Assembly (NCBI GenBank): GCA_001899635.1
Contig: MKVQ01000048.1
Location: 1 to 64,000 of the forward strand
DNA from: Myxococcales bacterium 68-20
Lineage (GTDB): Bacteria > Myxococcota_A > Polyangia > Polyangiales > Polyangiaceae
Direction of reading: 5' to 3'
Length of the DNA: 64,000 bases
Shown: positions 1-64,000 of the stretch, in pieces
Layout of the letters: every line of letters begins with the position of its first letter
Position numbering within the stretch: the stretch's first letter is position 1
Notes under the pieces: generated by a model
Databases searched by the model: none
What the model was told of the DNA's origin: nothing
The model's input: only the letters and a program-made list of their open reading frames with translations
Program-made: the position numbers and the translations under genes

Positions 1-2
1 CT

Positions 3-233
3 GACGTTCGACGCGGGCGCGCCGGCGAGGTGATCCTGCCGGAGAAGGTCGGACGCGAGGTGGCGAAGATCTACACGTCGTTCGCCTGGAATCGCGCTGG
101 CAAGACGCGGCGTCAGAAGAGGCGCAGGTACCTCGATGACCTCGATCGGATGATCGTCTTCACCAGGGACCTCGCGGACGCGCTCGGGGACAGTGCTGCG
201 ATGATCTATCCCGTCTGGGAGCTCGATCATTGA
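3..233 (+). CDS. C-terminal part of an unknown protein (5' end outside window)
   Basis: The reading frame is open from the first bases of the window and ends in TGA at 231-233, so this is probably the tail of a gene that begins upstream. A GTG at 30 could give a 67-residue protein, but no Shine-Dalgarno sequence precedes it. The visible part is basic in the middle (an RRQKRRR run) and ends YPVWELDH. No domain is recognised. It points towards the GH13 gene, which lies on the other strand and ends 13 bp beyond it, so the two converge. Confidence 0.4.
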   Translation, partial: DVRRGRAGEVILPEKVGREVAKIYTSFAWNRAGKTRRQKRRRYLDDLDRMIVFTRDLADALGDSAAMIYPVWELDH

Positions 234-246
234 GACGGGGCCGCGC

Positions 247-1926
247 TCACGGCCTGAGCTGGAAGACCGCGTAGCCGTTCGCGGGGAGCTTCACCTTCAG
301 GTTACCGCCATCGACCGACAGGGAGCCCTCGCCGAGCACGACGCGTCCGCCCGCCGGCACCGGCGACGAAGCGACGCCTTCGCGTGGCTCCGAGGCCAGG
401 TTGACCGCAACGAGGTAGCTCTCCTGATCGTTTTCCCTCACGAACGAGACCACCGCGCGGTCGTCGAGCGGCACGACGCGAGACGCGCCGGTCGCCCAGA
501 CGGCGTGGCCGCGACGGAAGGCGAGGAGCGAGCGATAGAACGACAGCATCGAGTCGGGATCGGCGTCCTCCGCCTCCACGCTCGTCTCCGCCGGAGCCTC
601 GCCGAACGGGAGCCACGGCGTCCCAGTGGTGAAGCCATGGCCGGCGGCGTCGCGCGTCCATGTCATCGGCGTTCGCGCGGTGTCGCGGACGTCGATCAGC
701 GTCGCGGTGCCGGGACGGAGCGCGACCTCTTCCCCGTAGTAGATGAACGGTGTGCCGCGCATCGTCATCTGGAGGAGCGCAGCGCCGCGATAGCGCGCGG
801 GATCGGTGCCGGCGCTCTGCCACGCGCGGAGGACGTCGTGCGATCCGATCACGAGCGCAGCCTGGGCGCCATCCGGGAACGCGCTCACGGTGTTCATCGC
901 GTTCTCGATCGTCTTCTTGTCGCCCGTCGCGAACGAGATGCCCCAGAAGTAGCCGTAGGCAAAGTCGAAGGCCATGTGGAACATGTCCTTGCCCGCGCCG
1001 AAATACGGCGTCGCGTTCGTCAGCTCCACCGGCTCGGCGACCATCGCGCGATCGGGGAACTCGTCGACGAGCTTGCGGATGGACTTGATGTACTCGACCG
1101 TCTCGGGGACGAGCGAGCACGACGACGCGGTCTCGAAGAGGAGGCCGACGACGTCACAGCGGAAGCCATCGACGCCCTTCTCGAGCCAGAAGCGCGCCGT
1201 GTCGAGCATCTCCTTCGCGACCTCGGGCTCGCGGTAGTTGAGGTCGGGCTGGTCCGGGTAGAAGCGATGGAAGTAGTACTGCTGGCGGGCGGGCTCGAGC
1301 TCCCACGCGCTATCACCGAACGTCGAGCCGTTGGTCCCGCAGCCGATGTCTGCCCGCCCGTTCGTATCGGACCACACGTACCAGTTCGCCTTGGGATTCG
1401 TCTTGTCCTTGCGCGACTCCTGGAACCACGGATGCGCGCTCGATGTGTGGTTGAGCACGAGGTCGATGAGGACGCGCATCCCCCGCTTCTTCGACTCGGC
1501 AAGGAGACGTTCGAAGTCCGCCATCGTCCCGTATGCCGGCTCGATCGCGCGGTAGTCGGCGACGTCGTAGCCGGAGTCGGCGAACGGGGACGGCATGATG
1601 GGCATCAGCCACAGGGCGTCGACGCCAAGGTCCTTCAGGTAGTCGAGACGGGAGATGAGCCCGTTCAGATCGCCGATGCCGTCGCCGTTCGAGTCCTGGA
1701 ACGAGCGGACGTTCACCTCGTAGAAGACGGCGTGCCGATACCAGTCCGGACCGGTGAGCAGCGCGGCAGCCGTCGCTTGCTGCTCGGCCGTCGGGCGTGA
1801 AGGGGGACGGACCGGACCGGTGGCCGTCACCTCGCCGGAGCCGGACTTGGACTCGGTGCACGCAGGCGCGCTCGCGAGCGCAGTCACGAGGGCGATGGCG
1901 GCAGTCCGAGCGTAGGAACGGTTCAC
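247..1926 (-). CDS. GH13 alpha-glucosidase/alpha-amylase-family lipoprotein
   Basis: A 559-residue glycoside hydrolase of family 13, expected to cleave alpha-glucosidic bonds at the cell surface. The N-terminus is a lipoprotein signal with the lipidated cysteine at about C23 (ASAPAC). The four GH13 conserved regions are visible: DLVLNH (155-160), GFRCD with the nucleophile D258, MVAEP with the acid/base E298, and GSHD with D364. The QDSNGDGIGDLNGL stretch (77-90) is typical of the oligo-1,6-glucosidase/trehalose-synthase branch. Region IV normally reads NHD, so the Ser for Asn is slightly unusual. The start is GTG at 1926, with a TACGCT box 6 nt upstream and no Shine-Dalgarno sequence. It is divergent from an SGNH esterase lipoprotein. 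The exact substrate is not predictable. Confidence 0.93.
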   Translation of the reverse strand: MNRSYARTAAIALVTALASAPACTESKSGSGEVTATGPVRPPSRPTAEQQATAAALLTGPDWYRHAVFYEVNVRSFQDSNGDGIGDLNGLISRLDYLKDLGVDALWLMPIMPSPFADSGYDVADYRAIEPAYGTMADFERLLAESKKRGMRVLIDLVLNHTSSAHPWFQESRKDKTNPKANWYVWSDTNGRADIGCGTNGSTFGDSAWELEPARQQYYFHRFYPDQPDLNYREPEVAKEMLDTARFWLEKGVDGFRCDVVGLLFETASSCSLVPETVEYIKSIRKLVDEFPDRAMVAEPVELTNATPYFGAGKDMFHMAFDFAYGYFWGISFATGDKKTIENAMNTVSAFPDGAQAALVIGSHDVLRAWQSAGTDPARYRGAALLQMTMRGTPFIYYGEEVALRPGTATLIDVRDTARTPMTWTRDAAGHGFTTGTPWLPFGEAPAETSVEAEDADPDSMLSFYRSLLAFRRGHAVWATGASRVVPLDDRAVVSFVRENDQESYLVAVNLASEPREGVASSPVPAGGRVVLGEGSLSVDGGNLKVKLPANGYAVFQLRP

Positions 1927-1932
1927 CGTGCC

Positions 1933-1938
1933 AGCGTA
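1933..1938 (-). promoter_or_regulatory. -10-like box TACGCT before the GH13 gene
   Basis: TACGCT on the minus strand ends 6 nt before the GTG start at 1926. No ribosome-binding site lies between, so transcription probably begins at or next to the start codon. Confidence 0.4.
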
Positions 1939-2036
1939 TCAGCCTCGATGCCGCAGGCCATGTCGCTATGTGATCACGGAGCAGGGAGAAGGCCCACGGT
2001 CTTGCTCGCCGGATCCGTGATGCTTACGAAGCCTCG

Positions 2037-3524
2037 ATGCGATGGGCGTCGGTCGTCTCCGTAGCGTGTCTCGTTGCCTGCTCCGCCGATAAGAAGAACA
2101 ACGCCGCGCTGGAGACGAAACCCGGTGCCGCGATCGAGCCGGCCGAGAACGCAACGAACCGACCCGATGGCGCAGCACCCGATCGATCACTGGACGCCGG
2201 CACGGACGCGGGCAGCGATGCGGCCACGCCTCGCCCGTACAAGCACTACGACATCAACCATGTCCTCTCGACGGGACAATCCGACAGCGTCGCCAACGGC
2301 GCGTCGCCTTACCTCACGTCGGTCCAGCCGTTCGGGAACCTCTCGTTCGACGTCGGAGTGATGACCGCCACGGGATGCGACGGCGACGGGTGCCTGCGAT
2401 ACGACACACCGTCGGACTTCATCCCGCTCGTCGAAGGCGACGAGTTCTTCAGCTACGGGGTCGAGACGATGTCCGCCGGGCTCGCCAACCAGGCCACGGT
2501 CTTCGCGCGCGACTGGTTCGCCAAGGCCGGCCTGCCGCCGCTCCGCCACGACATGCTGGTGAGCCTGCACGGGAGGAGCGGCAACACGTACTGGTGCCTC
2601 CGCAAGGGCTCCTGCAACTACATCCCTGGTTACCTCGCGCCGTTCGACGAGGCGCTGATGGAGGTGAGCAGCGCGAAGGCGATCGCGGCTGCAAAGGGCA
2701 AGACCTACGTCGTGCGTGCGGTCACCGCCATCCACGGCGGCTCCGACCACTACCAGAAGGAGCACGAGCTCTCGTTCATCGACCGAAACGACGGGAACGG
2801 CATGGTCGGCAACTACGCCGAGGCGCTCATCGAGTGGCAGCACGATTACGAGACGGAGATACGCGCGATCACCGCTCAGACGGAGCCGGTACCGCTCTTC
2901 GTCTCTCAGTTCGGGAGCTGGACGGACACGCCCACGAGCCGCATTCCCGTGCGACAGATGGAAGCTCACGTGAGGACGGCCGGGAAGGTGGTCGTCGTCA
3001 CGCCGAACTACCCGTTCGTGCACTACGAGGACTGCCTCCACTACTCGAACTACTCGCAGCGGCGTCTTGGGGCGTACTTCGCGAAGGCGTATCAACGGGT
3101 GATCGTCGAAGGCGGAACCTTCGAGCCGCTCCGACCGCTGACCGTCACTCGCGCGGGCAACGTGCTCACGGTGAAATTCCACGTGCCGGTGCCGCCGATG
3201 GTGATCGACACGACGCGCGTGATCGATCCGGGCAACTACGGCTTCACTTACGCCGACAGCACATCGTCTGCGTCCGTCGCGAGCGTGGCGCTCGCCGGGC
3301 CCGATACGGTAACGGTGACGCTCACGGCCGCGCCGACGGGGGCCGAGAGGAAGCTTCGCTACGCGCTCAACGCGCCCGTCCCGCACGCATGCCCTGGCCC
3401 TACGGGCGGCGCGCGCGGCAACCTGCGAGACTCGGACGCGACCGTCGCGTACCACACGGACGCGTCCGGCGCTCCGTACGAGCTCTTCAACTGGGCCGTC
3501 CATTCCGAGATGGACGTCCCCTGA
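2037..3524 (+). CDS. SGNH-type carbohydrate esterase-like lipoprotein
   Basis: A 495-residue secreted protein with lipobox LVAC (C15) and an Asp/Ala-rich linker to about residue 68. SGNH/GDSL-hydrolase blocks are recognisable: STGQS with a candidate nucleophile S82, HGGSDH at 233-238, and a block V-like D332-C-L-H335 followed by YSNYSQRRLG. This resembles the GQS subgroup of sialate O-acetylesterase/CE6-like enzymes, which remove acyl groups from carbohydrates. Past residue 360 an Ig-like beta domain follows (LTVTRAGNVLTVKFHVPVPP). It is divergent from the GH13 lipoprotein with 110 bp between starts, so the pair may serve the same glycan breakdown. The family match rests on motifs only and the substrate is unknown. 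Confidence 0.68.
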   Translation: MRWASVVSVACLVACSADKKNNAALETKPGAAIEPAENATNRPDGAAPDRSLDAGTDAGSDAATPRPYKHYDINHVLSTGQSDSVANGASPYLTSVQPFGNLSFDVGVMTATGCDGDGCLRYDTPSDFIPLVEGDEFFSYGVETMSAGLANQATVFARDWFAKAGLPPLRHDMLVSLHGRSGNTYWCLRKGSCNYIPGYLAPFDEALMEVSSAKAIAAAKGKTYVVRAVTAIHGGSDHYQKEHELSFIDRNDGNGMVGNYAEALIEWQHDYETEIRAITAQTEPVPLFVSQFGSWTDTPTSRIPVRQMEAHVRTAGKVVVVTPNYPFVHYEDCLHYSNYSQRRLGAYFAKAYQRVIVEGGTFEPLRPLTVTRAGNVLTVKFHVPVPPMVIDTTRVIDPGNYGFTYADSTSSASVASVALAGPDTVTVTLTAAPTGAERKLRYALNAPVPHACPGPTGGARGNLRDSDATVAYHTDASGAPYELFNWAVHSEMDVP

Positions 3525-3713
3525 CGCGCGTCACGGCCGGACGAGCGAGGGCCCCGCCCCCCGCAGCGGCCGACCCAACCACCGGCAGCGGCCGCCCCCA
3601 CCAACCGCAGCCGTATTGCGTTGGCCGCCCCCGGGGGCCGGTGGACAAATCACACACGAGCGCGTAGCTCGACCATGGCGTCGAGGCTCGGTTGAGCGAT
3701 ACTCGGGCCCCTG

Positions 3714-4697
3714 ATGGCCGAAGAGCGGGGACCGAAGGGCGACGCACACGAGGGCACGGGCCACATCATCCAGTCGCTGGTGGTGAACCTACTCATCGCG
3801 ACGGTGAAGGCCGTCGCGGCGTTCTTCACGAAGTCCGGATCGATGCTGGCCGAGGCGCTGCATTCGTTCTCGGACTGCGGAAACCAGATCTTGCTCCTCG
3901 TCGGCGTGCGGCAGGCGAAGAAGCCCGCCGATGAGAGGCACCCATTCGGCTACGGACGCGCGGTCTATTTCTGGTCGTTCATGGTCGCGCTGATGCTCTT
4001 CCTCGGCGGCGGAGCGTTCTCGATCTACGAAGGCGTCCACAAGATCCGCGAGCCCGAGCCGGTCGAGCGCGTTTGGCTCGGCATCGGCATCCTCGCGGTC
4101 TCGCTCCTCCTCGAAGGCGGGGCGACGCTCTCGAACATTCGCGAGCTCAACAAGCGCCGCGGCGAGAAGGGCTTCTACCAGTACCTGAAGGACACCACCG
4201 ACTCCGATCTCGTCGTGGTCTTCGGTGAGAACTCCGCGGCCGTGCTGGGGCTCGTCTTCGCGATCGCGGCGCTCGGCCTGGCGGCGAGCACGGGCGACGG
4301 TCGCTGGGACGGGATCGGAAGCTGCGCGATCGGTCTCGTGCTCGTCGGCGTAGCCGCGTTCCTCGCAGTCGAGGTCAGCTCCCTCCTCCTCGGTGAGTCC
4401 GCGGCACCCGAGATCGCCGAGGCCGCTCGCGAGACGGCCAAGAAGTTCCCCGCGCTCGAGAGGGTCCTCAACATCGTGACGATGCAGCAAGGTCCGGGCG
4501 AGGTGCTCGTGCACGTGAAGATCGCGTTCACCCCCGCGCTCACGGTCGAGGATGCATGCCGGATCATCAACGACTACGAGGCCGCGCTCCGCGAAGCGCG
4601 CCCCGAGGTGCGTTGGGTCTTCGTCGAGCCCGACATCCCGAGGACGCCGTCGCAGCTGAAGCTCCTTCGAGCCGCGCGCGCAGCGGGCGATACCTGA
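3714..4697 (+). CDS. Cation diffusion facilitator (CDF) family transporter
   Basis: A 327-residue inner-membrane divalent-metal/proton antiporter, the family that exports Zn2+, Co2+, Fe2+ or Mn2+. CDF signatures are clear: SGSMLAEALHSFSDCGNQ in TM2 with H50 and D54 as metal ligands, the RHPFGYGRA loop before TM3, a second metal-site region around GENSAAVLGL, and a C-terminal cytoplasmic domain (VLVHVKIAF near 265-273). The HSFSD variant of the usual HxxxD is common in heavier CDF proteins that lack a His-rich loop. Metal specificity cannot be read from sequence. It converges on the P450 gene with 9 bp between stop codons. Confidence 0.93.
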   Translation: MAEERGPKGDAHEGTGHIIQSLVVNLLIATVKAVAAFFTKSGSMLAEALHSFSDCGNQILLLVGVRQAKKPADERHPFGYGRAVYFWSFMVALMLFLGGGAFSIYEGVHKIREPEPVERVWLGIGILAVSLLLEGGATLSNIRELNKRRGEKGFYQYLKDTTDSDLVVVFGENSAAVLGLVFAIAALGLAASTGDGRWDGIGSCAIGLVLVGVAAFLAVEVSSLLLGESAAPEIAEAARETAKKFPALERVLNIVTMQQGPGEVLVHVKIAFTPALTVEDACRIINDYEAALREARPEVRWVFVEPDIPRTPSQLKLLRAARAAGDT

Positions 4698-4706
4698 CGG
4701 ACGCGG

Positions 4707-6143
4707 CTAGAGCACCGAACGGCGCGTCACACGAACGCCCTGCTTCGGGCGGAGCGTGATCAACGGCTCGAGCTCGATCGGGCGGCCAGGCTCGAGCGAC
4801 AGGCGCTCCTGACGCACGATCATCGCGAGAATGATCTGCGCCTCCATCATCGCGAAGTGGTTTCCGATGCACGTCCGCGCGCCGCCGCCAAACGGCAGGT
4901 ACGTGTAGCGCGGCCGCTTGTCGGCGCGGTCCGCACGAAAACGCTCGGGCTCGAAGGACTCGGGGCTCTCCCAGTAGGCCGGATGCCGGTGCAGCACGTA
5001 CGGGGCAATGCCGACGACGGAGCCGGCCTTCAGCGAGTAGCCACCGAGGACATCGGGCTCGACGTTCTGCCGCTCGAAGATCCATGCCGGTGGGTAGAGC
5101 CGCAGCGCCTCCTCGAGGACGAGCCTCGTGTACTCGAGTGAGCGGATGTCCTCGAGCGCGGGCTCGCGGTCGCCCAGCACGCGCATCGCCTCGTCGCGGA
5201 CGCGCTGCTCGATGTCGGGATGCCGCGCGAGCAAGGAGAACGTCCACGAGAGCAGGTTTGCCGTCGTCTCGTGCCCCGCGAGGACCATCGTGATGATCTC
5301 GTCGCGGAGCTGCTGATCGCTCATCCTCTCGCCCGCCCCGCTCGCGCCGGCTCGGACGTCCGCGGCCTCCCCGCCTTCGTCCACAGCCTCCATGAGCATG
5401 GCGAGGAGATCGCTGCCGTAGCCCTCGTTCGCTGCGGCCTGCGCTCGACGATCGGCGATGAGACGGTAGACGATTCCGTCGAGCGTCTTCATCGCCGCCT
5501 TGAAGCGGAGGTTCGCCAGCGTGGGGATGTAGGGCGGGATGGGGATGATCGACTCCACGTAGTCGTTCGCCCAGCGGAGCGCCGTGTCGAGCGCTCGGCC
5601 GACGTCGCGAGCGTCACCATCGACGTCCGCCGAGAAGAGGGTGAGCCCCACGATGCGGAACGTGAGCCGCATCATCTCTTCGTGCACGCAGAACGAGCGG
5701 TTCGTTCCCAGGTCCTCGGCACGCCAGCGCTCGAGCATGTCTCGCGTCGCCCGCGACATCCGCTCGGCGAACCCGGCGAGATGCGCGCGATGGAACGCCG
5801 GCTGCACGAGCTTCCGCTGCCGGCGCCACGGAGCGCCCTCGCTCGTGAGGAGCCCTTCGCCGAGCACGAGCTTGAGGCCGGCGTAGTTGCGACTCTTCGT
5901 GTACGCCTTCGCGTTGTCCACGAGCACGTGCCGCACGACCTCGGGATCCGACACGAGGTAGTAGTCGAACGGCCCGAACCTGAAGTGGACGACGTCCCCG
6001 TACGTCTCGCGCGACCGCATCATGAGCCCGAGCGGGTCTCGCCATGCCGAAAAGACGCTCCCGAAGAACGGGATGCCCTTCGGTCCCGGCGCCAGCTTCG
6101 GAACGGACGGCGCGATCTCGCTGACGGGGCTCGTCTGACTCAT
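4707..6143 (-). CDS. Cytochrome P450
   Basis: A 478-residue soluble P450 monooxygenase. The haem loop FGGGARTCIG carries the axial Cys at 425. The ExxR motif is E345-A-L-R348, and the I-helix oxygen-binding motif AGHETT lies near 285-290. A proline-rich N-terminus (PKLAPGPKGIPFFG) resembles CYP102/CYP110-type enzymes, which often hydroxylate fatty acids or terpenoids. No redox partner gene is adjacent. The ATG at 6143 is preceded by an AGAGGAGAG Shine-Dalgarno sequence, which decides the start. An open frame continues further upstream without one. Substrate unknown. Confidence 0.95.
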   Translation of the reverse strand: MSQTSPVSEIAPSVPKLAPGPKGIPFFGSVFSAWRDPLGLMMRSRETYGDVVHFRFGPFDYYLVSDPEVVRHVLVDNAKAYTKSRNYAGLKLVLGEGLLTSEGAPWRRQRKLVQPAFHRAHLAGFAERMSRATRDMLERWRAEDLGTNRSFCVHEEMMRLTFRIVGLTLFSADVDGDARDVGRALDTALRWANDYVESIIPIPPYIPTLANLRFKAAMKTLDGIVYRLIADRRAQAAANEGYGSDLLAMLMEAVDEGGEAADVRAGASGAGERMSDQQLRDEIITMVLAGHETTANLLSWTFSLLARHPDIEQRVRDEAMRVLGDREPALEDIRSLEYTRLVLEEALRLYPPAWIFERQNVEPDVLGGYSLKAGSVVGIAPYVLHRHPAYWESPESFEPERFRADRADKRPRYTYLPFGGGARTCIGNHFAMMEAQIILAMIVRQERLSLEPGRPIELEPLITLRPKQGVRVTRRSVL

Positions 6144-6425
6144 GGCTCTCCTCTGTCTGCCGACGCCTCCGGTGAAGGGCCGTCTTCGCGAGGGCCGCAG
6201 GCGCGCTCCGGCACGGATCGAACGTGAATCGCCGCCCCTCGCCTCGTGGCCATGCTCGTCCCGCAATGGCCTGGCGAGGACGACACGATCATGGCCGAGA
6301 GCGACGAACTCATCCACCACTATCTGGTCAGGCAAGGGCCCGCGACCGTGAAGCTCTCCGCTGCGCGGCAGTCCACGCTAACATCCTGGTCACTCGCCAT
6401 GAGTGCGCGCCGTGAGTGACTCCCC

Positions 6426-7835
6426 ATGAGTGATATCCGAGGCAAGAAACCGCGGGTCCTCGGCGCGCGCGTCGCCGGGCTTCGTCTGACGCCCGAGGAG
6501 CGCTTCGTCATGGCGCGGATCGACGGCTCGCTCTCGGTCTCCGACCTCGGGAGGGTCACGGGGATCGAGCAAGGCCGGGTCGAGCAGATCGTCTCGAAGC
6601 TCGCGTTCGAGGGTGCGGTCGATCTTGGCGAGCCGAAGGCCATTCCCCTCCCTGCGATTGCGGGCCTCGACGACGGGGGCACGACATCGATGGCCGATCT
6701 CGCTGCCGCGCTCGGGATGGACCCGACCGCCTTCGCAGCGAGCGAGGAGCCGGCCGCACCGCCGCCACCGCGACCGCCGGCTCCGCGCGTCCGCCTTCGC
6801 CGGCGCGAGGCCCCCGAGCCGATGCCGAAGCTCGAGCCCATCGAGCCGGTCGCGGAGCTCGAGCCCGTCGCGGAGCTCGAGGCGCTGGCGAGCCTCGTCG
6901 AGCGGATGCCCGACCAGCGAAGGAGCGACCCTGACCTGCCCGAGATGAACCTCGCGCTCGATGCCGCGGCGCTCGAGGCGTTCGGTGAGGCCCCCGACGA
7001 GGACGGCGCGGGTGCCGAGAGAGCCGAGCTCGAGGAGGTCCATGACGACGAAGGATCGCCCGACGCCGACGCAGCGGCGGAGGACGAGGCGCCGCGCGCC
7101 GACGAGAAGGAAGACGAGGTCGCTCGCGCCGTCGCGGAGCGCAACTACCGCCAGATCTACGAGCAGCGCTGGCACGAGCTGCCGATCGATCAACGCGTCG
7201 CAGGCGCACACCGCGCGAACGGCGTGGACCTCCTTGCGCTCTGCTTCGACGCCAATCCGCGGGTCATCGCGGCGGTGCTCGAGAACGCGACGTGCGGCCT
7301 CGACCACGTGCGGCTCATCGCCTTCTATCACCGGACGGGGACCGGTCTGGAGTTCATCGCGCGACGCCAGGACTGGCTTCGCGACCTGCTCGTGGAGCGG
7401 CGCCTGCTCCGCAATCCGATGATCGGCGAGATCGTCCTCGGCCGGGTCATGGGACCGAAGCGCCTGCTCCCGACGTACAAGGTCGCGGTCGACCGCGACG
7501 TGCCCGACCTGACGCGGATCAAATGCCGGGGATACATACGCAAGAAGTGGCAGACCGCACCGTCGGAGGAGCGCGCCGATCTCCTTCTCCGCACCGAGGG
7601 CCGCTGCCTCTTGTTGATGACCGGCTGCACCTTCGACGCGAAGACGACGGCCATCCTGTGCGGACGGCCGATCAACTCCGTCATGTTCGTGCAGTCGGTC
7701 GCGAAGTTCGGCTCGTCACCGCCCGCGCTGCTCGCTCACCTGCTGAAGCAGCCGTTCGTGCGAAAGAGCCCTCCGCTGAAGAAGATGCTCCTCGCGCACC
7801 CGAACATGCCGGGTGACGCGAAGCGCTCGGTCTGA
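6426..7835 (+). CDS. Unknown protein with winged-helix-like N-terminus and acidic linker
   Basis: A 469-residue protein in three parts. Residues 1-80 look like a small winged-helix domain (LTPEERFVMARIDGSLSVSD, then GIEQGRVEQIVSKLAFEGAV), similar to N-terminal modules of many myxobacterial proteins. Residues 95-235 are low-complexity and Pro/Glu/Asp-rich, with an EPIEPVAELEPVAELEALA repeat. The C-terminal half (240-469) is alpha-helical, with features like ENATCGLDHVRLIAFYHRTG. No catalytic motif or signal peptide is visible, so it is probably cytoplasmic. I do not recognise a named family for the C-terminal domain. The ATG at 6426 has no clear ribosome-binding site. It is divergent from P450. 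Confidence 0.72.
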   Translation: MSDIRGKKPRVLGARVAGLRLTPEERFVMARIDGSLSVSDLGRVTGIEQGRVEQIVSKLAFEGAVDLGEPKAIPLPAIAGLDDGGTTSMADLAAALGMDPTAFAASEEPAAPPPPRPPAPRVRLRRREAPEPMPKLEPIEPVAELEPVAELEALASLVERMPDQRRSDPDLPEMNLALDAAALEAFGEAPDEDGAGAERAELEEVHDDEGSPDADAAAEDEAPRADEKEDEVARAVAERNYRQIYEQRWHELPIDQRVAGAHRANGVDLLALCFDANPRVIAAVLENATCGLDHVRLIAFYHRTGTGLEFIARRQDWLRDLLVERRLLRNPMIGEIVLGRVMGPKRLLPTYKVAVDRDVPDLTRIKCRGYIRKKWQTAPSEERADLLLRTEGRCLLLMTGCTFDAKTTAILCGRPINSVMFVQSVAKFGSSPPALLAHLLKQPFVRKSPPLKKMLLAHPNMPGDAKRSV

Positions 7836-7861
7836 GCGGCGAGCCTCCGGCGCGCGAAGGC

Positions 7862-8965
7862 TCAGGGCTTCGTGATCGTGTGCGTGAACTCGGTGTTGCC
7901 GTTCTCGTCGATGAACTCGGCGGTGAGCTTCTTGCCGTCGATGACGATGTAGAGGAAGCCGAGCTCCAGCGACTCGAAGAGCGCAGGGTTCTTCCCGCCC
8001 AGCTCCGTCGCCTTCGCGCCTGCGCCGGAGACGGCGAGCTCCGTCCCCTTGCAGCTCTCGTTCAGCCACTGCCGGCTGTGATCGTGGCCGCTCAGGTAGA
8101 GGTCGACCTTCCCGCAGACCGTATCATCGAGGAAGCGCTTCACGTTCTTGCCGTTGAACGGATCCGGGAGCGAAATAATGCCGCCGAGCGGCGCATCGTA
8201 GTTGCCCGCATTGCCGTGCTTGCCGTTCGACAAGTACGGGTGGTGGCCCACGGCGATCTTCCATTCGGCCTTCGAGGCGGCGATCCAGGCGCCGACGTCC
8301 TTCCGCTGCGCGGCGTCCTGGCCGGGGTACAGCGTGTTGCCGTGGAAGATTGCGTTGGTGTCGAGGGCGAAGAGCTCGACGGCGCCCGCGCCTGCCGGCG
8401 GCACGTGATGCCAGTAGGCCGAGGGCAGCTTCCACTTCTTCGACTTCGCCGAGTAGTCGATCTGGTTCTTGCCCTTCCCGGGGTCGGTCCCCGCGCCGTC
8501 GTGACCGTAGTCGTGGTTGCCGAGGACGACCCAGAAGTCGAGATCGACCGCCGCGTAGGGCGTCTCGAAGTGCGTCTGCCAGACCGGATCGTTCGCCGAG
8601 GACGCCCCGCTCGGATAGATGTTGTCACCCAGGAGCTGGACGAAGTCGCAACCGCGGGTCTTGCAGAGCGCGGCGATCGCGTTGCCGACCTTCAGCTGAT
8701 CGTTGCTGCCCGTGCCCGTGTCGCCCATCGCGACGAAGCGCACCGGCTTCGAAGCCGGCGGCGTCGTCCCGGACGAGCCCCCGTCGGTCTTTCCACCCGG
8801 ATCGCCACTGGAGCTGGAGCTGGAGCTCGAGGTCGACGTCGAGCCGGAGCTGCCCGACGACGAGCCCCCGGAAGAGGACTCCCCGGGAGAAGCGCCGGAG
8901 TCAGCCTCGCCTCCGCATGCAGCGACGACGAGCGCGAGTGAAACGACACATGAAAAACGATGCAT
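7862..8965 (-). CDS. Purple acid phosphatase-like metallophosphoesterase lipoprotein
   Basis: A 367-residue surface phosphatase. The lipid Cys is C17 (VVAAC), followed by a Ser/Gly linker to about residue 70. The metallophosphoesterase blocks are all present: GDTGTG (D82), GDNIY (D114, N115), GNHDYGHD (N150, H151), GHHPYLSNGKHG, and GHDHSRQW. The GDNIYPSG and GNHDYG spacing resembles type-5 (tartrate-resistant) purple acid phosphatases, so phosphomonoester hydrolysis with a dinuclear metal site is expected. The ATG at 8965 has a GGGGAG Shine-Dalgarno sequence and opens directly into the signal peptide; a longer frame upstream adds only a basic tail. Role: probably phosphate scavenging. Confidence 0.9.
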   Translation of the reverse strand: MHRFSCVVSLALVVAACGGEADSGASPGESSSGGSSSGSSGSTSTSSSSSSSSGDPGGKTDGGSSGTTPPASKPVRFVAMGDTGTGSNDQLKVGNAIAALCKTRGCDFVQLLGDNIYPSGASSANDPVWQTHFETPYAAVDLDFWVVLGNHDYGHDGAGTDPGKGKNQIDYSAKSKKWKLPSAYWHHVPPAGAGAVELFALDTNAIFHGNTLYPGQDAAQRKDVGAWIAASKAEWKIAVGHHPYLSNGKHGNAGNYDAPLGGIISLPDPFNGKNVKRFLDDTVCGKVDLYLSGHDHSRQWLNESCKGTELAVSGAGAKATELGGKNPALFESLELGFLYIVIDGKKLTAEFIDENGNTEFTHTITKP

Positions 8966-9182
8966 GTTTCCGTTCTCCCCTAGGCTCCCCGCGTCGGCTC
9001 CGGGAACGAGGCGACGACGTATCTCGCCGTACGATTGGCGCCGTCCCCTGTCCAATCACGACAGCGTCTCTAGCAGCCAAGTGCGCAGGATTCCGCGACT
9101 TGTAAGGCGCTGACAGTCGTCCGTTCGCGCGATCAGTCCGCGCGAAGACGGCTCCCCGACTCTCCGATGTGGCGCGACGCGC

Positions 9183-9752
9183 TCACTTGGGGGTCGGGAA
9201 CGTGACCGGGATGGTGAGCGTCGCGTCCCAGCACTTGTCGACCTCGGGGAACGGCGTCGTCTTGATCACCTTCAACATGCAGTCCGCGACGGGATCGGGG
9301 AGCGTCTTCTCGACCACCTTCGTGCTCTTGATCTTGCCCTTCACGTCGACCGTGATCTTGATCTTCACGGTGCCTTCGAGGTTCGGGTTCTTCTTCTTGC
9401 CCTCGGCGTAGCACTCCTTCAGCTTCGGGCGGGCGCGCTTCTCGAAGTCGACGCCGACGGGCGTGCACTCGTCCTTCGTCTCTCCGACGATGACGCCGGG
9501 CTTGGCCGGAGCGGGCGGCGCCTCGGCGTCCGCCGTCGCGGCCGGCGGAGGCTCTGCGACCGGAGCGGCGGAGGCCGCGTGCTCCGGAGCGTTTGGGGCG
9601 TTGGGCGCGCTCGGCGCAGCATCGCTGGTGGCGGTCGCGGTCTCGACCGGAGGCGTCGCGACGGCCGGCTCGGGCGCACCACCGCCGCAAGCGATCACGA
9701 GCGCGATGGGGAGGGTCGTGGCCAGGAGGGAGACAGCCTTCACCTTCGTCAT
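9183..9752 (-). CDS. Lipoprotein with AgmX/PglI (TonB-like) C-terminal domain
   Basis: A 189-residue lipoprotein (lipobox VIAC, cysteine near 22), an Ala/Pro/Glu-rich linker, and a C-terminal domain of about 85 residues (RPKLKECYAEGKKKNPNLEG ... DCMLKVIKTTPFP). Four cysteines sit in the places typical of myxobacterial AgmX/PglI C-terminal domains, which resemble TonB C-termini and are linked to gliding and envelope machinery. Here it is a free lipoprotein rather than part of a large AgmX-type protein. The ATG at 9752 is preceded 7 nt upstream by TAGACT. Its partner is unknown. Confidence 0.8.
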   Translation of the reverse strand: MTKVKAVSLLATTLPIALVIACGGGAPEPAVATPPVETATATSDAAPSAPNAPNAPEHAASAAPVAEPPPAATADAEAPPAPAKPGVIVGETKDECTPVGVDFEKRARPKLKECYAEGKKKNPNLEGTVKIKITVDVKGKIKSTKVVEKTLPDPVADCMLKVIKTTPFPEVDKCWDATLTIPVTFPTPK

Positions 9753-9759
9753 GGCTCGC

Positions 9760-9765
9760 AGTCTA
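9760..9765 (-). promoter_or_regulatory. -10-like box TAGACT before the AgmX/PglI-domain lipoprotein
   Basis: TAGACT lies 7 nt upstream of the ATG at 9752 with no convincing ribosome-binding site between, consistent with a leaderless transcript. Confidence 0.4.
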
Positions 9766-9839
9766 CGCCTGATCGTCCTCGGCGTGGACGGCACTGATCG
9801 GCGACTGCCGGAGCCAGTCGCGAGATGCGAGCGCGCCGG

Positions 9840-10547
9840 TCAGAGCGGACCGAACAGCTCGAGGGCCGAGAGCTTCCCGTTGTCCGCCGTCGCGGGCATC
9901 TCGATGTCGAGCCTTCCATCTTCGATCGCGATGTCGAACGACCGCACGATGGGCGTCCCCGCGTCGCTCGTCGTGCTCGCCATGCAGCCACCGCTGACGG
10001 CGAACACGTCGAAGCTCGAGAGGACCTTCTTCCCTTCGAGGAGCACGTCGAAGACGCGCGACCCGACACCACCTCCGCCGGGGCAGCCCGGCCCCCAGTA
10101 CACCTCGGCGAAGTAGAGGACCACGCGGTACATGCCGGGGGCGAGCCCTTCCCCGACTGCGCACACGAGCGGGGAGCCGTACGCCTCGCCGGCGAAGAGC
10201 GGAGCGTCCTTCGTGTTGGAGAGCGGCGCTTCAGCCGTATACGCCGACGGGCCGCAGCCACCATCGGGCACCGGCGCCGCCGTCCAAGTTCCCTCGTATT
10301 CGACCCCGACATGCGTGGGACCGTTGATGTCGAGGCGCACGACCAGCGGCGGCACGCCATCCGTCTTCGGCACGACCGGAGCGTCCGTCCTCGAATCCGG
10401 TGAGTCCGCATCAGCAGTGCTCGCGTCGGTCGAGTCCGTGCGCTCGTTCGTCACGGAGGTGCCGACCGCCGTGAGGCCACACGCTCCGCACGCAAGCGTG
10501 AGCGCGAGCAGTAGCGGACGCCGTTTCCTTGCGAGGACGCCCAACAT
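9840..10547 (-). CDS. Malectin-like domain lipoprotein
   Basis: A 235-residue lipoprotein (signal with LALTLACGAC) and an Asp/Ser/Thr linker. The C-terminal domain from about residue 65 matches the malectin/carbohydrate-binding beta-sandwich pattern: YRVVLYFAEVYW, then SRVFDVLLEGKKVLSSFDV, a VRSFDIAIEDGRLDIEMPA strand pair, and a final SALELFG. Malectin-like domains bind glycans, so this may tether polysaccharide at the cell surface. It is divergent from the small lipoprotein at 10627 with 79 bp between starts, and a TAGCCT box lies 9 nt before the ATG. Confidence 0.75.
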   Translation of the reverse strand: MLGVLARKRRPLLLALTLACGACGLTAVGTSVTNERTDSTDASTADADSPDSRTDAPVVPKTDGVPPLVVRLDINGPTHVGVEYEGTWTAAPVPDGGCGPSAYTAEAPLSNTKDAPLFAGEAYGSPLVCAVGEGLAPGMYRVVLYFAEVYWGPGCPGGGGVGSRVFDVLLEGKKVLSSFDVFAVSGGCMASTTSDAGTPIVRSFDIAIEDGRLDIEMPATADNGKLSALELFGPL

Positions 10548-10556
10548 GCGGCGGGC

Positions 10557-10562
10557 AGGCTA
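10557..10562 (-). promoter_or_regulatory. -10-like box TAGCCT before the malectin-like gene
   Basis: TAGCCT (in context TGCTAGCCT) lies 9 nt upstream of the ATG at 10547 on the minus strand. It faces the TATCCT box at 10615 that serves the divergent gene. Confidence 0.38.
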
Positions 10563-10614
10563 GCATGGCAGCTCCGTCGGACGACGTCGCCGAGCGCGAC
10601 CGTCGCTCACGCGC

Positions 10615-10620
10615 TATCCT
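10615..10620 (+). promoter_or_regulatory. -10-like box TATCCT before the lipoprotein at 10627
   Basis: TATCCT (context GCTATCCT) ends exactly 6 nt before the ATG at 10627, and no Shine-Dalgarno sequence fits in the gap. Confidence 0.42.
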
Positions 10621-10626
10621 CGGCAC

Positions 10627-11316
10627 ATGCGCGCTCTTGCTTGCTTCGGGCTTTCCCTCACGCTCTCCCTCCTCGGCTCGGGGTGCAGCGGCGCCTCGTC
10701 GAACCATGAGCCGGCGGGGGCGACGAGCGCGAAGGTCGCCGTCGAGAACCCGACGGGCACGTGCACCGCCCCCGACTCGGGAGCCCGCGCCGGCTATCAC
10801 GTTCCCGGCGACTCGCAGTGGCTCCCGGACTGCAAGATCATGCTCGCGCGCGAGTACTGGCGGGTCTTCGTGACCAAGCCGGGCTCGGCGTATCTCGTTC
10901 CGCGTCCCGACGGCGACAGGGGCCTCGAGCACGCGTGCACGGTCGAGAGCAATCCGCTGCATGCGGTGGTCGTGAAGCACGCGCTCTGCAAGCCTGCGTC
11001 GTCGCAAGCGGAGGTGGAGCGGGTCAACGACCTCCCTCCGAGCGACGCTCTGGCCATCGCTCACGAGCTCCACGCTTCGCTGCGCTTCATCGCGAGCGAC
11101 GAGGGGCTCGGAATCGCGCCCTTCCCCATGCCGAGCGACATCATCGACGCGTGCAACTTACACTCGAATGCAGATGCCCCGGAGCTCGACGCGATCTGCA
11201 AGCGAGAGAAGGAGCGCCTCGGCTCGGGCCACCTCGTCGGGTTCACGTACGTGGGCCCCGGCGGCGTCGCCCTCGCCAAGCGCCTGAACGAGCTCTACGC
11301 GATCCCGCTCGACTGA
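10627..11316 (+). CDS. Hypothetical lipoprotein
   Basis: A 229-residue protein with a classic lipoprotein signal (LSLLGSGC, lipid Cys about 20). The mature part has several cysteines (GTCTAPD, PDCKIM, EHACTVES, HALCKP, DACNLH, DAICKRE) that could form disulfides outside the inner membrane. No domain is recognised. The start is set by the signal peptide and by a TATCCT box 6 nt upstream. It converges on the large vWA protein gene (58 bp between stops). Confidence 0.7.
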   Translation: MRALACFGLSLTLSLLGSGCSGASSNHEPAGATSAKVAVENPTGTCTAPDSGARAGYHVPGDSQWLPDCKIMLAREYWRVFVTKPGSAYLVPRPDGDRGLEHACTVESNPLHAVVVKHALCKPASSQAEVERVNDLPPSDALAIAHELHASLRFIASDEGLGIAPFPMPSDIIDACNLHSNADAPELDAICKREKERLGSGHLVGFTYVGPGGVALAKRLNELYAIPLD

Positions 11317-11375
11317 ACCTCATTGGGTTCGCTCGAGGCCGAGTCGGAGGCCGACGCGGCCCGAGCGGTGCAGGC

Positions 11376-14300
11376 TCACAGCGCCTGCTGCTTCGTCCCC
11401 GGCTCGAGCTTGCCGTCCTTCGTCGTGACCTGGAATTTCGAGCCGTCCCACGCGAGGACGAGGACGCGGAACCGAACGGGACGCTGGAGAATGTCGCTCT
11501 TGTAGCGGACGGCTTGGGCGAGACGCGCCCAAGCGTCCGGAGCACCGAGCACCGCGTAGAGGCCGACCGCACCGGCGTCGGTGACCTCACCGGCAAGCGT
11601 CTCCTTCTTCTCGTCCGCGGCGCCGAGCACGAGCTTGGCGTCGAGGTCGTCCCACGTGAGGATCGCGAGCGAGCCCGGTCCGCTGAACAGCGTCAGCTCC
11701 TTCAGCTTGCGGCCGATCGCCTCCGGCGTGGCGCCCGACGCGGGGTCGGGCTTGTCGAGCAGCATTGCGAGACGGGACGCCGAGAGCATACGCGCGAACA
11801 CGCGCGGATCGTTCGGGCCGGACGTCCCTTCACTGCCGGCGACCTCGCGCTCGATGTGAAGGGCCTCGTCGATGCGTCCCGCGCCGGCAGCGGCGTTCGC
11901 GAGACGAAGCCAGGCGAGGGGGTTCTTCGCGTCGAGATCGGTGAGCGTCTTGTACTGGCGGTAGGCCGCGCCGTACCAACCCTGGCGGAGATAGATGTCG
12001 CCGAGGACGCGCCGCGCTTCGCGGCTCTGTCCGTCGAACTCGACGATCTCGGAATACGTGCGGAGCGCTTCCTCTTCTTCGCCCGCGGCCGCGAGCACAT
12101 CACCGAGGTGCTGCGCGAGCGTCGGGGTCATGAAGCCGCGATCGCGGAGACGGCGGCCATGGGCGATCGCCTCGTTCCGCTGTCCCGCGCGAGCGAGGAC
12201 CTTCACGTAGCGGACGTCGCCCTGAGGATCGTTCGGTGCCGCGAGCATCGCCGTCTTGACGATGACGAGCTGCTTGTCGACCTTGTCGGTGCTCGAGAGC
12301 TCGTTGTCGACGCGTATCCAGTCGACGCCGCCGTGCATCACGCGCGAGACGGCCGCCGCGATCCGCAGGTCGACCGTGCGACGAAGGAGCCCCCGCGCCA
12401 CGAAGCGCGCTGCCTCCGGCCAGGGCGCGAGATGCGCGAGGAACGTCTCGGCGGTCTGTTCGGTCTCGATCCGCCGGCCGAGGATGTCGAGGAGCGCGGC
12501 CTCGTCGCGCCAGTCGGGGAGCTCACACGCGGCGTACGCGCGATCGTAGACGGCCGCGAGCTCGTGGCCGCTCGTGATCTTCCTCGCTCGCTTCTGCCAG
12601 AGGAGCGCGCGCTCGGAGAGCGGTCGGCTCGCGACGTCGCTGCAGAGCGAGAGGGCACGAAGGACCGCCGGACGATGCGCGACCGCAGCATTGAACGACG
12701 GCTCGTTCTTGGCGCGTCCCGTCTTGTCGTCGGCCGCCGTGGCGGCGGCCGCCTTTCGCATCGCGACCGGTGGCGGAGCAGGCGCAGCAGCCGGGGTCGG
12801 CACCGGGCGCGCGAACGCGGTCCCGGGCGCGTGCGGCGCCATCCCGAAGCTCCCGCCTGGCGTCGGCATGTCGGCGACGCCAGGCGCGACCTCGGCCGGC
12901 GCTGCGGAGGCCGCCGGGGCCGACGTCCACTCCGTCGTGGCCGTGGCCGTGGGCGCGGACGCGACGAAGCCGCCGGCTCCGCCCTGACGCGCGACACCGT
13001 CGGCCATCAGCGTCTCCTCACGCTCGGTCGACGCGGCGCTCGCCTTCTCGCTCCGGCTGCATCCCATCACGGCCGCGGGCGGCGCCCCGGGCAAGAGCCC
13101 GTTCATCAACCGCTCATCGTCGCCGGGACGCTCGATCGACGTGAGGCGCACGCCGCGAACGCGCGAACGACGACGCGGGATGCCCTGCCGCGCATACGCG
13201 CCCTCGTCCTCGAGAGCGAGCGAGCTCGTGTACGGTGTGATGAGACCGTATTCGGCGCCGAGCTGGAGGATCTGCGCGCGGTTGTCGTCGGTGCCCGCGG
13301 CCGAGCCCATGAGACGGCGCGCGTATTCGGCCGCCCAGAGGCGCGGGACCTGAGAGGCCGTGACCGACGTCGTGTCGACATCGAGCGCGAGTTTGTCCTC
13401 GAAGTCCTTCGCCCCGAAACGGCCACGGACGGTGACCTTGTCCGGGAGCGGATGGTGCGTCCGCGCGAGCAGGACGAGCTCCTCGCCGCGCGAGAGCTTG
13501 CCGGTCACCGAGTAGAGGGGCTGATCGAGGCCAGCGCCGAGGTCGAACGCGACGTCGGTGATGACCGGCGTCTTCATTGCGCTCGCGAGACGGAGCGACT
13601 GCCCCGTGGTCTGACTCGCCTCGTCGACGCGCACGTATTGCCCACCGCCCGCGCGCGCGAGCTCGGCGAGGAGCTCGTGACTGGACGATGCGCCGGTGCC
13701 GAGCGCAAAGAAGCGCGCACGCGATCCCGTGAGCGATCGGCGCAGGCGCTCGAGCAAGGCCTCGGCTCCGGTCTCGCCCGACGTCGGAGCACCATCGCCG
13801 ACGTACACGACCGCGGCTTGCTCCTTGCCGTGGAGGCGAGCGAGCGCGGGCTCGAACATCGCGCCGATGTCGGTCGCGCCACCCGCCCCATGATCGGCGA
13901 GCTTCTCGAGCGCCTTGCCGATCTCGGCCTCGGTCGCGGGCGCCAGGTCGTCCTTCGGATAGACGACGCGCGGAGCGACATCGAGCGCGATGACTGCGAA
14001 GTGATCGCCGTCGGAGAGCGCTCGGAGCGTCGCCTCGGTCGCCGCGATGCGGAGCTGCCTTGCAGACTCGTCGCCTCCTGCTGACGTATCGACGACGACG
14101 ACGACGTCCGCGCTCGGCGCCGCCAGCTTCGCGAAGTCCTTCTCCGCGATCGGCTTGTCCGCGCCCCACGGAGCCCATCGGAGCATCACGTAGTCGGCCT
14201 GATCCGGGCCCGCCTGGAAGCGCCACGCCGAGACGGGCGGCCGCTTCTTCTTGTGTGTCATCTCGAGCTGGAAGTCCGCGCGTGGAACGTAGCCGCTCCG

Positions 14301-15770
14301 GCGCATCGAGACCGTGCGACCGCCGCCTTCGACGCGAGCGTCGAGTGAGGTCGCGAGACCGATGTCCTGCTCGGTTCCACCGACGTCGACCGAGAGCGCA
14401 AACTCGTCGAAGCGCACGGGATCGTCCGACCGAAGCGGGTAGACGTAACGCGTCTTGCCTTCGACGACGGGGAGCATCTCGATGTAGCGAAGGACGACGC
14501 GACGTGATCCGCTCGCCGGGATGGGAAAGATGCGCGCGCGATAGGTGCGTCCATCGACCCACTCGAGGAGCGCGGGGTCGTTCGCCTGCCGGACGGCGGC
14601 CTCGTAACGAGCCGCGGCTTCGCGCTTCTCGATCACCTCACCTTCGACCAGACGTCCATTCGTCTCGAGCGCAAAGCCCGTCACCGTCGCGGTCGGCGGG
14701 ACAGTGAACCAGTAGTAGCCCTCGATCGGCGTACCGCCCGGGTTCGAGAAGGACTGATCGACCTCGGTCTCCGCGATGCCGTCGCGAACGACGGCCTTCA
14801 CCACCTGCTTCGCGATCCCGAGCTTCTGCGCAGCCGAGCCGGCAGCTGACGCGGGGTCGAGCCCATAGAGGCGCCCGGTGCCGCTGCCGATGAAGCGACC
14901 GGCTCCGCGCTGATCGACCATGCCGCCGGTCCAGTCGTTCCAGAACTTCACGCTCGCGACCTCGGGCTTGCCATCCCCCGTGGCCTTGCCCTGTTCGCCC
15001 GCGCCGATCTCGACCCGACCGCCGGGCGAGCTCATCACCGCGAGGCCTCGCGAGACGTAGACCGCGATGGCACTCCCCTCACGCCGTACGTCGATGCCGG
15101 CGTCGGACGCGGTCGCGACGTAGTTGCCCGACTTGATCGCGAACGCATCGCTGCCAGTGCGCGGAGCATCGACCCAGATCTCGCCCGAGGTGAGCTCCAC
15201 GCCGTGCTCGAGCAGCTTGAGCGTCGTTTCCGAGCGGAGGAACACCGCGGCGCCGTCGCCGGTCCGCACGAGCGCGCGGGCGCCCTTGTTGGTCGTGATC
15301 GTCGCGCCGCTCGCCAGCGGCATCCCCGAGAGCGCGCGGCCATCGCTGCCCTCGACGACGACGTCGCCTGCTGCAAGGTCGAGCCGTGCGCCGAGCGAGC
15401 GCGCCTGCTTCGGCGGCGGTGTCTTCAGCACGTAGTGAGCACCGACGGCGCCGAGCGAGCAGACGGCGATGGCGGCGACCAGGATCGTGCGGAGCGGGAA
15501 GCGTCGCTTCGGCGGCTCGACCACCACATCGGCCGTTGGTACGCGGTAGGGGCCGGCCGCGTGATGGTGGAACGGCGGTCCAGGCATCGGAGGCGGCGCG
15601 TTCGGCGCCATGCCCGCGCCTCCCGGCGGCGCAGGTGGTGGTGGCAGTGGCGGAGGCGGGGGCTCACCCGCCGAGCCGGTCGCGCCCTCTTCTGCGCCAA
15701 GGCGATCTTGCTCGGGAGCTGCGGCGTCGAGAGGGGGCTGCGGCGGGGTCGGTGCGCTCGGGTCGTGCAT
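11376..15770 (-). CDS. Giant FecR-VIT-vWA-TPR membrane protein
   Basis: A 1464-residue protein anchored by one TM helix (about 93-113) after a Pro-rich cytoplasmic N-terminus. Domains follow in order. A FecR-like beta domain (about 125-265) contains GDVVVEGSDGRALSGMPLASG. A VIT domain (about 315-445) contains VDQSFSNPGGTPIEGYYWF. A vWA domain (about 553-720) has the degenerate MIDAS D561-TSAG instead of DxSxS, with GATDIG near 631. An Ala/Pro linker follows (about 870-980), and the rest is an alpha-helical TPR-rich half with tetratricopeptides near 1180-1370. VIT plus vWA occurs in inter-alpha-trypsin-inhibitor-like and MSCRAMM-like scaffolds. The periplasmic side probably assembles protein complexes. 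It has its own TACCCT box upstream. Partners unknown. Confidence 0.88.
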   Translation of the reverse strand: MHDPSAPTPPQPPLDAAAPEQDRLGAEEGATGSAGEPPPPPLPPPPAPPGGAGMAPNAPPPMPGPPFHHHAAGPYRVPTADVVVEPPKRRFPLRTILVAAIAVCSLGAVGAHYVLKTPPPKQARSLGARLDLAAGDVVVEGSDGRALSGMPLASGATITTNKGARALVRTGDGAAVFLRSETTLKLLEHGVELTSGEIWVDAPRTGSDAFAIKSGNYVATASDAGIDVRREGSAIAVYVSRGLAVMSSPGGRVEIGAGEQGKATGDGKPEVASVKFWNDWTGGMVDQRGAGRFIGSGTGRLYGLDPASAAGSAAQKLGIAKQVVKAVVRDGIAETEVDQSFSNPGGTPIEGYYWFTVPPTATVTGFALETNGRLVEGEVIEKREAAARYEAAVRQANDPALLEWVDGRTYRARIFPIPASGSRRVVLRYIEMLPVVEGKTRYVYPLRSDDPVRFDEFALSVDVGGTEQDIGLATSLDARVEGGGRTVSMRRSGYVPRADFQLEMTHKKKRPPVSAWRFQAGPDQADYVMLRWAPWGADKPIAEKDFAKLAAPSADVVVVVDTSAGGDESARQLRIAATEATLRALSDGDHFAVIALDVAPRVVYPKDDLAPATEAEIGKALEKLADHGAGGATDIGAMFEPALARLHGKEQAAVVYVGDGAPTSGETGAEALLERLRRSLTGSRARFFALGTGASSSHELLAELARAGGGQYVRVDEASQTTGQSLRLASAMKTPVITDVAFDLGAGLDQPLYSVTGKLSRGEELVLLARTHHPLPDKVTVRGRFGAKDFEDKLALDVDTTSVTASQVPRLWAAEYARRLMGSAAGTDDNRAQILQLGAEYGLITPYTSSLALEDEGAYARQGIPRRRSRVRGVRLTSIERPGDDERLMNGLLPGAPPAAVMGCSRSEKASAASTEREETLMADGVARQGGAGGFVASAPTATATTEWTSAPAASAAPAEVAPGVADMPTPGGSFGMAPHAPGTAFARPVPTPAAAPAPPPVAMRKAAAATAADDKTGRAKNEPSFNAAVAHRPAVLRALSLCSDVASRPLSERALLWQKRARKITSGHELAAVYDRAYAACELPDWRDEAALLDILGRRIETEQTAETFLAHLAPWPEAARFVARGLLRRTVDLRIAAAVSRVMHGGVDWIRVDNELSSTDKVDKQLVIVKTAMLAAPNDPQGDVRYVKVLARAGQRNEAIAHGRRLRDRGFMTPTLAQHLGDVLAAAGEEEEALRTYSEIVEFDGQSREARRVLGDIYLRQGWYGAAYRQYKTLTDLDAKNPLAWLRLANAAAGAGRIDEALHIEREVAGSEGTSGPNDPRVFARMLSASRLAMLLDKPDPASGATPEAIGRKLKELTLFSGPGSLAILTWDDLDAKLVLGAADEKKETLAGEVTDAGAVGLYAVLGAPDAWARLAQAVRYKSDILQRPVRFRVLVLAWDGSKFQVTTKDGKLEPGTKQQAL

Positions 15771-15782
15771 TGGCCTGGCACC

Positions 15783-15788
15783 AGGGTA
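15783..15788 (-). promoter_or_regulatory. -10-like box TACCCT before the FecR-VIT-vWA gene
   Basis: TACCCT on the minus strand lies 12 nt before the ATG at 15770. The short leader holds no strong ribosome-binding site. Confidence 0.35.
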
Positions 15789-15914
15789 CGTGCCCCGCGC
15801 GCGAACGATCTGGACGAACCATCATCGCCCGCGACGCGCGCCCGGCGAGCGGAGCGATCGGTCGGATCGCCATGTGATCCGCGGTAGCACGCGAACGAAC
15901 GTCTCGCGTCGAGG

Positions 15915-17249
15915 CTATGGCTTGCGCGCCGACGGCGGCACCGATGGCACCGGCGGGACCGCGGGATGCCCGGTGGGCGGCGGATCCGAAACGATGTCGA
16001 GGCGCGGCGGAGGCTCGGAGACGGTCACGGGCGGCGGCGCCGCGGTCATGCTCGGCACCCACGTGTCGAGGCCGAGGGGCGCGAAGACCTCGCGGCCCTT
16101 CGCGGGGAGCGGCTGGAGAGTGCTCACGAGCGCCTCCTTGCGGAGGTAGAGCTCCTCGCGTCGACCGCCCTCGGCTTCCGTCTTCAGCGTGAGCTCGAAC
16201 GCGTTCGGGCTCCGCTTCGCGATCTCGCGCACCGTCGGGGCGAACATGGAGACGAGGCGAACGACGAACGGAACGGCGAGCCCGCTCTCGAAGACGGGCT
16301 GCCCGTCGAGCGCGACGTTGATGAGCTGCTCCTTCTGGTCCGCGACCTCGCGTGTCGCTGCCTTGAGAGCGGCCCAGACGCGCTCGAGGTGCGCGACGTC
16401 CTGTCCTCCGAGATTGCCCGGCAGCGCCTCGGCGTTCGGCGCCCCGGGATGCTCGACGGTACCTGCGACTCCGCCCGCCTCGTCGCGACGGATGCGGAAC
16501 ACGAGCATCTCCTTCTCGGCGAGCTTGCGGCGCAACGCGAGCTCGAAGGCATCCTCGCTCATGTCGATCTGCACGATCGTCCAGTCGTCGACGACGAGCT
16601 CCTTCGCGGTCACGGTGCCGCGAAGCCAGCTCTTCTCGACGCCGACGCGCAAGGCAACGCCCTCCGCGAAATCGGCGACCTTTCGTGGAGCGGTCCACGC
16701 GGTAGTGCGGTGCGGTGCGACCGTGAACGACGTCGCGATCCCGTCGGGATGCACGAAGGCAGCGCTGCCCGAGTGGCGCGCTTCCTTGCCGTCGATGTTG
16801 AGCCGAAGTGCGATCGTCGTCGTGAGGACGGGGATGCGCGCCGCCTTGAGGAACGCCTCGAGCTGCGCTCGCATCTCGGAGGCGCGGCGGTCGCTGTCGC
16901 TGCGTAGCTGGAGCGACTCGCGCTCGTTCGCTCCGAGCGTGCTCTTGCGATGCTCCTCGATGTAGTGCGTCGCGTACTCGGCGACCGTGCGCGCGTATTC
17001 GAGCGCGTGCTGGTGCTGGACCTTCTGCGCGGTGTCCTGCACGGCGCGCATCACGACGTTGTGGAACTGCTCGAGCGCCTCGAGCCCCTTCACGCGGTTC
17101 TGCGCGAGCTCCTCACGTTGCCGCGCGAGGGCCGTGCCCTCGACGTCGAGCTGCACGATGCGCGTCGAGGCGGACATGAATGCCTCGAGGGTCGTGAGGA
17201 AGTTGTACCCGAGCGGAAACGGCGTGGAGTCTCCGAAGAGGTAACGCAT
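15915..17249 (-). CDS. Conserved myxobacterial coiled-coil protein of unknown function
   Basis: A 444-residue cytoplasmic protein beginning MRYLFGDSTPFPLGYNFL, an N-terminus I recall as conserved in unnamed myxobacterial proteins, which supports ATG 17249 over a TTG 42 nt upstream. Residues about 30-130 are long helices likely to form coiled coil (VEGTALARQREELAQNRVKG, YIEEHRKSTLGANERES). The rest is mixed alpha/beta with FDLAL-type helices and a Pro-rich tail. No enzymatic motif is seen. It lies upstream of, and on the same strand as, the giant vWA protein gene, 144 bp away. A TATCCT box lies 9 nt before the start. Confidence 0.75.
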   Translation of the reverse strand: MRYLFGDSTPFPLGYNFLTTLEAFMSASTRIVQLDVEGTALARQREELAQNRVKGLEALEQFHNVVMRAVQDTAQKVQHQHALEYARTVAEYATHYIEEHRKSTLGANERESLQLRSDSDRRASEMRAQLEAFLKAARIPVLTTTIALRLNIDGKEARHSGSAAFVHPDGIATSFTVAPHRTTAWTAPRKVADFAEGVALRVGVEKSWLRGTVTAKELVVDDWTIVQIDMSEDAFELALRRKLAEKEMLVFRIRRDEAGGVAGTVEHPGAPNAEALPGNLGGQDVAHLERVWAALKAATREVADQKEQLINVALDGQPVFESGLAVPFVVRLVSMFAPTVREIAKRSPNAFELTLKTEAEGGRREELYLRKEALVSTLQPLPAKGREVFAPLGLDTWVPSMTAAPPPVTVSEPPPRLDIVSDPPPTGHPAVPPVPSVPPSARKP

Positions 17250-17258
17250 CGCCAGCGA

Positions 17259-17264
17259 AGGATA
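17259..17264 (-). promoter_or_regulatory. -10-like box TATCCT before the coiled-coil protein gene
   Basis: TATCCT on the minus strand lies 9 nt upstream of the ATG at 17249. No Shine-Dalgarno sequence is visible. Confidence 0.38.
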
Positions 17265-17366
17265 CCGAACTTGGGGCTCACACCCCAACAACCCGCAAAG
17301 GTGAGCCCCACAAAGACCCGTCGAAGCGTCCGCCGCCCTGGTCCGCTCTGCAACAGGCGGGATCGA

Positions 17367-19199
17367 CTACTGGAGGCGGCGCGCTTGCTCGACGATGACC
17401 GCCTCGTCGGCGTCGATGTCGATGTCGACCGGGGAGCCGTGGATCGCGTCGAGCGCGCGTTTGGCGTAGCCGCGAACGATTGGATAGGGGTGCGTGAGCT
17501 GGCCGGCGAGGACGGGCACGGCCGACTTCACGCGCGCATCGCCGAGGAGCTGGAACGCGACCGCCTGCTCGTGGGGCTTGCCGCGCTCGGCGGTGGCGAG
17601 GACGGCGTTCGCGTCGAGCGAGCCATAGAGCTTCTCGAGAGCGCCTCGCTCGTAGCGCTTGTTCCACCACTTCTCCATCGTGCGAACGAGCGTGCCGACC
17701 TCCTTGTCGGCATGACAGAGCGCGCATTCGACCGGGCGATCGAGAAGGACCTTCGGCATGTCGGTCGGCGAGCCGATGCGGTGGTAGCGCGAGAGCGTCC
17801 CGTCGAGCGCCATGTTCTTCCGCGGCATGTGACAGTTGAGGCAACGGGCGCCTTCACCGGCGGGATCGTGGTGAGAGTGGGCGCGGAGCGCATCCGGTGA
17901 CGAATAGCTGTCGTGGCAGCGCGTGCAGAGCGCGTCCTCCTTCGCGGGCTCGAGCTTCCGAAGCGCCGACGTGCCGTCGTGCGCGTGGGGATCGTGACAG
18001 TCGGAGCACGCCAGCTTCGAGGCGCAGCCTCCGAGCATCATGTCGCGCGCCTCGCCGGAGTTGATGTTGCTTCCGCCGGGCGAACGCTTGCGCGATCCGC
18101 CCTCCCAGGTCGGGTCGTAGCCGGAGAAGAGGACCTGATGGCACCGCGCACACACACGATTGAGCGTCTCCGCCCGCTTCCCGTTCGCGGCGAGGCGCGC
18201 GCTCCGCGGCGGGGCGAGCCGGACCTCGAACGCATCGCTCACCGGCTCGAACGACGGAAGCCGCGTCGGATCCTTCACGTGCTCGGCGGCGCCGAGATGG
18301 CACGACTCGCAGCCGATGCCGACTTCGACGAGGTGGCTCGCGCGGAAACGCGAGCGCGTCGTCGCGACCGCGTTCTGCAGCGTGGGCTTCGTCCCCGGAG
18401 CTCCGAGACGGGCGAGCTCCTGCTCGAGCATCGACGTCATCGCGGCCTGGTTCGTCACCGCGTAGCTCGCGCGCATCGACGCCGGGAGAAGCGGATCGAG
18501 CACCTGGCCTTGGTAGCCGCCGGTCCCCGCGAGCGCGCCGAGCACGGTCGACACGTACGGCACGGTGTTGTGGCAGAAGATGCAGGTCTGGTTCCAGACC
18601 GCGCCGATCTTGAGACCGTCGCGCTCCTTCACCATCACGGAGTAGCCCTTGTAGCGGAGCTTCTGCTCCGCGAGCATGTAGCTCACCGGGAACACGCGCT
18701 CGTGGGACGGATCGCCCAGCGCGGGCGCGCCTTCACGCACCGCTCCGACCGCGACCCCCGCGTAGTCCTCGCGATGATGCCCGCCGATGACCCGGGTCAG
18801 CTTGTAGATGCCGTCTCCGAAACGCTTCGACGAGATCGTGATGAAGCGATCGGCCCCCGCAGACTCGAGCCGCACGGTGTCACCGTGGAAGTGGAACACC
18901 GTGCCGTCGAACGGGCCCTTCACGTCCGCGGTCCGTGCCTCACGGGTCATGTTGCGCATCGGCGAGCGACGCCAGGTGTCGACGTACTCAGCGTGGCATC
19001 GCTCGCAGGCGTGCGACCCTGCGTAGTCCGCGAACTCCACGTTGCTCGTCACCGTGCCGGATCCCGAGGCAGCCGCCGGCCGCTTCGCCCCGCCGCTCGA
19101 CGCGCCGGGCGAACCGCTGCACGCCGCGATGGCCGCCGCAGAGAGGACCGCCAGAAGGACCAGAAGCATCCCCCTTCCCGGCGGTGTCACGTGAGCCAC
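17367..19199 (-). CDS. Octaheme c-type cytochrome lipoprotein
   Basis: A 610-residue multihaem cytochrome, lipid-anchored at about C27 (AIAAC). Eight CxxCH haem sites begin at about residues 65 (CERCH), 206 (CIFCH), 297 (CESCH), 350 (CARCH), 398 (CSDCH), 425 (CTRCH), 453 (CLNCH) and 492 (CALCH). The C-terminal 100 residues look like HEAT-type helices (FQLLGDARVKSAVPVLAGQL). The layout resembles tetratricopeptide/HEAT multihaem proteins that move electrons in the periplasm or to the outer membrane. The GTG start at 19199 overlaps the end of the kinase gene by 13 bp, so the two are probably co-expressed. An ATG at 19169 is an alternative but removes the only basic residue of the signal peptide. 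Confidence 0.9.
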   Translation of the reverse strand: MAHVTPPGRGMLLVLLAVLSAAAIAACSGSPGASSGGAKRPAAASGSGTVTSNVEFADYAGSHACERCHAEYVDTWRRSPMRNMTREARTADVKGPFDGTVFHFHGDTVRLESAGADRFITISSKRFGDGIYKLTRVIGGHHREDYAGVAVGAVREGAPALGDPSHERVFPVSYMLAEQKLRYKGYSVMVKERDGLKIGAVWNQTCIFCHNTVPYVSTVLGALAGTGGYQGQVLDPLLPASMRASYAVTNQAAMTSMLEQELARLGAPGTKPTLQNAVATTRSRFRASHLVEVGIGCESCHLGAAEHVKDPTRLPSFEPVSDAFEVRLAPPRSARLAANGKRAETLNRVCARCHQVLFSGYDPTWEGGSRKRSPGGSNINSGEARDMMLGGCASKLACSDCHDPHAHDGTSALRKLEPAKEDALCTRCHDSYSSPDALRAHSHHDPAGEGARCLNCHMPRKNMALDGTLSRYHRIGSPTDMPKVLLDRPVECALCHADKEVGTLVRTMEKWWNKRYERGALEKLYGSLDANAVLATAERGKPHEQAVAFQLLGDARVKSAVPVLAGQLTHPYPIVRGYAKRALDAIHGSPVDIDIDADEAVIVEQARRLQ

Positions 19200-22100
19200 T
19201 CTCCCGCGCGAGCGAGCGTCCGGATGTGCTCCCGGATCAGACCGAGGAAGGAGCGCTTGTACTCCGGGTTCTTGATCTTCGCTGCGCGAGCGAGGAGCCG
19301 ATCGCGCGCGGCGCCGATCGCCTTCCGTGCGCCTTCGACGTCACCCTTCGCATGAAGCGCCTCGGCGTAGGCCACGCGGATGATCGCCTCCCCCTCGGCG
19401 ACGCCACCGACCTCCGAAAGCAGGCGCATCGCCTCCGCCGCGACGACGAAGCTCTCGTCGGGCGAGGCGCCCTTGTGGAGCATCGTCAGCGTCATGAACG
19501 CGAGCAGCGCCGCGCGATAAGGCGGAGCATGCTCGAGGAGAGGAAGCGCCCTCCGCTCCTCCGCCTCGGCCGCGTCGTTCTCACTGGCGAAGTAGTACAC
19601 GCCTGCCAGGTACGCGCGCGCGCGCCCCTCGCCGACGCGATCGCGCTGGGCCGCGTATGCCGCGATGACCTCCTCCGTCGTGCGGACGGCCTCTTCACGC
19701 CGGCTGGTGCGCACGTAGAGGTACCCGAGCCGGAGCTTCGCGTCGTTCACGACCGTCGCGAGGCCCAGGCGCTCGGCAGACTCCCGTGCGTCGCGGAGGA
19801 CGGACTCGGCGACCGAATACGCGCCCAGCTCGAGGAGCGCCGAGCCTGCGTTCTGCCGCTGTCTCGCCGCGTTCCTTCCGTCGCCGAGCAGCTCGAAACA
19901 CCCGACCGCCTCCTGCGCGAGCACGGCCGCCTTCTCGAGGTCGCCCTCCCACGACGCCCGAGCGACGTTGGCCGAGAGGAGGAACGCGCGCGCGGCCGGG
20001 TCCTTCGCGATGAAGGCCTCGTCGCGATCGATCGGCGCGAGGAGCGCACCGGCCACGTCGTAGATGCCGGCGACGCCGAGTGACGTCGCGATGCGCGAGG
20101 TGGCGATCACGCGCGCCGTGGTCATCGCCGCAACCTGCTCGCTGCCGGCGGAAGCGACCTCGAGGACGCGCTCCGCGACGGCGCGCGCTTCCTCGACGTG
20201 CCCGAGCGTCATCGCGGACTCGGTCGCCTCCGCAGCGGCGACGTACCAATCGCCTTCGCCCCTGGGTAGATCGCGCATCGCGGCATACGAGTGCTCGCGC
20301 GCCGCATCGTGCTCTCCCGACCAGCGCGACGCCTCTGCGAGCACGAGACGAAGGTTGCCGTGCTCGACGCCGGACGCGCCCGCCTGGATCGCGCGATCCG
20401 CGCGGAGCTTCGCGGCGACGAAGTCGTTGCCCTCGAGCGCCTGGGAGGCCGCGCGACCGTAGAATCCCGCCGCCCGCTCACCTACTCCACCGCGCTCGAA
20501 GTGCTCGCCGAGGAGCATCGGGTCGTGCTCGCCTGCGTGCTCGAGCCACTCGGCGGCGAGCCGATGACCGAGCGCCTGGTCCTCCGGCGTGAGCATCTGA
20601 TACGCGGCATCACGGACGATCGCGTGGCGGAACGCGTACTCACGGTCGCTCGGGAAGCGCGAGTCGTCGCGACGCTGGATGATCTCGCGGCGCATGAGCT
20701 CGCCGAGCCACTCGTCGACCTCGCTCGCCTTGTACTCACCTCCGGTGAGCGCGAGGATGCCGCCGCGCCAGAAGGCCTCGCCGAAGACGCTCGCCGCGCG
20801 GAGCACCCGGCGCGCCATCGGATCGAGGCGCTCGAGACGCGCCTCCACCATCGCGAGCACGGTGGTCGGGAGCGCCCACGGGTCGGCCGCCACCGCCGAC
20901 GAGGCAGGCGGGGGCGGAACGGTACCGGGCGGAAACGTCGCGGGCCGCGCCGGGCCCCGTCCGGTGCCTTCCGCGTACGCGCGGATCAGCTCCTCGAGAT
21001 AGAAGACGTTGCCTGCCGAGCGATCGAGCAGACGCGCGACCTCCGCCGCGCTCAGGTCCTCGCCGAGGACATCGCGAACGAGACGCTCGCCCGCCCGACG
21101 GACGAGCGGGCCGAGCCGCACTTCTTGCAGGCTGCGCTGCGCCCACAGCTGCGGGAAGGCGTCGTGAACGTCGCCACGCGCCACCGCGAGCACCATGAAG
21201 CTCCGATCGGTCGCGGCACGAAGCGCGGCGTCGAGGAGGTTCACGCTCGGAAGATCGCCCCAGTGCAGGTCCTCGATCACGACGACGCACGGCGCGGCGC
21301 TGCTCTCGGCAACGACGAAATCGCAGAACGCGCGTCGCATCTGATCGCCCATCAGGATCGCGTCCTGCCTGGCGGCCCGGAGCTGGACGCTCTCCGCGTC
21401 CGAGAACCAGATGCTCGTGATCTCGCCGAGGAACTCCGCGACCCGTCCGACGTCCGCCTCGGGCACGTTGCGGGCGACGCGGGCGCGGAGCTTCTGCTGG
21501 CGCACGACGAGCGGCTCGCCTCCGCTGACGCCCGCGCTCCAGCAGAGGAGCCGCGCGATGAGCGCGAAGGGCGAGCCCTCGCTCATCGCGTCGCCACGGG
21601 CGAGCAGGATCTCGGCGCCACGCTCGCGAAGCTGCCGGAGGACCTCCGTGACGAGGCGCGACTTACCCGCGCCGGGGAAGCCCGTCACCAGGACCGCCCG
21701 CGCGACCGGCTCGTCCACGCACTCGTCGTAGAGCGCGAGGAGCGTCGATAGCTCACGCTCACGGCCGACGAACGGCGTCGGCTTGCCGAGGAGCGTGCGC
21801 GCCTTGGTCTCGCGCTCGCGGAGACCCCGGATGAAGAGGCCGCGATCGTCGCCGCCGACGTCGAAGCGCATGTCGAGGAGGCCGGCCGTCGTCTCGTCGA
21901 GGAAGACGGGGCTCTGGCCGTGGAGCGTCTCGTCGCTCATCCCGACCTGCCGCGTGCGCGCCGACGCCAGGATCGACGCCGCACGCTCGAGCACCTCACC
22001 GACGGCGCTCCGCCCGGTGACCGTCGCGAGCCCCGTCGCGAGGACGACGTGCGCCTCGATGAGGTGAGATCGCAGCGCGAGCGCGCAGCGCGCCGCTTGC

Positions 22101-23188
22101 GCGGCCTGATCGCTCGCGCTTCCCTTCCCCGCGAGCGTCACGACGATCGATCCGTCGGCGAGGATCTCGGACTCGGCGCCGAAGCTGAGAGCCACCGTGC
22201 GCGGATCGAACGACGCCGCCATCGTCTCCACCGTGCTCAGCTCGTCGAGACCGTCAACGAGTCCTTCGACGTGCGGGAACGCCGCCATGACGACGCACAC
22301 GAGCCGGCGCTCGCCCGCCGTCAGCGCGCGCATCGCGGGAAGGCTCGCGCGCTGCGCGGGGGAATCCCTCACGGCCGCGAAGGCCTCGAGCTCCTTCAGG
22401 ACGGCGCCGCCGCTCCCGGGCCGGGAGGCAGGGTGCTTCGAGAGCATCCGCGAGAGAAGATCGTCGAGCGCCGGTGGGACCTCGATCCCGATCTCCCGAA
22501 GGCTCGGCGGGCTCTCGAGGAGGATCTTCGCGAGGAGCGCCGCCACGTTCTCTGCGGCGAAGGCCGGACGCCCCGCGATGCACTCGTAGACGAGGCAGCC
22601 GAGAGCAAAGACATCGGCACGCGCATCGAGCTCCCTCGCGCCACGCGCCTGCTCCGGCGCCATGTAGCCGGGCGTGCCGACCATGATGCCGCTCCGGGTC
22701 GAGGGCAAGGCCGCCCCCATCAACCGCGCGACGCCGAAGTCGAGCACCTTCGCGAGGTCGACCGACTTGTTCGGCAAGAACACGTTCGACGGCTTGATGT
22801 CGCGATGGATGATCCCCTTGTCGTGCAGCGCCGCGAGCGCCTCGGCGATCCGTCGCGCGACGGTGAGCGTCTCGTGGAGCGTGAGCCCGCTGCGCTCGAT
22901 CCGGTCGGCGAGGTCCTCTCCCTCGAGCCACTCCATCGCGAGGTACGGACGCCCGCCCTCGATCACGCCGTGCGCGACGTACTTCACGATGCGGGGGTGC
23001 GTGAGGTCGGCGAGGATCTGCGCCTCGCGCTTGAAGCGCTCGGCCTCGCGGACGAGCGACCCGTAGAGCACCTTCACCGCGACCAGGCCGCCCGTGAGCC
23101 GGTCCTTCGCGCGGAACACCTCGCCCATCCCGCCCGCGCCGACGAGCCGCTCGATCGTGAAGCGATCCGCGATAATCCGGTCCACCAC
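19187..23188 (-). CDS. Ser/Thr kinase fused to degenerate cyclase-like, AAA and TPR domains
   Basis: A 1333-residue signalling protein of the myxobacterial PknK-like type. Kinase domain, residues about 9-275: GAGGMG (17-22), K39, HRDIKPSN (D130), D150-FG and APEQ, all intact. Residues about 290-455 look like a worn class III cyclase domain (GERRLVCVVMAAF ... GDGS-like ADGSIVVTLAGKGS) without obvious metal-binding aspartates. The AAA/NTPase region has Walker A GFPGAGKSRL near 500 and Walker B VVVIEDLHWGD near 635. TPR-like helices follow to the end. The start is GTG 23188, with TAGTCT 7 nt upstream. A longer in-frame extension would run into the upstream hydrolase gene. It overlaps the octaheme cytochrome gene by 13 bp. 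Confidence 0.93.
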   Translation of the reverse strand: MVDRIIADRFTIERLVGAGGMGEVFRAKDRLTGGLVAVKVLYGSLVREAERFKREAQILADLTHPRIVKYVAHGVIEGGRPYLAMEWLEGEDLADRIERSGLTLHETLTVARRIAEALAALHDKGIIHRDIKPSNVFLPNKSVDLAKVLDFGVARLMGAALPSTRSGIMVGTPGYMAPEQARGARELDARADVFALGCLVYECIAGRPAFAAENVAALLAKILLESPPSLREIGIEVPPALDDLLSRMLSKHPASRPGSGGAVLKELEAFAAVRDSPAQRASLPAMRALTAGERRLVCVVMAAFPHVEGLVDGLDELSTVETMAASFDPRTVALSFGAESEILADGSIVVTLAGKGSASDQAAQAARCALALRSHLIEAHVVLATGLATVTGRSAVGEVLERAASILASARTRQVGMSDETLHGQSPVFLDETTAGLLDMRFDVGGDDRGLFIRGLRERETKARTLLGKPTPFVGRERELSTLLALYDECVDEPVARAVLVTGFPGAGKSRLVTEVLRQLRERGAEILLARGDAMSEGSPFALIARLLCWSAGVSGGEPLVVRQQKLRARVARNVPEADVGRVAEFLGEITSIWFSDAESVQLRAARQDAILMGDQMRRAFCDFVVAESSAAPCVVVIEDLHWGDLPSVNLLDAALRAATDRSFMVLAVARGDVHDAFPQLWAQRSLQEVRLGPLVRRAGERLVRDVLGEDLSAAEVARLLDRSAGNVFYLEELIRAYAEGTGRGPARPATFPPGTVPPPPASSAVAADPWALPTTVLAMVEARLERLDPMARRVLRAASVFGEAFWRGGILALTGGEYKASEVDEWLGELMRREIIQRRDDSRFPSDREYAFRHAIVRDAAYQMLTPEDQALGHRLAAEWLEHAGEHDPMLLGEHFERGGVGERAAGFYGRAASQALEGNDFVAAKLRADRAIQAGASGVEHGNLRLVLAEASRWSGEHDAAREHSYAAMRDLPRGEGDWYVAAAEATESAMTLGHVEEARAVAERVLEVASAGSEQVAAMTTARVIATSRIATSLGVAGIYDVAGALLAPIDRDEAFIAKDPAARAFLLSANVARASWEGDLEKAAVLAQEAVGCFELLGDGRNAARQRQNAGSALLELGAYSVAESVLRDARESAERLGLATVVNDAKLRLGYLYVRTSRREEAVRTTEEVIAAYAAQRDRVGEGRARAYLAGVYYFASENDAAEAEERRALPLLEHAPPYRAALLAFMTLTMLHKGASPDESFVVAAEAMRLLSEVGGVAEGEAIIRVAYAEALHAKGDVEGARKAIGAARDRLLARAAKIKNPEYKRSFLGLIREHIRTLARAGEWLT

Positions 23189-23195
23189 GGACGCG

Positions 23196-23201
23196 AGACT
23201 A
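23196..23201 (-). promoter_or_regulatory. -10-like box TAGTCT overlapping the stop codon of the hydrolase gene
   Basis: TAGTCT lies 7 nt before the GTG at 23188. Its first three bases are the TAG stop codon of the upstream alpha/beta hydrolase, so an internal promoter may let the kinase be expressed apart from it. Confidence 0.4.
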
Positions 23202-24074
23202 GCCGACCTTTCGCATGGGCGACATGGGAGGGACGACAGCGCTGCCGTCGGTCGTTCCCCCGGCCAGGCGCTGCTCGAGGCGCACCACGAGTCGGCGGAC
23301 CAGATCGCGATCATCTGCGAAGATCGCATGGCCGGTGTCAGGCAAGAGCTCGAGCTCGGCGCGCGGAATACCGCGAGCGAGCACCTCCGCGTTGCGCCTC
23401 GGGATCAGCATGTCCTCCGCGCCTGCGACCACGAGCGCGGGGCAGACGATGCGCGACAGTCGCGGAGCAACGAAGTGCGTCGATGCCGCGAAGAGATGCC
23501 CGGCGAACGTCGCCGGCGACGTCGGATCTTCGCGCATCGCGCTCGGCCAGTCGCGGAGGATCTCTGCCGCACGCGCCCACTTCGACCTGGGCAGGAGCAG
23601 CCGTGCCATCTTCGCCTGCGCGTTCCGACCGGCGAGCGGCACCGAGAGCAGGCGATAGAGCGACGTCGGCGCAGGCAGCGCTCCCGCGAGGAAGCCCGGC
23701 GTGGTGGCGAGGAGCACGAGCCCGCGCACGCGGGAGGGATGCCGGAGCGCGACGTGCTGCGCGATCATTCCACCCATCGAGATCCCCACGACGATCGCGT
23801 CGTTCACGCCCGCATCGTCGAGGACCGCCGCCACGTCGTCCGCCATCGTCCCCATCGTCCACGGGGGACGAGGACGCCCGCTCTTCCCGGTCCCCCGGTT
23901 GTCGACGGCGATGACCCGGCGGGACCGCCCCTCCTCCTTCGCGAGGATGTCGGGGATGTCGAACCAGAAGCGCGAAGAAAGTCCGAGCCCTTGCAGGAGC
24001 ACGACGGCGGGCTCCCCGGGGGCGCCGCGGGTCACGTAGTGGATGCTGGCGCCCGGGCGATTCACGAAGGGCAT
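23199..24074 (-). CDS. Alpha/beta-fold hydrolase
   Basis: A 291-residue cytoplasmic hydrolase. The nucleophile elbow is GISMGG with S99, the acid is D221 (AGAEDMLIP) and the base H249 (PDTGHA), with the oxyanion loop near QGLGLSSRFW. The fold and motif order match the esterase/epoxide-hydrolase/3-oxoadipate enol-lactonase superfamily, so the substrate remains open. The ATG at 24074 has a GGGGAG Shine-Dalgarno sequence 7 nt upstream. Ten base pairs separate its stop codon from the kinase start, so it is probably the first gene of a hydrolase-kinase-cytochrome operon. Confidence 0.9.
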   Translation of the reverse strand: MPFVNRPGASIHYVTRGAPGEPAVVLLQGLGLSSRFWFDIPDILAKEEGRSRRVIAVDNRGTGKSGRPRPPWTMGTMADDVAAVLDDAGVNDAIVVGISMGGMIAQHVALRHPSRVRGLVLLATTPGFLAGALPAPTSLYRLLSVPLAGRNAQAKMARLLLPRSKWARAAEILRDWPSAMREDPTSPATFAGHLFAASTHFVAPRLSRIVCPALVVAGAEDMLIPRRNAEVLARGIPRAELELLPDTGHAIFADDRDLVRRLVVRLEQRLAGGTTDGSAVVPPMSPMRKVG

Positions 24075-24097
24075 GGTCGTCTCCCCAATCTATCGCC

Positions 24098-24103
24098 TAC
24101 GTT
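24098..24103 (+). promoter_or_regulatory. -10-like box TACGTT in a 35-bp divergent promoter region
   Basis: TACGTT ends 6 nt before the ATG at 24110. The intergenic region between the two divergent starts is only 35 bp, so this promoter must overlap the 5' leader and promoter of the hydrolase gene (TAGATT on the other strand). Confidence 0.42.
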
Positions 24104-24109
24104 TGTCCC

Positions 24110-25240
24110 ATGGCAGGTCGCTCGACGCCGAAGAAGCGAACCGTGAACGTAGCGAAGCGCGAGACCACGGCAAGGAAGGTCGCCGCCAAGCCGAAGGCCA
24201 CCTCCGCCGCGAAACGGGCGAAGACGAAAGCCATCGCCAAGGCGAAGAAGACCGCCAACGCGAAGGCCCCCAAAAAGCCGAAGCCCACCAAGGCGAACGC
24301 CGCCACCAAGCAGAAGGTCGCCGCAAAGGCGAAAGCGACCACCAAGGCGAAGGTCTCGAAGGCGAAGGCCGCCACCAAGGCGAAAGCCCCCAACGCGAGG
24401 GCCGCCAAGGCGAAAGCGACCACCAAGGCGAAGGTCTCGAAGGCGAAAGCCGCCACCAAGGCGAAGGTCTCGAAGGCGAAAGCCGCCACCATGGCCAAGA
24501 CCACCGCAAAGGCGAAAGCGACCTCCAGGGCGACGGTCTCGAAGGCGAAGACCTCCACCAAGGCGAAGAGCGCCAACGCGAAGGCGGTCGCCGAGATGAC
24601 GACCGCCGCCGAGGCGCCGACGACCGCGAGCGAGAAGAGGCCCGCCGAATCGAACCACGCCGCGTCCGCGCCGAAGGTCCCCTCGCCAACGACGAACGGC
24701 GTGACGTCACATGCGACGGCCGCGGTATCGCCATCGACGGAGCGCTCGCCGAACACGCGGGCGCCCACGTCGCCATCCGATCGCGTCCTCGCGACTTGCG
24801 CCGAGCTCCCTTCGGAGCGCGCGCTCACCGACGAGGAGCGCGATGCGATGGCGAAGGTCTCGGAGACCGCGCGAGAGTTCGTCGGCGCCGACGGCGCACC
24901 GGGAGAGGTCATCGAGCGCATCGCGGAGTTCGTCGACGAAGTGCGCGTCGGACGACGCGACGCGCCCGAGAGCCAGGACGTCCGGCTCGGCCTCGGCGTC
25001 CTATGGGGAGAGCAGCTCCGTGCTCAGGTCGGCTGGCGCTGGGTCCACCTCACCTACCCCGACGGCTTCGCGTCGTACGCGCTCGTCCCCGACGATCGCG
25101 CGTTTGCATGCTTCCCGCTGAACCGGCTCCCGGAGGCGCTCCACCAGGGCGGCACGAACACCTCGGCCCATGTCTTCGAGTCGATCCGCACGGGCACACT
25201 CCCTGCCCGCAAGGCGAACGCCTACCTCGTGATCGGCTAG
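24110..25240 (+). CDS. Lys/Ala-repeat histone H1-like protein fused to a globular domain
   Basis: A 376-residue protein. Residues 1-165 are almost only Lys, Ala, Thr, Ser and Val in KAKAxTKAK-type repeats, like eukaryotic H1 tails, AlgP or myxobacterial DNA-binding tails, so non-specific DNA binding or nucleoid compaction is likely. A Ser/Thr/Pro linker spans about 166-235. Residues about 236-376 form a separate domain with WGEQLRAQVGWRWVHLTYPD and a YALVPDDRAF strand, resembling small DUF3806-like domains of unknown function. There is no signal peptide. The ATG is set by a TACGTT box 6 nt upstream, with no ribosome-binding site. The DNA itself is repetitive, so length may vary between strains. 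Confidence 0.82.
   Translation: MAGRSTPKKRTVNVAKRETTARKVAAKPKATSAAKRAKTKAIAKAKKTANAKAPKKPKPTKANAATKQKVAAKAKATTKAKVSKAKAATKAKAPNARAAKAKATTKAKVSKAKAATKAKVSKAKAATMAKTTAKAKATSRATVSKAKTSTKAKSANAKAVAEMTTAAEAPTTASEKRPAESNHAASAPKVPSPTTNGVTSHATAAVSPSTERSPNTRAPTSPSDRVLATCAELPSERALTDEERDAMAKVSETAREFVGADGAPGEVIERIAEFVDEVRVGRRDAPESQDVRLGLGVLWGEQLRAQVGWRWVHLTYPDGFASYALVPDDRAFACFPLNRLPEALHQGGTNTSAHVFESIRTGTLPARKANAYLVIG
24219..24580 (+). repeat. Tandem Lys/Ala codon repeats within the histone-like gene
   Basis: Units such as AAGGCGAAAGCGACCACC and AAGGCGAAGGTCTCGAAGG recur several times. One copy starts near 24331, with near-identical copies near 24412 and 24465. They encode KAKATTKAKVSKAKAATKA-type repeats. 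Such arrays expand and contract by slippage or recombination. Confidence 0.75.
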
Positions 25241-25694
25241 CGTCGTGCGCGCTTGCATCGACGCTCGACTCGCCGACTCGACGGGCTTCGGGCTCGCGAA
25301 AGCCCAGGAACCTCAGACCTCGGGCGGCAGTCTCAAAGGAGGCCGGCGTCAGCGCCGCAAACTTCCGCCGCCGCAAGTGCATACGGCCCGGTGATGTCAC
25401 GAGCACGTCGATGAACTGACGCGCAAATCGACAGTCGCCAGGAGGCGGCGTCGGGGAGGCGGGCCCTCGCGCCCGCACAAGGAGCGGACGAGAACCCCGT
25501 AGGTCGGAAGACGCCGGCAAGCGACGGCCACGCGCACGCGATCTCTCGAACAGACCTAGCGACCACGTCACAGCGCGTTGCCGTCGCCGGAAGCCCCCCC
25601 GCAGTCGGCAAGGCCGCGACGCGGGCGTGAGGGCCCGCCTCCCCGGCGACGCCGGTGTAACAGCAGCGACAATCCGTGAGCGGAGATGCGCGGC
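25241..25694. other. Gene-free interval holding a palindromic element
   Basis: About 450 bp between the histone-like gene and the converging small lipoprotein gene. Open frames here have no start signals or protein-like composition. The main content is the inverted repeat listed at 25447-25656. No promoter or RNA gene was recognised. Confidence 0.6.
25447..25656. repeat. Imperfect long inverted repeat (MITE- or REP-like element)
   Basis: The left arm is 25447-25477 and the right arm 25623-25656. The arms are reverse complements with one mismatch and one 3-nt gap; the core block reads GGGAGGCGGGCCCTC then (G/A)CGCCCGC. They enclose about 145 bp with no coding sense. This is the form of a MITE or a REP/BIME-type palindrome. 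No target duplication was found. Other genome copies would confirm it. Confidence 0.6.
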
Positions 25695-26087
<393 letters not shown>

Positions 26088-26251
26088 GATAAGCCTCGTC
26101 CTTCAATCGAACGATCGCGTGAAGAGAGAGCAGCGCCCGGACTCGATTTGTTCCGTCGACTCCCCTTCAATCGAGCCGCGCGGCACGAACGCCATCGACG
26201 TCATCGGCGGTCGCGCGAGATCCGTTCGACGCAGCTCGACGACAAACCACA

Positions 26252-26269
26252 CGCATGCGGTAGCATGCG
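26252..26269. repeat. 7-bp perfect inverted repeat, possible operator
   Basis: CGCATGC, a 4-nt spacer, then GCATGCG. It lies in the 250-bp stretch between the small lipoprotein gene and the small membrane protein gene, downstream of the latter. It has no U-tract, so it is not a typical intrinsic terminator. Confidence 0.3.
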
Positions 26270-26339
26270 ACGGAGCCCGGCCGCCGCCGACGGATCGATC
26301 GCTTTGGCATCCTGCCCCTCGCGAGCAGCAGACCGAGCC

Positions 26340-26663
26340 TCAGATCCACATCCCAATCGCGAAGTAGAACCCCCCAAATAGCCAGCTCAGCGCAGCCCAG
26401 AGGAGTGCGCCAGGAGGAGCTTCTCGCGTCCAAAAGTAGACGCAAAGAGGAATGACCGTCGTGAGTGTCGCGAACAGAAGGCCAGTCCATGCACGGGGAA
26501 GCGCTTCGTCCGGGACGATCGCCCACCCCGCGAACGGTCCCATCATCATGTACCCGAAAATGATCGCGTGATCGTGATTCACCGAGACTGCCGCACACCC
26601 GCCATTGCATCCACCGATGAGAAGGAGGCACGCCGCGACCTCGTGCCATTGGACGGGTGGCAT
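26340..26663 (-). CDS. Small hydrophobic membrane protein
   Basis: A 107-residue protein with three or four hydrophobic segments: VAACLLLIGGCNGGCAAVSV, AIIFGYMMMGPFAGWAIV, WTGLLFATLTTVIPLCVYFW and LLWAALSWLFGGFYFAIGMW. No family is recognised. The ATG at 26663 with an AAGGG sequence upstream was preferred, because the frame extending further upstream encodes a basic, non-hydrophobic leader. By eye the codons are richer in A/T than those of neighbours, which could mean a recent arrival. Confidence 0.6.
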   Translation of the reverse strand: MPPVQWHEVAACLLLIGGCNGGCAAVSVNHDHAIIFGYMMMGPFAGWAIVPDEALPRAWTGLLFATLTTVIPLCVYFWTREAPPGALLWAALSWLFGGFYFAIGMWI

Positions 26664-26835
26664 TCGAGGCCCTTGAAGCTCTGACGGGTCCACGAACTCG
26701 ATATGCCTCACGGTGCTGCGAACGCGAGTGCGCTCGCGCGGAGTGGTCGAAGCCGGCGTCCGAACGGCCAGCGGCCAAGAGTGAGCCGCAGCCATCACCA
26801 TCCGCATTGCACTCGAAGTGCGCGACGATTCAGAA

Positions 26836-28161
26836 CTACGAGCGCGGCGGGCGGAGCCACGCCTTCTCGCCCCACGGGCAGCGGAAGTGCTGCGGCTTCG
26901 TCAGGACCCACAGCGTCGGGACCGGCGCGGGCTCCTCCGGGTACGGGCCTTCGCCGTCGGTGAAGTAGACGACACCGTCGACGTCGTGCGCACCGAGTAC
27001 CGAGGGCGCGAACACCGCGCGGAGGTCCGTGCCGCCACGTCCGACGACGTTCTCGATTCGCCCCGCGAACGGGTAGACGCGGGCCACCGCCACGTCGCAC
27101 TCCGCGATCGTCACGTGCACGCGCTCCGAGAGGACGACGAGCTGACGCGCGATCTCCTCGAGCTCTTGCTTCGTCATGCTCAGCGACGTGTCGATCGCGA
27201 CGAGCAGGCGCTGCTCCGCGGTGCGTCGCGGCGCCCAGCTCCGACCGGGAACCTCGAAGACGCGATCCGGGAAGCGGCGGCTCGGCCGCGACCACGTATG
27301 CACCGGTGCTCGTACACGCGCGACGAACATCGCGAGGGCGGCTCGCCAGTCGATGATCACGTCGGGTGCACGCGTCGTCTCGGAGAGCTCCTCGATGAGG
27401 CGCCCCGGGGTCCGGCCGGCGACGAGGTAACGACGCGAGACGTTCGGGTCGTCGTCGTCGTTCGTGACGGGCGGCTGGGGCGGCGGCCTCTTGCCTCGTC
27501 GCTTCGGCGGCGGAGGTTCCTCCGCCGCCCGCTTCGCGGCGCGCTCCGCCTTCGCCTCGGACACGGCACGCCCCACGAGCAGCGCCGTCTGCGCGACACC
27601 ACCTGCCGAGGTCTCGCCTCGCGCGAGGTGGCGATGATCGTCCACGTTGCCCGAGCCCTGCTCGCCTGCGCCCGGCTTCGGCCGCGAGCCGGTCCCCTGG
27701 AGGTGCCGGACGAGGATCTCGTAGCGCTCGATCGTGCTCTGCCCCGGCCGCATTCCGATCGACGAATACGCACGCCACCGGACCGCCGGCGGGAGCTCCT
27801 CTTCGATGTACTCGTTCGCCGACATCTCGACGGCGAGATCCATCAGCTCGGGCTCCTCGCACTCCGCGAACTTCGGATGAGTGAGATGCCCCAGCACGAC
27901 GTGGTGGACCTCGTGGAGCAGCACGCCGCGCAAGTACTGCGGCTCGGCCATGAACGACTCGACGTTCACGTGCAGATAGAAGCGCCCGTCATGGAGAGAC
28001 ACCGCCATTCGTGCAACCGACGGGTCCGCCACGGGCGTCATCTTGGCGAGGATCGCCGCGTAGTACGGATACGCCTCGAGGAAGCTCGGATCGCGAATGA
28101 ACCCGTCGAGCCACTCCTCGAGCTCGCTGCGCGTCGCCGTCTTCGCGGTGCTCGGGCTCAC
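26836..28161 (-). CDS. vWA-containing metallopeptidase-like protein (DUF2201 type)
   Basis: A 441-residue protein. The N-terminal domain has a zinc-protease-like helix LLHEVHHVVLGH with H83-E84-H87. After a charged, Pro-rich linker (about 195-250) comes a C-terminal vWA-like domain with MIDAS D324-TSLS and a YFTDGEG motif. This is the known pairing of a metallopeptidase-like domain with vWA that accompanies MoxR AAA ATPases. The ATG lies 7 bp after the MoxR gene stop codon, so they form an operon. MoxR plus vWA pairs act as chaperone-like machines in metal or cofactor insertion. The client here is unknown, and peptidase activity is not proven by the motif alone. Confidence 0.85.
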   Translation of the reverse strand: MSPSTAKTATRSELEEWLDGFIRDPSFLEAYPYYAAILAKMTPVADPSVARMAVSLHDGRFYLHVNVESFMAEPQYLRGVLLHEVHHVVLGHLTHPKFAECEEPELMDLAVEMSANEYIEEELPPAVRWRAYSSIGMRPGQSTIERYEILVRHLQGTGSRPKPGAGEQGSGNVDDHRHLARGETSAGGVAQTALLVGRAVSEAKAERAAKRAAEEPPPPKRRGKRPPPQPPVTNDDDDPNVSRRYLVAGRTPGRLIEELSETTRAPDVIIDWRAALAMFVARVRAPVHTWSRPSRRFPDRVFEVPGRSWAPRRTAEQRLLVAIDTSLSMTKQELEEIARQLVVLSERVHVTIAECDVAVARVYPFAGRIENVVGRGGTDLRAVFAPSVLGAHDVDGVVYFTDGEGPYPEEPAPVPTLWVLTKPQHFRCPWGEKAWLRPPRS

Positions 28162-28168
28162 GACGACC

Positions 28169-29497
28169 TCACGCCCCAGGGCGAACCGGTGTGATGCCGA
28201 CGCGCTTCAACGTCTCGACCAGCGGCATCGCGTGCTTCTCGTGGAGCTGGAGGAGCAGATGCCCGAGGCTCTGGCGCGCGACGTTGCTCCGCTTCAGCTC
28301 GGCGAGGCGCGACGGCTGCGCGACGAACGCGCGGAGCGCGGTCACGGCGAGCGCGATGCGATGCTGCTTCATGGAGTCGCTCCGCCAGGCCGCGAGCTTC
28401 TTCTCGGCCGCGCTTCCGGGGAAACTGCCGAGAAGGTCGGTCGGGTCGACGTCGACGAGCGTGACCGCCGTCGGATTGCCGCCGAGCGCCTCCTGCAGCT
28501 TCTCGCGTTGATCGCCCGGCAAATCCGCGAAGAGCGCCTCGAGCGAAGCCAGGGTGAGCTGCCCCTGTGCTGCCAGCACGCCCGCCTCGGGGCCCGAGAG
28601 GAGCGGCACGAGGCGTTGCACGATCTCGTCGAGGCGGTCAGTCTGACCTTGCTGCCGATACCCGGCGATCTCCTTCGCGAGCGGCGACGAGGCGCCGTAC
28701 GTGCCGAGCAACGCGCGCACGTCGAAGCCGACGCGCGTCCCCCACGAGCTCTTCGAGGCGAGCAATGCCTCCACCCACGCCGCCGGCAGATAACCTCCGA
28801 GCGCATCGCGAAGCAGCGCCCCATCCTCGAGCTCGGCGGCGGTGAAGGCCTGGAGCAGCTCGGAGGCATAGGTCCACGTGCGAGGCGGCACATCCTCGAG
28901 GAGTCGCTCGTGGGCATGTGCCAGCGCGAGGATGCCGGGATGGAGGTTCTTCGTCTGCGCCCACGCGAGCCACGACGCGCGATCGGCGCGCACGGAGACC
29001 TGGAGGAACCGCGCGCGCAGCGCCTTGTCGAGCGCCGTCACGTGGTAGTCCGCGGTCTGCGGGTTCACCGTCGCGACGCAGACCCAACCCTCGGGTAGCT
29101 CGTACTCGTGGAGACGGCGCGCGGAGAGGAGCTGGAGCGCCGGCTGCTGGATGTAGCGCTCGGCACGGTTGAGCTCCTCGAGGAGGAGAATGCCGGCGCC
29201 ATCGCGGGGCAGCACGTGCGGGAGCGCGTATTCGGTGCGTCCGTCCTTCACGATCGGAAGCCCGACGAGATCGGGTGGCTCGAGCAAGCTGAGGTCGAGG
29301 ATGGTGGTCGCGATCCCGAGATCGCTCGCGACGCGCCGGACGATCTCGCTCTTTCCTACGCCGGTCGGTCCCTCGATCAACACGGCGCGCCGCGCGCGAT
29401 ACGCGACCTGGAGGACACGCTCGAGCCGTGGCCCGACAGGAATCGCGAGCGGACGCAGCCCATCGCTCGCACCGGCTTTCGACGACGCGTAGTTCAC
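28169..29497 (-). CDS. MoxR-type AAA ATPase
   Basis: A 442-residue ATPase. Walker A is GPTGVGKS (43-50), Walker B ILLLEE (about 103-108, with Glu in place of the first Asp), and ATVNP serves as sensor 1. ALPHVLPRDGAG precedes Walker B. The second half is a helical lid domain. The partner is the downstream vWA/metallopeptidase-like protein. The start chosen is GTG 29497, preceded by a GGGAGA Shine-Dalgarno sequence. An upstream in-frame ATG adds only a Cys/Arg-rich leader. Confidence 0.9.
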   Translation of the reverse strand: MNYASSKAGASDGLRPLAIPVGPRLERVLQVAYRARRAVLIEGPTGVGKSEIVRRVASDLGIATTILDLSLLEPPDLVGLPIVKDGRTEYALPHVLPRDGAGILLLEELNRAERYIQQPALQLLSARRLHEYELPEGWVCVATVNPQTADYHVTALDKALRARFLQVSVRADRASWLAWAQTKNLHPGILALAHAHERLLEDVPPRTWTYASELLQAFTAAELEDGALLRDALGGYLPAAWVEALLASKSSWGTRVGFDVRALLGTYGASSPLAKEIAGYRQQGQTDRLDEIVQRLVPLLSGPEAGVLAAQGQLTLASLEALFADLPGDQREKLQEALGGNPTAVTLVDVDPTDLLGSFPGSAAEKKLAAWRSDSMKQHRIALAVTALRAFVAQPSRLAELKRSNVARQSLGHLLLQLHEKHAMPLVETLKRVGITPVRPGA

Positions 29498-29642
29498 GCT
29501 TCTCCCGTAGCACGAGCCTCGCGCAGCGTGGTCCGTTCGAGCACCGACGAGCACGCGACGCCGCGCTCCGCGACAGCTCATCCAGCACGACCGAGATCAC
29601 TCCCGGCTCGTCGGCCCGGCGACCTCCGGGGCGGGCCTCATC

Positions 29643-32036
29643 TCAGCCTCGCTCGCGCACGATCTGCATACCGCGCGGGCCATCCACGCAGATGCGTAGG
29701 CCCGGGAAGCGCGGCAGGTATGCAAGCGGAGGTGCGCCTTCGCGACTCCCCCTCACGCGTCGCAGCACGACCTGACTGGCGTCGAGATCGTAGTGCGCCT
29801 CGTACTTCGCATCGCCGACGTCGATGGTGAGCGGGAACTCGCGATCGAGGGCCGCCTGGGATTCGAAGGGAAGGTCGGACATCGTCAGATCGACGCCCGA
29901 GAGCATCGCGAGGTCGCCGCCATCCTCGACGCCGAGCTCGACCAGACGGTGGAGCACCCACTCGGCAAGCGAGGGCATCGTCCCCTCGCGGGCGACGCCG
30001 GCTGGATGTCCACGCGTCGCGAGCTGCGCGGCGAGAGTGATCCGCGCGAGCCGTTCGCGCGTCGTCGCGAGCGCTTCCTTGAAGATGGTGCCGCGCGTGA
30101 AGAGCGCGGCGATGGCTGCGCGCGCGATGGCACCCGTAGGGTTCTCCTCGCGCGTCTGGATCACGCGCTCGGCATAGACGCGCTCGACCTTGGCGAGCAC
30201 GCGCCCGCGCTCGAGGTGGACCGCTGCGAGTCGGTCCTCGCCAAGCCCGGCGCGCGCCATCGTCGCCAGCGAGACTTGTGTAGCGCAGGTGATGAGCAGG
30301 CGCGCCCCCTTCCCGGCGCCGAACGAGCGCGCATCGAAGACGATCACGGCATCGACATCGCGCACGCGGTGAACGGCGCTCTCGCGCGCGAGCCCGAGCT
30401 CGGTCCCACCGTTGCCGAACTTGAGATCTCGCCCGCGGGCTCGCGCGACGTGGACCACGCGCGGGTCGGCGGCCATCGCGATGCGGGCGAGCGCGTCGCG
30501 GTCCACGGGCGTGTTCGTCGGCGCCACGTCGGGCAGGCCTTGAAGGCGCCTCAGGCGCGAGCGGATCCGGCGTGCCTCCTCGACGACGAATGCCGAAACG
30601 TGATGGTGCTCGGGACGTCCGATGCGCACGGCACGCACGAGCGCGGTCGCATCACATCCCGCGAGCCGTAGATCGTCGTGGGCCCCAACGTCATCGCGAG
30701 GATGAGACGCCGTTCCAGCGAGGAACAAGGGGCGTCCGACCGCAAGCGCGGAGACGAGATCGATCGCGTCGTCGAGACAGCCATCGGCGCGCGCAGCGAC
30801 GAGAAGCCTGCCGAGGAAGGGATCGAGCGGCAGCTGGAAGACGCCTCGACCTCCTTCGGTGAGCGCTCCTTTGGCATCGAGCGCGCCCCACGCCGCGAGG
30901 TCTGCACGCGCGGCCTCGAGGGCGTAGGCCTTGGGCGCGTCGAGCAGCGGAAGATCCTCGGGACGCTCCCCCCATGCTGCTGCCGACATCACGAGCGTGA
31001 CGAGCGACTCGCGGTGGATCTCCGGAGACGTGCTCGTTGCGAGTCGAACGGCGTTGCTCCAGAGTCGATAGCAGATACCGGGACCAGTCCGGCCGGCACG
31101 CCCCGCACGCTGGGCCGCCGCATCCTCGGCGATCGGCGCGAGGACCAGCGACCCGCGGCCGTCATGATATCGAGTCTGCCTCACCAAACCCGAGTCGATC
31201 ACGACGCCCACGCCCGGGATCGTGATCGATGTCTCCGCGACGTTCGTCGCCAGGATGACCTTCCGTCGGGGCCCCCGCTCGAACGCACGGCGCTGCTCTT
31301 CGAGCGTGAGGCTGCCATGGAGCGGTACGAGGTCGACGTCGTCGTGCTCCAGCGCACGACGACACACGTCGATCTCGGCCTTTCCGGGAAGGAACACGAG
31401 CACGTCGCCGGGATCGCCGGCTGCCGTCTGGAGCGCCGAGCGAACGCGCGCTCCGAGGTCCGCGGAGTCGGGGAGCGCGTCCCCCCGTCCGAGGTACCGT
31501 AGATCGACCGGGAACGTTCGCCCCGCTGCCGAGAGATGCACGCCTCCGATGTGAGTCGCGATCCGATCGCCGTCGAGCGTCGCGGACATCACCACGAGCT
31601 TGTTCTGTCGCTGGCGCAGGAGCAGCGCGAGGAGCAGGTCGACATCGAGCGTGCGTTCGTGGAACTCGTCGAGGACGATCGCCCCCGCAGACCGAACGAG
31701 CGATGCGTGTCGCAGCACGACTCCCGGCGTCGCGAACACGATCCGGGTGCTGTCGTTCATCGCAGAGTCGTCGCGCACCACGTACCCGACGCCGTCACCG
31801 AGACGCGTGCCTTCGAGCTCAGCCACACGCGCCGCAAGCGTACGGCAGGCGACGCGACGCGGCTCGATGACGAGCACCGACCGCCTTCGCCCCTCGGCTT
31901 CGCCCAGCTCCTGACACCAGCGCGGCACCTCGGTCGACTTGCCGGAGCCCGTCGGTGAAGACACGACGACCGGCCGCAGTCCGACGTTCTCGAGGAACGA
32001 TGCACGAAGGGCAGCAATGGGCAGCGTCGCGTCCAC
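29643..32036 (-). CDS. hrpB: ATP-dependent RNA helicase HrpB (DEAH-box)
   Basis: A 797-residue superfamily 2 helicase, close to the roughly 800 residues usual for HrpB. Motif I is SSPTGSGKST (K33), motif II DEFH (123-126), motif III SAT, and motif VI is found near QRAGRAGR. The helicase-associated domain and the HrpB-specific C-terminus (LPRFPGLRICVDG) follow. Family proteins begin just before an LP[IV]xAxLPxL segment, here DATLPIAALR, so GTG 32036 was chosen over an earlier TTG. No ribosome-binding site is visible, so this start is less certain than the body. Its role in the cell is poorly defined even in model bacteria. Confidence 0.9.
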   Translation of the reverse strand: MDATLPIAALRASFLENVGLRPVVVSSPTGSGKSTEVPRWCQELGEAEGRRRSVLVIEPRRVACRTLAARVAELEGTRLGDGVGYVVRDDSAMNDSTRIVFATPGVVLRHASLVRSAGAIVLDEFHERTLDVDLLLALLLRQRQNKLVVMSATLDGDRIATHIGGVHLSAAGRTFPVDLRYLGRGDALPDSADLGARVRSALQTAAGDPGDVLVFLPGKAEIDVCRRALEHDDVDLVPLHGSLTLEEQRRAFERGPRRKVILATNVAETSITIPGVGVVIDSGLVRQTRYHDGRGSLVLAPIAEDAAAQRAGRAGRTGPGICYRLWSNAVRLATSTSPEIHRESLVTLVMSAAAWGERPEDLPLLDAPKAYALEAARADLAAWGALDAKGALTEGGRGVFQLPLDPFLGRLLVAARADGCLDDAIDLVSALAVGRPLFLAGTASHPRDDVGAHDDLRLAGCDATALVRAVRIGRPEHHHVSAFVVEEARRIRSRLRRLQGLPDVAPTNTPVDRDALARIAMAADPRVVHVARARGRDLKFGNGGTELGLARESAVHRVRDVDAVIVFDARSFGAGKGARLLITCATQVSLATMARAGLGEDRLAAVHLERGRVLAKVERVYAERVIQTREENPTGAIARAAIAALFTRGTIFKEALATTRERLARITLAAQLATRGHPAGVAREGTMPSLAEWVLHRLVELGVEDGGDLAMLSGVDLTMSDLPFESQAALDREFPLTIDVGDAKYEAHYDLDASQVVLRRVRGSREGAPPLAYLPRFPGLRICVDGPRGMQIVRERG

Positions 32037-32238
32037 GGCGTCGAGTGTTGCACACGTTCTCGCTTGGTCGTGAGTCACGAGACGCTTGCGCAGGCGAGAG
32101 CCGTGCACTGCGCCGGGTGTGAGAGTCGACGGGCCGAACGCAGGTGCTGCGTGGCCGCAGCGCAGGCTGCGGGATGGAGCGTTCGTCGCGGCTGAGCTCT
32201 TCCCGTCGCGACCTCGCTCGCCCGAGCGGAGCAAGTGC

Positions 32239-32244
32239 TAGCCT
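32239..32244 (+). promoter_or_regulatory. -10-like box TAGCCT before the AraC-family gene
   Basis: TAGCCT (context TGCTAGCCT) ends 14 nt before the ATG at 32259. It overlaps the upstream GTG at 32235, which argues against that GTG as the start. Confidence 0.38.
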
Positions 32245-32258
32245 CGATCCTGCCGCGG

Positions 32259-33107
32259 ATGCACTTGACGCGTGAACCCACCGCCGCGCTCCGGCCCTTC
32301 GTGCAGTCCCTCTGGGCGATGGACGGGCGGGAAGTCTCGCCGGCACCGACGCGGACGCGTGGGGTGCGCAGGATGGAACGGGTCCTTCCCACCGGGACCA
32401 TGCACCTCGTGATGCGCCTTTCTCCTGCGCCGCTGGTGCTCTTCGACGACGCGTCGGGTGCGCGTTCCCGTGCGGTCGGTCACTCCGTGATCGGCGGCGC
32501 GCGCTCGAGCTTCTACGTGCGAAGCGTCGCGGAGCCCGCGCACTCGGTGGGCGTCCAGCTTCGACCGGGCGCCGCCGCCGCGCTTCTCGGAGCTCCGGCA
32601 AGCGAGCTTGCGGAGACGCACACGCCGCTCGACGAGGTGTGGGGCAGCCGAGCCGCGATCGCGAGAGAACGACTCGCGGACGCCGGGTCGCTCGAAGCCC
32701 AGCTCGATCTCTTCGAGGCTCTTCTCGTCACGCAGCTCGTGCAAGGGACCAAGCGGCGCTCAGCCGAGATCCATCCTGCCGTCGCCGAGGCTCTCGTCCA
32801 GTTCGAGGCCGGCGCGCCGGTCGCCGAAGCGGTCCGCCGGAGTGGCTACAGCCACCGAACGTTCCTCACGCTCTTCCAGAGGTCCGTCGGACTCTCCCCG
32901 AAGGTCTTCTGTCGCATCCGTCGCTTCCAGCACGCGCTCGATCGCCTCACCCGCGAGCGACCCCGCCTCGTCGACCTCGCCGCCGATGCCGGGTACGCCG
33001 ACCAGGCGCATCTCACCCGCGAGTTCACGGCCTTCGCCGGGATATCACCGGCCGAGCATCGGGCGCTCGCCCCTGTCACCTCGAACCACGTGCCGATCCG
33101 CCCCTGA
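32259..33107 (+). CDS. AraC-family transcriptional regulator
   Basis: A 282-residue regulator. The C-terminal 100 residues form the double helix-turn-helix of AraC proteins: VAEAVRRSGYSHRTFLTLFQ for the first and LVDLAADAGYADQAHLTREF for the second, followed by GISPAEHR. The N-terminal 170 residues match the small-ligand domain found in many uncharacterised AraC regulators (FVQSLWAMDGR ... LPTGTMHLVMRL). It precedes the VOC gene by 87 bp on the same strand and may control it. The ATG at 32259 was chosen over GTG 32235 because a promoter-like box overlaps the latter. Confidence 0.9.
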   Translation: MHLTREPTAALRPFVQSLWAMDGREVSPAPTRTRGVRRMERVLPTGTMHLVMRLSPAPLVLFDDASGARSRAVGHSVIGGARSSFYVRSVAEPAHSVGVQLRPGAAAALLGAPASELAETHTPLDEVWGSRAAIARERLADAGSLEAQLDLFEALLVTQLVQGTKRRSAEIHPAVAEALVQFEAGAPVAEAVRRSGYSHRTFLTLFQRSVGLSPKVFCRIRRFQHALDRLTRERPRLVDLAADAGYADQAHLTREFTAFAGISPAEHRALAPVTSNHVPIRP

Positions 33108-33194
33108 AACCGAGGCCCTTCGCCCGGCGTTCAATTTCGTTCAAGACGAGGACTCCCTTCGCGCACGACACTGCTCGCGAAGGAGACGAGAGTC

Positions 33195-33638
33195 ATGTCC
33201 ATCCACGAGGTCTTTCCGTACCTGCGCGTGAAAAATGCCGGCGCAGCCATCGAGTTCTACAAGAAGGCCTTCGGCGTCACCGAGAAGTTCCGCCTCACCG
33301 AGCCGAGCGGTCGCATCGGCCACGTCGAGCTCGACTTCGGCGGCACCACTGTCATGGTCTCCGAGGAGTACCCGGAATACGGCATCCTCGGCCCGCAGTC
33401 GCTCGGGGGCACGGGCACGTCGATCCATTTGCACGTCGACGACTGCGATGCGCTCATCGCTCGCGCCGTGGACGCCGGCGCGTCGCTCGTTCGGAAGCCC
33501 CAGAACCAGTTCTACGGCGAACGCTCCGGCACCGTGCGCGATCCGTTCGGTCACGAGTGGCTGATCGGCCACGAGGTCGAAAAGCTCACTCCCGAAGAGA
33601 TGCAGCGTCGCTACGACGAGATGATGAAGAAGAGCTGA
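33195..33638 (+). CDS. VOC-superfamily (PhnB/glyoxalase-like) protein
   Basis: A 147-residue protein with the paired beta-alpha-beta-beta-beta units of the vicinal oxygen chelate fold: VFPYLRVKNAGAAIEFYKKA, GHVELDFGG, SIHLHVDDCDALIARAVDAG and VRDPFGHEWLIGHEVE. Such PhnB-like proteins are often bleomycin- or glyoxalase-like without a known activity. The N-terminal H/E/E metal ligands are only partly recognisable. It has a strong AAGGAGACG Shine-Dalgarno sequence. The AraC gene upstream is the likely regulator. Confidence 0.9.
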   Translation: MSIHEVFPYLRVKNAGAAIEFYKKAFGVTEKFRLTEPSGRIGHVELDFGGTTVMVSEEYPEYGILGPQSLGGTGTSIHLHVDDCDALIARAVDAGASLVRKPQNQFYGERSGTVRDPFGHEWLIGHEVEKLTPEEMQRRYDEMMKKS

Positions 33639-33712
33639 TTCGACGCGCCCGAAGGTCGTGCCTATTTGCGCGGCGTGGGGCTCGGGAGACGCGACGCCGT
33701 TGGGGCACGGAG

Positions 33713-35242
33713 GTGGTTGGCATAACGATCGCTTCCGGCGAGGGGATGGTTCTCGCCGCTGAACCACTCGACGAAATCCGGGCACCGACGCCGGCCGCCC
33801 TGAGTCTGGGCGAGCCGGTCGAGGTGCTCGTGCACGATGCGACCCGCCTCGCCTGGAACGTGACCGTTCCGCTCACTACCGAACGGCAGACGCATTACTC
33901 GTTCGAGCTCGAGCTCGAGGTGCCTGCGAACCTCGTGGGAGTGGTCGATCTCTGGTCCGCGCTCGAATCGTACGCGCGCCTCGACGATGCAGTCGGGATC
34001 GCGCAGACGTCCGGCGAGGCATTCCGTCGTTCGGTCGCCACCATCTCCTCGAAGCTCGCCCGTGCTCGTGACGGGTTCGTTCGCCACTGCGCGCTCATCC
34101 AGTCGTCGGCAACGGTGGAGGAGAACCATGCCGGGGCGCTAAGGCTCTGGCTCGCGGCGATGTCGGCCGAGCTCGCCAACGCGAGGAGCGCGCACCTCGA
34201 GAAGGCCGCCGAGCACGACGAGCGGCGATTGGCGGACGAGTTCCTGAGCATCCAGCTCTGGGCCATGTTGACCGATTGCGCTCGCTCGCTGCTCGAGCTG
34301 CGTCGCACGCTGGACGAACGAGGACAGCCCGGGGTCGCTCTCCTCGACGAGGTCGAGGCCACCTTGGCGGGCGGGTTGAAGGACGAGATCGCGTATCGAT
34401 GGAAGGCAGAGTTCGTCCTGGCCGAGCCCGTCAACACGCTTCAACTCGAACGGTTCCTCTCGCGCATGCGATGGCTCAAGAAGCACTTCGAGCATGTCTG
34501 CTTCCTCGACATCGAGACCTATCAAGTCGCCCATCGGCTCGGAGGTTGGTTCTCCGCACTTGCGGCCATGCTCGCGTACCTATGGTTCGTTCTCGTGCAG
34601 ATCGCCGTCGCCTCTCGCCCGAGCGCGATCGGCTCGGGCGTCGTCGTCTTGGCTCTGGCCACCGCCCTCGCCTACGTGTCGCGTGACCGGCTCAAGGAGC
34701 TCGGTCGCAACTGGCTCGCCGGTCGTGTCCAGCGGATGTTCGCGCAACGCGTGACGCGTTATCGGATGCCCCGACGAGAGCGCCAGCGCGGTTCCGTCGT
34801 CGTGGCGGCACGCGAGTCGTTCTCGCAGAGCGGGGCAGAGCGACTCGATCCGTCCGAGCCCGGGAGCGGAGCAGCTCACGATGTGACGCTGTTTCGTTTC
34901 ATGCATCGTGGCGTCCTCACGCCCCCTACTTCCCGAGCGGTGACCTCCGCCGCGCAGGTGCGCCTGATGTATCGGCTCGACCTGTCCTGGCTCTTTCCTC
35001 GACTTCACGACGCCGTGCGCGGCTTCGCCTCGATCGACGAGCACACCGGTGGAATCGCCATCGTCGACGTTCCTCGCAACTACGAGCTCCCGATTCGGGT
35101 CAGCGTCGAGCGCCCAGAGGGCGCGGAGAAGCTGCTGTGGACGCTCATCGTGAACAAGAATGGGCTCGTGCGCGTCGCCGAGGGAGAGGCTGCGGCCCGC
35201 GGCGCGCTCGTTCCGCACCCGGCGAGGGGACACTCCAGCTGA
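33713..35242 (+). CDS. Hypothetical two-TM membrane protein
   Basis: About 509 residues. The first 280 are soluble and alpha-helical with many charged residues. Two adjacent TM helices follow (GWFSALAAMLAYLWFVLVQI and GVVVLALATALAYVSRD), then about 190 residues of mixed structure that could lie on the same side. No family is recognised. The start is unclear: GTG 33713 and ATG 33746 are both in frame and neither has a good ribosome-binding site. It precedes the acyltransferase gene by 146 bp on the same strand. Confidence 0.65.
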   Translation: MVGITIASGEGMVLAAEPLDEIRAPTPAALSLGEPVEVLVHDATRLAWNVTVPLTTERQTHYSFELELEVPANLVGVVDLWSALESYARLDDAVGIAQTSGEAFRRSVATISSKLARARDGFVRHCALIQSSATVEENHAGALRLWLAAMSAELANARSAHLEKAAEHDERRLADEFLSIQLWAMLTDCARSLLELRRTLDERGQPGVALLDEVEATLAGGLKDEIAYRWKAEFVLAEPVNTLQLERFLSRMRWLKKHFEHVCFLDIETYQVAHRLGGWFSALAAMLAYLWFVLVQIAVASRPSAIGSGVVVLALATALAYVSRDRLKELGRNWLAGRVQRMFAQRVTRYRMPRRERQRGSVVVAARESFSQSGAERLDPSEPGSGAAHDVTLFRFMHRGVLTPPTSRAVTSAAQVRLMYRLDLSWLFPRLHDAVRGFASIDEHTGGIAIVDVPRNYELPIRVSVERPEGAEKLLWTLIVNKNGLVRVAEGEAAARGALVPHPARGHSS

Positions 35243-35376
35243 TCGGCCCTTCCGATCACGCGGCCTGCGGGGGGCTCCGCCGCTCGGCCCACCAAGGACG
35301 GAGCCTCGGCAGTTCGATGCCCTCCGATAGCCGGTCACCCACGACGTCGACTCGCGCGGTTCGACCAGGGAGCGGT

Positions 35377-35382
35377 TACGTT
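35377..35382 (+). promoter_or_regulatory. -10-like box TACGTT before the acyltransferase
   Basis: TACGTT ends 6 nt before the GTG at 35389. This was the main reason for choosing that start over an ATG at 35317. Confidence 0.38.
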
Positions 35383-35388
35383 GGCCGA

Positions 35389-36261
35389 GTGAGCGTCGAG
35401 CGCTGGGCCGAGCACGTTGCGATCCCGACCCCCGGCGTTCCGTCGGAGGCAGCGGTGTGGAGCCTTCGGCGCTTGCTCTTGCCGATCGTGCGCCTCGCGC
35501 ATCGTCCGACGCTCGAAGGCATCGAGAATCTCCCCGAGACCGGACCGTTCTTGCTCGTCGCGAATCACTCCGGGGCTCTCGCCGTCGCCGAGATCGACAC
35601 GTTCGCAGCGCTCTGGGCCGATCGGTTCGGTCGCTCGCGGCCGCTCGCGGGCTTCGCGCATCCCTTCGGCTTCGCCGTCTGGCCGCTCACCTTCGTGCAC
35701 CGGCATCTCGGCACGATCCCCTCCACCTACGGAGCCGCTGCCACGGCGCTCGGATCGGGCGTGCCCATCCTCGTCTTCCCCGGCGGCGACCACGAGGTGA
35801 CGCGACCGTTCTGGCAAGCGAATCGCGTCGACTTCGGCGGACGCCACGGCTTCGCACGCATCGCGCATCGAGCGTGGGTGCCGATCGTTCCCATGGGGAT
35901 CCGCGGCAGCCATCTCACGGCGCCCGTTCTCTGGCGGTCCCGGATCCTGCCGTGGCTCCTCGTGTGGCCGCGCGTCGTCGGCGTCAAACGCTGGCCGATC
36001 ACGCTGCTCGCCGTCCTCGGGAGCATCGCGATCCTCTTCCTCGTGCCCGCTTCGCTCCCGCTCCGGGTGCTCGCGGCGTGGCTCTGGATGGCGACGCCGA
36101 TCACGCTGCTCCCGTGGTTGCCACTCACGATCCACATCCGGATCGGCGCACCGATCGCGCCGGACGCCCTCTTTGCTTCCCGTGAGCAGGCCACCGACGA
36201 CGCGCTGGCTCGTGCAGCGAAGGTCGTCGAGAGCGCCGTCCAGGCGCTCGTCCGGCCCTGA
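35389..36261 (+). CDS. Lysophospholipid acyltransferase-like membrane protein (PlsC-like)
   Basis: A 290-residue membrane enzyme. The acyltransferase entry motif is ANHSGALAVAE with H60, but the aspartate expected at H+5 is not there (Ala), as in some MGAT/plant-type relatives that have it further along. Later motifs FPGGDHEV and PMGIRGS fit the glycerolipid acyltransferase fold. Two hydrophobic segments (about 200-250) follow. It probably acylates a lysolipid or glycerol-phosphate in the inner membrane, but the variant motif makes this uncertain. The ATG at 35317 is a longer alternative with a featureless leader. Confidence 0.78.
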   Translation: MSVERWAEHVAIPTPGVPSEAAVWSLRRLLLPIVRLAHRPTLEGIENLPETGPFLLVANHSGALAVAEIDTFAALWADRFGRSRPLAGFAHPFGFAVWPLTFVHRHLGTIPSTYGAAATALGSGVPILVFPGGDHEVTRPFWQANRVDFGGRHGFARIAHRAWVPIVPMGIRGSHLTAPVLWRSRILPWLLVWPRVVGVKRWPITLLAVLGSIAILFLVPASLPLRVLAAWLWMATPITLLPWLPLTIHIRIGAPIAPDALFASREQATDDALARAAKVVESAVQALVRP

Positions 36262-36289
36262 CACGCGGACGACCGACGCCGCGACGCTC

Positions 36290-37090
36290 TCAGCGCGAGC
36301 GCAGCTTCTCGAGCTCGGCGAGAGCCGCGGCGAGGCGTCGTTCCAGTTCGTCGGCACGCTCCGCTTCGAGCTGGGCCCGAGCGGCTTCGTTCTGGGCGCG
36401 CGCGGCTTCGTTTTGGGCGCGCTCGGTCACCTCGTCCACCGCGCGCTCCAAGCGCTTGATGAGCTCCTCCGCCTCCGCCAGCGGCGCGGTCCCGAAGTAG
36501 AACCGGACGCGATCCTCTTCGAGCGCCAGGTCGAGCTCCAAGATCGCCGACGCGAACCTTCCTGCCTGCGGCACGATCGGCACGTAGGCACGTGCGTTCG
36601 GCTCGGGCAGACGCCAGCCGGCAAGCCGCATCTTGCCCCGGTCGAACGCGAAGTACTCCGGGATCCCGAGGCGCGCGTAGCGCTTCACGTTCGTCTCGAA
36701 GTCCTTCGTACGGTCGCCACTGACGTGGACCTCGAGCACGAAGTCGAGGCCTTTGCCCTCGTGGCTCACGACCCACTTCTCGCGCGGGCCGGGCGCGACA
36801 TCGCGCACCGCGAGGACGTCCGGACAGAACATGGCCTCGCCGGGGTAGTACGTCGCGAGCTCCTTCGAGACGTAGATCTTCTTGCCGATCCGACGGAAGA
36901 ACTCCTGGAGGGCGCTCACCGGCCCATCCTTCGCCTTCGAATGGCGGTCCCCCTCCGGCGGGTGAAGCTCGAGCGGCACCGACGACGGAAGCGCCGCGAC
37001 CCACGCGCGTCGCTCGTCATCGCTCATCCGCGCCCAGTCCTCCTCGGAGGGGGCACGCGGATCCGCTGGGTCGACGGCGGGCAGAGCCAT
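36290..37090 (-). CDS. Uma2-family (DUF820) nuclease-like protein
   Basis: A 266-residue protein. The PD-(D/E)xK-type core shows FCPDVLAV (P90-D91), then DFVLEVHVSG with E120, matching the Uma2 endonuclease family that is highly multiplied in cyanobacteria and myxobacteria. The C-terminal 60 residues form a coiled coil with the repeat RAQNEAARAQNEAARAQ. The ATG at 37090 is preceded 7 nt upstream by TATCAT and no ribosome-binding site. It sits next to a degraded IS; a second Uma2 lies at 47123. True cellular role unknown. Confidence 0.85.
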   Translation of the reverse strand: MALPAVDPADPRAPSEEDWARMSDDERRAWVAALPSSVPLELHPPEGDRHSKAKDGPVSALQEFFRRIGKKIYVSKELATYYPGEAMFCPDVLAVRDVAPGPREKWVVSHEGKGLDFVLEVHVSGDRTKDFETNVKRYARLGIPEYFAFDRGKMRLAGWRLPEPNARAYVPIVPQAGRFASAILELDLALEEDRVRFYFGTAPLAEAEELIKRLERAVDEVTERAQNEAARAQNEAARAQLEAERADELERRLAAALAELEKLRSR

Positions 37091-37097
37091 TGCAGCG

Positions 37098-37103
37098 ATG
37101 ATA
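37098..37103 (-). promoter_or_regulatory. -10-like box TATCAT before the Uma2 gene
   Basis: TATCAT (context GGCTATCAT) on the minus strand lies 7 nt before the ATG at 37090. Confidence 0.38.
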
Positions 37104-37133
37104 GCGCCGCGTCCCCCCCGGCGCACGGCGCGC

Positions 37134-37146
37134 GCTCCCGAGCTAC
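37134..37146 (+). repeat. 13-bp direct repeat copy 1 (pairs with 37245-37257)
   Basis: GCTCCCGAGCTAC occurs here and again at 37245-37257, where its last bases enter the left end of the insertion sequence. It may be a trace of an earlier insertion or rearrangement. Confidence 0.5.
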
Positions 37147-37244
37147 CGAGCAGGCGCGTGGCACACTCGGTCGCTCGGGCACCGCTGTTCGAGGAAGGAG
37201 CCGCTCGATCGCGCTGGACGAGCTGGATCGTCGTTCGGCGCGAC

Positions 37245-37257
37245 GCTCCCGAGCTAC
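37245..37257 (+). repeat. 13-bp direct repeat copy 2 (pairs with 37134-37146)
   Basis: Second copy of GCTCCCGAGCTAC, overlapping the outer bases of the left IS terminal repeat, 111 bp after the first. Confidence 0.5.
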
Positions 37258-37277
37258 ATACCGGTGCAAAAGTCGGA
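37252..37277 (+). repeat. Left terminal inverted repeat of the IS
   Basis: Begins AGCTACATACCGGTGCAAAA and ends GTCGGA. It matches the reverse complement of 38848-38873 with one difference. Confidence 0.85.
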
Positions 37278-37302
37278 GCGCTGAGGCCCATTTTGCACCG
37301 GT
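37260..37302. repeat. Hairpin at the left end of the IS
   Basis: A perfect 12-bp inverted repeat, ACCGGTGCAAAA at 37260-37271 and TTTTGCACCGGT at 37291-37302, with a 19-nt loop. The second arm resembles a right-end repeat turned inward. It could be a transposase site, a remnant of a nested end, or a terminator that shields the transposase. Confidence 0.75.
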
Positions 37303-37376
37303 CCTGGGCGTCGGAACGTGCCCGACTGTGCGATTTTCGATCGACACGGCTGGGCTCGTGTGATCGATACGTGTAG

Positions 37377-38682
37377 ATGATCCGTAAACGCGCTGGCCAA
37401 CGGAGCTTCTCGGACGCCTTCCTCTTCGGCGCCCACATCCCCGATCCGAAGACGCTGCTCGACCCAGTGCTTCGGCAGCTCGACGAGGTTCTCGAGAGCG
37501 ACGAGCTCGTGGACGAGGTGCTCGACGCGCTTCGGAAGCGCCATCCGCAGAGCGGTCGGCGCGGTCGGCCGGGAACGCCGGCCGAGGTCGCGCTGCGGCT
37601 ACTCGTGCTCAAGCACTTGCGCCAGTGGAGCTTCGAGGAGCTGCAATGGGAGGTCACCGGGAACGTCGCGTATCGAGCCTTCTGTCGGATCGACAGCGGC
37701 AAGGTCCCCGATGCGAAGACGATGATTCGGATCAACCAAGCCGTCGATGAGGCGACACTCCGGCGCGTCTTCGAGCGCGTGGTCGAGCAGGCAAAGCACC
37801 GGAAGCTGACTCGGGGACGTCGAATGCGGGTCGACACGACGGTCGTCGAAACGGGCGTTCGGTACCCGCTCGATAGCGGCCTGTGCGAAGACGTCACGCG
37901 CGTGGCGTGCCGGGAAATGGAGCGGGTGCGGGCAGCAGGGCTGCCTGTGCCCGACACCTTTCGCAACGTCCGACGCAGCGTCGCCCGACGTCTCTACGAA
38001 ATCGAGCAGATCGGCCGGCGGCCGACGAGCCGCGAAGCGAAGCTCGAAGCGCTGAAGAGGCCGTACAGACGTTTGCTCCGCGTCACAGCGCGCGTTGTGC
38101 GCCAGGCACGCGCAGTCGTGGAGGCGTCGAAGCGACTCCGGAGGACGATCCCCGGCGAGATTGTCCGCAGCCTACGTGTCCTTGAGGGCATCGTGACCAA
38201 CGGCAAGCAGGTCGTGGCGCAAACGCGGGCGCGCATCCTTCGCGGCGACACGAGGTCGGAGGGCAAGCTCGTCAGCATCTTCGATGCCTCACACGCAGAT
38301 CATTCGCAAGGGCAAGAAGCACAAGCCCAACGAGTCGTCGATCGATGCTCACAAGAAGTGCTTCGGCTTCGCGCCGGGTCTGCTCTCCGCCGATCGCGGC
38401 TTCTACTCGACCGCCAACATCGCCCGCGCTGTGGAGATGGGCGTGCGCCACGTAGTGATTCCGAAGCCCGGTCATCGAAGCGACGCCGTTCGCGAAAAGG
38501 AACGCGCGCGCTCGTTCCGCCGCGCACGCGCGTGGCGCGCCGGTGGAGAGGCGCGCATCTCGCGGCTGAAACGAACCTTCGGAATGGCGCGCTCGCGCTA
38601 TCGCGGCGAAGCCGGCCTCGCGAGATGCGCCTACTGGGCGGCGATCGCGAACAACCTGGTGGCGATCGGGAGGGCGCCGTGA
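37377..38682 (+). pseudogene. Transposase with frameshift and internal deletion
   Basis: The intact N-terminal part (MIRKRAGQRSFSDAFLFGAH ... RVDTTVVETGVRYPLDSG) reads to about residue 300 and ends LVSIFD. At about 38283 the frame shifts by one base; the next frame reads PHTQIIRKGKKHKPNE and runs to ANNLVAIGRAP. Relatives read LVSxFEPHTxIIRKGK without a break, so one extra base is present. After KGKKHKPNE the sequence jumps to SIDAHKKCFGFAPGLLSADRGF, so about 40 codons of the catalytic core are missing relative to relatives I recall. The enzyme should be inactive. Confidence 0.85.
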
Positions 38683-38729
38683 GTCTGGCTCGGGCTCCGG
38701 GCCGCACGCCAGCCTCGGTGGTCGGCCGA

Positions 38730-38750
38730 GCCCGGCATCGGATGCCGGGC
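38730..38750. repeat. Perfect 10-bp hairpin downstream of the transposase
   Basis: GCCCGGCATC and GATGCCGGGC separated by one base. Without a U-tract it is not a typical terminator, but it lies just after the end of the transposase remnant inside the IS. Confidence 0.5.
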
Positions 38751-38847
38751 GCCGGGACCGGTACCGGCAACCGGCACCGGTAGCCGAGTAACCGCCACCT
38801 CGGGCGCCTCGAAGTCGGGCCGAGCGCGGAGCGGCCGGGTTCTTCAG

Positions 38848-38873
38848 TCCGACTTTTGCACCGGGATGTAGCT
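38848..38873 (-). repeat. Right terminal inverted repeat of the IS
   Basis: The reverse complement begins AGCTACATCCCGGTGCAAAA and ends GTCGGA, matching the left repeat with one difference. Its outer bases overlap the stop codon of the minus-strand gene at 38872. Confidence 0.85.
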
Positions 38874-39599
38874 AGGCGGTCGACGACCGCAGGCCGATGC
38901 CGCGACCGTCCCGGGCAACCGCCGGCGCCTCGTCGTCCACTTCCTCCTCCTCATCGCTCCGACGCCCCCGTGACGCGACAAAGCCGAGCTGGCGAAGGAG
39001 GGCGCGCTGGGTGACGGCCACGCGCGCGATCTGGCTCCACTCGAGGTACCAGGCCCAGAGGTCGCTCTCGGCCTTCGCGAGCGCCTCCGTATCCGTGGCG
39101 GGTGCCGACGGATTGGCGATCTTGCCAACCGTCTCGAGCAGCGCGCGCGCCTCGTTCATCACGACCGCCGCGAGCCCGCGCAGCTCGAGCTGGCTCTTCG
39201 CCGCTGCGCCCTCGGGACCGTAGGCCCCGGCAGCCATCTGGTCGAGGCGCTCGAGCAGCGTGCGAACGCGCACCGTCACGGCCGGCCCCTCCGTCTGCGA
39301 GAGGTTCTTGAACACGCGCTCGTGGACCGCGGGGAAGCGCCGCTCAAGCGTCGCCGACGCGATCGGGAACCAGCGATTTTCCCAGGCATCGAGCTTGTCG
39401 ATGATGCTCTTGTCGCCGCCCCTCACCGGGCTCGCGTCGAACCTCACCTTGCCGACGGCCTGGAGGAGGCCCCAGCCCTCGTCGAGCTCCGCCTCGTTGA
39501 ACCCGTAGGCCGCCATCGCCGCCGCGATGCGCGAGTTCCGCATCCCCATCAGAAGCGTCAACACACGCGCGGCCTTCGCCCCAGCGACATCTTCGCCAT
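38872..39599 (-). CDS. Unknown helical protein, probably frameshifted near its 5' end
   Basis: About 240 residues, mostly helical with no recognised domain. It ends in an acidic stretch EEEEVDDE followed by ARDGRGIGLRSSTA. The ATG at 39599 has a strong GGAGGGGG Shine-Dalgarno sequence and would read MAKMSLG, but then stops after a few codons. The long frame reads on as AKAARVLTLLMGMRNSRIAAA. One extra G in the GGGG run at 39579-39582 would join them as MAKMSLGAKAARVLTLLMG, so a one-base deletion or sequencing error is likely. A GTG at 39636 is an alternative in-frame start. The IS right end overlaps its stop codon and may have replaced the original C-terminus. Confidence 0.55.
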
Positions 39600-40026
39600 G
39601 ACCCCCTCCGCGATGTAGTCCGAGAACGCTCGACACCCCCGAGCGCGCCTGCGGAGCACACACCGTATGGCGCCGCTGCGATCCTGTCCACCGCCCGAGC
39701 CCCCGATTCTGCGCTCCCGCAGCTCGAGCTCCGCGATCCCCCGCTCCGAAGAGCGCTCCCCGCGCTCGTACGCCGCAACCGCTCGTTCGCAAACGCGATC
39801 CCGCAGCCCGGAGGGCCGCTCCGAACGAGCGGGGCGACGTCCGCCGACCAGGGGGCGGACTCCGCGGAGCAGGGGCCGAGCCTGTCGGAGGCTGGGGAGC
39901 GCGCGAGCGAGCGGCGCCCTCAGATCGACGGGACGGGGGCGGCATCTCGCGACGCCGCAGCGACGGCGGACGAGCGAGGTCCGCGCCTCCAGCCCCCGCC
40001 CTCCGCACGGTCGAGAAGAAGACCCA
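39600..40026. other. Gene-free interval, G/C-rich
   Basis: About 430 bp with no supportable gene. An open frame on the minus strand continues upstream but is Arg/Pro/Ser-rich and non-protein-like. It contains an inverted repeat, GTCCGCC at 39839-39845 and GGCGGAC at 39854-39860. Confidence 0.5.
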
Positions 40027-40482
40027 TCACGACTTGGGCGCGCAGTAGTACTGCGGAGGCGAGCTGAAATTGACCGCGATGGTCTCGCCTGGCGGGCATA
40101 CGAGCTGCTCGAACCCGTCCGGCGACTTGAAGCACACGGGACACGGGGAGGAGCCGCCGAAACACTTCGAGCCGTGGATGCCCAATCCGCTCAGGTCGAC
40201 ACAACCGCGAGTCGCCCCTGGACACTCATGCGTCCACTCCCCATCGACGAATTCGATGACGCACGTGTCTTCGACGAGCGCCGCATTTCGAGGGTCGGGC
40301 TCGGACTCGCCGGTAGCCCCGGCGTCCGTGGCTTCATTCGGGTCGTATTTTGCGGCGTCCGGAGTCGTGAGTTGCCCGTTGCTCCGACCCGTTGAGGACT
40401 TCGAATCACTGCAGCCAACAGCGAGCAGGACCGCCGCAGCGACACAGCCCGACAGCGCATTCCCTTTGCGGAAACGAGGCAT
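40027..40482 (-). CDS. Cys-rich hypothetical lipoprotein
   Basis: A 151-residue lipoprotein (lipobox LAVGC, lipid Cys about 24) with a Thr/Asp/Glu linker and nine cysteines in the mature domain (DTCVIEF, HECPG, RGCVDL, KCFGG, PCPVC, LVCPPG, YYCAPKS) that probably form disulfides. It starts 3 bp after the stop codon of the protease gene, with a GGAG sequence inside the end of that gene. This suggests an operon, and possibly an inhibitor, chaperone or partner of the protease. Confidence 0.75.
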   Translation of the reverse strand: MPRFRKGNALSGCVAAAVLLAVGCSDSKSSTGRSNGQLTTPDAAKYDPNEATDAGATGESEPDPRNAALVEDTCVIEFVDGEWTHECPGATRGCVDLSGLGIHGSKCFGGSSPCPVCFKSPDGFEQLVCPPGETIAVNFSSPPQYYCAPKS

Positions 40483-40485
40483 TGT

Positions 40486-41919
40486 TCAGTACTCCGTTGA
40501 GTTGGCGACGATGAATCCCCATGAGCCTGCGGTGAGATTTCGCACCTCCAGTTTGTTCGTGCCATTGCTGGCTGGACCGATGACGTTGCCAATCCAGAAC
40601 AGTCTCGTATCACCATAGTACGTAAGCACGGCCTGAAGAAGGCCCCCACCACTCGATCCCCCACTCGCATCCACACCGCCGCTGACGTGAAGGTGAACAC
40701 CGTTGGGCTGAAGGATCGTGTTGTACTGAGGAACGTTGCGCCCGATTAGGGTAATTGCGCTGTAACCATTGCCGAACACCGTCGGCGAATTTGGCGGAAG
40801 AATCCCAGTGTTGTCGTACGCGCTCAGCTCGGTCTGGGGACCGCCGTGATAGTCGGCCGCGTTTCCATACCCTGGCCACAACCAGCCCGTCGTGGTGCCC
40901 GGCTGGAGTCCGCAGGTAAACTCTATGATTGCGAAGTCGTCAGCTCTTGCAACGACCGAGTTGCCAGTCTGGAAGGCAGCCGGAATCGTAACAGTGTAGC
41001 AGCCTGTGGTCGGGGCGTACGAATAGTAGTAGTTGTACGGATCGGCGCTGGTGTCCCGGTAGCGTACCTGCCCGAGCGCCCATGTCGCCCCGATCGCGCG
41101 CGAGGTCCATTTGTTTTTCTTACGATCCCAAAAGCAGTGCGCGGCACCGATCGCGGTGTACCGTCCAATCATCGTCGCAGAACAGCCAGCCATGTTGACC
41201 TGCGCACTCTTTGGCCACTGTGTTCGCTGAGCTCTCGAAACATAGTAGCGATCGTCGGTCCCGACGATGAGTGATTCGCCGTCGTTCACGTCAAAGTTCG
41301 TGAGCGCCAGGGCAGACGAGGGCGCCGACTGAACAAGGCCAAGCGGGTCATCCGGACGGTGTACTATGCCAGCAGCCGGCGGCGCCACGAGGCGGCCCCG
41401 CGCCCCCGGCGAAGGGTAGCCCCGCGGCAACCCCGACGCCTGAGCTCGCGCTTCAGCGAAATCGCTGGAGAGCGCAACCTCGCGATACTCTATCCCATCG
41501 GCGAGCATGACAGCGCGCAGATCCCCCTCATCGACGATGCCAGGGGCATCATCTCCGGTCGGCACGGGCGGAAAGGATGGAACCTCATCGGATGAACTGA
41601 TGCGCGCGCGCCGCGCGCGCCAATGGCGCCCTTGAGCGTCGACAACCAGGCGGCCCTCTCCATCCTCCGGCAAGGACTGCGCATCCAGTTTGTCGACGTC
41701 CGCAGACGCGACATCTGCAGCTTGCAGCGGCGAGTCAACGGTGACGCTGGAGCGGGAGACGCGTGCATCTCCTTCGCCCAACACCTCGGCTGGCTCTTGA
41801 GCCGCAGGCCCGCATGCCGAAGCGAGCAACGCCAGCACTACATAGGCTCCCCTGCCCGTCGCGACCTTGGAGGCAACCATGTGGAGACGTTGGCGGAGGG
41901 AATTCTTCGGAAACACCAT
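40486..41919 (-). CDS. Trypsin-like serine protease lipoprotein
   Basis: A 477-residue secreted protease. The signal has lipobox LASAC; a propeptide-like region runs to about residue 200, and the S1 chymotrypsin fold follows. The triad is visible: GAAHC with H261, DDFAII with D328 and GGSSGG with S423 (a variant of GDSGG with Ser for Asp). Cysteines at SATMIGRYTAIGAAHC and GCYTV fit. Compared with neighbours the gene shows more A/T in third positions (TAT, AAT, GTA), suggesting recent transfer. The ATG at 41919 was chosen; an ATG at 41880 would give a shorter signal peptide with better charge, and a TTG at 41958 gives a longer one. Confidence 0.85.
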   Translation of the reverse strand: MVFPKNSLRQRLHMVASKVATGRGAYVVLALLASACGPAAQEPAEVLGEGDARVSRSSVTVDSPLQAADVASADVDKLDAQSLPEDGEGRLVVDAQGRHWRARRARISSSDEVPSFPPVPTGDDAPGIVDEGDLRAVMLADGIEYREVALSSDFAEARAQASGLPRGYPSPGARGRLVAPPAAGIVHRPDDPLGLVQSAPSSALALTNFDVNDGESLIVGTDDRYYVSRAQRTQWPKSAQVNMAGCSATMIGRYTAIGAAHCFWDRKKNKWTSRAIGATWALGQVRYRDTSADPYNYYYSYAPTTGCYTVTIPAAFQTGNSVVARADDFAIIEFTCGLQPGTTTGWLWPGYGNAADYHGGPQTELSAYDNTGILPPNSPTVFGNGYSAITLIGRNVPQYNTILQPNGVHLHVSGGVDASGGSSGGGLLQAVLTYYGDTRLFWIGNVIGPASNGTNKLEVRNLTAGSWGFIVANSTEY

Positions 41920-42201
41920 GCTTGACTCGACGGTAACCTCTTCGTCGAAACCGCTCAAGTCGAGAATATCTCTTGTTGTACAGAGTGCGGTTTTTCTGCG
42001 ATGACTCTCAAGTAGCGGAAACTACGTAGGCGGCGACGGGCTGAGGCGGTGGATATCTGGGGGACGTGGCCGATCCCCAGCGGCCTTCCGCGCCTTGCGC
42101 CCTACCGCTCCGAAATCCCGGTGAGTCCGAAGTCTTGCCAAGATGAGCATCCGTCCGCGGGCAACACGCCGTGATCATTCGTGCGGGTGAAGACCTTGTC
42201 G

Positions 42202-42232
42202 TGAGGTGAGATCGGACCGCGATCTCACCTCA
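42202..42232. terminator. 12-bp hairpin at the end of the decayed gene
   Basis: TGAGGTGAGATC and its reverse complement GATCTCACCTCA around a 7-nt loop (GGACCGC). It is just downstream of the four-helix-bundle remnant on the minus strand. It has no U-tract, so it may be a terminator stem or a regulatory palindrome. Confidence 0.4.
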
Positions 42233-42612
42233 TCGCCCGCGCGTTTGCGGCGACACGATGATGCCGCCTCGAATGTCGATCGCGCGAGCGGCCGCGAGTG
42301 TCCCGAACGAGAGCTCGCCGTCGACTCTGGAGAAGCTGTGGAAGTCCGTCGAGACTGACCGCGCGATCCGCGCATGACAGGCGCACTCGAGCCGAAGAAG
42401 AAGACACTCGAGGAGGGTGCTCGCCGCCATCCTCCGCCGTGACGCGGCGCTGAAGCTCGTGCAGGTTGCCCTTCGAGCTGCTGACGCGTCGCCAAGCTTG
42501 GCATCGCGGGTGTTCGCCACCTTGACGGCGAGGAGAAGCTCCACAGCCCGCGAGAAGCGTCGAGCTTGTCGTGTGAAAGGAGCGGAGCACGAGGCTTGGT
42601 TTGATCGGTCAT
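42230..42612 (-). pseudogene. Decayed four-helix-bundle (23S rRNA IVS-like) gene
   Basis: The minus strand begins MTDQTKPRAPLLSHDKLD in one frame and continues SRAVELLLAVKVANTRDAKLGD in another, as in four-helix-bundle proteins that start HxKLDVYxxAVE. Further segments (ASTLLECLLLRLECA) fit the helix III consensus in shifted frames. At least one frameshift lies near 42553-42561. No intact frame spans the expected roughly 120 residues. Low-level evidence from pattern only. Confidence 0.4.
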
Positions 42613-42879
42613 GCCCCTGGTCGCGCAGAAGTCGTGACTGCCCCGAGCGCCGGGCCTCTCGTCTCACGAATCGTCGCTGGCGCTGGCGCGACTCGTGCGC
42701 GCTTACGCAGGACCGACCGAACCAACCGGCGCGGATCTCTGACCGTGCGCGCGATCGCGGGGCGGTGTCGCGGGCCCTGCCTTCGTCGGCCGGCCAGGAC
42801 CTGGCGCGAGCGCACGAAGAGCTCGCGCGGGTGCCGACGCCCATGAGGCGCTCGAGCCGACGCGGCCGAGGAGAGGACG

Positions 42880-43452
42880 TCACGGGACGGTGATCTTGCC
42901 CTGCTTGCCAGGGACGTGACAGTTCGCCGAGTCGCAGCTCGCGGCGGCGCCCGCGCCGAGCGCAGTGCTCATGCTCTCGATGCCGGCCGCGCTCCGGACG
43001 TGCGTCTTCGAGCCCGCCTTCACCGGAGCGCCGAGCAGCCAGAAGAACCCGTCGGTGTCGCTCTTCACCGGGCCGAGCTTCTCCGCGCCGTTGACGACGA
43101 CGACGTCGACGTCAACGGCGGGGGACGTTCCTCGGACGACGCGACCGCCGAACGAGAACGCCTTGTCCTTCGCGCTGCCGGCCGCCGTGTGGCACGAGAG
43201 GCAGTCGAGCGTGTCCGAGGCCGCGGGACCGCCCTTCGCCGCGTGCGCGGCGCTCATCGTCGTCGTGGGCTTGTTGGCGTTGGCGTCGTAGTCGGCCCCG
43301 AAGACGCCGCCTCCAGCGCCGCCCGTCGCCGACTCCTTCGGAAGCGGCTTGCCGAGGATGACACCGGCAGCGCCGAACTGCGGCTCGTCTGGACCGCAGG
43401 CCCCGAGGGCTACCGGCAGCAGCAGCGTCACCAGGAGCGAGAGCGCGCGCAT
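42880..43452 (-). CDS. Haem-motif lipoprotein with beta-sandwich insert
   Basis: A 190-residue lipoprotein (ALGAC, lipid Cys about 18). It has a CxxCH motif (CLSCH) after a flexible linker, then a beta-rich domain (AFSFGGRVVRG ... DTDGFFWLLG), then a C-terminal C-x4-CH (CDSANCH) and a short tail. The same order, haem motif, beta domain, haem motif, is seen in the protein at 45655, so these look like paralogues. It may be a small electron carrier on the envelope. The start MRALSLLVT is fixed by the signal peptide. Confidence 0.75.
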   Translation of the reverse strand: MRALSLLVTLLLPVALGACGPDEPQFGAAGVILGKPLPKESATGGAGGGVFGADYDANANKPTTTMSAAHAAKGGPAASDTLDCLSCHTAAGSAKDKAFSFGGRVVRGTSPAVDVDVVVVNGAEKLGPVKSDTDGFFWLLGAPVKAGSKTHVRSAAGIESMSTALGAGAAASCDSANCHVPGKQGKITVP

Positions 43453-43734
43453 CGCTCGAAAGAGAGCACGACGCGTGCCTCCGGGCGAGGGCAGACGGCC
43501 CTGCCGGTAGAGCGGGCACCCGCGCGAACTTTTAGCAGCGGCCGTTTTGAGGGTCATGCGTCGCCCGAACCCCCTGTAGTGTAGACCACTGCATGACTGG
43601 CGCGCGGATCCACCAGCCGCAAGCCCCCGTCGTGGGCAGGGGGCCCCGCTCAGCGAGGATCCGTCGTCCGGAGCGCTCGCCCGGCATGTGGACCGCTCCG
43701 TGCTTTCGCCGCGAGGGGTCTCGCGAGGAGTTGG

Positions 43735-45651
43735 ATGGCATTGGCTGAAGCGGCGCGACGGACCTCCTCGATGACCGAGCTCCGCGCACGCAATCGAAGG
43801 GGCGTCGTCCCTCTCCTCGCTGCGCTCCTTGCGCTGCTCTTCGGCGTCGATGCGTACGCGGGCCCTCAGGTCGCCCAGCGGGGCCGTCCCTCACCGGCCC
43901 CCACGCCCGCGCCCGCACCCGAGAAGGAGCGCCCCTCACGTGGGTGGTCGAATCCGAAGGCGCTCGAGCTCGCCAAAGAAGGGATCGAAGCAAAGAAGAG
44001 CGGTGACCTCACGCGGTGCATCCAGAAGGACCAAGCGTCCCTCGTGCTGGAGGAGCACCCGTACGTGCGCCTGCACCTCTCGAGCTGCCTCGCCGGTCAA
44101 CGGCGCTTCAAGGACGCCCTCATCGCCGCGCGAGACGCCCTCGCCGCCGGCATCCGGAACCAGGACGAAGACCTCAAGCGAGCGGCCCTCGCGCGCGTGC
44201 AGGAGCTGTTACCGAAGCTCGCGAAGGTGACCCTGGCGATCCCGAACAAGACCGCGGGGCTCAGGATCACGCTCACGCCGGCCGTCGGAGCGGGCACGTC
44301 GATCCGCCCGAGCCAGCTCAAAGGTCCGATCACGGTCGACCCGGGCGAGTACACGATCGAGGCGGTACGTGAGGAGAAAGGCGATCGCTATCTCTTCAAG
44401 GAGAAGTTCACGATCGACGAAGGTGAGGAGAAGGAGATCGAGATCCTCCCGAAGAGGGACCACCTCCCCGACGAGATCGAGGAGTGCCTTCGCAACGCGA
44501 AGACGTACAAGGAGCGCCTCAAGTGCATCGAGGAGACGACGACCCGTCCCAACGTCCGCGTCGGGCTCGAGATGAGCGCCTACACCGACTCGACCGCCGT
44601 CCATGTCCTCACGCCGGCGATCAACGCTTCGGTCGTGTCGCCGACGGGAGGGTGGAACGTCGGCGGCTCGTACCTGCTCGACATGGTGACGGCCGCGTCG
44701 CCGGACCTCGTATCGACCGCATCGCGCTCGTTCCGCGAGCAGCGTCACGCGGCGTCTCTCGCCGGCGGCTACAAGTTCTCCTTCGCGCAGGTCGGCGTGA
44801 ACGGCAACGTGTCGAGCGAGCCGGACTATCTCTCGCGCACGCTCGGCGGCTCGCTCAGCACCGAGCTCAACGACAAACTGATCACGCCGCGCGTCGGCTA
44901 CAACTACTCGTGGGACACGATCGGCTACCGCAACACGCCGTTCGATCAGTTCAGCCGCGCGTTGACCACGCACGCGATCGAGGCGGGCGTGACGTTCGTC
45001 CTGTCGCCGACGACGCTCCTCGTGACCGGCATCTCGATGAGCTTCGAGCGCGGTGAGAACTCGAAGCTCTATCGCTTCATCCCGATGTTCCCCGCCGACA
45101 TCGCCGATCGCATCCCGGCCGGCGCGACCGTCGCGCTCGTCAACGAGCAGCGCCTCAGCGTCCGCCCGCGCGAATTCGTCCCACAGCAACGCGACCGCTT
45201 CGCGATCGGCGCGCGCGTGAACCATCGCTTCGCGAGCGGGACGCTTCGCATCGAAGAGCGCATCTACACGGACAACTGGGGGATCAAGGCGTCCACCACC
45301 GACGGCCGCTATCTCCACGACCTCGGCGAGAACCTCCGCGTCTGGCCGCACCTCCGTCTCCACGCGCAGTCGGGCGCGAGCTTCTACCAGCTCGCCTACA
45401 CGGCGGCCGTCGACCAGCAAGGCACACCGGTCGAGATCCCGCGCTACCGGACCAGCGACCGCGAGGCCTCGCCGATGGTGGCGGTCACCGCGGGCGGCGG
45501 CGCTCGCATCGCGCTCACGAGCGAGAAGGCAACGACCCAGTACGCGATCGTCGTGTCCGGGGACGTCATGTACAATCGCTACCTCGCGTCCCTCTTCATC
45601 CTGAGCCGTACCGCCGTCTGGGGCACGATCGGCTTCGATGCGGAGTTCTGA
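43735..45651 (+). CDS. DUF3570 outer-membrane beta-barrel protein
   Basis: A 638-residue protein. A signal peptide ends near AYAG (about residue 42), a Pro/Arg-rich linker follows, then a TPR-like helical region (about 72-165: LELAKEGIEAKKSGD, LHLSSCLAGQRRFKDALIAA). A beta domain (about 166-240) carries PGEYTIEAVREEKG. The DUF3570 barrel starts near 275 (VRVGLEMSAYTDSTAVHVLTP) with SSEPDYLSRTLGG, and it ends in Phe, as outer-membrane proteins usually do. The ATG at 43735 has AGGAG 4 nt upstream; a second ATG at 43771 also fits a signal peptide. It starts an operon with two haem-motif lipoproteins, 3 bp before the next. Confidence 0.88.
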   Translation: MALAEAARRTSSMTELRARNRRGVVPLLAALLALLFGVDAYAGPQVAQRGRPSPAPTPAPAPEKERPSRGWSNPKALELAKEGIEAKKSGDLTRCIQKDQASLVLEEHPYVRLHLSSCLAGQRRFKDALIAARDALAAGIRNQDEDLKRAALARVQELLPKLAKVTLAIPNKTAGLRITLTPAVGAGTSIRPSQLKGPITVDPGEYTIEAVREEKGDRYLFKEKFTIDEGEEKEIEILPKRDHLPDEIEECLRNAKTYKERLKCIEETTTRPNVRVGLEMSAYTDSTAVHVLTPAINASVVSPTGGWNVGGSYLLDMVTAASPDLVSTASRSFREQRHAASLAGGYKFSFAQVGVNGNVSSEPDYLSRTLGGSLSTELNDKLITPRVGYNYSWDTIGYRNTPFDQFSRALTTHAIEAGVTFVLSPTTLLVTGISMSFERGENSKLYRFIPMFPADIADRIPAGATVALVNEQRLSVRPREFVPQQRDRFAIGARVNHRFASGTLRIEERIYTDNWGIKASTTDGRYLHDLGENLRVWPHLRLHAQSGASFYQLAYTAAVDQQGTPVEIPRYRTSDREASPMVAVTAGGGARIALTSEKATTQYAIVVSGDVMYNRYLASLFILSRTAVWGTIGFDAEF

Positions 45652-45654
45652 GCC

Positions 45655-46242
45655 ATGAAGTCCCGGCACCAGAACCGACGAAACACGTTGCGCTCGCTGA
45701 CGGCCCTCGCCTTCGTCGCGACCGTCGTCGTTGCGTCGGGCCTCGGCGGATGCACCGATCCCGTGCGTGATGCCGAGATCGAGGCGCTCGGCCCCGAGGA
45801 GCCCGGCGTGACGCCCAACGCGGAGCACCGCCCCGGCCAGCCCTGCCTCCACTGCCACACGAAGGGCGGGCCCGCGTCGAACAAGCCCTTCGCGATCGCG
45901 GGCACGATCTACGAGACCGACCAGCCCGGCTCCAAAGGCGCCGACGGGATCACGGTCCAGTTCGTCGACTCGGCCGGCGGGGCGCCGCGGGAGTCACCGC
46001 AAACCGGGCCTTCCGGCAACTTCTACGTCCCGCTCCAGGACTGGCCCGACCTCCGGTACCCGGTCCGCGTCGGCCTCTACGAAGATCCGAACGGCCCGCC
46101 GACCGTGATCATGAAGAGCCTCATCAATCGGGAAGGCTCGTGCAATTTCTGTCATCGACCGAACCTCTCGGACATGACGGACGACGAGATCGACGACAGC
46201 CGCAGCTCCGCCGGTCAGATCTTCATGAGGTCGGGCGGATGA
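45655..46242 (+). CDS. Dihaem-motif lipoprotein (cytochrome c-like)
   Basis: A 195-residue lipoprotein (GLGGC, lipid Cys about 33). A CLHCH motif near 64, a carboxypeptidase-regulatory-like beta domain (FAIAGTIYETDQPGS ... SGNFYVPLQDWPD), and a CNFCH motif near 165. The spacing and insert match the 42880 lipoprotein. It follows the DUF3570 barrel by 3 bp and overlaps the next gene by ATGA, so translation is coupled. Together they may make an outer-membrane electron conduit, but no oxidant or reductant is known. Confidence 0.82.
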   Translation: MKSRHQNRRNTLRSLTALAFVATVVVASGLGGCTDPVRDAEIEALGPEEPGVTPNAEHRPGQPCLHCHTKGGPASNKPFAIAGTIYETDQPGSKGADGITVQFVDSAGGAPRESPQTGPSGNFYVPLQDWPDLRYPVRVGLYEDPNGPPTVIMKSLINREGSCNFCHRPNLSDMTDDEIDDSRSSAGQIFMRSGG

Positions 46243-46790
46243 TGATCGCACGCTCGAAGCTCCACTCGTTCCTCGTGGCGCTCGCGACGTCGGTCGTCAT
46301 CGCGGCGGCGGCCTCGTGCAGTCTGCCGACCGAATCGGGAGAGTTCGGAGATCTGCCCGATCGCGCGTCCTTCGTCGACAACAAGGTCTCCTTGTTCATG
46401 GAGGTCCGCTGTGGCGGCCTCGATTGCCATGGTCAGGACGGCCGCCCGCTCCGGATCTACGGCCAGACCGGGCTGCGCCTGAAGGCGAAGGCGGACGGCT
46501 CACGCGACAACTCGCCCACCACCGACGAAGAGCGGACGGAGAACTACCGATCCGTCGTCGGGCTCGAGCCCGAAGCACTGGCGGAGTGCTTCGAGTCGAA
46601 GGGCGAGATCATCGACACGTTCCAGCTGCTCAAGAAGCCTCTCGGAATCGAGAACGGCGGCATCCGCCACAAGGGAGGCCCCGTCCTGCGCGCCACGCAG
46701 TCGGACCCGGGATGGCAATGCCTCTACGGCTGGGTCAGCGACAACGTCGACGCCGCCCAATGCGAGCAGGCCGCCAAGATCATGCCGTGA
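46239..46790 (+). CDS. Lipoprotein with C-x4-CH haem-like motif
   Basis: A 183-residue lipoprotein (AAASC, lipid Cys about 21). The motif RCGGLDCHGQDGRPLRIYGQ is a C-x4-CH haem-c-like site, known from cytochrome c3 and other non-canonical cases, and it resembles a motif in other envelope proteins of Myxococcota and Planctomycetes. A later IRHKGG and QCLYGWVSD fit the same unnamed family. The ATG overlaps the stop codon of the previous gene (ATGATGA), so it belongs to the same operon. Haem attachment is not proven. Confidence 0.75.
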   Translation: MMIARSKLHSFLVALATSVVIAAAASCSLPTESGEFGDLPDRASFVDNKVSLFMEVRCGGLDCHGQDGRPLRIYGQTGLRLKAKADGSRDNSPTTDEERTENYRSVVGLEPEALAECFESKGEIIDTFQLLKKPLGIENGGIRHKGGPVLRATQSDPGWQCLYGWVSDNVDAAQCEQAAKIMP

Positions 46791-46890
46791 GCCGGCGACC
46801 GGGTCCGGGATGGAGTAGCCTCGCGCGGCTGTATCATTGGCCCGGGGTTCCGCCCACCGTGGGACGAAAGGTGAAGTGTCGAAGGTTGGT

Positions 46891-47028
46891 ATGGAGATCA
46901 CGCAACGTTCGTCGAACAGCACCGCGCGCGCCATGCTGGCTGCTGCCCTCTTCGCGCCGGCCTTCGCATGTGGCCAGGAGTCGAACACACCTCCCGAGGA
47001 TGCCGGCCCGGTCGTGGGCAAGCGGTAG
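46891..47028 (+). CDS. Very small lipoprotein (45 residues)
   Basis: MEITQRSSNSTARAMLAAAL followed by FAPAFAC gives a short lipoprotein signal (lipid Cys about 27) and an 18-residue tail with EDAGPVVGKR. An AAGG sequence lies 7 nt upstream. It may be a member of the preceding operon or a small entericidin-like lipoprotein. It could also be chance, given its length. Confidence 0.42.
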   Translation: MEITQRSSNSTARAMLAAALFAPAFACGQESNTPPEDAGPVVGKR

Positions 47029-47122
47029 CTCTGGTCTCGTCGGCCACGGGGTCATGCCCTGAGCTCGCGCGGTGCCTTCCGCGCGTGAGACGATCTCACT
47101 CACGGAAGCGCTGAGGATGCCA

Positions 47123-47707
47123 TCACACGTCGCCGGGGAGGTCGAGCGCCCCTTCGAAGATCTCGTCGACGACCAGGATCGTTCCAGTCGTGAGCTCGAG
47201 CCGGCCTCCTGCGCCCACGACGCGATAGCGCCACGATCCGTCCGCCTCACGAGCGAAGTGCTCGAGCCGCGCGAGGCGCTGCGAAACGAGCACGTAGTCG
47301 GAGAGTGACGGGATGCTGCGATAGTCCTCCCACTTGTCCCCCCGGTCATGCGGCTCGGTGCTCTTCGAGAGCACCTCGACGACGACTCGCGGATTGTCGA
47401 TCACGTCCGCCGTGCCGTCATGCAGCTGGACCGGACCGCAGACCACAGTGCCATCGGGGTAGACGAAGTTGCCCGAAGCGGGAATGAAGACCTTCTGATC
47501 CGAAGAGAATGCCCCGCAAGGGCCGCCCTGAAGCGCGGCGTCGAGGCGAGCGAGGATCCGCACGCAAAGCCGATTGTGGCGCGGGCTCCCGCCCGCCATC
47601 GCGTAGACTTCACCGTGAAGGAGCTGATGCTTCTCGCGCTGCGTACGCTCCCACTCGAGGTACTCGGCCGGGGTCATCCTCGAGAGAGGTGCAGTCGAAA
47701 CGCCCAT
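47123..47707 (-). CDS. Uma2-family (DUF820) nuclease-like protein
   Basis: A 194-residue Uma2 protein: MTPAEYLEWERTQREKHQLL, HNRLCVRILARL, then the catalytic FVYPDGTVVCGPV and RVVVEVLSKST, typical of the family. Compared with the copy at 36290 it lacks the coiled-coil tail and has the usual size. The ATG at 47707 is preceded 6 nt upstream by TACTTT and no ribosome-binding site. Confidence 0.9.
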   Translation of the reverse strand: MGVSTAPLSRMTPAEYLEWERTQREKHQLLHGEVYAMAGGSPRHNRLCVRILARLDAALQGGPCGAFSSDQKVFIPASGNFVYPDGTVVCGPVQLHDGTADVIDNPRVVVEVLSKSTEPHDRGDKWEDYRSIPSLSDYVLVSQRLARLEHFAREADGSWRYRVVGAGGRLELTTGTILVVDEIFEGALDLPGDV

Positions 47708-47713
47708 GCTCGG

Positions 47714-47719
47714 AAAGTA
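47714..47719 (-). promoter_or_regulatory. -10-like box TACTTT before the second Uma2 gene
   Basis: TACTTT (context GTGCTACTTT) ends 6 nt before the ATG at 47707 on the minus strand. Confidence 0.4.
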
Positions 47720-47888
47720 GCACGGGCGATGAAGCACGCCGGCAGGGCTTCGTCTCGGCGATCTCGTGACGGCGCCGCGGCGCGGGCCATACGAAGTGCA
47801 AGCACCTGCACGACGTCGCGTGGCGCCGTCGCAGGTTCGATGAGCTCGCTCGAGCGTAACGTCGCGGGACGCAGGGGAAGCCCGCGCT

Positions 47889-48806
47889 TCATCGTCGACT
47901 ACCTCCTCCGGTGGACTTCGCCTTCGCGCGGCCCTTGAGGAGCATCTCCGGGTCCCGCTCGAGGTCGTCAGCGAGGGTGCGGATGCTCTCGGCCGTCTCC
48001 CGGATCGCACGCAGCGCCTGGTCGAGCTCCCGGGCCGTCCGGCCCGCTCCGTCGATGCGAGCGAGCACGCCGTTCATCGTCGCGACCGCCTTCGAGACGT
48101 CATCGAGCGTCTTCGAGGTCTTCTCGGGCAGCGCCGCGCGATCGAAGCGACGGAGCGTTTGGCCGAGGGCCGCGAGGGCCTGGTTGGCCTCGGTGAGCGT
48201 CGACGCGGCCTTGTTCGCCACATCGTCCTTCTCGAGCTGCGCGACCACCCGATCGATACGGCTCGTCACCGCAACGATGGCATCGACGAGCTCGGGGAGC
48301 TTGTCCATCGCCTTGATGGAGGTGTCCTCGAGCGTCTTCATCATGCTGGCCGTCGCCGGGATGTGCCTCTCTGCCTCCGCGAATGGCAGCTGCGGAGGCG
48401 GATTCTCCTTCGGATCGAAGAAGTCGATCGCGACGAACTTCCCGCCGGCGATGCCTTCCGATGCCAGCTGCGCGCGCAGGTCGGGTGGGACGTCGAAGCG
48501 CCCCTTCGAGGCTCCGGTGCCGAAGCCCATCTGCGGGAGAGCGTCGAGGTTGATCTGCTCCGTGACGTCGACGTGGCGGTGGTCGGGCGCGATCGCGATC
48601 GCCGAGACCGCGCCGACGGTCACGCCACGGAACATCACCGGCGCGTCGACCTGCAGCCCCTGCACCGACTCGTTGAAGTACGTGTGGTAGTCCACCGTCT
48701 TCTTCTCGATTCGCGGAGCCGCGAGGACGATGCCAATGGCGATCGCGGCGACGACGGCGAGGATGACGAAGAGCCCGATCTTGAAGTGATTGGCAGGCGT
48801 AGCCAT
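47889..48806 (-). CDS. mlaD: MlaD-family (MCE) lipid-transport protein
   Basis: A 305-residue periplasmic substrate-binding protein anchored by one TM helix (9-29). The MCE domain follows with FNESVQGLQVDAPVMFRGVT and VGAVSAIAIAPD. The C-terminal half is a long helical region with heptads (LEKDDVANKAASTLTEANQA), typical of MCE proteins that build a tube across the periplasm. It is the last gene of an Mla operon (STAS-MlaE, MlaF, MlaD), 9 bp after the ATPase gene. No MlaB or MlaC gene is adjacent. The operon retrieves or delivers phospholipids to the outer membrane. Confidence 0.9.
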   Translation of the reverse strand: MATPANHFKIGLFVILAVVAAIAIGIVLAAPRIEKKTVDYHTYFNESVQGLQVDAPVMFRGVTVGAVSAIAIAPDHRHVDVTEQINLDALPQMGFGTGASKGRFDVPPDLRAQLASEGIAGGKFVAIDFFDPKENPPPQLPFAEAERHIPATASMMKTLEDTSIKAMDKLPELVDAIVAVTSRIDRVVAQLEKDDVANKAASTLTEANQALAALGQTLRRFDRAALPEKTSKTLDDVSKAVATMNGVLARIDGAGRTARELDQALRAIRETAESIRTLADDLERDPEMLLKGRAKAKSTGGGSRR

Positions 48807-48815
48807 GCGGGCCTC

Positions 48816-49640
48816 TCAACCGCTGCTCCCTCGGCGCGGCCGCCGGTCGAAAAATTCGGACACGCGGGGGTCGTCGCTCTCTGCGAGCTCGTGTGGGGCG
48901 CCGGTCGCGATGATCCCCTTCGACTCCCGGTCGAGCATGATGGAGCGGTGGACGATCCTGAAGATCGTCTCGAGCTCGTGCGTGACGACGACGACCGTGA
49001 GGCCGAGCGACTCATTGAGCGTAACGATCAGGTCCTCGATCTCGGAGGCCGTGATCGGATCGAGGTCGGCGCTCGGCTCGTCGAGGAACACGAGCTTCGG
49101 CTCGAGCGCGAGCGAGCGGGCGATGGCCGCACGTTGCCTCATCCCGCCGGAGAGCTCGCTCGGAAACTTGTCGTACGCCCCGCCGAGCCCGACGAGGCGG
49201 AGCCTCGCCTTCGCGATGGCGGTGATGGCGTCGGGAGGGAGGTCCGTCCACTCCTCGAGTGGCAGCTCGACGTTCTCGCCGACCGTGAAGCTGCCGAAGA
49301 GCGCACCGCCCTGGTACATGATGCCGAAGGGAGGGAGCCCCGCATCGAGGTCGATGTTGCGTCGGCCGGCGACGAGGACCTCCCCCACTTCGATCGGCTC
49401 GAGGCCAACGATGTAGCGGAGCAACGTCGACTTGCCGCAGCCGCTCGGTCCGAGGATGGCGAAGATCTCGCCGCGCCGCACATCGAAGGTCACGTCCTTC
49501 AGGAGGACGACATCCCCCCAGCCGACTGTCAGCTCCTTCACCCGGATGATCGGGGTAGCGTCCTGACGGTCCTCTCCGCTTGCGCCTGCGCCGGTGCTCG
49601 GCTCGCGCGTGCCCTCGCCGATGGAGGTCGCTTCCGTCAT
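48816..49640 (-). CDS. mlaF: MlaF-like ABC transporter ATPase
   Basis: A 274-residue ABC ATPase. Walker A is GPSGCGKST, the Q-loop is near YQGGALF, the signature is LSGGMRQRA, Walker B is LVFLDEPSADLDP and the switch is THE. The FGIMYQGGALFGSFTVGENV segment is typical of the MlaF/Mkl subfamily of lipid-transport ATPases. Its ATG lies one base after the TGA of the permease gene, and a TEATSIG-rich tail precedes the domain. It powers the STAS-MlaE permease. Confidence 0.92.
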   Translation of the reverse strand: MTEATSIGEGTREPSTGAGASGEDRQDATPIIRVKELTVGWGDVVLLKDVTFDVRRGEIFAILGPSGCGKSTLLRYIVGLEPIEVGEVLVAGRRNIDLDAGLPPFGIMYQGGALFGSFTVGENVELPLEEWTDLPPDAITAIAKARLRLVGLGGAYDKFPSELSGGMRQRAAIARSLALEPKLVFLDEPSADLDPITASEIEDLIVTLNESLGLTVVVVTHELETIFRIVHRSIMLDRESKGIIATGAPHELAESDDPRVSEFFDRRPRRGSSG

Positions 49641-49641
49641 G

Positions 49642-50811
49642 TCAGCGCCCGAACTCCTGGAGGATGATGGTGAAGATCGCATCGAGCACCACGAGCGCGA
49701 AGAGGGACATCACGACCGTCGAGGTCGTTCGCTTGCCGACGCCCTCCGCGCCACCGGACACGGAAAAGCCCTGCTGGCAGGCGATCAAGGCGATCGCGAT
49801 CGCGAACACGACGCTCTTGATGACCCCTTGTCCCACGTCCCAAAGACCGACGGCCTCTCTCGTCTCGATGAAGTAGCCCTTCACACTGAGGCCGAGGCTG
49901 GCCACCCCGGCGCAGAGCCCACCGAGCACGCCGACGACGTCCGCTACGAGCGTGAGCGCAGGAACGATCAGGACGAGTGCGAGCACGCGCGGGACGACGA
50001 GCCAGGCGAAGGGGCGGAGGCCGAACGTGCGCAGCGCGTCGAGCTCCCCGGAGATCTTCATCGAGCCGATCTCCGCCGCGAACGCGGCTCCCGATCGTCC
50101 GCAGACGATGATCGCGGTCATGAGCGGCGCGAGCTCGCGCGTCACCGTGAGGCCGACGAGGTCGGCGATGTAGAGGGCCGCGCCGAACACGGCGAGCTCC
50201 CCCGAGGCCTGGCTCGAGGCCTGGTAGGCCATGACGAAGCCGACGAGGAAGTTGATGACCACGACGATCGGCACGGCGTCGGCGCCCGCTCGCTCGACGA
50301 GCGGCGGGACCTCCTTCAGGTGGCCCTTGCGCGGGCTTCGCGCGAGCGCCAGCCCGGAGACGACGAGCTCTCCAAGGAAGGCGATGACGCCCTCCAGACC
50401 TTCGCCCATCCTGACGGTAGCGCGACCGACCTGCGCGATCGCGCTCTCGGGCTCGCGCTTCTTCCGCTTCTCCGGCGGGGCCTCGACGCCGTACAGCTCG
50501 ACGAGCGACCTGAGATGCGAGGGAGTGCCCTGGATGTCGGTGCGCACACCGCGCGCAGCGAGCTCCGTCCGCAGAGCCACGATGAGCGCCATCACGGCTC
50601 CGTCGATCGCATGCGTCCCCGAAAGGTCGACCGTGAGACTCCCGCCCCTCGCGCCCTCGGTCGAGCGGTGTAGCTCTCGCCAGATCGCCGGCGCCTCGTC
50701 CATGCGAAAGTCGCCCGTCAGATGAAGAGCCCCCTCGCTCAGGGCGACGGCGAAGGCCGGCCCGTCCGCGGTGTCGAGGGTCGTCGCACCAGAGCCCACG
50801 GTCCCAAGCAC
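49642..50811 (-). CDS. mlaE: MlaE-like permease with N-terminal STAS domain
   Basis: A 389-residue protein: an N-terminal STAS domain (about 20-105: FAVALSEGALHLTGDFRMDE ... LSGTHAIDGAV) fused to the MlaE permease (from about 150), with the conserved FVMAYQASSQAS, VTRELAPLMTAIIVCGRSGAA and GVASLGLSVKGYF segments. In enteric bacteria the STAS subunit is the separate protein MlaB, so this fusion explains its absence. The GTG start at 50811 follows CGAGGT. It is the first gene of the operon. Confidence 0.92.
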   Translation of the reverse strand: MLGTVGSGATTLDTADGPAFAVALSEGALHLTGDFRMDEAPAIWRELHRSTEGARGGSLTVDLSGTHAIDGAVMALIVALRTELAARGVRTDIQGTPSHLRSLVELYGVEAPPEKRKKREPESAIAQVGRATVRMGEGLEGVIAFLGELVVSGLALARSPRKGHLKEVPPLVERAGADAVPIVVVINFLVGFVMAYQASSQASGELAVFGAALYIADLVGLTVTRELAPLMTAIIVCGRSGAAFAAEIGSMKISGELDALRTFGLRPFAWLVVPRVLALVLIVPALTLVADVVGVLGGLCAGVASLGLSVKGYFIETREAVGLWDVGQGVIKSVVFAIAIALIACQQGFSVSGGAEGVGKRTTSTVVMSLFALVVLDAIFTIILQEFGR

Positions 50812-51169
50812 ACCTCGGGCCGTGCCCGCGCGGCGGCTCGACGATCGCGGGCGGGCGCCACGTCGCTGCGGGCGCTCCGGGGAAAGAAGACCGACGCAAC
50901 GGATGTAGGTGGACGCACGCGCCCGAAGGTCGGCGAGCCCGCGAGGTCCTCGAACAAGACGATCCCACTTGGAGGCCTCGCCGCATCTACGTGGGCCAGG
51001 AGTGCGCCGGGCCGAAACGCCAAAAACAGGCGAGCATCGCGGCAGACATCGCCGGGCCTCCTCGGCGGGCTCGCATCGGACGGGAGCGACGCACCGGACG
51101 GTGCCTCCCGCAACATCGCTCGCGAATCTCTCGAGAAAAGCTGAGCCGGCCGGGGTATGCTTTTGCGAG
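50812..51169. other. Divergent promoter region between mlaE and the kinase gene
   Basis: About 360 bp with no gene. The sequence holds the TATGCT box before the kinase. The rest is G/C-rich and no other element was recognised. Confidence 0.5.
51156..51161 (+). promoter_or_regulatory. -10-like box TATGCT before the Ser/Thr kinase
   Basis: TATGCT ends 8 nt before the first ATG at 51170. Confidence 0.4.
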
Positions 51170-52870
51170 ATGATGGCTCTGGACCGCTCGCCGATTCGCG
51201 TCGTGGGGCGCTATGCGCTCTACAACGAAATCGCTGCCGGCGGCATGGCCACCATTCACCTCGGTCGGCTGCTCGGCCCGGTCGGCTTCGCGCGCACGGT
51301 CGCGGTGAAGCGCCTGCATCCGCAGTTCGCGAAGGATCCCGAGTTCGTCTCGATGTTCCTCGACGAAGCGCGGCTCGCGGCGCGAGTGCAACACCCGAAC
51401 GTCGTCGCCACGATCGACGTCGTCGCGACGGACGGCGAGCTGTTCCTCATCATGGACTACGTCCGTGGTGAGTCGCTCTCGAAGATCCTCCGCACGATTC
51501 GCAAGCAGGACAAGCGGGTCCCCCCGCGCATCGCGGCGGCGATCATGTGCGGGTTCTTGCACGGTCTCCACTCTGCCCACGAGGCGAAGAACGAGCGCGG
51601 TGAGCCGCTCGGCCTCGTGCATCGTGACGTCTCTCCTCAGAACGTGCTCGTCGGCTCCGACGGCATCGCCCGCGTGCTCGACTTCGGCATCGCGAAGGCC
51701 CAGGGCCGGATCCAGGTCACGCGCGACGGACAGATCAAGGGCAAGCTCGCTTACATGCCGCCGGAGCAGCTCTCCGGACGAGACCTCTCTCGCGCGGTCG
51801 ACATCTACGCGTCGGCGGTCGTCATGTGGGAGACGCTCACGGCCGAGCGGCTCTTCAAGGGCGAGACCGAAGGCGAGACGCTCGCGAAGATCCTCCGCGA
51901 GCCCGTCGTGCCCCCGAGCGCGGTCGTTCCGGATCTGCCGAGAGGATTCGACGCGCCGCTGCTCCGGGCACTGAATCGCGATGCCTCCAAGCGGCATGCG
52001 ACCGCGAAGGAGCTCGCGCTCGACCTCGAGCGCTGCTGCGGTATCGCGAGCCCGACCGAGGTCGGCGAGTGGGTCGAAGACGTCGTCGGTCACATCCTCA
52101 ACGCACGTGAGGAGCAGATCGCCGAGATCGAGAGCAACTCGGTCGGCATGAACATCCCCTCCCGTCTCTCGGAGGAGAGCGACTCGGAGATGTCTCTCCC
52201 GAGCTCACGCGCGATCCTCGCCGCGACCGGCGGCTCGCCGACCGACACGCTGCCGATGGGATCCGGGCCGCCGATCTCCGGACATCAGAGCAGGCGGCTC
52301 GGACCGCCGACGCCGACGGCCCCGATGGCGCCCCAACCGCTGACGTCGCAGGGCGCGCGCTCGTTCAACCAGGACGAGTACACGGGCTCGAAGTCTCGTA
52401 GCGGCCTCACCGGCATGCTCACTGGGACGATGCTGGCCCTCCCGGTCGACCGGAAGCTCCCGATCCTCGCATCGATCGGAGGCATCATCGTTCTGCTCGT
52501 CGTCGTGGGCGTGGTGGTGGCGGGGAAGTTCTCGAGCGACGCCGACGCGAAGGTCACGCCCGTCGGAAGCGGCTCGGTGGCATCCGCGACCGCTGCCGGC
52601 AGCACAACCCCGCCTCCCCCGCTCAACACCGATCGCGTGATCCCCGATCCTCCGCCGCCAGAGGAGACGGACGAGCCGGAGCCGGAGCCCGCGCCGAAGC
52701 CGTCGGCCACCACACCTCCTCCGGTTGCGAAGCCGACCGCCACGGCGAAGCCCACGGCCACGGCGCCCAAGCCGACCGCGACGGCTGCACCGCCGCCGAA
52801 GAAGAATTGCGACCCGCCGTACACGATCGATGCGACGGGGCGGAAGAAGTACAAGCTCGAGTGCATGTGA
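51170..52870 (+). CDS. Transmembrane Ser/Thr protein kinase
   Basis: A 566-residue Hanks-type kinase. The kinase domain (about 14-280) has AGGMAT, K47, HRDVSPQN (H151, D153), D171-FG and PPEQ, with the YMPPEQLSGR activation segment. A disordered Ser/Pro linker leads to one TM helix (about 430-452), and the extracytoplasmic tail is Pro/Thr/Ala-rich (KPTATAKPTATAPK) with a CDPPYTIDATGRKKYKLECM end, which I recall from other myxobacterial kinases. It probably senses an envelope signal and phosphorylates cytoplasmic targets. Confidence 0.93.
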   Translation: MMALDRSPIRVVGRYALYNEIAAGGMATIHLGRLLGPVGFARTVAVKRLHPQFAKDPEFVSMFLDEARLAARVQHPNVVATIDVVATDGELFLIMDYVRGESLSKILRTIRKQDKRVPPRIAAAIMCGFLHGLHSAHEAKNERGEPLGLVHRDVSPQNVLVGSDGIARVLDFGIAKAQGRIQVTRDGQIKGKLAYMPPEQLSGRDLSRAVDIYASAVVMWETLTAERLFKGETEGETLAKILREPVVPPSAVVPDLPRGFDAPLLRALNRDASKRHATAKELALDLERCCGIASPTEVGEWVEDVVGHILNAREEQIAEIESNSVGMNIPSRLSEESDSEMSLPSSRAILAATGGSPTDTLPMGSGPPISGHQSRRLGPPTPTAPMAPQPLTSQGARSFNQDEYTGSKSRSGLTGMLTGTMLALPVDRKLPILASIGGIIVLLVVVGVVVAGKFSSDADAKVTPVGSGSVASATAAGSTTPPPPLNTDRVIPDPPPPEETDEPEPEPAPKPSATTPPPVAKPTATAKPTATAPKPTATAAPPPKKNCDPPYTIDATGRKKYKLECM

Positions 52871-52923
52871 GCGGCAAGGACTGCGGGTAGCGGCCACGGT
52901 GCGGCCTTGGTAATGCCGCACTC

Positions 52924-55035
52924 ATGAATCGCGCTCCTCGGCTGCTCCTCCTCGGCGCGGTGACGCTCCCCGTCCCGCTCGTCGCTTGTGGTCCTTCGGG
53001 TGAGGCCGCGCACGTTCCGCCGGTCACCGCGGCGGCCGCCAAGCCGGCCGCAACGAGCCCCGCCGCCACCGTGGCCAAGGCAACGGGCTACGCGGGTCAT
53101 GGCTCCGATAGCGTGCCGCCCGAGATCATCGCCAAGTTCGCTCCGACGCCGCTGCCCTCGGACGTGAGTCGGCGCATCCAGTCGATGCTCGACGTGCGTG
53201 CGCCAATCGGCAGCCGGATCTCGCCCGACGGCAAGACGCTCTACTTCGCGTGGAACGTCACCGGTACCCTCCAGATCTGGCGGACCGACGGACCGAACAA
53301 GTTCCCGGTCCAGGTCACGGGTGGAGAAGACGTGACCCGGCTCGCGGAGATCACGCCCGACGGCAAGTGGCTGGTCGTGATGCGCGATCGCAAGGGCGAG
53401 GAGAACCCCGGCCTCTATCTCGCCTCCACGACCGCCCCCTCCGGCGCAGCCCTCGAGCAGATCCAGCACCTGCCGAAGGTGCAGACACAGCTCCAGTTCG
53501 TCTCCGAAGACGGCAAGTGGATCTACTTCCGCGCGAACGACAAGAAGACCGACTCGTACGGCATCTACCGGTACGAGATCGCGACGCGAAAGAAGGAGCT
53601 CGTCTTCGGTGAGGACGGCCTGTGGTGGGTGGCCGATCAGCTCGTCGACAAGGGAAACAGGAAGCTCCTCCTCGGGAAGGCGACCGGCGCGCTCACCGCG
53701 GAGTACTGGGAGTGGGACGAGGCTCAGAAGAAGCTCTCGCCGCTCCTCGGCCAGGGCGAGAGAGAGCAGTACCAGGTGGCGTATTCGGCCACGCCGGGCG
53801 AGCTGATCGTGTCGACGCCGAAGTTCGGCGACTTCCGCCGCCTCTACCGCGCGAAGCCGAAGGGCAAGGCGCTCGAGAGCGCGGATGTCACCGCGATCAG
53901 CCCCGACGCCAAGCACGACGTCGCCGGCTTCCACCTCGACCAACCGCGCAAGGTCCTCTACTACACGACGAACGAGAGCGGATACACGCGCCTCCACGCG
54001 CTCGACGGCAAGAGCTACGCAGAGAAGAAGCTGCCCGAGATCGCCACCACGCCCGGCGTGAAGGAGGACCACGTGACGACGAGCGGATCGTCGTGGGACG
54101 GGCGCTACGTGCTCGTCAACGCGGCGGCGGCGCGCCATGCGACGACGTCGTTCGTCCTCGACTGGAAGACCCAGAAGCTCACGCAGTGGGTCACGCCGAG
54201 CACGCCCGAGGTCGACACCTCCAAGTTCACCGTCCCCACGCTCGAGAGCTATACCGCGCGTGACGGCACGAAGATCCCGATGTTCGTGCGCCGGCCGGAG
54301 TCGTGTGTCCGGGCCGCAGCGCAGGGCGGAGAGCCCTGCCCCGTGGTGGTGCACTTCCACGGAGGCCCCGAGAGCCAGTCGCTCCCGGGCTTCAGCACCT
54401 ACGGCCAGATCTTCGTCGACGCCGGGTTCATCTGGATCGATCCGAACGTGCGCGGCAGCAACGGCTACGGCAAGCAGTGGCTCGCGGCGGACGACGGCCC
54501 GAAGCGCCTCTCCGTGATCACCGACATCGAGGACGCGGCGAAGCACGTCCGCAGCGCGTTCGCCGTCGCGGGCAAGGCTCCCAAGGTCGGCGTGATGGGC
54601 GGAAGCTACGGCGGCTATTCGACCCTCGTCGCGATGACGAAGTTCGCCGGAGCGTTCGACGCCGGCGTCGCCAACGTCGGGATGTCGAACCTCCTCACGT
54701 TCCTCCTCAACACCGCTCCCTACCGCCGCGCGCTCCGCATCAGCGAATACGGCGATCCTGAGAAGGACAAGGAGGCGCTCGTCGAGCTGTCACCGATCAC
54801 GCACATCGACAAGCTGAACGCACCGCTGCTCCTCATCCAGGGCGCGAGCGATCCGCGCGTCCCCGTCGGCGAGGCGATCCAGATGCATGCAGCGCTCGAG
54901 AAGAAGGGCGCGACGACGAAGATGATCGTCTTCCCCGACGAAGGGCACGGCACGCAGAAGCGCGAGAACAAGGTCCTCGAGATCGGGCACACGCTCGATT
55001 GGTTCGAGACGCATCTGAAGGGCAAGAAGCACTGA
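52924..55035 (+). CDS. S9-family prolyl oligopeptidase lipoprotein
   Basis: A 703-residue surface peptidase (lipobox LVAC, C22). Residues about 70-400 form a beta-propeller gating domain (repeats like TPDGKWLVVMRDRKGE and SEDGKWIYFRAND). The catalytic alpha/beta-hydrolase domain has GGSYGGYS with S561, D643 in GASDPRVP and H675 in DEGHG. It cleaves short peptides after proline or alanine. It follows the kinase gene at 53 bp. Confidence 0.93.
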   Translation: MNRAPRLLLLGAVTLPVPLVACGPSGEAAHVPPVTAAAAKPAATSPAATVAKATGYAGHGSDSVPPEIIAKFAPTPLPSDVSRRIQSMLDVRAPIGSRISPDGKTLYFAWNVTGTLQIWRTDGPNKFPVQVTGGEDVTRLAEITPDGKWLVVMRDRKGEENPGLYLASTTAPSGAALEQIQHLPKVQTQLQFVSEDGKWIYFRANDKKTDSYGIYRYEIATRKKELVFGEDGLWWVADQLVDKGNRKLLLGKATGALTAEYWEWDEAQKKLSPLLGQGEREQYQVAYSATPGELIVSTPKFGDFRRLYRAKPKGKALESADVTAISPDAKHDVAGFHLDQPRKVLYYTTNESGYTRLHALDGKSYAEKKLPEIATTPGVKEDHVTTSGSSWDGRYVLVNAAAARHATTSFVLDWKTQKLTQWVTPSTPEVDTSKFTVPTLESYTARDGTKIPMFVRRPESCVRAAAQGGEPCPVVVHFHGGPESQSLPGFSTYGQIFVDAGFIWIDPNVRGSNGYGKQWLAADDGPKRLSVITDIEDAAKHVRSAFAVAGKAPKVGVMGGSYGGYSTLVAMTKFAGAFDAGVANVGMSNLLTFLLNTAPYRRALRISEYGDPEKDKEALVELSPITHIDKLNAPLLLIQGASDPRVPVGEAIQMHAALEKKGATTKMIVFPDEGHGTQKRENKVLEIGHTLDWFETHLKGKKH

Positions 55036-55089
55036 GCTTCGCCCCGCGCCTACCTGCCTTCGCTCGTGCGGAGGCAGGAGGCGGCGCGC

Positions 55090-55095
55090 TATACT
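55090..55095 (+). promoter_or_regulatory. -10-like box TATACT before the expansin-like gene
   Basis: TATACT (context GCTATACT), close to the consensus, ends 6 nt before the GTG at 55102. This is the clearest leaderless arrangement in the window. Confidence 0.5.
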
Positions 55096-55101
55096 CGCCT
55101 C

Positions 55102-55824
55102 GTGCGAAGGCTTCTCACTCTCTTCATCCTCGGCTCGGGTGTCTTGCTCGCTTGCGGAGGAAACGACCTCGGCGCGAGCGACACGACCTCGGCGAAGTCC
55201 GGCGGAGGGCGGGCGCTCTCCTCGAGCCCGCGCCAGGGGGTCGCGACCTTCTACGACGCCGACGGCTCCGGTAACTGCAGCTTCGACGCGAGCCCCGGGG
55301 ATCTCGACGTTACCGCCATGGCCATGCCGGAATACGACGCCAGCGCGTCCTGCGGCGGGTGCCTGCTCGTGAAGGGCCCCAAGGGCGAGGTCACCGTGCG
55401 CGTCACCGACAGCTGCCCGGGCTGCGAGGGGAGCGGCATCAATCTCGATCTCAGCGCGCAAGCGTTCGCGAAGATCGCCGACCCGAAGGAAGGGCGCATC
55501 GACGTCACCTACCAGGCCGTCGCCTGCGCCACGGCCGGGAACGTCGCCTACCACTTCAAGGACGGGAGCTCGAAGTACTGGACCGCGATCCAGATCCGGA
55601 ACCACCGGGTCCCCGTCGCCAAGGTCGAGTACAAGAAGGGCGACGCCTGGGTCGCGATGAAGCGTGCGGACTACAACTACTTCATCGAGGCGAGCGGCGT
55701 CGGCGATCAGCCGAACGGCCTCTCGCTCCGCGTCACGGCGACCGACGGGCAGGTCGTCGAGGACACGCTCGCGGGCGGCGTCCAGGCGGAGCAGACCGTC
55801 AGCGGGACGAAGCAGTTCCAGTAG
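55102..55824 (+). CDS. Expansin-like (RlpA/GH45 fold) lipoprotein
   Basis: A 240-residue lipoprotein (VLLAC, lipid Cys about 18). Domain D1 has GVATFYDADGSGNCSFD, CGGCLLVKGPKGEVTVRVTD and CPGCEGSGINLDLS with the conserved Asp in VTDSCPGC; D2 (from about 160) is a CBM63-like beta domain with YHFKDGSSKYWTAIQIRN. Bacterial expansins loosen plant or bacterial cell walls without hydrolysis, so it may help prey on or colonise plant matter. The GTG start is set by the TATACT box and the signal peptide. Confidence 0.9.
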   Translation: MRRLLTLFILGSGVLLACGGNDLGASDTTSAKSGGGRALSSSPRQGVATFYDADGSGNCSFDASPGDLDVTAMAMPEYDASASCGGCLLVKGPKGEVTVRVTDSCPGCEGSGINLDLSAQAFAKIADPKEGRIDVTYQAVACATAGNVAYHFKDGSSKYWTAIQIRNHRVPVAKVEYKKGDAWVAMKRADYNYFIEASGVGDQPNGLSLRVTATDGQVVEDTLAGGVQAEQTVSGTKQFQ

Positions 55825-55842
55825 AGCGGCTCCTCGACGGCT

Positions 55843-56784
55843 CTAGCCCGGAAGGCGCTCCTCGGCGCGCACCTCGACGATGGCGCGGCTCACCTCGTCG
55901 AGCGACTCGCCCATCGACTCCACGTTCTTGAGCGCGGAGTCGTCGAGGCCGATGCGCGCGGCGCTGACGGCATCGACGGCGGTATACGCGCGCGCGAGCA
56001 CGCTCACGTGCTCGGCGATGCGCTGGTCGACCATCCCGAGGACCGCATCTGCGGCCGAAGGCGCGCCGGGCGGCGCCGAGGTCGAGGCGGGCGCGTCCGC
56101 GCTCGCCGCCGGCGGCGTGATCTGCTCGGCGATCCGGAGAAGGGCCTGCGGGCGCGTTCGCTCGAGGCGGACGCGGGCCTCGGCGAGCCGGAGCAACGAC
56201 TGCCACGTCGTCTTCACGCGCGCAGCGGTGGCGCGATCGAGCGGGACCTCGTGTGCGTTGCGCCGGAGCTCGGCGCCGTCCTGGAGCGAGCGCTTCGTGC
56301 CGAGCTCGCCGACGAGCGCCGCGGCCTGATCGAGCGCGTGCGCGACGGGGTCGTCAGCCTCCACGAGCAGCGGCAGCGACGCGAGCACCGCGGCCACCAC
56401 CGCTGCCACGACGAAGACCGGCAGTGACGCCGTCGTGTATGCGTTCGATAGCGCCCCAGCAAATCCTCCGCCGACGAGGGCAACGAGAACGTGCACCGCC
56501 TGCGCCGTGCGCGACCTCACGCGCGTCGTCCGCTCCGCGAACGCGGCAGCGACGAGCACCGCACCGGCGGCGGTCGGAGAGACGGACCCTAGCACGCCGC
56601 TCCCGAACGCACCGAGCGCGCCGCCGCCGATCGCGAGCGACTGGATCGACCCGCTCGCGAAGATCGCGAGCAGCACACCGAACCACACGAGCGCGAGCGA
56701 CGCCCCGACCGGGCCGAAGCGGTTCGCGAGCGGCGCGAACGCGAAGAGGGAGGCGGCAGCGACGACGAACGCGATCTTCTTCAT
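55843..56784 (-). CDS. Hypothetical multi-pass membrane protein
   Basis: A 313-residue protein with about five TM helices in the first 145 residues (KKIAFVVAAASLFAFAPL, ASLALVWFGVLLAIFASG, AAGAVLVAAAFA, AVHVLVALVGGGFAGAL, FVVAAVVAAVLASLPLLV), then a helical soluble region with coiled-coil potential. No family is recognised. One base separates its ATG from the stop codon of the vWA gene, so it is in the same operon. Confidence 0.72.
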   Translation of the reverse strand: MKKIAFVVAAASLFAFAPLANRFGPVGASLALVWFGVLLAIFASGSIQSLAIGGGALGAFGSGVLGSVSPTAAGAVLVAAAFAERTTRVRSRTAQAVHVLVALVGGGFAGALSNAYTTASLPVFVVAAVVAAVLASLPLLVEADDPVAHALDQAAALVGELGTKRSLQDGAELRRNAHEVPLDRATAARVKTTWQSLLRLAEARVRLERTRPQALLRIAEQITPPAASADAPASTSAPPGAPSAADAVLGMVDQRIAEHVSVLARAYTAVDAVSAARIGLDDSALKNVESMGESLDEVSRAIVEVRAEERLPG

Positions 56785-56785
56785 G

Positions 56786-58231
56786 TCAGAAGCTCGAGGC
56801 GCGGTTGAGGTTGCCGAGGTCCTTCGCGGCGGCGGACTTGGCGACCGCCTTCCCCTCCGCGCTCTGGGGCCGGACCGAGCTGAAGCCCTTCATCTGCGCC
56901 GAGTACGCGTTCATCTGCGCCGTTAGCGCCGGGGCCGCCGCAGGAGGCGCCGCGGCGAGCGCCGAGCCGAGCGCGGCCTCGTTCTCTGCGGTGAGACGTG
57001 TCGCGGTCGATACGTCGCCGCGCGCGTAGGCACTGGCAGCCTCGAGCTGACGCTTCGACGCGATGACGCTCATCGCGCTCGCGAAGACCGCTCCGTCGCG
57101 ACCACGTTCGACCTCGGACGCGTCGTACGAAGTCGTGAGGGAGAGCGTCGGCACCGAGGAGACACGAGTGCCCAAGCCGCCGACCTTCTTCCACGATGTG
57201 CTCGCGCGGAGATCGGAGCTCCCGGGCGCGCCGTCCACCGTGAGCTCGAGGATCACGCGGCGCTCGTCGCCCGCGAAGAGCGAGCCGAGGCGGAGCTCGA
57301 CGCCATTCCCGTCGAAGGTCGCGTCCGCGCCCGTCGCCGAGACGAAGCGGGTCCCGCTCGGGAGCTGGATGTAGACCCGAGCGTCCTCGATCGTCGTCAT
57401 CGCGGTCTCTTCGAGCTCGCGCTTCAGGAAGCCGGCGAGGCTGCCGCCGTCCTTGATGAACGCGAAGTTGCCGTGGCCGCTCTGCGCGACCGCGCCCATG
57501 TAGCTCTCGTCGAAGTCGAGTCCGATGCCGAGCGACGACACCGTGATCCCGCTCGAGAAGCTGCTGCGAGCGAGTGACTCCGCCTGCGCGCGCGTCGAGT
57601 CGAGCCCATCGCTCACGAGCACGATCCTGCGGACGCGTCCCTTCGTAGCCTCGTCGAGCGAGCGCAGCCCATGCGAGAGGCCACTCGGGATGTTCGTCCC
57701 TCCGCCGGTCGAGAGCTCGCGGATGCGCGCGCTGAGCGAGCTCCGAACGCTGCCGACCCGCACGAGCGACTGGATCTGCTCGCTCGTGTCCGAATAGCGG
57801 ATGACCGCGATCTCGTCCTCGTCGCGCATGTCCGAGATGAGGCGCAACACCGAGCGCTTCGCGTCCTCGATCTTCTCGCCGCTCATCGAGCCCGACGTGT
57901 CGAGCACGACCACGAGTGAAATGGGGGCGCGGACCACAGCCCGCTCGGAGGCGTCGGCGACGAGCCTCAGCTCGGCGAAGACGGGCGTCGTCTGATGGGC
58001 GAGGACCTTCTTGTGGCTGAGCGCGAGGACACCACGCGCACCTTCGCCGCCGAAGGCCACCGCATTCTTGCCGTCCGCCGTGAGCGGAACCCGGATCGAA
58101 TCGGTGAGGAGGGCCGACGACGTCGGCGCCTTGTAGAGAACGAGCCCACCGGTCGCGAGGACGACGGCGGAGAGCGCAAACGCGCGCCGGAGCTTTTCGG
58201 ACCGGAACCAGAGCGACGGTGAACCCCGCAT
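56786..58231 (-). CDS. vWA-domain membrane protein
   Basis: A 481-residue protein with one TM helix (about 17-33) and an extracytoplasmic vWA domain (about 103-275). MIDAS is complete: D111-TSGS-M, a threonine in GGGTNIPSG and the VSDGLD motif. A beta-sandwich domain follows (about 290-380: [16 protein letters not shown]) and helical repeats end the protein. The start at 58231 has GAGGG upstream. Together with the following membrane protein it may act as a metal-dependent adhesion or assembly factor. Confidence 0.88.
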
Positions 58232-58392
58232 GTCGCCCTCAGACGGACGGGATCGGAATTTGGTTTCCGGGCGCGCGAACAAAATCGCCCCGGCCCTGGT
58301 CGACGCGGCGCGCCACCTCCGCCCGACCGCTTCAGACGCCCGAGCTCACGTGCTCTCGTCGATCGGCCGCCGCGGCATCCCGGCGCGGACGA

Positions 58393-59355
58393 TCAGGGCT
58401 TCGTGGGCGCGATGGTCGTCATGCCGGCCCCGAACCACGCGACCACGCCGGCGTCCTCGGTGAGCGTCATGAGCGTCGTCCCCGCCCCCGTCGACATGTC
58501 GATCTCGATGATGTTGCCGCTCTCGTTGAAGCCGTAAGCCGTGCCGGCCCACTGCGCGAGCCCGTAGAGGCTCTTCTGCCCGATGTCGCCGACGATGGTC
58601 TTGATGGTGCCGGTCTTGGGGTCGACCTCGGCGAGGAAGTCGTTCGGCGCGGGGTCCGAGATCTTCCTCACCGTGAGGTAGGCCTTGTTGCCGTTGCGGA
58701 TCGTCGAGATGAGATCGCCGGAGGACTTGTACTTGACCGCCGCTCCAGGAGGGTTGAGGTCGCCGACCTTCGTCATCGTGCCGGTCCCGAGATCGATCTG
58801 GACGTAGAACGTCGCCTCGTTGACGGCGTCGGGGTCAAACTGATAGCCGACGAGCACCTCCTTCGTGTCGTCGACCGTGCCCATCGGAACGAAGGAGAGC
58901 GAGTTCGGGTATTGCGCAGCCGAATCCTCCTTCACGTAGCTGCACCTCGCGTCGACCGGATCGATCCTGAGAAAGCCGTCGTCGCTCGTGCCATACATCA
59001 CGCTGTCGCGATCGAGGGCGATGTCGAGGAGGCGGTCTCCCGGCTTGAGGCAGCTCAGGTCGCCGATCTTCGTCAGGGTCTCGGCCAGCGGATCGAAGAG
59101 GTAGAGCGTCTTCGCGGTGTGCGCGTAGACACGCCCCGGCGGCTTACCTCCGTCGGCGAGCGGCGGGTCTTCCTCGGTCTGGGGCGGGTCCTCTCGCCGC
59201 TTCTTACCGGCGTCCTTCTTCGTGTCCGTGTCGTCGTCACGGTAGTCGAACGGGATCTTGCTCTTCGGCTCCGGCGAGAAGCACGCGATCAACGCGGCGG
59301 CCGAGAGAGAGACTCCAGTTCCAAGCGCGAAGAAGAGTGCGAAGCGACGGCGCAT
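58393..59355 (-). CDS. Beta-propeller-like lipoprotein
   Basis: A 320-residue lipoprotein (ALIAC, lipid Cys about 25) with a charged linker ([17 protein letters not shown]) and about five short repeats of the kind [34 protein letters not shown] and [16 protein letters not shown], which resemble blades of a small propeller. No catalytic motif is visible. A conserved Cys pair lies in SCLKPGD and RCSYV. The function is unknown, possibly surface binding. Confidence 0.75.
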
Positions 59356-59462
59356 AGCTGTTCCATCGAAGATACGCGACGACGTGCCACGCGGCCAGGT
59401 CGGGGCCGGCGGCAACGGGCCGATCCCCCCCTCTTCGTGGGAGCGCCGCCTGAAAAGTCGGG

Positions 59463-59468
59463 TATGGT
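59463..59468 (+). promoter_or_regulatory. -10-like box TATGGT before the FKBP gene
   Basis: TATGGT ends 7 nt before the ATG at 59476. It overlaps an upstream in-frame ATG at 59464, which argues that the later ATG is the true start. Confidence 0.4.
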
Positions 59469-59475
59469 CGCCGCC

Positions 59476-59802
59476 ATGGCGGACCTACAAATCGAGGAAA
59501 TCAAGGCGGGCGACGGTCAGGAAGCGAAGGCCGGCGATCGCGTCACGGTGCACTACGTCGGCACCCTCACCGACGGAAAGAAGTTCGATAGCTCCCGGGA
59601 TCGCGGCCAGGGCTTCACGTTCGCGCTCGGCGCGGGACAGGTGATCAAGGGCTGGGACCTCGGCGTTGCCGGGATGAAGATCGGCGGCATGCGGAAGCTG
59701 ACGATCCCCTCGGATCTCGCCTACGGCGCGCGCGGCTTCCCGCCGGTCATCCCGCCGAACTCGACGCTCGTCTTCGAGGTCGAGCTGCTGAAGATCGGCT
59801 GA
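59476..59802 (+). CDS. FKBP-type peptidyl-prolyl cis-trans isomerase
   Basis: A 108-residue single-domain FKBP, the usual length. The active-site residues are in place: [36 protein letters not shown] and the [20 protein letters not shown] loop. It speeds prolyl isomerisation in protein folding, in the cytoplasm since no signal peptide is seen. It converges on the lipoprotein at 59807 with 4 bp between stops. Confidence 0.95.
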
Positions 59803-59806
59803 TCGA

Positions 59807-60319
59807 TCAGAGCGCGGGGCTCACGGCCACGACGTCCGTACGGTCGTCGTGGCCGGGCACGCTCACGATCACGCGACGGGTGCACGCCTCGAGCATCTCC
59901 GCCGCCGTCGGCTCGTCGATCCAGTCGAGGTGAGCGTGCAGATCGCCGCCCAGTACCTCCACGTCCTGATGCAGCCAGTAATGCCGGCCGGCACGTGCGA
60001 GGAAGAGCGTCGGGCCCGTGTCGTCGTCGACCGAGGTGATCTGATGCTCGCCGGGAGCCGCGAGCCAGCACGCGAACGTGCGACCGCGCGTGGCGCCGAC
60101 GAGGCGCGCGTTGTCACGGATCTCCATCGTGACCTCCGCACCGACCGAGGCAGGTCGTACGATGCAGACCCGCGCGGCAGCGCTGGGAAGCGCGCCGAGC
60201 TCGGCGTCGATCGCGCGGTGCGCGGACTCGACGGAGTGCGTAGACGCACACGCGACGGGCGCCATCACTAGAAGCACTGCCACGAGCCCCGCAAACGCGC
60301 GCTCTCCCCCGCTCGTCAT
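59807..60319 (-). CDS. Lipoprotein, DUF2846-like
   Basis: A 170-residue lipoprotein (PVACAS, lipid Cys about 24) with a beta-rich domain: ARVCIVRPASVGAEVTMEI, FACWLAAPGEHQITSVDDD, RHYWLHQDVEVLGGDLH. The PGEH-type turn and lipid anchor fit the DUF2846/PEGA-like outer-membrane lipoproteins. A perfect -35 hexamer TTGACA lies at 60349-60354 (minus strand) with no good -10 at standard spacing, so this promoter is not certain. Function unknown. Confidence 0.7.
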   Translation of the reverse strand: MTSGGERAFAGLVAVLLVMAPVACASTHSVESAHRAIDAELGALPSAAARVCIVRPASVGAEVTMEIRDNARLVGATRGRTFACWLAAPGEHQITSVDDDTGPTLFLARAGRHYWLHQDVEVLGGDLHAHLDWIDEPTAAEMLEACTRRVIVSVPGHDDRTDVVAVSPAL

Positions 60320-60408
60320 CCTGATCTTGTCAGGCGTACGTCATCAGCTGTCAAGCGCACGAGCCGCGGCAGCGAGGCATCGCGCGCTTCGACTCGCCGC
60401 TCACACGT

Positions 60409-61632
60409 TCACGGAAGAGCGACGCGATAGATCGCGGTCCCGTGCGAGAAGTACAAAAACCCGGTGTCGCGCACGAGCCGCATGGGGACGGTGCTCGCTC
60501 CGAGCGTCACGTATGCGGTGGTCGGTCCGGCGCCGGTGATCGGCGCGTAGCTCAACTTCCCCGTCGCGGTCTCGGTCCAGTAGACGTTCACGGCGTCTGC
60601 CGCGAGCCCGTCGGCCGCGCTGGCCGCCGACGCCAGCTGCTTGGGCGTCCCCCCACCGAGGCCACCACGCTGGATCGTCTTCGTGCCGCTGTTGCTCCAG
60701 TACAGGTTGGTGCCGTCGACTCGGAGCAGATTCGGCGTCGCCTGATTCGTCACGTACGAGGAGGAGCTCCCGCCGGTGAGTGCGGTCCGGAGAATCAGGC
60801 CGTTGTCCGGATCGCAGAAGTAGACGCCGGTACCGTCCGTAGCGACGTTGCCGCCCGGCTGTCCCGAATAGGTGATGGCGCTCGTGCAGGTGACGCCGCC
60901 CCCAGGACCGCACTTGAAGATGCCATGCTGCGTGGCATTCACCGCGTAGCTGCCGACGACGTTCTTGGTCGTCGCGTCGTACAGGATCGATTGGATGAAC
61001 GAGGCGTTCATCGTCCCGACGGACGCCTGTGAGGCCGCGATGTTCACCTGCCCCTTGAGTACAGGTTGCGGTGCGCCTCCGAAGTTCTGCGAGAACCAGA
61101 ACACATTGCTCTGGCTGACCACGACATTGCTCCGAGACGTCGGGGGCGCCGTGGACAGCGTCACCTTGTTGCCGCCGACCACGTTGTCCTGGAACACTCC
61201 GCCGCCCGTCCCGGTCGCAGACCAGAACACGCGCTGGGCCAGGCCCTGCGGGTTGTCGTCGGTCTGATCGGTCGTGAGCGACGTGATCGCCGCTCCGCCG
61301 TCCCCGACGTCGGCGATCAGTGCGGGCTTGCAGACGCCGCTCTCGCACGTGCCCTTCCCGCAATCATGCGCGCAGCGGCCGCAGTTCTCCGGGTCGGAGC
61401 TCGTGTCGACGCAGACGCCCTCGCACGTGCTCCCTCCGTCGCACGCGTCACCGTTGCCGTTGCCGCCGTCGACCTTCTCGCCCGCGTCATCTTCCGACGA
61501 TGACGGCCCCGTATCCGTTCCCCCGTCGACGCTCGGGACGACACGCTCAGGTTCGTCGCCGACGCAGGCGTAGACGACGAGGGACGACCCCAAGAGACTC
61601 CCGACGAGCGCGGCCCGCCCCAAGACTGTCAT
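60409..61632 (-). CDS. Cys-rich beta-propeller-like lipoprotein
   Basis: A 407-residue lipoprotein (VVYAC, lipid Cys about 23). Near residues 60-105 lies the myxobacterial Cys-rich motif CEGVCVDTSSDPENCGRCAH with DCGKGTCESGVCKP, likely a disulfide-stabilised cap. The rest has repeats such as NVFWFSQNFGG, GTGVYFCDPDNGLIL, TNLYWSNSGTKTIQ and VNVYWTETATGKLSY, the mark of a YWxDxxxG beta-propeller. Such proteins abound in Polyangiales with unknown ligand. The start at 61632 follows GGAGG. Confidence 0.82.
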   Translation of the reverse strand: MTVLGRAALVGSLLGSSLVVYACVGDEPERVVPSVDGGTDTGPSSSEDDAGEKVDGGNGNGDACDGGSTCEGVCVDTSSDPENCGRCAHDCGKGTCESGVCKPALIADVGDGGAAITSLTTDQTDDNPQGLAQRVFWSATGTGGGVFQDNVVGGNKVTLSTAPPTSRSNVVVSQSNVFWFSQNFGGAPQPVLKGQVNIAASQASVGTMNASFIQSILYDATTKNVVGSYAVNATQHGIFKCGPGGGVTCTSAITYSGQPGGNVATDGTGVYFCDPDNGLILRTALTGGSSSSYVTNQATPNLLRVDGTNLYWSNSGTKTIQRGGLGGGTPKQLASAASAADGLAADAVNVYWTETATGKLSYAPITGAGPTTAYVTLGASTVPMRLVRDTGFLYFSHGTAIYRVALP

Positions 61633-61693
61633 CCTCCAAGGGGACTGCAGTTCCGCTCGTCGTGTCAACTCGCGTCGCGAGCGAGCGTACGAG

Positions 61694-61736
61694 GCCCTCC
61701 GCGCCGCCATCCGAAGAATGGGCGGGCGCGGAGGGC
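61694..61736. terminator. Strong hairpin after the aconitase gene
   Basis: GCCCTCCGCGCC at 61694-61705 and GGCGCGGAGGGC at 61725-61736 form a 12-bp stem whose loop can pair further (CCAT with ATGG). It lies between the aconitase stop and the lipoprotein start. It has no U-tract, as usual for high-GC terminators. Confidence 0.5.
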
Positions 61737-61748
61737 GCTGGCTCGGAG

Positions 61749-64000
<2,252 letters not shown>

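Follow-up and report, generated by a model that had tools for sequence, protein, structure and literature searches.

A probable small electron relay of the cell envelope in Polyangia: a conserved cassette of a predicted DUF3570 outer-membrane barrel and haem-motif lipoproteins

Whether a DUF3570 gene and the haem-motif lipoprotein genes around it belong to one unit of the cell envelope, and what such a unit may do, is the question raised by this locus of Myxococcales bacterium 68-20. The window, i.e., the whole stretch of 64,000 nucleotides of contig MKVQ01000048.1, was found to contain the features listed in Table 1. The likely start of the DUF3570 gene is the ATG at 43771. The lipo1 gene starts three bases past the DUF3570 stop, the start of lipo2 overlaps the end of lipo1 by ATGA, and lipo3 is placed upstream of DUF3570 in divergent orientation, with its likely start at 43452 rather than 43557. 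The first-pass annotation had described this locus as a candidate envelope redox module, with a DUF3570 beta-barrel, two coupled lipoproteins carrying haem motifs and a third related lipoprotein on the other strand; the coupling and the motifs were confirmed.

Table 1. Features of the cassette locus with their positions in the window.
Feature	Position	Strand	Evidence
DUF3570 outer-membrane barrel protein (predicted)	43735..45651	+	PF12094, 90 bits; barrel predicted
lipo1, CxxCH, carboxypeptidase-regulatory-like region, CxxCH	45655..46242	+	invariant motifs
lipo2, C-x4-CH lipoprotein	46239..46790	+	invariant lipid Cys and motif; AlphaFold2
lipo3, divergent, CxxCH and C-x4-CH	42880..43452	-	homologues in other cassette loci
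heptads in tandem resembling flavinylation motifs, DMVTAAS (residues 316-322) and DLVSTAS (residues 324-330)	44680..44724	+	

The barrel, lipo1 and lipo2 genes were found together at three places in the window genome. A search of other genomes for co-occurrence, suggested in the first-pass annotation, found it conserved: among the best 80 of 154 DUF3570 relatives from named genomes, lipo1 adjoined all 80 and lipo2 adjoined 77, and in the three relatives without a lipo2 neighbour the stretch stops at a contig end. As these loci were found by DUF3570 sequence alone, and as the window genome holds three copies, the grouping is more than chance. In the reverse direction, 49 of 52 lipo1 matches of at least 82 bits adjoined DUF3570 (among the matches listed for 377 genomes). 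In 41 of 50 phylum-set cassettes and in 69 of the 80 relatives, barrel, lipo1 and lipo2 follow one another in this order on the same strand, less than 400 bases apart. Over the 50 cassettes, the haem-type motifs were invariant, and so was an additional His in each lipoprotein. By sequence, barrel, lipo1 and lipo2 are a conserved cassette of Polyangia, the class of the window.

The scored loci were limited to four DUF3570 and eight lipo1 candidates per genome, and extra copies are possible (10 candidates in G120, five in G163). Ten lipo1 loci weaker than 82 bits were a non-random choice, with ranks skipped and L130 chosen for the listed DUF3570 beside it. The 80 DUF3570 loci of the phylum set were taken in rank order, minus the contigs already taken for lipo1, so the class sizes among them are not frequencies. 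Twenty of the 80 named-genome relatives are loci that the phylum set also includes. Motif counts were taken from the phylum set only, because one of the two patterns used for the named-genome relatives contains AAS; the truncated L092 was excluded from motif counts and tree.

In the DUF3570 product (43735-45651), PF12094 covers residues 330-587 with an E-value of 1.7e-25 and 90.2 bits against a Pfam cut-off of 25. The AlphaFold2 model of residues 266-638 contained 16 long strands (DSSP list read by eye) at a mean pLDDT of 92.3, and its nearest PDB folds in fold searches were outer-membrane barrels. The protein is thus predicted to be an outer-membrane barrel. An extension of about 260 residues precedes the barrel; the TPR-like character given to it earlier can be seen by eye, whereas Pfam found no TPR in residues 66-265. 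In the model, the heptads sit where strand 3 ends and in the loop that joins it to strand 4. On the tree, the cassette barrels grouped together with an SH-aLRT of 93. Alignment A5 held 30 rows, i.e., the window barrel and 29 of the other 49 cassette barrels; A6 held 72 of 78 rows, A7 68 of 75, and A8 74 of 80 relatives plus the window.

The lipo1 protein contained the lipid Cys at residue 33, CLHCH at 64 and CNFCH at 163. The lipid Cys, His58 and both CxxCH motifs were conserved in 50 of 50 cassettes, and Met153 in 49 of 50. The CxxCH motifs look like haem attachment sites, with the extra His and Met as candidate axial ligands; lipo1 thus carries the CxxCH motif and possible second axial ligand by which a c-type cytochrome is recognised, the ligand role being putative. 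Cytochrome_C7 was weakly matched by 60 of 73 lipo1 members (E up to 0.1), and weak CarboxypepD_reg matches were found across the family. The window's own lipo1 matched only a doubled-CxxCH family, below the cut-off, and one unrelated family. Against PDB sequences, 13 matches were obtained at E up to 10, of which 12 were cytochromes; most were centred on one CxxCH, and the only match below 0.001 (5.3e-6) was a fused cytochrome c555 trimer, with three weak repeats.

The motifs of lipo3 are CLSCH and CDSANCH. With phmmer, it matched the lipo1 of L238 (E 4.9e-6) and a lipo1-like protein in L124 (2.3e-7), and the window's own lipo1 at E 0.05. From these matches, lipo3 is a remote relative of lipo1, which upholds the relatedness claimed at first. 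Homologues of lipo3 were present in the cassette loci L223, L224, L226 and L073, and DUF4266 was not found in these four loci.

In lipo2, the lipid Cys is residue 27 and the motif CGGLDCH begins at 58. The lipid Cys, C-x4-CH, His144, Cys161 and Trp165 were conserved in 50 of 50 cassettes and Cys175 in 48. The C-x4-CH motif and His144 look like haem attachment and axial ligation. No Pfam family was found for lipo2 and no PDB sequence matched it. The AlphaFold2 model was all-helical (pLDDT 88.8), and in the fold search against the PDB no match fell below E 2.9 or reached Z 2. Comparison through an intermediate profile linked lipo2 to Planctomycete cytochrome C (PSCyt1, PF07635) at 99.7% and 94.2%, with control pairs at 26.7% or less; the three PSCyt1 rows all came from one protein, and the motif was not seen in the part listed for at least three of the 13 lipo2-like sequences (two from L166 and one from L199). 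The direct profile link was 15.4%, that to the neighbouring family cl8 was 0.9%, and PSCyt1 was matched by one of 69 lipo2 members (E 0.034).

The lipoproteins might instead not be cytochromes, with the Cys and His residues binding another metal or forming disulphides in a thiol- or metal-handling outer-membrane complex. In favour of this are the two additional conserved Cys of lipo2 and its lack of a cytochrome fold match, thioredoxin, encoded at 15 of 80 loci, DsbD, encoded in at least one cassette, and a C-to-CH spacing that ranged by eye from about 4 to 13 over a wider set of neighbouring lipoproteins. However, a His directly follows the second Cys in all 50 rows, the extra invariant His of each lipoprotein and the Met of lipo1 fit axial ligation, most lipo1 members weakly match cytochrome families, and the lipo2 relatives are linked to PSCyt1 by profile. 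We consider a non-cytochrome role improbable.

The first-pass annotation had also offered a haem-sensing complex. For haem sensing or haem uptake, the one argument is the haem motifs themselves. Haem attachment through CxxCH is covalent, which does not suit reversible sensing, and no TonB receptor, anti-sigma factor, haem oxygenase or other recognisable sensor was found among the recurrent neighbours put through Pfam. With no supporting partner among these neighbours, the proposal was rejected, and we give it almost no weight.

Further recurrent neighbours of the same best 80 of 154 relatives were DUF4266 (57), thioredoxin (15) and DUF2271 (11). In the phylum set, DUF2271 lay beside 10 of 50 cassettes (profile from four seeds), mostly with a canonical flavinylation motif. 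No DUF4266 was found at the window locus; three are present elsewhere in the genome, which also gave three matches to a family of cytochrome c assembly proteins. Near 4 of 50 cassettes, a protein carrying up to five CxxCH motifs was found. The earlier statement that no reductase or peroxidase is in the cluster holds for the window cassette but not throughout: in 4 of 50 cassettes, which share one genus code, the gene of a di-haem oxidoreductase, a putative peroxidase, was found some 3.5 kb downstream from lipo2. Among the neighbours put through Pfam, no enzyme that would name a substrate recurred beyond 5 of 50 cassettes; 18 families, built on crude gene calls, adjoin at least four cassettes, and one representative of each of the 13 unnamed ones was searched.

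DUF3570 is one of two domains of unknown function found to be flavinylated, that of Chlorobium luteolum by ApbE, and the available text of the source leaves the purpose of the electron transfer uncertain (PMC8238504). The window heptads carry TAAS and STAS in place of two [S/T]GA[S/T] motifs. The Gly of the first motif was present in none of 49 scored cassette barrels and in 23 of 28 ApbE-linked barrels, so flavinylation may be lost in the cassettes. ApbE was absent from the cassette loci of all 80 relatives. A single ApbE was found on another contig of the window genome, and ApbE was encoded elsewhere in 28 of 28 cassette genomes. In the class, it was found in 75 of 77 genomes with DUF3570 and in 15 of 27 without (among the matches listed), a correlation that does not single out the cassette because many genomes encode a canonical DUF3570 as well as a cassette-type one. 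Where the cassette barrel is the only known substrate, ApbE was present in 3 of 3 genomes, compared with 5 of 10 genomes of the family that have none of the three substrates (Fisher p 0.23), or with 5 of 16 when six genomes of another family were added (p 0.058); the searches for FMN_bind and DUF2271 covered 66 of the class's 104 genomes. The argument that the ApbE profile proves cassette flavinylation was dropped.

A variant that works with haem only, in which barrel flavinylation was lost in the clade, the haem lipoproteins took its place and D-x-x-x-x-A-S serves structure or an unrelated contact, would account for the missing Gly and for the loci devoid of ApbE; replacement between flavin and cytochrome is described for other systems in the part of PMC8238504 available to us. 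However, the two Asp, the two Ala and the two Ser/Thr acceptors were invariant in 49 of 49 cassette barrels, unlike a decaying motif. In a fumarate reductase, about 50% of flavinylation remained after the motif Gly was changed to Ala, so the substitution is partly tolerated (PMC12052999). The Gly was likewise missing from 5 of the 28 ApbE-linked DUF3570 (L199, L205, L207, L210 and L211), and ApbE was kept in six genomes where the Gly was missing from each DUF3570 found. The argument that motif loss proves flavin loss was dropped for the invariant residues and the tolerated Gly-to-Ala change, and we regard the loss of flavin as rather unlikely.

Judged from its sequences, the cassette probably serves the cell envelope as a small electron relay; the conserved co-occurrence and the invariant haem motifs and candidate axial ligands support the redox module first proposed. 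At slightly better than an even chance, we read it as a variant, with haem lipoproteins, of the flavin redox system of DUF3570 and DUF4266, which would relay electrons between the periplasm and a flavin-bearing surface loop. The periplasmic donor may be a cytochrome pool or, where the Cys-x-Cys lipoprotein DUF4266 is present, DsbD/thioredoxin acting through it. Electrons would then cross the haems of lipo1 (two sites) and lipo2 (one), which would be anchored at the outer membrane beside the barrel. From there they would reach loop 3-4, predicted to be extracellular, with its one or two FMN, which an ApbE with its gene elsewhere in the genome would attach. The final acceptor would be extracellular or in the outer membrane, either ferric iron or another oxidant. 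In at most a fifth of the cassettes, a DUF2271 protein may add or take over the flavin. Three haem motifs alone cannot bridge the outer membrane, which counts against this reading. A more specific form is possible but doubtful: a novel outer-membrane unit that would join two covalent FMN, on the tandem heptads of an extracellular barrel loop, to two lipoproteins of that membrane, one with two haems and the other with one, and in which a distant ApbE would act on a relaxed flavinylation signal, D-x-x-[S/T]-A-A-S.

With the cassette clade, DUF3570 gains specific partners and a possible route, at the outer membrane, along which electrons would pass from haem to flavin. The cassette occurs in the named strains Polyangium fumosum DSM 14668 and Minicystis rosea DSM 24000, among others. 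If flavins and haems share a small barrel, the passage of electrons at the outer membrane may not need the large Mtr/Pcc machines, and a relaxed motif, if true, would widen the set of predicted ApbE substrates.

Among known systems, the export barrels BcsC and PelB, which we take to be TPR-bearing, resemble the whole barrel model in fold (Z 18-20), and the part before the barrel is TPR-like by eye. However, the identity is 8-9% and a BamA model scored as high (Z 21.5); kinship is not claimed. The lipo2 relatives share with PSCyt1 the P-I-L...C...CHG context and the profile link, whereas lipo2 has C-x4-CH and a direct link of 15.4%.

As in Mtr and Pcc, an outer-membrane barrel gene lies beside putative c-type cytochromes, and atypical CX3-15CH motifs are known in Pcc as well (PMC4245776). 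In the available text of that source, the barrels contain 18-22 strands (Pcc) or 28 (Mtr) and the periplasmic cytochrome 5-14 haems, whereas the cassette has 16 predicted strands and two haem motifs in lipo1 plus one in lipo2. Membership of Mtr/Pcc, as these are described there, was ruled out on the strands of the model and the three haem motifs; the Mtr complex chain 6r2q_B, with kinship tested by fold search only, was ranked 41 by Foldseek (TM 0.31). The outer-membrane electron conduit first suggested may therefore apply loosely, not in the Mtr/Pcc sense.

The first-pass annotation knew of no description of such a system. The pairing of DUF3570 with haem-motif lipoproteins, or an experiment on the cassette, was not found in the literature searched, but flavinylation with DUF3570, DUF4266 and thioredoxin is published, and ApbE-flavinylated DUF3570 has DUF4266 and thioredoxin as partners in the available part of PMC8238504. 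With the ApbE-DUF3570-DUF4266-thioredoxin(-DsbD) clusters described there, the cassette shares the barrel, DUF4266 (57/80), thioredoxin (15/80), the extracytosolic redox theme and the acceptor residues of both flavinylation sites. It differs from them in the absence of ApbE (0/80) and of the motif Gly (0/49), at the window locus also of DUF4266, and in the addition of two haem-motif lipoproteins.

The genome holding the window was 11.9 Mb in size and contained four DUF3570 genes. The cassette, formed by the DUF3570 barrel gene, lipo1 and lipo2, is listed below with lipo3 (divergent and remotely lipo1-like) and the surrounding genes. The first-pass annotation of the barrel and the three lipoproteins held otherwise; the TPR-like part it had described in the N-terminal region of the barrel protein found no Pfam match, and lipo3 probably starts at 43452. 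The MlaD, ABC ATPase and MlaE genes adjoining the cassette make up an Mla/MCE-type operon for lipid transport, whose end is overlapped by a Uma2 nuclease-like gene. Among named genomes, the closest DUF3570 proteins were found in two Labilithrix MAGs (86% identity to that of the window), so the window belongs to a Labilithrix relative.

Cassette genes and surrounding features in the window
Feature	Position	Strand	Details
DUF3570 protein	43735-45651		PF12094, 90 bits vs cut-off 25
lipo1	45655-46242		CLHCH and CNFCH; start 3 bases past DUF3570 stop
lipo2	46239-46790		CGGLDCH; start overlaps lipo1 stop as ATGA
lipo3	42880-43452	opposite to DUF3570	CLSCH and CDSANCH
MlaD, ABC ATPase, MlaE genes	47889-50811	minus	
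Uma2 nuclease-like gene	47123-48010		
Weak trypsin match in product	40486-41958	minus	E 0.012, under cut-off
DUF772 transposase domain in product	37377-38783	plus	

Two other DUF3570 copies in this genome (C43 and C42) were each accompanied by lipo1, lipo2, and DUF4266. The C2 copy contained a canonical first motif and was found with DUF4266 and without lipo1. Of the 377 genomes in the phylum set, DUF3570 was found in 138, and 116 had lipo1-like proteins. Among the matches listed, DUF3570 adjoined 49 of the 52 lipo1 matches of at least 82 bits, the remaining three being L100, L101, and L117; one of ten weaker matches (<82 bits, a non-random pick) was beside DUF3570. Lipo1-like proteins were also seen in tandem, away from DUF3570, at L123, L128, and L129. 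In the reverse test, loci were drawn by DUF3570 sequence alone, and the best 80 of 154 relatives were examined, 20 of which also belong to the phylum set. All of these best 80 loci contained lipo1 and 77 contained lipo2; the three without lipo2 (L234, L237, and L278) stop at a contig end. DUF4266 was found in 57 of the 80, the lipoprotein family cl8 in 47 (some matches weak). Fifteen of the loci had a thioredoxin-like protein, 11 had DUF2271, and none had the flavin transferase ApbE. Barrel, lipo1, and lipo2 followed one another in that order on a single strand, <400 bases apart, in 41/50 phylum-set cassettes and 69/80 relatives. The phylum-set cassettes were seen in 28 genomes, every one of the window's class, which we take to be Polyangia from its named relatives. 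In a tree of 130 barrels made without the motif columns, the cassette barrels all fell together, with one change on the tree and an SH-aLRT of 93.

Across 50 rows of lipo1, both CxxCH motifs were invariant, as were His58 and the lipid Cys, and 49 rows had Met153. In 50 rows of lipo2, the lipid Cys, C-x4-CH, His144, Cys161, and Trp165 were invariant, and Cys175 was present in 48. Judged from these residues, the two putative haem sites of lipo1 with one extra His and one Met, and the single site of lipo2 with one extra His, would fit the need for axial ligation. With E up to 0.1, Cytochrome_C7 was matched by 60/73 lipo1 members (best 3e-4), the doubled CxxCH family by 48/73, and a carboxypeptidase-regulatory domain by 24/73 (best 1e-5). 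The lipo1 of the window matched the doubled CxxCH family under the cut-off (E 0.01) and no other cytochrome family. Lipo2 was without a Pfam family, Planctomycete cytochrome C (PSCyt1) being matched by 1/69 members (E 0.034); its model was confident and all-helical (pLDDT 88.8) and found no match in a fold search against the PDB. Profile comparison, in which control pairs reached at most 26.7%, linked lipo2 to 13 looser lipo2-like proteins of other DUF3570 loci (99.7%) and this set to PSCyt1 (94.2%); the direct values were 15.4% for lipo2-PSCyt1 and 0.9% for lipo2-cl8. Cytochrome c assembly proteins are encoded in the window's genome.

The cl8 family, a third lipoprotein family with C-x4/5-CH by eye, was seen upstream in many cassettes (e.g., L006:10043-10738); its profile was linked to PSCyt1 at 95.9%, and the two members run had no Pfam family. 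Lipo2-like C-x4-CH lipoproteins were also seen at non-cassette DUF3570 loci (L177, L204, L165, L198, L200, L169, and others). These matches at loci without lipo1 numbered 13 and were weak, at least three being doubtful; they extend the haem-motif link beyond the cassette. Another lipoprotein family, with highly variable Cys-to-CH spacing, was found at L005:9708-10256 (minus strand) and eight alike non-cassette DUF3570 loci, and could carry an unusual haem motif, or none.

The predicted barrel (residues 266-638) contained 16 long strands with a mean pLDDT of 92.3, and the closest solved folds were outer-membrane barrels, including a BamA model, PelB, BcsC, CymA, and OmpG. The odd-to-even strand loops were of 4, 13, 2, 11, 44, 4, 35, and 7 residues, and all even-to-odd loops were of <=8 residues. 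The 13-residue loop contained the end of the first and the whole of the second of two tandem flavinylation-like heptads (DMVTAAS and DLVSTAS; pLDDT 62-67 there). In outer-membrane barrels of this sort, the N and C termini are usually periplasmic; with both termini so placed, the heptad-bearing loop of the model would be extracellular.

According to PMC8238504, ApbE flavinylates two [S/T]GA[S/T] sites in the DUF3570 of Chlorobium luteolum, DUF2271 is the other newly found ApbE substrate, and DsbD clusters of the DUF3570 kind typically bring ApbE, DUF4266, and thioredoxin. The first-site Gly was found in 23/28 ApbE-linked barrels and in 0/49 of the cassette clade (Ala 41, Thr 7, Asn 1), where Asp, Ala, and the acceptor Ser/Thr of both heptads were each conserved in 49/49. 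In Klebsiella fumarate reductase, about 50% of flavinylation was left after a Gly-to-Ala change, as cited in a review (PMC12052999). ApbE was encoded in 75/77 genomes with DUF3570 vs 15/27 without it in the window's class (Fisher p 7e-7, kinship of genomes ignored), and in 28/28 cassette genomes. It was also present in all six genomes in which every DUF3570 found was without Gly (G006, G163, G314, G292, G339, and G120); none of the six yielded FMN_bind, and three of them yielded no DUF2271. The conserved heptad residues, the partial tolerance of Gly-to-Ala in that reductase, and the genomic presence of ApbE together make flavinylation of the cassette barrel plausible. DUF2271 was present at 10/50 phylum-set cassettes, with D-A-[IV]-T-G-A-T at seven of these loci and DAITAAT or DAISSAT at others. 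At L199, L205, L207, L210, and L211, DUF3570 lies beside ApbE with a first motif devoid of Gly (TAAT, SSAS, SAAS, or TSAS); these loci offer ready-made examples on which the idea of a relaxed flavinylation motif can be tried.

Neighbour families, named by Pfam, were counted if found beside at least 4 of the 50 phylum-set cassettes. Protein kinases were near 15/50 and sigma-54 activators near 9/50, both being common in genomes of such bacteria; rhomboid, zinc dehydrogenase, aminotransferase, and OmpH-like proteins were also counted. A di-haem oxidoreductase (putative peroxidase, PF06537) was near 4/50 (L089, L094, L096, and L098). A second haem family, in which a protein has as many as five CxxCH, was near another 4/50 (L103, L107, L110, and L114). 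The PF06537 gene was a few kb downstream of the cassettes, all of one genus code, with another conserved gene in between in 3/4 loci. The L079 cassette, the fullest version seen, contained DsbD, a thioredoxin-like gene, and two DUF2271-like genes. The haem-family neighbours, together with the DsbD and the thioredoxin-like gene of L079, extend the redox theme past the cassette core. No enzyme common to the cassettes was seen among their neighbours. The cassette recurs (three in the window's genome) in differing surroundings, which points to a relay of general use.

The cassette probably works as a relay from the periplasm to the outside. Electrons would pass from the periplasm to lipo1 (two haems), then to lipo2 (one haem), then to a flavin on the outer loop of the barrel or on DUF2271, and finally to an acceptor outside the cell; we infer which way they run, where they end up, and that the cassette parts touch one another. 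Among the papers searched, DUF3570 and DUF4266 occurred in one, the eLife survey PMC8238504, the main text of which contains neither Myxococc- nor Deltaproteobacteria; no paper came up that combined Polyangia, multiheme, and extracellular electron transfer. DUF2271 occurred in 12 of the papers, including PMC8238504 and PMC11334425. With 16 predicted strands and three haem motifs, the cassette falls in size outside the Mtr/Pcc systems as defined in PMC4245776. Its sequences point to a new form of DUF3570 redox system, with a predicted haem part.
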